Assembly: GCA_016793305.1 (NCBI GenBank)
Contig: JAEUHU010000378.1
Coordinates: 1 to 17,649, forward strand
Reading direction: 5' to 3'
Source: Planctomycetota bacterium
Lineage (GTDB): Bacteria; Planctomycetota; UBA1135; UBA2386
Length of the DNA: 17,649 nt
Within the stretch, counting starts at the first letter, position 1. Every line of letters starts with the position of its first letter. The position numbers and the translations under genes were made by a program. Positions 1 through 17,649 of this stretch are shown here, one piece after another. The notes under the pieces were generated by a model that was given only the letters and a program-made list of their open reading frames with translations, had not been told where the DNA came from and did no database searches.

Positions 1-936
1 GACCAGGTCCTGCGGCAGGTCCGGGGCGAACCGGCGCGGCGGCGTCGGTTCGTCCTCGAGCACGATGCGCGCGACCTCGCTGAGTGCCTGCCCGGCCAGG
101 GCGAACGGCGGCTCGCCGGTCAGCAGGTGGTAGAGCAGCACGCCGAGCCCGTAGACGTCGCACGCCGGCCCGATCGTGCGATCCCCCCGCAGCTGCTCCG
201 GCGCCATCCAGTGCAGCGTGCCGACCAGCTCGCCGGTGCGCGTGGGCGGCGCCTCGAGCTCGTTGGCCGCGGTCGCCCGGGCGATGCCGAAGTCGATCAG
301 CTTCAGGGTGCCGTCCGCAGCGACCAGCACGTTGCCCGGCTTCAGGTCGCGGTGCACCACGCCGTGCCGATGGCCGTAGGCGACCGCGTCGCACAGGCGC
401 AGGAACAGCTGCAGCCGCTGGTCGCGCGACAACCCGGCGGCGCGCACGTAGGTCAGCACGTCGCGGGCCCCCGGCACCCGTTCCATCGCGAACCACGCGA
501 CCTCCGCGTCGCCATCCGGCTCGCTGCCGGCCTCGAAGAAGGTCGCGATCCCCGGGTGGTTCAGCGACGCCAGCACCTGGGCTTCGTGGGCGAAGCGCCA
601 GCTCGCGACGGCACTGCGCTGTGCCTTGGGCAGCAGCTTGATCGCCACCGTGCGAGCCGGCTCGTCCTGTTCGACCTCCCACACCATGCCCATGCCGCCG
701 CTGCCGAGCGGCCGCACGAGGCGAAAGCGGCCGAGTCGCCGGCCCGCGGCGGCGGCGAACGACGGGGCCGGAGCCCGTTCGAGGAACGTGCCGGCAGACG
801 CGTCGAGCCGCAGCAGCTCGCCGACGCGCTGCGCGAGCCCGGCATCGCCCCGCGCCAATTCCGCGAGCCGGACCTCGCGTTCCGGCGCCGACAAGCCGAC
901 CAGCTCCTCGAACCACTGCCGCGGGCCACGCGTCAT
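1..936 (-). CDS. Serine/threonine protein kinase, N-terminal part (runs off left edge)
   Basis: The minus-strand frame is open for 312 codons from ATG at 936 to the window edge, so the C-terminus is missing. A cytoplasmic N-terminal segment (about residues 1-70) precedes a Hanks-type kinase fold: glycine loop LGSGGMG at 77-83, VAIK lysine at 100, catalytic HRDLKPGN at 195-202, DFG at 215-217 and MAPEQ (APE motif) at 244-248. All key residues are present, so it should be an active kinase that phosphorylates Ser/Thr. Its ATG overlaps the stop of the upstream sigma-factor gene as ATGA, so the two are probably translationally coupled. In planctomycetes this ECF-kinase pairing is common, and the missing C-terminus usually holds a membrane segment and a repeat sensor domain; that part is inference. 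The kinase call is very secure; the substrate is unknown. Confidence 0.95.
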   Translation of the reverse strand, partial: MTRGPRQWFEELVGLSAPEREVRLAELARGDAGLAQRVGELLRLDASAGTFLERAPAPSFAAAAGRRLGRFRLVRPLGSGGMGMVWEVEQDEPARTVAIKLLPKAQRSAVASWRFAHEAQVLASLNHPGIATFFEAGSEPDGDAEVAWFAMERVPGARDVLTYVRAAGLSRDQRLQLFLRLCDAVAYGHRHGVVHRDLKPGNVLVAADGTLKLIDFGIARATAANELEAPPTRTGELVGTLHWMAPEQLRGDRTIGPACDVYGLGVLLYHLLTGEPPFALAGQALSEVARIVLEDEPTPPRRFAPDLPQDLV

Positions 937-1505
937 CGCTCGCCCTCGCCGCCGAGCCGGCTGCGCAACCGCGCGCGCGCGTAGCGCCAGCCGCGTTCGA
1001 CCGTCGACTCGGAGACCGCGTCCAGCTGCGCGATCTCGGGCACGGTCATGCCGCTGAAGAAGCGCAGCTCGACCCAGCGCGCCAGCTCCGGCTCGTCGCG
1101 TTCCAGTTCGCCGAGCGCCAGGTCCAGGTCGAGCAGGTCGACTTCGTCGGCCTCGAAGAACGCCGCCGCTTCGTCGAGCTGGGTCGGCGCGGCCCCACCA
1201 CCGCGCTTTTCACTGCGCGCCCGCCGCACGTGGTCGACGAGCACGCTGCGCATCGCCTTCGCCGCGACGCCGAGGAAGTGGCCGCGATTCGCGTACTCGC
1301 CGCCGGCCCCGGCGAGCCGCAGCCAGGCCTCGTGCACGAGGGCGGTCGGCTGCAGCGTGTGCTGGCGCAGGCCCTGCAGCTGGCGCGCGGCGAGGTCGCG
1401 CAGTTCGCCGTAGACGAGGTCGGCGAGCTGGCCCTTCGCCTCGGCCTGGCCCGCCGCGATGCGCCGCAGCAGCAGGGTGACGTCACCGGAGGGTTGCGGG
1501 CTCAT
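933..1505 (-). CDS. ECF RNA polymerase sigma factor, TIGR02999-like
   Basis: This 190-aa protein begins MSPQPSGDVTLLLRRI, a start typical of the planctomycete ECF subfamily (TIGR02999). Region 2 spans about residues 25-100, with LVYGELRDLAARQL and the ALVHEAWLRL and FLGVAAKAMRSVLVDHVRRAR stretches that contact core polymerase and the -10 element. Region 4 spans about 125-185, with an HTH around MTVPEIAQLDAVSESTVERGWRYARARL. The frame is open upstream to 1667, but homology begins at 1505, which I chose as the start. No Shine-Dalgarno is visible. On this strand a weak TATGCT (1537-1542) could be a -10 element. The stop overlaps the kinase ATG by four bases, so sigma and kinase form an operon; the kinase may regulate the sigma factor by phosphorylation (inference). 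Confidence 0.93.
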   Translation of the reverse strand: MSPQPSGDVTLLLRRIAAGQAEAKGQLADLVYGELRDLAARQLQGLRQHTLQPTALVHEAWLRLAGAGGEYANRGHFLGVAAKAMRSVLVDHVRRARSEKRGGGAAPTQLDEAAAFFEADEVDLLDLDLALGELERDEPELARWVELRFFSGMTVPEIAQLDAVSESTVERGWRYARARLRSRLGGEGER

Positions 1506-1682
1506 GGCGGGCGGGGCGAGGAGTGCGGCGCGGGCAGCATAGCTCGCCTGACGAGCCTGCGACCGGCGTGCACTTCGGCACGGCCCCCTCTGCCACACGG
1601 CGGCTCGACCCCAGCCCTCGCCATGCTCGCCGAGCGCCCGTGCCAACGCGTTCTCGCCGCCGAGCACGCCGCACGGGCCGCT

Positions 1683-2600
1683 TCACTTGCCGGCTTCGAC
1701 CGGCTTCGCCTCTCCGGGCGGCGGGGCGATCTTCCAAAGCCGCGCCCTCGCGCGCTCGACCACCACCGCCGGATCGACGGCGCGCGGCAGCGCGAACTCG
1801 GGCTTCGCGTGGGCCAGGATGTCGACCACCACGCACGTGATCGCCGCGAGACCGGCCGGCGTCGCGTGCAGCTCGTCGGCCTGCAGCAGCGGCTGCTCGG
1901 CGGTGGCCGCGAAGCGCTTGCCCGCGACCTCGACGAGCTGCTCGTCGTGCAGCTGCCGGATCAGCTTCGCCAACGGCACGACGCGCACGTTGGGGCGTTC
2001 CGCGGCCCAGGTGGCGAGCCGGGCGTTGGCCGCGGCGATCGACGCGAGCGGCGGCACGAACGACCCCGGCATCGCCTTGCCAGCCGCCCGCGACATGTCC
2101 GGGATGTCGCCCACCACCACCGGGACCTCGAACTGCGCCAGCAGCGACAGTCCCTGCTCGAACGCGGCCATGCGCCGTTCCTCGGCTTGTTCGGCGGTCT
2201 GCGCGGGGCCGTGCCGGCCGTAGCAGTACCAGAACAGGAAGTCGAGTGCGACGACCGCCTGCGGCCTGGCCTCGAGCACGGCCGCAACCGCTGCACGCCC
2301 CGCAGGCTTGGTGTTGAAGCCCATCGAGAAGTGGGCCCGGTCCTCGAACTCGAACGGCCGGTCGGGGCAGACCAGCACGAGCATGTCGGCGAGCCGGTAC
2401 TTGGCCGCGTAGACGCCGTCGGCGCGCAACTCCTGCGCGAAGCAGCCGAGCCCATCCGACACACTGGCGCCGAGGATGCCGAGGTGCAGCGGTTCTTGGG
2501 CGACCGGGACGCTCGGTGCCGGGGCTGCGGGCTCTTGGGCGCGAAGGCCGCAGCCCATCGCCAACGACAGCAGGGCCACCAACCGGAAGACTCGCTGCAT
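1683..2600 (-). CDS. Secreted SGNH/GDSL-like hydrolase
   Basis: A 305-aa protein starting MQRVFRLVALLSLAMGCGLRAQ, a clear signal peptide. It could be cut by signal peptidase I after RA (residue 21), or by signal peptidase II at the weak lipobox AMGC (Cys17). GASVSDG at 44-50 resembles SGNH block I, with Ser46 the candidate nucleophile. DELH at 242-245 resembles block V, with Asp242 and His245 as catalytic partners. The block III Asn is not obvious, so the family call is moderate and activity is unproven. Such exported esterases often deacylate polysaccharides, but nothing here defines the substrate. The frame is open 18 codons further upstream; the start at 2600 gives a proper signal peptide. 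It lies 177 bp upstream of the TIGR02999-type sigma gene on the same strand and is divergent from the next ECF gene across 165 bp. Confidence 0.7.
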   Translation of the reverse strand: MQRVFRLVALLSLAMGCGLRAQEPAAPAPSVPVAQEPLHLGILGASVSDGLGCFAQELRADGVYAAKYRLADMLVLVCPDRPFEFEDRAHFSMGFNTKPAGRAAVAAVLEARPQAVVALDFLFWYCYGRHGPAQTAEQAEERRMAAFEQGLSLLAQFEVPVVVGDIPDMSRAAGKAMPGSFVPPLASIAAANARLATWAAERPNVRVVPLAKLIRQLHDEQLVEVAGKRFAATAEQPLLQADELHATPAGLAAITCVVVDILAHAKPEFALPRAVDPAVVVERARARLWKIAPPPGEAKPVEAGK

Positions 2601-2765
2601 CGGCACAGGATAGCCGAGCGGCCGGGTGAAGGCGGAGGATCGGCGCGACGGCACCCCGCACCACCGAACTGCTGCTGCGAACGCCCGCCCCCGCCGATCC
2701 TGCCGCAGTGGCGCAGCCGGGGATTTCGCGACCGCAATCGCCCCACGCGATCATCTTGGGCCACG

Positions 2766-3326
2766 ATGCCCGACATCGACCGTCCCCCACCGACCGAGAA
2801 GCACTCACCGGCGCCACCGCCCAGCTCGCGCGGCCCGTTCGGCGCGGAGTCGGTGCACGCGCACCAGGCGGCGATCTGGCGCTACCTGCGCGTCCTCGGC
2901 GCGAACGACGACGAGGCGGACGACCTCGCCCAGGAGACGTTCGTCGTGCTGCTGCGCACCCCGTTCGTGGAGGTGGCCGACGGTGCCTTGCGCACCTGGC
3001 TGCGCACGACCGCGCGCAACCTGTTCCTCGCCCACTGCCGTCGCCGACGCCGCACGCCGATCGCGCTCGACGCCGAGGCGGTCGCCACCGCCCTGGACGC
3101 CTACGAACGCGACGACGACGGTGCGGGCTACCGCGAGGCCTTGGCCCATTGCCTCGAGTCGCTGCCGAAGCGCCAACACGAACTGCTCGACGACGTGCTG
3201 CAGGGCACAGCACCGCTCCCTTCCCTGGCGGCCCGACACGGGCTCGGCGCCGAGGCACTGCGGTCGATGGTGCGCCGCCTCAAGCTGGCCCTTCGCGACT
3301 GCGTGCAGAGGAGATTGCGCCCATGA
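2766..3326 (+). CDS. ECF-type RNA polymerase sigma factor
   Basis: A 186-aa sigma-70 family protein. After a Pro-rich N-terminus (1-25), region 2 reads IWRYLRVLGANDDEADDLAQETFVVLL, the classic ECF 2.1-2.2 signature, followed by LRTWLRTTARNLFLAHCRRRRR (2.3-2.4). Region 4 (about 125-185) includes LPKRQHELLDDVLQG and a divergent HTH, PLPSLAARHGLGAEALRSMVRRLKLALRDCV. The start at 2766 gives the shortest product with full homology; the frame stays open far upstream because of high GC, and no strong RBS precedes it. The stop (TGA 3324-3326) overlaps the ATG of the next gene as ATGA. The partner is a membrane LRR protein with anti-sigma-like features, so this sigma factor is probably held at the membrane until released (inference). 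Confidence 0.9.
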   Translation: MPDIDRPPPTEKHSPAPPPSSRGPFGAESVHAHQAAIWRYLRVLGANDDEADDLAQETFVVLLRTPFVEVADGALRTWLRTTARNLFLAHCRRRRRTPIALDAEAVATALDAYERDDDGAGYREALAHCLESLPKRQHELLDDVLQGTAPLPSLAARHGLGAEALRSMVRRLKLALRDCVQRRLRP

Positions 3327-4969
3327 CCGACCCAGACGATGCCGTGCGAGTCCCCGACGATCGTGGTGCCGGCGACCCGCTCGCACGTGCCGAGCTCGCC
3401 GTGCTCGAGCAGGCTCTGCACGAACACTTCACCGATCGCACGCCGCCCGACCTGTGGCCGGCGGTTGCGGCACGATCCGCGGCGACCCACGGGCTGCACC
3501 CTTCGTCGACCGCGACGCGGCTCCGCTCGCTGCTTGGTGCGGCCGTGATGCTGTTCGGCCTCGCCGTCGTCACGACCATGCTGCTGTGGCGCCCCGCCGC
3601 CGACCGGGACGTTCCCGCCAGCGTGCCGCAGGACCCGTCGGCGACCCTGCCGAGCGACCTCGCCGCCCTGCAGGCCGAACTGGTCACGACGAACGAGATC
3701 CAGGTGCAGACGCGCGCCGTGTGGAGCCCCGAACTTCGCCGCTGGGCGACGCTGCCGCGCCACGACCTCGATGCCCTGTTCCAGTCGCCGCTGCATCCCG
3801 CACTCGACGCCGACCTCGTCGCCCGGATCCGGGCCGCGATCGCCGACGCGAAGCTCGCTCCAGGGGTCGGCGGCGACGCTCCGCTGCCGACCTGGTCGCA
3901 CCACCTGCTCCTCCCCCGGAAGCGGGAGCTGATGGTGCGGATCGGGGGCGACGCACCGCCGCTGCTCGGCTTCGCGTCTGCCAACGGACCGGTGCTGCTG
4001 CACGCGCCGGGCTTCCCGTTCGCCGAGCTCGAACCGGTGGCCATGCGCACGACGAAGGCGACGGTCGAGGCGCAGGGCATCGTGTTGGGTGCCGGCGGTT
4101 TCGCCGCGGTGCCCACGACGGCGACCCGCATGCGCCTGTTCGACGTGCCGAACTCCGCGGTCGGCGAACTCGCCCGATACCCGTCGCTGCGGCAGCTGGA
4201 CCTCACGGCGGCGCCGGCCTGGCACGATGCCGCGACGCTGCGCGCGCTGGCTGCGAGTTCCCTCGAGTCCCTGACCGTGGCGCCGCACCGGCTCGACGCG
4301 GCGGCGTTCGGGGCACTGGGGCAGCTGCGCACGCTGCAGGAGCTGTTCCTCGTCGAGCGGCATCCGGTGCTGCACGTGTTCGAACGCCACGCCACCACGC
4401 AGGCCCCGTCGCTCGACGACACGGCCCTGCAGGCCCTCGGGAACCTCGTCGCGTTGCGCGAACTGACCCTCGCCGGCGGCCGTTGCACCGATGCGGGCCT
4501 GCAGGCGCTGGCCGCCCTGCCGATCGAGCTGCTGGCGCTCGTCGACTGCGACGCCGTGCGCGGCGAGACCCTGGCCGCGCTGCCGCAGGTGCGCGAACTG
4601 ATCGTTCGCGGAGGAAACCTCGGCCGGGCTGCGACTTCGCAGCTCGCGAACCTGCCGAAGCTGAAGCGGCTCTACCTGCTCGAAGCGGCGGCTGCGTTGC
4701 CGCTGGGACCGCTGGCGAGCAGCCGTTCGCTCGCGGACCTGACCATCACGGGTCCGTTCGCGCGCAGCGAGCTGCCGCAGCTCGCCCCGGCTGGCGCACT
4801 GCGCGAGCTGCGTCTGCAGCCGACGCCGCCGTTCGCCGACGGCGAACTGCCGCTGCTGCACGAGCTGCGCCAGCTGAAGCGGCTATCGCTCGCCGGGTCG
4901 ACGGCCGCGCAGCGCGCGGCGTTGCATGCGGCGCTGCCGAACTGCCAGGTCGGGGACGAGCTCTGGTGA
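3323..4969 (+). CDS. Membrane-anchored leucine-rich-repeat protein, putative anti-sigma factor
   Basis: A 548-aa protein with a short cytoplasmic N-terminus (1-68) containing LHEHFTDRTPPDLWPAVAARS. The TPPDLW stretch resembles a segment often seen near the start of planctomycete anti-sigma proteins. One transmembrane helix lies at about 69-89 (LLGAAVMLFGLAVVTTMLLW). The exterior part has irregular leucine-rich repeats from about 275 to the end, for example LARYPSLRQLDLT, LGNLVALRELTLAGGRCTDAGLQALAAL and LRQLKRLSLAG. AGAGGAG at 3307-3313 is a good Shine-Dalgarno nine bases before ATG 3323, and the ATG overlaps the sigma stop. The layout, with a cytoplasmic sigma-binding segment, one helix and an external sensor, suggests an anti-sigma factor with an LRR sensor; no ZAS zinc motif (HxxxCxxC) is present, so this is inference. 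The protein boundaries are secure. Confidence 0.85.
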   Translation: MTDPDDAVRVPDDRGAGDPLARAELAVLEQALHEHFTDRTPPDLWPAVAARSAATHGLHPSSTATRLRSLLGAAVMLFGLAVVTTMLLWRPAADRDVPASVPQDPSATLPSDLAALQAELVTTNEIQVQTRAVWSPELRRWATLPRHDLDALFQSPLHPALDADLVARIRAAIADAKLAPGVGGDAPLPTWSHHLLLPRKRELMVRIGGDAPPLLGFASANGPVLLHAPGFPFAELEPVAMRTTKATVEAQGIVLGAGGFAAVPTTATRMRLFDVPNSAVGELARYPSLRQLDLTAAPAWHDAATLRALAASSLESLTVAPHRLDAAAFGALGQLRTLQELFLVERHPVLHVFERHATTQAPSLDDTALQALGNLVALRELTLAGGRCTDAGLQALAALPIELLALVDCDAVRGETLAALPQVRELIVRGGNLGRAATSQLANLPKLKRLYLLEAAAALPLGPLASSRSLADLTITGPFARSELPQLAPAGALRELRLQPTPPFADGELPLLHELRQLKRLSLAGSTAAQRAALHAALPNCQVGDELW

Positions 4970-4975
4970 GGCTTC

Positions 4976-4989
4976 GGGGCCCGAGCCCC
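4976..4989 (+). terminator. GC-rich hairpin after the LRR gene, weak terminator candidate
   Basis: GGGGC-CCGA-GCCCC forms a perfect five-base stem beginning seven bases after the LRR stop codon. A second inverted repeat, CTGCAGT/ACTGCAG (4991-4997 and 5014-5020), follows. No U-tract follows either, so an intrinsic terminator is only possible. The rest of the 134-bp gap to the next gene shows nothing clear. Confidence 0.3.
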
Positions 4990-5103
4990 TCTGCAGTCCC
5001 AGTCTGAGCCGGCCCACTGCAGGCCAAGGCACTCCCAGACCGATCAACGGCTGGCCCGGCGCCACCACCGCAGCGCCCGCACGAGGCAAGGCTCGCCACG
5101 GTC

Positions 5104-5949
5104 ATGCCCGCACCAGCAACTCCTCGTCCGCGTCCGACACCGGGTCCTCGCCCGCGGCTCGCGGCCGCGTTCGTCTCGGCAGTGCTCTTCGCCGCGTCGT
5201 GCCAGCGCGAGCCCGAACGCGAACACGTCGACGTGCTGTTCTCGCTCGACGCGCGGGCGGTGGCGCCGGCCGTTCGGCCGGACCTGCAACCGCTCGGCGC
5301 ACGCCTGTTCGAACGAGCCGGCTGCGCCAGGTGCCATCCGCGCGCCACGCTCGGCAGCGACGGGGCCGTTCACGAGCGCGCCACGCCACCACTGGCCGAC
5401 GTCGCGCGGCAGCTGGTGCTGGGCTGGGACGGCGAGCCGATCGAGCTCGAGGCGTTCGTCCGCCGCGAACTGGCGAAGCGGGCGGGCCTGGCCGACGACG
5501 CCGCGGTGCAGGCACTCGACGACGAGGCGGTCTCGCTCGACGTCGCCGTGCAGGCGATCACGGCCGAGCTCGCCACCTGGCGAAGCCGCGGTCGTTGGGA
5601 CCGATACGTCGAAGGCGACGACGCGGCGTTGACCGCGGAGGAACGCGACGGGCTCGCGGCGTTCGTCGAGTCCGGCTGTGCGACGTGCCACGCTGGCCGC
5701 AACCTCGGCGGGCGTTCCACGCACGTGCTCGGGCTCGCTGAGGCGCTGCCTGGTCAGGAACGTCGGCTCTATCGCGCGCCGATGCTGCGCCATGCGGCGC
5801 GCAGCGGCCCCTACCTGCACGACCATTCGATCGCAGCCCTCGACGACGCCGTGCGGCAGATGGCGCGCCACGAACTCGGCCGCACGCTCGACGACGCCGA
5901 CGTGCGCGCGATCGTCACCTTCCTCCACGCCACGACGCAGACCGACTGA
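5104..5949 (+). CDS. Di-heme cytochrome c peroxidase-like (MauG/CcpA-type) lipoprotein
   Basis: A 281-aa protein with an N-terminal signal ending VLFAASC, a plausible lipobox with Cys33 as lipid site, so it is probably anchored in the cell envelope. Two c-type heme motifs are present: CARCH at 74-78 and CATCH at 192-196. The C-terminal segment RAPMLRHAARSGPYLHDHSIAALDDAVRQMARHELGRTLDDADVRAIVTFLHA matches the typical end of bacterial cytochrome c peroxidases (consensus like PSLRNV...PYFHDGS...L.EAV..M...LG..L...D...I..FL). Family members reduce H2O2 or oxidise protein side chains. At about 250 mature residues it is short compared with the usual 300 or more. Two genes to the right nothing else is redox-related, so its electron donor is not visible here. 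Confidence 0.85.
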   Translation: MPAPATPRPRPTPGPRPRLAAAFVSAVLFAASCQREPEREHVDVLFSLDARAVAPAVRPDLQPLGARLFERAGCARCHPRATLGSDGAVHERATPPLADVARQLVLGWDGEPIELEAFVRRELAKRAGLADDAAVQALDDEAVSLDVAVQAITAELATWRSRGRWDRYVEGDDAALTAEERDGLAAFVESGCATCHAGRNLGGRSTHVLGLAEALPGQERRLYRAPMLRHAARSGPYLHDHSIAALDDAVRQMARHELGRTLDDADVRAIVTFLHATTQTD

Positions 5950-5975
5950 CCAAGCACCCTGACCGAGAACGAACG

Positions 5976-6734
5976 ATGCAAGACGAACGTGATCCTGCGA
6001 CGGCGGCTCCTGACAGCTTCGACAGCGCACCGCCATGCGATCCCTGCCAACCAAGGCTGCCCGAGCCGTCGGCGAAGCATCGTCGGCGCACGCGTTGGCT
6101 CACGGTGGCGGCGCTGCTGGTGACGGCGGGACTGACCGCGGCGATCGCCCTGCCCCGCCACTTCCGCGCCCGCCTCAGCAACAACGAGTCGACGGTGATC
6201 GCCACGCTGAAGAACATCAGCTCGGGGCAGTCGCAGTTGCAGGCATGTGGCGCGCAGGACGCCGACGGCGATGGCCAGGGGGAGTACGGCTTCCTGGGGC
6301 AGCTCGCGGGCGTGACACCGCTGCGTGGCTCCGACGCACTGCTGACGCCACCGGTGTTGCCGAGCCGCTTCGGTGAAGTTCGCGACGGGCGGGTCGAGAT
6401 CGGCGGCTACGTGATCGAGATGTTCCTGCCGGCGAAGGACGGTGGCTGGGTCTCCGAGGCCATGCAGGGTGCTGGCGGCGGCGAGGTCGACGACGATGCC
6501 GCGGAGAACGTGTGGCTGTGCTACGCGTGGCCGGTCGAGCACGGCTGGACCGGCAAGCGCGCGTTCCTGGTCGACCACAGAGGCGACGTCCTCGCCTCCA
6601 ACATGCCCAAGGAGCTGTACAGCGGTCGCATCGCGCCGAAGGCAGGGCAAGCGGGGCACTGCGCAACCGACGGCCAGTGCCGCCCAGCGGCCAACACGGT
6701 GGACCACTGCGGCAACCTGTGGGTGGTGATCTGA
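5976..6734 (+). CDS. Pilin-like single-pass protein (type II secretion G/pseudopilin-like fold)
   Basis: A 252-aa protein. After a Pro/Cys-rich cytoplasmic N-terminus (1-40, ending KHRRRTR), a hydrophobic helix at 41-60 (WLTVAALLVTAGLTAAIALP) runs into RHFRARLSNNESTVIATLKNISSGQSQLQACGAQDADGDGQGEYGFLGQLAGV. This resembles planctomycete pseudopilin-like proteins that read AIAIPNLLxARLxxNExxAIAxLKxI.xAQxxFQ...D.DGDGxGEYG. The usual prepilin cleavage site G-F-(T/S)-L-x-E is absent before the helix, so it may not be processed as a true pilin. A few cysteine pairs near the C-terminus (CATDGQC, DHC) may form disulfides. It starts 26 bp after the cytochrome gene on the same strand and may be co-transcribed. 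The function is unknown. Confidence 0.7.
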   Translation: MQDERDPATAAPDSFDSAPPCDPCQPRLPEPSAKHRRRTRWLTVAALLVTAGLTAAIALPRHFRARLSNNESTVIATLKNISSGQSQLQACGAQDADGDGQGEYGFLGQLAGVTPLRGSDALLTPPVLPSRFGEVRDGRVEIGGYVIEMFLPAKDGGWVSEAMQGAGGGEVDDDAAENVWLCYAWPVEHGWTGKRAFLVDHRGDVLASNMPKELYSGRIAPKAGQAGHCATDGQCRPAANTVDHCGNLWVVI

Positions 6735-6844
6735 TGATCCGCTTCGCGGTCGCGTGACGACCGCATCCGTTCGACGATCCGCAGAGGGCTCAGCCACCAG
6801 CGCGGCCACCATGGCGACGCTGTACCCACGCGCTCCAGACCGAC

Positions 6845-7690
6845 TCAGGGGGCGCGCAGCAGCCCTGCCAACGGCTTCACCGCGGCCGAGTCCGGGAACA
6901 GCTGGGTCTCCACCTCCCGTTCCGCGATGCCGAGGTGCTCGATCAGCACAGCCTTGAACAGCGCCCGCAGATCCGTGGTCGGCGCGAGATCGCGCTGCTC
7001 GTGCAACGCGCGCTCGGTGAGCCCCGGCCAGTCTGCGAGCACGGTGCCACCGTTCACCGCCCCTCCGAGCAGGAACGCCGCCGAAGCCGTGCCGTGGTCC
7101 GTGCCGCCGGAGCCGTTCGGCGCGACCGTGCGGCCGAACTCCGTGACCACGGCGACGACGGTGTGCTCCCAGACTGCTCCCAGGGCGAGCTCGAGCGCCG
7201 TCACCGCGCGGTCGAGCTGCCGGAAGTTGCGCGTGAGCCCTGCGTACTCGCCGGTCTGCAGGGTATGGCTGTCCCAGCCGCCGAACTCGAGGGTGGCCAC
7301 GCGCGGTCCGTCGGCCTTGGCCAGGAAGATGCCGGCTGCGCGCGCGAGCTCGACGACCGGTGCCGAAGGACCAGCGGCCTTCGCACCGACCTCGTCCACG
7401 ACCTGTTCGTTGGCTTGCCTCGCCCGGGCCAGTGCGTCCTCCAGGAGCGGATCACCGCGATACATGCGCGCCAGCCTCTCCAACGTGTCGGCGCTCGGCA
7501 CGGGCAGTGTGGAAGGCGACCACGCGTTCACCGGGTTCGGTCCACGCACGACCAACGGTACGGTGGTGCCGAGCTGCCGCTGCAGTTGCTGAGGCAACGA
7601 GCGTCGGGCGCCGCGGGAAATCCGTGCGGCATGCTCACCGGTGGCTCCGCTTGGACAGCACCCCCCTACTCCAGCCAGAAGTCCTCGCAT
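6845..7690 (-). pseudogene. 5'-truncated DUF1501 family gene (C-terminal portion only)
   Basis: From about position 7610 leftward the minus-strand frame encodes a clear DUF1501 C-terminal half: LGTTVPLVVRGPNPVNAWSPSTLP, then GGWDSHTLQTG, VVAVVTEFGRTVAPNGSGGTDHGTASAAFLLGGAVNGG. The GWDSH, TEFGRT and GTDHG motifs are conserved in this family of exported proteins of unclear function, related to the alkaline phosphatase/sulfatase fold. Complete members are usually over 400 residues and begin with a twin-arginine-type leader; here only about 250 residues match, and upstream sequence has no family resemblance. The nearest ATG (7688-7690) overlaps the start of the divergent lipoprotein gene, so the N-terminal part was probably lost by deletion or rearrangement. 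It lies tail-to-tail with the pilin-like gene. Confidence 0.65.
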
Positions 7691-10421
7691 GTCGTCCCAT
7701 CCCACCCTCCTTGGGATCGCCTCGCGCCGCAGCGCGGCGAGGCGGCGCGAGCTGCCGTTCCGCACCCTTTGCCTCCCCACCGCCGCTGCGCTGCTGGCCA
7801 TGCTGGCAGCGTGCGGCGGCCGGAGGTCCGACCCGGTCCCGCCCGCCGGGCCGACCGGCGCCCTGCACCTGACGTTCCACGGCGTCACGACGTCCGGGGA
7901 CGACAGCAGACCCTTGGTGATGGGCGGTGCAGGAGACCGCCGTCAGGTGGCGGCGTGGTCGGTTGCCGCCGATCGGACCCGAAGCGCGGTGACCACCGCA
8001 GTCGAACTCCAGCTCGACGATGCGACGGTGGCGCGACTCGACGGCGACGTACTCGAGTCGGTCGGCCCAGGCGAAACCACGCTGCGCGCCAGCTACGCGG
8101 GCAGCACGGTGGCGGTGTTGGTGCGCGTCGTCGAGGACGCCGCGGCAGCCATCGAGGACTTCTCGCTTTCGGTCGCCGAGCCGCTGCGACTGCATGCGAC
8201 GGGCGCCGTCGTCGACCTGACGGCGATGGGCTCCCTCGGCAACGGCGCGCGGGTCGCCGTCGATTCTCGCTTGCAGTGGTCGTCGAGCACACCGTCGACC
8301 TTCCTCGTCGACTCGGCCGGCAGGGTCACGGCGGTCGGCGAAGGTACAGGCCTGCTCTCGGTGCGCGACGCCGCGTCGGGGCGCGAGCGCACCCTCGCCG
8401 TCGCCGTCGCGTTGCCGCGGCCGTCAGGCAGCACGCTGCCGTTCCACCAAGGGGGCCTGGTCGTGAACGGCAACCTGTCGGCCTACGTACCGCCGTTCGC
8501 GCTCGATGCCGACCGCCAGGTGTGGGTGCAGCCGTGGACGGCGCCGGGCGGGTTGCCGTCCGGCCACGTTCCCGTCGCCGCGTTCGAGGTCCTGGTCGGT
8601 GGTGGCGGCACGCCACGCCGCCCGCTCGAACTGCGCATCGACTCCGCGTCGCTCGCCGAAGCCGCGCCGGCGGTCGGCCAGCTGTGGTCGGAGGCGCCTG
8701 GCAGCAGCACCCTGCAGCCGGCGTTCCGCGTGGCCTGGGAGGCTGCCGGTCAGGCGTGGCTGCAGCTACCGGCGCTCGGGCGATACCTGTTGTCGTTCGA
8801 GCCGGGGCTCGCGGCGGAGCTCGCCCACCTGTACGCGCCGGTGCTGTCGCTGTCGGTGGACGACATCCATCCGATCGGCTTCCAGGAACTGCTCGCCAGC
8901 TGCCAGCTGCGGACGCCGTCGGGCGTCGCAGGGAGCGCCACGCCGCTCACGCCGACGCAGTTGCTCGAGCCGGCGAACGACCTGCCCGACAGCCGCATCG
9001 AACTGCTCGACGGGTCGCGCCAGGAATTCACGGAACGAACGAGCAGCTGGAAGCACGCCAGCCTCGGCGGCAGCGAGGTCGCCTCGCCGAAGCCGCCCGT
9101 CGTCTACTGGGCGCTGCGCGGCGCAGGTCAGCACCTGGTGCTGCAGTACTGGTTCGTCTACGCGGCGAGCGGGCAGCCCTACTACGGCGGCCTCCACAAC
9201 GGCTACGACCTGGCCCACGAATGCGACCTCGAAATGGCGCAAGTGATCCTGAGCAGCACCGGCTCGGACTTCGTGCCGGTCGCCGCGACGGCGTCGCAAC
9301 ACTACTATGGCGAGGGGCGGCATTGGCGCGACGTGACGTTGGAAGGCGGACGCCTCTTGCTGCACGTCGCGGAAGCAGGTCACGCGACCTACTTCGAGCC
9401 AGGGTTCGACGGCGCTGCCGACGTACATGGCTCCTATGCGGGCGAGACGGGGTTCCTCGGCAAGGTCGCGCCGCTGCTCTACGTCTACGATCGTTGCGCG
9501 ATCGGCAGCCGCCAGCGGAAGCTGGCGCCGGGCCAGTACGAACTGCGCGACCTGCACGCGGCAGCCGATGACAGCCGGGCGCTGTTGCGATTCCGCGGGC
9601 GTTTCGGCCGCGATGGGTTCCTGGCGCCAGCGACGGGCAGCGTGGCGACGCGCGGCCCAGAGGGGTTCTCGATGTACGCATTCCCGCGGTCGTTCCATCG
9701 CGCGTTCCTGTTCAGTACCGACACCAGCATCCGCGCCATCGAGCGGAACGGAACCGGACGGGCCGATCGACTGCGGCAAGGCGAACGAATGGAAGCTCTG
9801 CAGGCGTACACAGCCGATCGCTGGGAAGGTCCGGTGCAAGAGAGGATCGACGGCGCGTGCAGCAGCGAGGCGGGGCAGCCAGCGCATCTGGCGGCACACC
9901 TCGTGGCAACGGCGCAGCGGCCCGAGGACTACTATGCCTGCGAAGACTGGCGGCTCGTCAGCATCACGCCTGCGACGCCGGCAGAGGCCTTCGTCGATCA
10001 GACGCTCACAGTGCAGATCCGATGGCGCGGGACACGCCGCCGCGACGGGCAGGCGGTGCAGTTCCCAGTCGCCTTCTGGCTGCAGCCGGCCAACGACGAG
10101 AACTACCTCGGCCTGTCGGCAATCCCCTACGGGACTGGGCCGTCGGCCAGCGTGTTCTTCGTGGCTTGCGGCGGGGCAGGGGCCACCGCGGACGAAGGGG
10201 ACCTGACGGTCGACCTGCCGCTGACCTGGATGTCGGACGCAGGCGTGCCACCGGCGGCCTGCGACACCACCAACCCGCCGACCTTCGCGACGCCGTTCCA
10301 CTTGTGGGTACGAGACGCCAGCGGGGAGTACCTCCACTTGACGTGCACGACGCCGGGTTGTCAGCAGCTCGGCCCTGCCACCGGAGAGCCGCTGCGGTTC
10401 GTCGTGCGTGTCTGCCCCTGA
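7689..10421 (+). CDS. Large lipoprotein with Ig-like (BIG2-type) repeats and a Vps62-like domain
   Basis: A 910-aa protein. The signal TLCLPTAAALLAMLAACGG has a good lipobox (LAAC, Cys42), so it is an envelope lipoprotein. Residues about 60-245 hold two bacterial Ig-like domains, with repeated strands such as TVARLDGDVLESVGPGETTLRASYAG and TFLVDSAGRVTAVGEGTGLLSVRD. Residues about 465-670 resemble Vps62/NPP1-like domains: LQYWFVYAASG, HECDLEMAQVIL, SQHYYGEGRHWRDV, AGHATYFEPG. In that family the His/Asp-Glu and GxHAxYF motifs line a metal-binding pocket. A Cys-containing beta-rich tail (about 750-910) follows. I chose ATG 7689 rather than an in-frame ATG 48 bp upstream because it gives a better signal. 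The function is unknown; surface binding or cell-wall interaction is a guess. Confidence 0.75.
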   Translation: MSSHPTLLGIASRRSAARRRELPFRTLCLPTAAALLAMLAACGGRRSDPVPPAGPTGALHLTFHGVTTSGDDSRPLVMGGAGDRRQVAAWSVAADRTRSAVTTAVELQLDDATVARLDGDVLESVGPGETTLRASYAGSTVAVLVRVVEDAAAAIEDFSLSVAEPLRLHATGAVVDLTAMGSLGNGARVAVDSRLQWSSSTPSTFLVDSAGRVTAVGEGTGLLSVRDAASGRERTLAVAVALPRPSGSTLPFHQGGLVVNGNLSAYVPPFALDADRQVWVQPWTAPGGLPSGHVPVAAFEVLVGGGGTPRRPLELRIDSASLAEAAPAVGQLWSEAPGSSTLQPAFRVAWEAAGQAWLQLPALGRYLLSFEPGLAAELAHLYAPVLSLSVDDIHPIGFQELLASCQLRTPSGVAGSATPLTPTQLLEPANDLPDSRIELLDGSRQEFTERTSSWKHASLGGSEVASPKPPVVYWALRGAGQHLVLQYWFVYAASGQPYYGGLHNGYDLAHECDLEMAQVILSSTGSDFVPVAATASQHYYGEGRHWRDVTLEGGRLLLHVAEAGHATYFEPGFDGAADVHGSYAGETGFLGKVAPLLYVYDRCAIGSRQRKLAPGQYELRDLHAAADDSRALLRFRGRFGRDGFLAPATGSVATRGPEGFSMYAFPRSFHRAFLFSTDTSIRAIERNGTGRADRLRQGERMEALQAYTADRWEGPVQERIDGACSSEAGQPAHLAAHLVATAQRPEDYYACEDWRLVSITPATPAEAFVDQTLTVQIRWRGTRRRDGQAVQFPVAFWLQPANDENYLGLSAIPYGTGPSASVFFVACGGAGATADEGDLTVDLPLTWMSDAGVPPAACDTTNPPTFATPFHLWVRDASGEYLHLTCTTPGCQQLGPATGEPLRFVVRVCP

Positions 10422-10477
10422 TGCGGAGGGGCGACGCGTGCATCCTCCTGCCGGTAGTCGAGCGCGATCGACCGGGA

Positions 10478-10592
10478 TTGCCCGAGTCGGTGGCGATGCG
10501 CACCATCGGACCTCGATCCTGGTAGGCGACTACCAGGTTTCGAGTTCAGCCGGCTGCGGCCAGGTGCTCGCTGGTCCGCGCAACACGCGCGG
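10478..10592 (+). repeat. Left copy of ~115-bp imperfect direct repeat flanking the element
   Basis: This stretch aligns by eye with 17526-17645 in the same orientation. Shared blocks are TTGCCCG, GCGCACCATCGG, ACCTCGA, the CTGGTAG(G/T)CGACTACCAG palindrome (10519-10536), TTTCG, CTCGCTGGTCCGCGCAAC and a CGCGC hairpin (about 10577-10592). It ends 18 bp outside the CCA end of the tRNA-Pro fragment. Either it is the sequence downstream of the tRNA gene on both partners, with a tRNA 3' processing or terminator structure, or it contains integrase recognition sites. Confidence 0.8.
10519..10536. promoter_or_regulatory. 18-bp near-palindrome CTGGTAGGCGACTACCAG
   Basis: Inverted CTGGTAG/CTACCAG arms with one mismatched pair near the centre. 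It corresponds to the perfect palindrome at 17571-17588 and shares its half-site with three direct repeats at 10800-10838. A tyrosine-recombinase arm site or a transcription-terminating hairpin are both possible. Confidence 0.6.
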
Positions 10593-10609
10593 AGGCTGAC
10601 GGTTGAAGA

Positions 10610-10655
10610 TGGTCGGGCCGGCCGGATTCGAACCGGCGACCTACTGGTCCCAAAC
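10610..10655 (-). tRNA. 3' half of tRNA-Pro(UGG): attachment-site core, not a functional tRNA
   Basis: Read on the minus strand this is the anticodon loop TTTGGGA (anticodon TGG), the 3' anticodon arm CCAGT, variable loop AGGTC, a perfect T-arm GCCGG-TTCGAAT-CCGGC, the 3' acceptor strand CGGCCCG, discriminator A and encoded CCA (10610-10612). The 5' anticodon arm should read ACTGG, but the sequence past 10655 is unrelated and no D-arm or 5' acceptor strand follows. Such a fragment is the classic scar of an integrase that recombines within the 3' half of a tRNA gene. It marks the distal border of the element; the intact gene should lie at the integrase end. Confidence 0.9.
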
Positions 10656-10987
10656 GGGAACCGGGTTGCCGGGTGGACGAACGACGACTTCGCGCAAGAA
10701 CTACGGCACGAGCCGGAAAGCCCGCGTTGGCAGCGTTCTACGTGGTATCAGAGCTTTCGCCAAGCCCTCTCAGGACTTCCCAGGGGTTCGCGTGGCTTCC
10801 TGGTAGTGCTTACGAAACTGGTAGTCGGAGCTGGTAGTTCCGCTGCAAGGATGCCGCGCGGGTGCAGTTGGGGCACGGCGATGGGCGAATGGTTCGGCGC
10901 TACTCCGTGGCGGCCGAAGCGGTGCTCGGGTAGGCGGTCGCGGCGAAGCATGCGCAGCGGCTCCTTCCGTCCGTATCGACCAGGGCT
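10656..10987. other. Gene-free left end of the element with arm-type repeats
   Basis: No credible gene lies between the tRNA fragment and the stop of the Sel1 gene. The notable content is the CTGGTAGT cluster near 10800-10838; the rest shows no clear structure. Confidence 0.6.
10800..10838 (+). promoter_or_regulatory. Three direct CTGGTAGT repeats, candidate integrase arm sites
   Basis: CTGGTAGT occurs exactly at 10800-10807, 10818-10825 and 10831-10838, all in one orientation, with start-to-start spacings of 18 and 13 bp. The same octamer forms both arms of the palindrome at 17571-17588. Phage integrases bind short arm-type repeats on both sides of the crossover core, and this layout fits that model. 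Excisionase (directionality factor) sites are an alternative. Confidence 0.6.
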
Positions 10988-12412
10988 CTAGTCCTTCCTG
11001 CTTGCGCGAGATGCTTCGAGCTTCTGGTGTAGTTCGCGAGCCATAGTCTGGCCCTCTGCGACCTGCTCCCGCGTCATCTGCTTCTCAAAGACGGACCGCA
11101 TTTCCGCAGCCTCAGTATCCCCTTCGGCAGCCGCGAGGTTCAGCCACGCATATCCCGCGACATCGTCCTTCGGCACACCCCTGCCAGACAGGTAGGCCGC
11201 AGCGAGGCGATTCATCGAACGAACGTGCCCGAGTCGAGCCGCCTTGAGCAACCACCTCGTCGACTCCTTGTCATCCTGCGGAACTCCTCTTCCACCCTGA
11301 TAGTGCATTCCAAGACCGTACATCCCCGATGGGTCCCCTAGGTCGGCAGCCTTCTGGAGCCAACGAACCGCTTCTCGATCGTCTTTCGGAACGCCTTTGC
11401 CGTTCGAATAGGCCACAGCGACTGCAAACATCGCGGATGGATCACCTAGATCGGCTGCCTTCTGGTACCAGCGAAATGCCTCTGCCAGATCTTTCTCAAC
11501 TCCGCCGCCCATGCTGTAGCGCAGTCCAAGAATAACCATTGACTCTACATCCCCCCTCTCCGCAGCCATACGACTCCAGCGAACAGAAGCCAGGTGGTCC
11601 TGAGCGACACCTACCCCAGCTCCGTACCACTCCCCCACCTGCCGCATAGCTGGCACGCTTCCGAGCACCGCAGCGTTCAAGTACTTCCGAAACGCCTCCT
11701 TATCGTCCTTCGGCACACCACGGCCCTCTGCGAATCTCGCGCCCAAGTTCAGCAACGCAGATGCGGAGCCGAAGTCCGCAGCCTTCTGATAGCAACGAAC
11801 GGCTTCCAAGTCATCCTTCAACACGCCTTGCCCCAACTCATAGGCGAGCCCCAAGCTGAAAAGCGCAACGGCGTTGCCGAGCTCCGCAGCCTTGCGATAC
11901 CACGCAACGGCCTCCTTGTGGTCCTGCTCCACTCCTAGGCCCTCGGCGTAGCATAGGCCGAGGTTGTACATCGCATTGATGTTGCCGAGGTCCGCAGCCT
12001 TGCGATACCACGCGACCGCTTCCTTGTATTCACGCAACATGCCGAACTGTAGGCCAAGTTCGTTCATGGCATCGGCGTTGCCGAGGTCCGCAGCCTTGCG
12101 ATACCACGCGTTTGCCGCCTTGTAGTCCTTCGGAACGCCCTGGCCGAGGAAGCAGCAGCGGCCTAGGCCATACATCGCATCGGCGTTGCCGAGCTCCGCA
12201 GCCTTGCGATACCACGCAACGGCCTCCTTGTGGTCCTGCTCCACTCCTAGGCCCTCGGCGTAGCGCGCGCCGAGGCAGAGCATCGCAGGAGCATCACCCC
12301 TGTCGGCCTTCGCCTTGAGCTCGGCGATCGGCGGATCCTGGCGCTTCGATGCCGGCGGCTGCTGCGCGTTGGAAGGCAGAACGAGCAGGAAGAGTGCTGC
12401 AAGTGACTTCAT
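10988..12412 (-). CDS. Secreted Sel1-repeat (TPR-like) protein
   Basis: A 474-aa protein with signal peptide MKSLAALFLLVLPSNAQ (1-17, cleavage probably after NA). About eleven Sel1-like repeats of 36 residues follow, of the form AMYNLGLCYAEGLGVEQDHKEAVAWYRKAAELGN, plus a C-terminal cap of about 50 residues (YAWLNLAAAEGDTEAAEMRSVFEKQMTREQ). Repeat three is four residues short. Such alpha-solenoids bind proteins or peptides; no enzyme domain is present. The gene's GC content is visibly lower than its neighbours, and it is the last gene of the element before the att site, so it looks like cargo. The frame stays open upstream through the HTH gene and the repeat array, but the signal peptide fixes the start at 12412. 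No Shine-Dalgarno is evident. It lies 41 bp downstream of the HTH gene and may share its transcript. Confidence 0.88.
   Translation of the reverse strand: MKSLAALFLLVLPSNAQQPPASKRQDPPIAELKAKADRGDAPAMLCLGARYAEGLGVEQDHKEAVAWYRKAAELGNADAMYGLGRCCFLGQGVPKDYKAANAWYRKAADLGNADAMNELGLQFGMLREYKEAVAWYRKAADLGNINAMYNLGLCYAEGLGVEQDHKEAVAWYRKAAELGNAVALFSLGLAYELGQGVLKDDLEAVRCYQKAADFGSASALLNLGARFAEGRGVPKDDKEAFRKYLNAAVLGSVPAMRQVGEWYGAGVGVAQDHLASVRWSRMAAERGDVESMVILGLRYSMGGGVEKDLAEAFRWYQKAADLGDPSAMFAVAVAYSNGKGVPKDDREAVRWLQKAADLGDPSGMYGLGMHYQGGRGVPQDDKESTRWLLKAARLGHVRSMNRLAAAYLSGRGVPKDDVAGYAWLNLAAAEGDTEAAEMRSVFEKQMTREQVAEGQTMARELHQKLEASRASRKD
11869..11952 (-). repeat. 84-bp exact intragenic repeat, copy 1 (second copy 12181-12264)
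   Basis: By eye the 84 bases at 11869-11952 are identical to 12181-12264, 312 bp apart, in frame within the Sel1 gene (104 codons, equal to two full repeats plus the shortened one). Exact identity between repeats that otherwise differ suggests recent intragenic duplication or gene conversion. Confidence 0.8.
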
Positions 12413-12453
12413 GCGATGGCGTGTTGGCAAGGGCACCTTCAGGGCAGACGAGG

Positions 12454-12741
12454 CTACCCGATCTGGCGGTCCCCGCCAGACTCGGCACAGGCACGTTCTT
12501 GCGCCATGCATTCGGATGCCAACGCCGCTCGCAGCCGCCGCGCCTGCTCCTGCCAAGCCCGCCGTAGCCGCAGGGCAACGGTCGGATCGGTTCGCTTGAG
12601 CAGCCGCAGGGCCGACGGCCGGACGCCGGCAGCCATCGCCGCTTGCGCGTAGGTAGCCCCGGCAACGATCGCCTCGACGGCGGCGGCAACGTCGGCTTCG
12701 GTGACTTCGGACCTCAACTTCGGACGCTCGATCTTCGGCAT
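12454..12741 (-). CDS. Small HTH protein resembling phage terminase small subunit
   Basis: A 95-aa protein: MPKIERPKLRSEVTEADVAAAVEAIVAGATYAQAAMAAGVRPSALRLLKRTDPTVALRLRRAWQEQARRLRAAL. Residues about 17-48 form an HTH (VEAIVAGATYAQAAMAAGVRPSALRLL). The following DPTVALRLRRAWQEQ resembles the DPEFAxRLxxA segment after the HTH of small terminase subunits and related phage HTH proteins. A good Shine-Dalgarno (CGAGGGAG, 12748-12755 on this strand) precedes the ATG by six bases. It lies directly downstream of the repeat array, whose last unit supplies that RBS. It could be a DNA-recognition subunit for packaging, a regulator of the array, or an unrelated HTH. The gene is likely real; the family call is tentative. 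Confidence 0.65.
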   Translation of the reverse strand: MPKIERPKLRSEVTEADVAAAVEAIVAGATYAQAAMAAGVRPSALRLLKRTDPTVALRLRRAWQEQARRLRAALASECMAQERACAESGGDRQIG

Positions 12742-12751
12742 GGTTCACTCC

Positions 12752-13135
12752 CTCGCGTGCGGGTGCATGCGCGTGCGTACACGGTCGGAAACTGCCCTCG
12801 CCTGCGCGAACGCGGGCGCACGATGGCCCGAGAATCCCGCATCGCCGCATCGGGCGCGCACGCACGCGCGTACTTGACGGCGAAGGGCAGCCTTCGCGGG
12901 TGCAGGAAGGTTCGCGCAAGCTTGCGGCAACCCACTCGCGCGCACGCACACACACACGCGCGATGCGCGACTCGATATCTGGGCGAACGGTCGCCGGCCT
13001 CGCGCGCAGGCGCACGCACACGCACGATGAGTCGGACATCGCCTCCCTCGCGCGCGGGCGCGTGCACGCGCTCGATGCGTCCGGCTTCCCCTTCCTCGCA
13101 CGCGGGTGCGCGTCGCGCGCGATGCGCGTGCCCAT
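12752..13135 (-). repeat. Array of about eight degenerate ~48-bp units with alternating purine-pyrimidine tracts
   Basis: Units begin with CTCGC-like sequence near 12752, 12797, 12850, 12894, 12935, 12999, 13047 and 13095 (plus-strand reading). Spacing is 42-64 bp, most often 44-48. Each continues into a GC/CA-alternating tract such as GCGCGCACGCACACACACAC or GCGCGTGCACGCGC (a perfect palindrome), commonly followed by CGATGCG. No credible gene occupies the interval between the helicase and HTH genes. Candidate roles are an iteron-type origin, a packaging or protein-binding site, or a structured leader of the HTH/Sel1 transcript. Confidence 0.7.
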
Positions 13136-13156
13136 CCGAGATCCAGGACGCCCGCA

Positions 13157-13172
13157 GAGCCGCGAACGGCTC
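13157..13172 (-). terminator. Hairpin with UUCG loop downstream of the helicase gene
   Basis: On the minus strand GAGCCG-TTCG-CGGCTC forms a perfect six-base stem about 80 bases after the helicase stop. There is no U-tract, so a terminator, processing or origin-associated structure is only possible. Confidence 0.35.
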
Positions 13173-13252
13173 CCGTCGACGTAGGCACGCCCGCCGCGAC
13201 GATCGCGCAACAGCGGGCACGCCAAGCGGCCCAGCGAGGAATGCGGGAGCCA

Positions 13253-15010
13253 TCATGCTGCGCCCTCAGCTTCGCCATGGGTTCTTCCCGAGGCGCACTC
13301 GCCAGGTTGCTCGGCAACCGAACCCGCCCCAGCACCACGAGACGAGACGCACCGGCTCCCTATAGGAGCCTGGTGCGCCTCTCTCGATGGGGTGCTCCGA
13401 GGCGCACTGGTGCGGCTCGGTGCGGCTGAGTGCGGCTCGGTGCGGCTCGGTGGTTCCGATGCCTTCACGATCCCTTGGAACTCGACCGGCACCAGGCGGA
13501 GCACCTGCTCGGAGACCTTCGCACCGTCGAGGTAGTGCAGCTGCTCAGTCCGAACGCCAGGCAACTTGACCACGGCATCTCCCAGGGCGTAGCGAGCCGA
13601 GCAAAAGCGCGTCGGTCCACACACAGCGCGGACACGGAAGGCCCCCTCAAGATCCTTCGTGCCTAGGCCGGGTTGTCGGGCAACCAGTTCCGCCAGCAAC
13701 GCTTGATCCTGCAACCGCTCCCTCGCCTTGGCGGCGTCCTTGGGCTTACTCGCCGCCGGCACCTGAAACGTCGTGTCCTCGGTCAACTCCTGCGTCGCCC
13801 GGTTCAGGTGAAGCACAATGCCCTGCTCGTCTGGCAGGTGGTCTCGCCCCAGCTTGTTCTTCACGACCCGACACTCGATGCGGTCGCCAGAGCCAGCAAT
13901 CGACGTGAGGTTGAGTAGCACGCGCGCCTGGAACTCGATGCTGCGGGAATCGGCGCCCGCTGCCATGCCGTTCTGCTCCGCAGCGGCAACCGCCGAGCGG
14001 TAGGCGGCCCGGTTCATCTCCGACGTGCACCAGACGACCATGCGATACCGCGAGGCCACCACCCTGGCCGAGGCCGCTGCCGCCGCGACGGCGGCCTTGC
14101 GGTCCTCGCCCTCGGCTGCGGACTGGATCGAGTCGACGAACAGCGCGGCAGGCTTCCCGGCATCCTTCGCCCGGCGAGCCAGGTCGGCGCCCGCACTCTC
14201 GATGGTATCCCCGTGGGAGTAGAACACGATCGGCAGCTCTGCCACCTGCCGCTCCATTCGGTCGAGTTCCTCCGAGTCGCGCAGCTCGGTGGATTGGCGC
14301 GACCAGCCGCGACGCTGCAGGAACCGCTGCAGCAGGTCGTCGGGCTCTTCGTCGATGCCGAGGATGCCGACGACGAGGCCGCACTGCGCCCAGGTGTCGG
14401 CGACCTGCACCGCCAGCGCCGTCTTGCCGGCGTTCGGGGCGCCGTTGGAGTAGATCCGCGTGCCGAGCACCGGGCCGCCGCCCGTCATCTCGTCGAGGGC
14501 AACGATGCCAGTCGGGACGTGGACCAGCGGCCCTTCGTCGCGCCACCGGCGCAACACGTCCGCAGGTGCCCGGCCCGGCCAAGCCTCATGCACCGAGGGT
14601 GCCGGCCGCGCCGCGTCGAGCATCGACAGGAGTTCGGGCATCGGCGCGCCATCGCGAGCCGCGCGCGCCAGTTCGGCGGCATGCCCGGCGATCCATCGGC
14701 GGTCGGACTCAGCGCGTACGATCGCAGCGTGCCGGTGCGCGCCGGCCCCGGTCACGACCTCGTCGAACAGATCCAACAGGTAGGCATGCCCGCCCGCCTC
14801 GTCCAGCTGCGCCCCGAGGCGGCTGCCGACCGCGATTGGGTCGGTTGCACCTGTCGCGGCGTGCTCGGCGTAGATCGCCCGCAGGATCGCGGCGTGCCTC
14901 GGCATGCCCATGTCGGCCGGCCGGAGCATCGCCCGGACACCAGCGACGGCCGCCGGGTCACGTAGCAGCGAGCCCAGCACGCTGCGTTCGGCCTCGGAGT
15001 GCAAGGCCAT
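13253..15010 (-). CDS. DnaB-like replicative helicase (RecA-fold ATPase) of the element
   Basis: A 585-aa protein. The N-terminus SEAERSVLGSLLRDPAAV...LRPADMGMPRHAAILRAIYAEH is typical of the DnaB N-terminal domain (about 1-110). The RecA-like ATPase follows (about 165-420): PTGIVALDEMTGGGPVLGTRIYSNG, Walker A GAPNAGKT at 190-197, IDEEP at 219-223, Walker B AALFVDS at 288-294, and VVWCTSEMNRAAY at 325-337. A C-terminal segment (about 425-525) may be a winged helix, and the last 60 residues are Ser/Pro/Arg-rich. ATG 15010 is five bases after the DUF1580 stop, so they form an operon. It probably opens the element's origin, or loads at a host or helper fork. No primase domain is seen. The frame is open upstream of 15010 but lacks homology. 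Confidence 0.87.
   Translation of the reverse strand: MALHSEAERSVLGSLLRDPAAVAGVRAMLRPADMGMPRHAAILRAIYAEHAATGATDPIAVGSRLGAQLDEAGGHAYLLDLFDEVVTGAGAHRHAAIVRAESDRRWIAGHAAELARAARDGAPMPELLSMLDAARPAPSVHEAWPGRAPADVLRRWRDEGPLVHVPTGIVALDEMTGGGPVLGTRIYSNGAPNAGKTALAVQVADTWAQCGLVVGILGIDEEPDDLLQRFLQRRGWSRQSTELRDSEELDRMERQVAELPIVFYSHGDTIESAGADLARRAKDAGKPAALFVDSIQSAAEGEDRKAAVAAAAASARVVASRYRMVVWCTSEMNRAAYRSAVAAAEQNGMAAGADSRSIEFQARVLLNLTSIAGSGDRIECRVVKNKLGRDHLPDEQGIVLHLNRATQELTEDTTFQVPAASKPKDAAKARERLQDQALLAELVARQPGLGTKDLEGAFRVRAVCGPTRFCSARYALGDAVVKLPGVRTEQLHYLDGAKVSEQVLRLVPVEFQGIVKASEPPSRTEPHSAAPSRTSAPRSTPSREAHQAPIGSRCVSSRGAGAGSVAEQPGECASGRTHGEAEGAA
13344..13381. repeat. Long imperfect inverted repeat in the helicase 3' end
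   Basis: Arms at 13344-13359 and 13365-13381 (GAGACGCACCGGCTCC against the complement of GGAGCCTGGTGCGCCTC) pair with one bulged base and one mismatch around a five-base CTATA loop. It lies inside the sequence coding the low-complexity tail of the helicase, 40 bp from the tandem 10-mers, and could be part of an origin or an mRNA hairpin. Confidence 0.6.
13411..13450 (+). repeat. Four tandem 10-mers TGCGGCTCGG
   Basis: TGCGGCTCGG repeats at 13411, 13421 (as TGCGGCTGAG), 13431 and 13441. Ten-base units place each copy on the same face of the helix. They encode part of the Ser/Pro/Arg/Glu-rich helicase tail. They may be protein-binding sites of an origin or simple low-complexity coding. Confidence 0.7.
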
Positions 15011-15015
15011 CGGCG

Positions 15016-15276
15016 TCAGAGGTCCCCGCCGGCAAGCGAGGTGAGAGCCGCCGCGAAGCGATGCAGCTCCTCCCGTGTGGTGAACCACCCGCGCGGACCA
15101 ACCCGATACCGGCGCAGCCGAACCCCATGCGCGCCGATGCTCGACCACCGGTAGATCGTCGCGACGCTCCGCTGCCGACCATCGGCACGGGGAGGAAGGT
15201 GGTCAGGAACCGCGCCAAGCGGGATCGGAGACTCACCCGTCCACCACGGCGCACGGCTCTTCGCGTCAGTCGTCAT
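15016..15276 (-). CDS. DUF1580 family protein, excisionase-like winged HTH
   Basis: An 86-aa protein whose core DHLPPRADGRQRSVATIYRWSSIGAHGVRLRRYRVGPRGWFTTREELHRFAAAL matches the layout of DUF1580, a family common in planctomycete mobile elements. Its core looks like a MerR/excisionase winged HTH: SVATIYRW is the recognition helix region, RLRRYRVGPRGWFTTREEL the wing. In an element with a tyrosine integrase, such a protein is the best candidate for the recombination directionality factor. It may also regulate promoters. It leads an operon with the helicase (five-base gap). The start at 15276 has no obvious Shine-Dalgarno but lies 18 bases after the 45-bp motif shared with the integrase gene. 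Confidence 0.8.
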   Translation of the reverse strand: MTTDAKSRAPWWTGESPIPLGAVPDHLPPRADGRQRSVATIYRWSSIGAHGVRLRRYRVGPRGWFTTREELHRFAAALTSLAGGDL

Positions 15277-15294
15277 GCCAGTGCAGGATGACGT

Positions 15295-15339
15295 GACGAC
15301 GGGCAGCGATGGGCAAACCCGCAGTTGCCCGTCAGTGCC
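15295..15339 (-). promoter_or_regulatory. Shared 45-bp leader/operator motif upstream of DUF1580-helicase operon
   Basis: On the minus strand: GACGGGCAAC, GGGTTTGCCC, then GCTGCCCGTCGTC. There is one GGGCA half-site and two TGCCC half-sites; GACGGGCA and TGCCCGTC can form a perfect 8-bp stem, and GGGCAA/TTGCCC a competing 6-bp stem. Its edge lies 18 bases upstream of the DUF1580 ATG. The matching copy at 17495-17539 is exactly 18 bases upstream of the integrase ATG. It overlaps the last codons of the 244-aa gene. Confidence 0.75.
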
Positions 15340-16066
15340 TCGGCGTGTCGCTCACGAACCGCCACGGGCCGCGCGTCTTGGTTTGCGCGACCATCCCAGC
15401 TGCGTCCATCGCGTTCAGCAGATCCCCCGCCCGCCGTGGCGAACACAAGAGCCGAGCGTCCCCGTTGATTGCCTTCCGCATCTTCGGCCCAGCGCGCAGG
15501 ATGTCCCGGATCGACTTGCAGCCAGGGTCGTTCACAAGGTCGAGCTCGACGCTACGCCTCGCAGGCGCAACGTGAACCACGGCCTCGCTGCCCTCGTGCG
15601 CCGCCAGCACGTCATCCACGATGTCGTCGACGCCATCCTCCCACAGGAGCAGCGGGTTCCGGCTGATGCCTCCCGAGAAGCGAAGCGCGTGCTCGAACTC
15701 ACGCAGTCGGCGGGAGCCGTCGACGCGCAGTTGCGCCCCACGGTCCGCGAGCCGACGAGCCATGTCAGCAAGAACCCACGCAGCGGAACACAACGCCTGC
15801 GGCGGCGCGAGGTGGTCGACCCTCACGAGACTGCCGTCAGGTCCAGGCTGGAAGGAATGCGCCGGCTCCCAGCCTGCCGCGCGCTTCTGCTCGTCATCCG
15901 CCAACTGGAAGGCCCACAGCCCAGAGCCCTCAAACCCGAACTTCACTCGCCGAGGCAGCAGGTCTTTCCATGTTCGGAGCGCCTTCTCCCACTGCTCGCG
16001 CAACCCCTCGCGAACGGCCGGAGCCGCCTTCGCCTTTGCCGTGGTCGCCCTTTTCGTCGTCGCCAT
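15332..16066 (-). CDS. Unknown 244-aa protein of the element
   Basis: I do not recognise the family. The start at 16066 is fixed by a strong Shine-Dalgarno GGAGG nine bases before the ATG; a longer in-frame reading exists but lacks this. Residues 1-18 (ATTKRATTAKAKAAPAV) are Lys/Ala-rich and probably disordered, typical of a nucleic-acid-binding tail. The middle is soluble, with no transmembrane segment or signal. The last 60 residues (RDILRAGPKMRKAINGDARLLCSPRRAGDLLNAMDAAGMVAQTKTRGPWRFV) look like a winged-helix DNA-binding domain, which is a guess from the pattern. It sits between integrase and DUF1580 on the same strand, so a regulatory or replication-initiation role is plausible. Confidence 0.75.
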   Translation of the reverse strand: MATTKRATTAKAKAAPAVREGLREQWEKALRTWKDLLPRRVKFGFEGSGLWAFQLADDEQKRAAGWEPAHSFQPGPDGSLVRVDHLAPPQALCSAAWVLADMARRLADRGAQLRVDGSRRLREFEHALRFSGGISRNPLLLWEDGVDDIVDDVLAAHEGSEAVVHVAPARRSVELDLVNDPGCKSIRDILRAGPKMRKAINGDARLLCSPRRAGDLLNAMDAAGMVAQTKTRGPWRFVSDTPRH

Positions 16067-16177
16067 CGCCGTGTGCCTCCGATCCCGTGTGCCTGCCGAA
16101 GAACACCGGGGGCACCGCGCAGGCACGCGCGGCCGACGTGGGAGCTACCCACGCCGTTGCCCACCGGAGAGTGAATG

Positions 16178-17476
16178 CTATCCGAGCGCGCGCGCCTCGA
16201 CCGCAGCGGCCACGGCGAGCTCGTCGTCGCGCCGAACGTGGACGTAGCGTTGCGTGGTCGTCAGGTTGCGGTGGTTCGCCGCTGCCGCAGCCGCGCCAAG
16301 GCTCAGCGTGTTCGCGGCCCAGGTCAGGAAGCCATGCCGGAGCTCGTGCGGGGTGAACCGTTCGACGTTCGCCTTCCGGCACGCGCGCTCGACGGCGTGG
16401 CGGTACTCGTTGAGCCCCCAGCACGACGCATACTCACGCCGGGCCGTGGCGTCGCGCTCCAGCTGCGAGGGCTGTACCGGGGTCTTGCGAGCCGCCCGCA
16501 TGCGGGCGCGCCGTTCCGCCATCGCGGCGGCCGGCGAGAACACGTAGGCCAGCGGTGGTGCGGGGAACTGGTTCAGGATGCGTTGCGCAGCCGGCGGCAG
16601 CACGTAGCGGGTCACGTGGCCGTGGTGCGAGGTCTTGCCGGCCGGCACCGTGTAGAGCCAGCTGCCCGTCCGGTCGCCTTCCAGCGGGGTCTTGTCGATG
16701 TCGGCCCAACGCAGCCGGCAGACCTCGCCGGGCCGCATCCCGGTGAGCACCTGGAGACGGATCATCGCCGCGACCTGGGGGCAGCAGTGCACGGCCACGC
16801 GCGCCGCCTCCTCAGCCGAGACGGCCCGCCGAGGTCGGCCGGTCTCCGGTCGGTCGCCCACCTCGCCCCGCTTCAACGGCTCGATCGCAGCCACGTCGAC
16901 GAACACCGCCTTCGGCACGAGCCCACGCGACTTGCCCCAACGCAGCACGTAGAGCGCGGCGGCCACCAACCGATTGATGCCGCTGCGCGTCCGCTTCCGG
17001 TTGCCTTCCAGCCGGTCGCGCCATCGCACGAGGCCGGCCTCGTCGAGCTTGGCGATCGGCAGCCCGGCGAAGTGTTCGGAGAGAGAGTTGCCGACCCACG
17101 CGAAGTGCTGGCGTTGGGTCGTCGGCTGCCCACCCTTCTGGTAGCGCCCGCTCGCGTCCACGTAGGCAAGGAACTGGTCGAACAGGCTGCGCATGGTCAA
17201 CACGGCCTGCACAGGGTTCGGCGCCTGGTGCAGCGGCTTGCGGCCGGCGGCCAGCCATTCCTTGACGAGCGAGGCGTAGCGTTCCAGCGCCTCTGGGCTG
17301 CCGGCGCGACCGAGGTAGTGCTCGACGCCGGAGAGCAGAACGCGCGCCTGGCCGGAGCCCTTGTGCACGCCCATGCGCGGCACCCGTTGCTGGCGCTGCG
17401 GCTTCGCTCGCTTCGTGCGCCGCGTCACCCGTTCGGGGAACGGGATCGGTTCGCAGGAGCCATCGCGCGGAAGCAT
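16178..17476 (-). CDS. Tyrosine recombinase/integrase
   Basis: A 432-aa phage-type integrase. The N-terminal arm-binding part reads GVHKGSGQARVLLSGVEHYLGRAGSPEALERYASLVKEWLAAGRK, a segment typical of planctomycete integrases. A core-binding domain follows (about 85-185), then the catalytic domain with Arg248 (TGMRPGE), Lys281 (PAGKTSHHGH), His377 and Arg380 (HELRHG), His402 (NHRN) and nucleophile Tyr411 (QRYVH). All six catalytic positions are present, so it should be active. It sits at the right end of the element, pointing inward, as expected beside the tRNA att site. I chose ATG 17476 over the open frame to 17557 because the 45-bp leader motif then sits 18 bp upstream, as it does for the DUF1580 gene. 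The predicted target is the 3' half of tRNA-Pro. Confidence 0.93.
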   Translation of the reverse strand: MLPRDGSCEPIPFPERVTRRTKRAKPQRQQRVPRMGVHKGSGQARVLLSGVEHYLGRAGSPEALERYASLVKEWLAAGRKPLHQAPNPVQAVLTMRSLFDQFLAYVDASGRYQKGGQPTTQRQHFAWVGNSLSEHFAGLPIAKLDEAGLVRWRDRLEGNRKRTRSGINRLVAAALYVLRWGKSRGLVPKAVFVDVAAIEPLKRGEVGDRPETGRPRRAVSAEEAARVAVHCCPQVAAMIRLQVLTGMRPGEVCRLRWADIDKTPLEGDRTGSWLYTVPAGKTSHHGHVTRYVLPPAAQRILNQFPAPPLAYVFSPAAAMAERRARMRAARKTPVQPSQLERDATARREYASCWGLNEYRHAVERACRKANVERFTPHELRHGFLTWAANTLSLGAAAAAANHRNLTTTQRYVHVRRDDELAVAAAVEARALG

Positions 17477-17494
17477 GGACTCGCATGCAATCGC

Positions 17495-17539
17495 GACGAC
17501 GGGCAGCGACGGGCAGAACCCTTCGTTGCCCGTGTTGCC
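17495..17539 (-). promoter_or_regulatory. Shared 45-bp leader/operator motif upstream of integrase
   Basis: On the minus strand: ACGGGCAACGAAGGG, TTCTGCCCGTCG, CTGCCCGTCGTC. It matches the 15295-15339 copy over nearly its full length, with a one-base indel. ACGGGCA can pair with either of two TGCCCGT segments. It is 18 bases upstream of the chosen integrase ATG. A weaker, degenerate relative may lie at 16140-16164 upstream of the 244-aa gene. Confidence 0.75.
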
Positions 17540-17645
17540 GGCGGTGGTGCGCACCATCGGGACCTCGAATCTGGTAGTCGACTACCAGTTTTCGGGCTCA
17601 CCCGGTCGCGACGCGGCTCTCGCTGGTCCGCGCAACGCGCGTGGA
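17526..17645 (+). repeat. Right copy of the imperfect direct repeat at the integrase end
   Basis: This stretch aligns with 10478-10592: TTGCCCG, GCGCACCATCGG, ACCTCGA, the palindrome, TTTTCG, CTCGCTGGTCCGCGCAAC and a CGCGC hairpin (about 17628-17644). By analogy with the left copy, the CCA end of an intact tRNA-Pro should begin about 18 bp after the hairpin, that is near 17660, just outside the window. Confidence 0.8.
17571..17588. promoter_or_regulatory. Perfect 18-bp palindrome CTGGTAGTCGACTACCAG
   Basis: A perfect inverted repeat whose half-site CTGGTAGT recurs three times at 10800-10838 and once, with one change, at 10519-10536. It is a likely integrase arm-binding site; a TTTT run after it on the plus strand also allows a terminator reading. 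Confidence 0.65.
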
Positions 17646-17649
17646 CACG

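Follow-up and report, generated by a model that had tools for sequence, protein, structure and literature searches.

A motif shared by the integrase and DUF1580-helicase genes of a probable planctomycete integrative element is a candidate operator for an element-encoded regulator

In the window (the whole stretch of 17,649 nucleotides analysed here), the same short motif is present at the integrase gene and at the DUF1580-helicase genes of an integrative element, which suggests that one small DNA-binding protein of the element controls both. The sequence itself shows two copies whose half-sites are phased at 10 bp and stand in register with a start codon, and one relative has a shared motif that differs from this one. 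We consider it likely that the motif is a DNA site bound by some regulator protein encoded by the element. More specifically, and at what we judge to be slightly less than an even chance, the phased half-sites would form an array to which DUF1580, a small protein predicted to be a winged helix, binds in a BldC-, Xis- or RdfS-like mode. The copy that borders the DUF1580-helicase genes upstream would then serve autoregulation, and the copy within the 5′-terminal part of the integrase gene, close to a candidate arm-type palindrome, would control the integrase and perhaps help excision. We infer DUF1580 as the binder and repressor, and likewise any role in excision or replication: the tie to excision comes from its predicted fold and the tie to replication only from its gene adjoining that of a DnaB-like helicase. 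The repeat is best described as a real and element-specific candidate operator; its kind is known, its position is unusual and its mechanism is putative.

An integrative element, probably of a planctomycete, makes up the right part of the window, and its genes run from the right edge on the minus strand in the order integrase, 244-aa protein, DUF1580 and DnaB-like helicase. The tyrosine integrase (PF00589) occupies a long frame in the ORF list starting from ATG 17557 (16178..17557). The 244-aa protein (15332..16066) had no Pfam match and is predicted to end in an ArsR/MarR-like winged helix (residues about 175-238). DUF1580 (PF07618; 86 aa, 15016..15276) is a predicted winged helix, with a putative BldC/Xis/RdfS-like fold, and is directly followed by the helicase (PF00772 and PF03796; 13253..15013). 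Beyond the helicase lie a GC-rich repeat stretch, a 95-aa protein and a Sel1-repeat protein. They are followed by half of a tRNA-Pro-like gene (3′ half, recognised by eye; 10610..10656, minus strand), the probable left attachment core. ARAGORN found no complete tRNA in the window; the right tRNA side lies beyond the edge and the tRNA is represented by this left 3′ half alone. An Rfam tRNA was found in ten of the 14 distinct relative loci scanned, each adjoining the integrase start. The proximity of DUF1580 to a tyrosine integrase recurs outside the window, as for 9 of 18 phylum-wide DUF1580 places an integrase place lies no more than about 3 kb away. Named integrase homologs come from planctomycete or Phycisphaerales MAGs or from unplaced bacteria, and the best genome loci are Planctomycetota MAGs. 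Phage and plasmid records contained no integrase relatives at E ≤ 1e-10, and scans of genome contigs with the window integrase and of viral contigs with the window helicase also returned none.

Several side features of the element were recorded. Positions 10496-10593, in the left flank, repeat the stretch upstream of the integrase (17547-17645) at 81 % over 86 bp and read MVRIATDSGN, resembling the start of the integrase homolog P0002; this is probably a remnant of an older element that sat in tandem at the same tRNA site. Behind the helicase gene, 12748-13109 consists of direct repeats that are rich in GC, about 48 bp long and potentially hairpin-forming, possibly a replication origin of the element. 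The family of the 244-aa protein (P0074-P0081) appears by eye to swap its domains, the C-terminal winged helix being present in six of eight homologs, the N-terminal domain in four and both in two.

On the minus strand the motif reads ACGGGCAACNNNGGGTT(C)TGCCCRTCGCTGCCCGTCGTC. Its integrase copy (17495..17533, 39 nt) contains the tandem half-sites TGCCCGTCGC and TGCCCGTC (17498-17515), and its 17533 end carries ACGGGCA, a half-site in inverted orientation. The DUF1580 copy (15295..15332, 38 nt), with the tandem half-sites TGCCCATCGC and TGCCCGTC at 15298-15315, abuts the stop codon of the 244-aa gene. The initial annotation described two copies, each with one GGGCA and two TGCCC half-sites and each 18 nt from an ATG (17476 and 15276), and all of this is present in the sequence, the TGCCC starts being 10 bp apart. 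The repeat itself is real, as 34 of 39 columns are identical when the core copies are aligned with one 1-nt gap, but the claimed extent of about 45 bp was generous, because ungapped identity in strict register is 23/27 at positions -19 to -45, 30/45 over the whole 45 bp and 7/18 in the spacer. The outer GGGCA is shifted by 1 bp between the two copies.

Compared without gaps, the two 100-bp upstream regions reached a best score of 21, at offset 0, against at most 14 in 500 dinucleotide shuffles. Other 100-bp stretches of the window (every 50 bp, both strands) scored up to 17 against the integrase copy, and since GC-rich stretches reach this value, base composition accounts for part of the similarity, not for its height. 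With up to three mismatches allowed, GACGGGCAGCGAYGGGCA matched only at the two motif copies, both times exactly; two or more matches occurred in 5 of 200 shuffles.

The relatives favour a DNA site over an RNA element. Five integrase units showed self-similarity at lag 10 (mean z 3.78) and no more than 1.01 at the other lags from 5 to 25, and 16 DUF1580 upstream regions had only a weak peak at 9-10. A larger set of 33 DUF1580 upstream regions combined 16 of 17 DUF1580 matches (L180 left out) with 17 of 18 phylum-wide places, the eighteenth (G323) being the L181 place already in the first set. Direct repeats of 9-11 bp (p ≤ 0.05) were found in eight of these regions and in 8/150 regions upstream of other long ORFs (Fisher p 0.002), and palindromes in 9/33 and 16/150, respectively (p 0.017). 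Taken alone, the window's own DUF1580 upstream region fails the repeat and palindrome tests (9 and 11 of 100). In L168, a 50-bp near-perfect palindrome (4180-4260, minus strand; 0/100 shuffles; RNA-folding z -5.22) lies directly upstream of a DUF1580 gene.

A shared motif was also seen in L002, from a Phycisphaerales MAG. Its integrase and DUF1580 genes have in common ACGAAGGCGCGCC(C/T)TCG, at offset 0 and different from the window motif, with a score of 16 where 500 shuffles reach 15. The L002 integrase carries in addition a second unit, of the GGGCA type, which has an ATG of its own, in frame and 78 nt downstream; by eye, comparison with L121 makes the first L002 unit look added. Among nine class-level elements with both upstream regions (L176 has no integrase side), only the window and L002 had a motif common to integrase and DUF1580, and the other seven had none. 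The same was true for all seven phylum-wide pairs, two of which (L100 and L102) cover the integrase upstream region only partly because the integrase frame is interrupted. Relatives lacking the motif had been named in advance as evidence against it, and the more distant relatives, i.e. these seven elements and seven pairs, do lack it, while L002 shares another motif in the same register. From the distant relatives it follows that the wiring belongs to the integrase subfamily of the window.

The integrase start codon is probably not the one that had been assumed. ATG 17476 had been taken as the start of the gene, but an in-frame ATG 17557 after GAGG and the plan of the relatives put the motif inside the frame, and we regard ATG 17476 as probably an internal start. 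As judged by eye, the plan in relatives is tRNA, a palindrome of varying sequence, a Shine-Dalgarno-like stretch and ATG; in L191 GAGGAGG precedes the upstream ATG and the array lies further in. The motif unit was assigned by eye as a translated N-terminal extension in 27 of 66 other integrase homologs. At the position of ATG 17476, these 27 have Met in 23 cases and Val in four, Val codons not being visible in protein data; this is what a start codon would allow, and there may be a dual start. The second tandem half-site is separated from the corresponding codon by 21 nt at the window integrase, at the window DUF1580 and in L191, and also in L121 and both L002 units, where half-sites were placed by homology. 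In L002 and L168 the arrays at DUF1580 have a different architecture. A scan of 15200-17649 gave no Sigma-70 promoter, and no TANNNT box was seen by eye before the internal start. We find it improbable, yet worth stating, that array, 21-nt spacer and internal start form a movable in-frame module in the integrase 5′ end. Binding of the regulator would then select either the long integrase, from transcription on the tRNA side and the upstream start, or the short one from the internal start, so that one site would set both the integrase isoform and helicase expression; the module would be added or swapped, as L002 suggests, when regulator specificity changes. If there is indeed a dual start, a tRNA-integrated element would thereby control in an unusual way how much integrase it makes.

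The palindrome CTGGTAGTCGACTACCAG (17571..17588), located between the integrase and the attachment side, is a candidate arm-type site of the integrase, and relatives have palindromes of other sequence at the equivalent position. Further candidates are three direct copies of CTGGTAGT on the plus strand (10800, 10818 and 10831; 10800..10838), close to the element's left end; the window has six exact 8-mers against 0.27 expected from shuffles. Away from the palindrome, no convincing arm-type half-sites were found in L169, L170, L177, L175, L171, L001, L188 and L189, so the arm-site reading rests on the window. The integrase array is 37 bp from the palindrome, on the far side from the tRNA. This closeness to a putative arm site would suit a purely recombinational function, with the motif copies as accessory excisionase-type sites of the attachment arm and without a role in expression. 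We give this little credence, as the DUF1580 copy, although about 2.2 kb distant, has the same register relative to a start codon, and no copy was found near the left end. A less remote, though still unlikely, alternative keeps the DNA operator and changes its ligand: the ArsR/MarR-like C-terminal winged helix of the 244-aa protein would bind it as a maintenance repressor, and the N-terminal domain might sense a signal. However, a symmetric dimer has no need of 10-bp tandem phasing. Moreover, the GGGCA and AAGCG motif types are alike, as are the DUF1580 proteins that accompany them (59 % identical), whereas the visible end of the middle gene of L168 is unlike by eye.

The initial annotation had allowed for either an operator or an RNA leader, and the evidence sides with the former through the phasing, the kept register, L002 and the presence of two predicted winged-helix proteins. 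In the RNA case, translation or termination would be controlled by alternative hairpins, located in either the leader or the first coding portion of both transcripts. Every unit can indeed form a hairpin, L168 folds far better than its shuffles, and stem-loops in an integrase leader are reported to attenuate int in ICEKp1. Nevertheless, folding z-scores for seven units were inconsistent, ranging from +0.77 to -5.22: -1.21 and -1.73 for the window copies, about -2.1 for L121 and the second L002 unit, and near zero or positive for the linked L002 pair (+0.77 and 0.02). No Rfam family matched 10000-17649 of the window at E ≤ 1, the 10-bp phasing would have no reason in RNA, and the symmetry of a DNA site would yield the same paired changes. 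We therefore rate an RNA element as very unlikely. A similarly slim chance is left to the view that the integrase motif simply encodes a conserved peptide at the N-terminus, or is a palindromic mobile repeat tolerated in frame, with the DUF1580 copy a chance duplication. In 27 homologs the reading frame runs open through the unit, a count that is biased because proteins cannot show closed frames, and L002 has two tandem units in frame. Against this, the window DUF1580 copy has a 1-nt gap relative to the integrase copy and precedes its start codon, the motifs shared in two elements differ but stand in the same register, and the genomes searched contain at most one match each.

The last point comes from a search of 154 genomes with two motif types, which matched four and two genomes once each, and a dispersed repeat was rejected on these grounds. 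With up to three mismatches, the first type was found in G002, G491, G412 and G001, and the reversed control in two genomes; the G002 and G491 matches are integrase units by context, and the scan around the G412 match showed no further unit. The second type matched the L191 integrase in G495 and, with three mismatches, coding-like sequence in G499. Six viral contigs contained TGCGCTTCGTTGCGCTTC with no integrase relative near the match; L195 had a longer match and a weak DUF1580-model match (E 0.0004). A stricter GGGCA pattern gave nothing in viral contigs.

Structured RNAs were noticed in relatives as a separate matter. A two-hairpin element of the form GCYGA-[stem 1]-AC-[stem 2]-NGCGGCC lies between tRNA and integrase, e.g. 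in L098, L170, L104, L108 (2749-2795) and L100 (2733-2779). Covariation is strong in 18 hand-trimmed sequences, with 89.2 % of cells paired and a score of 0.653 against at most 0.156 when slid, and the model matched 17 further distinct loci (E ≤ 0.1; 44 sources searched), of which L189 is close to a training sequence. There was no match in the integrase regions of the window, L002, L121 and L191. By analogy with the stem-loops reported for ICEKp1, the element may be an attenuator in the integrase leader. When 14 distinct relative loci were searched with Rfam, the matches were tRNAs and a single int-alpA RNA (RF02996), the latter at 3964-4029 of the planctomycete element L115 (51.4 bits), about 0.8 kb before its DUF1580 gene.

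As to known systems, int-alpA RNA is, judging by its Rfam name, structured and associated with integrase and AlpA genes; it gave no match at E ≤ 1 in 10000-17649 of the window or in L002, L168, L121, L001, L169 and L170. The word DUF1580 appeared in no paper of our literature search, a search for AlpA/excisionase satellite elements with an integrase operator gave none, and among the matches listed for planctomycete integrative elements with an excisionase none concerned this system by title. BldC of Streptomyces, a MerR-like winged helix, forms head-to-tail multimers on direct repeats one helical turn apart (PMC5859096), but it is a host developmental regulator, whereas DUF1580 belongs to a mobile element and the window arrays also have an inverted half-site. 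In the KplE1 prophage the IntS promoter overlaps the attachment region beside a tRNA, where TorI represses int (PMC2951348). The likeness lies in the integrase upstream region beside the attachment tRNA; unlike KplE1, the window has a second copy before the DUF1580-helicase genes, and its first copy is within the integrase frame. RdfS of ICEMlSym(R7A), a small excision factor of the winged-helix type, binds upstream of intS close to the integrase arm site as well as at its own promoter, and thereby couples int expression, its own expression and excision (PMC11963761), much as the candidate sites by the integrase and DUF1580 genes might. It differs in that one window site is inside the integrase open frame and that binding by DUF1580 is predicted. 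The described RdfS sites have no consensus motif, whereas the two window sites share a motif in fixed register, so that here candidate regulator sites can be read from sequence, and DUF1580, an integrase-linked family of Planctomycetota, gains a concrete and testable role.
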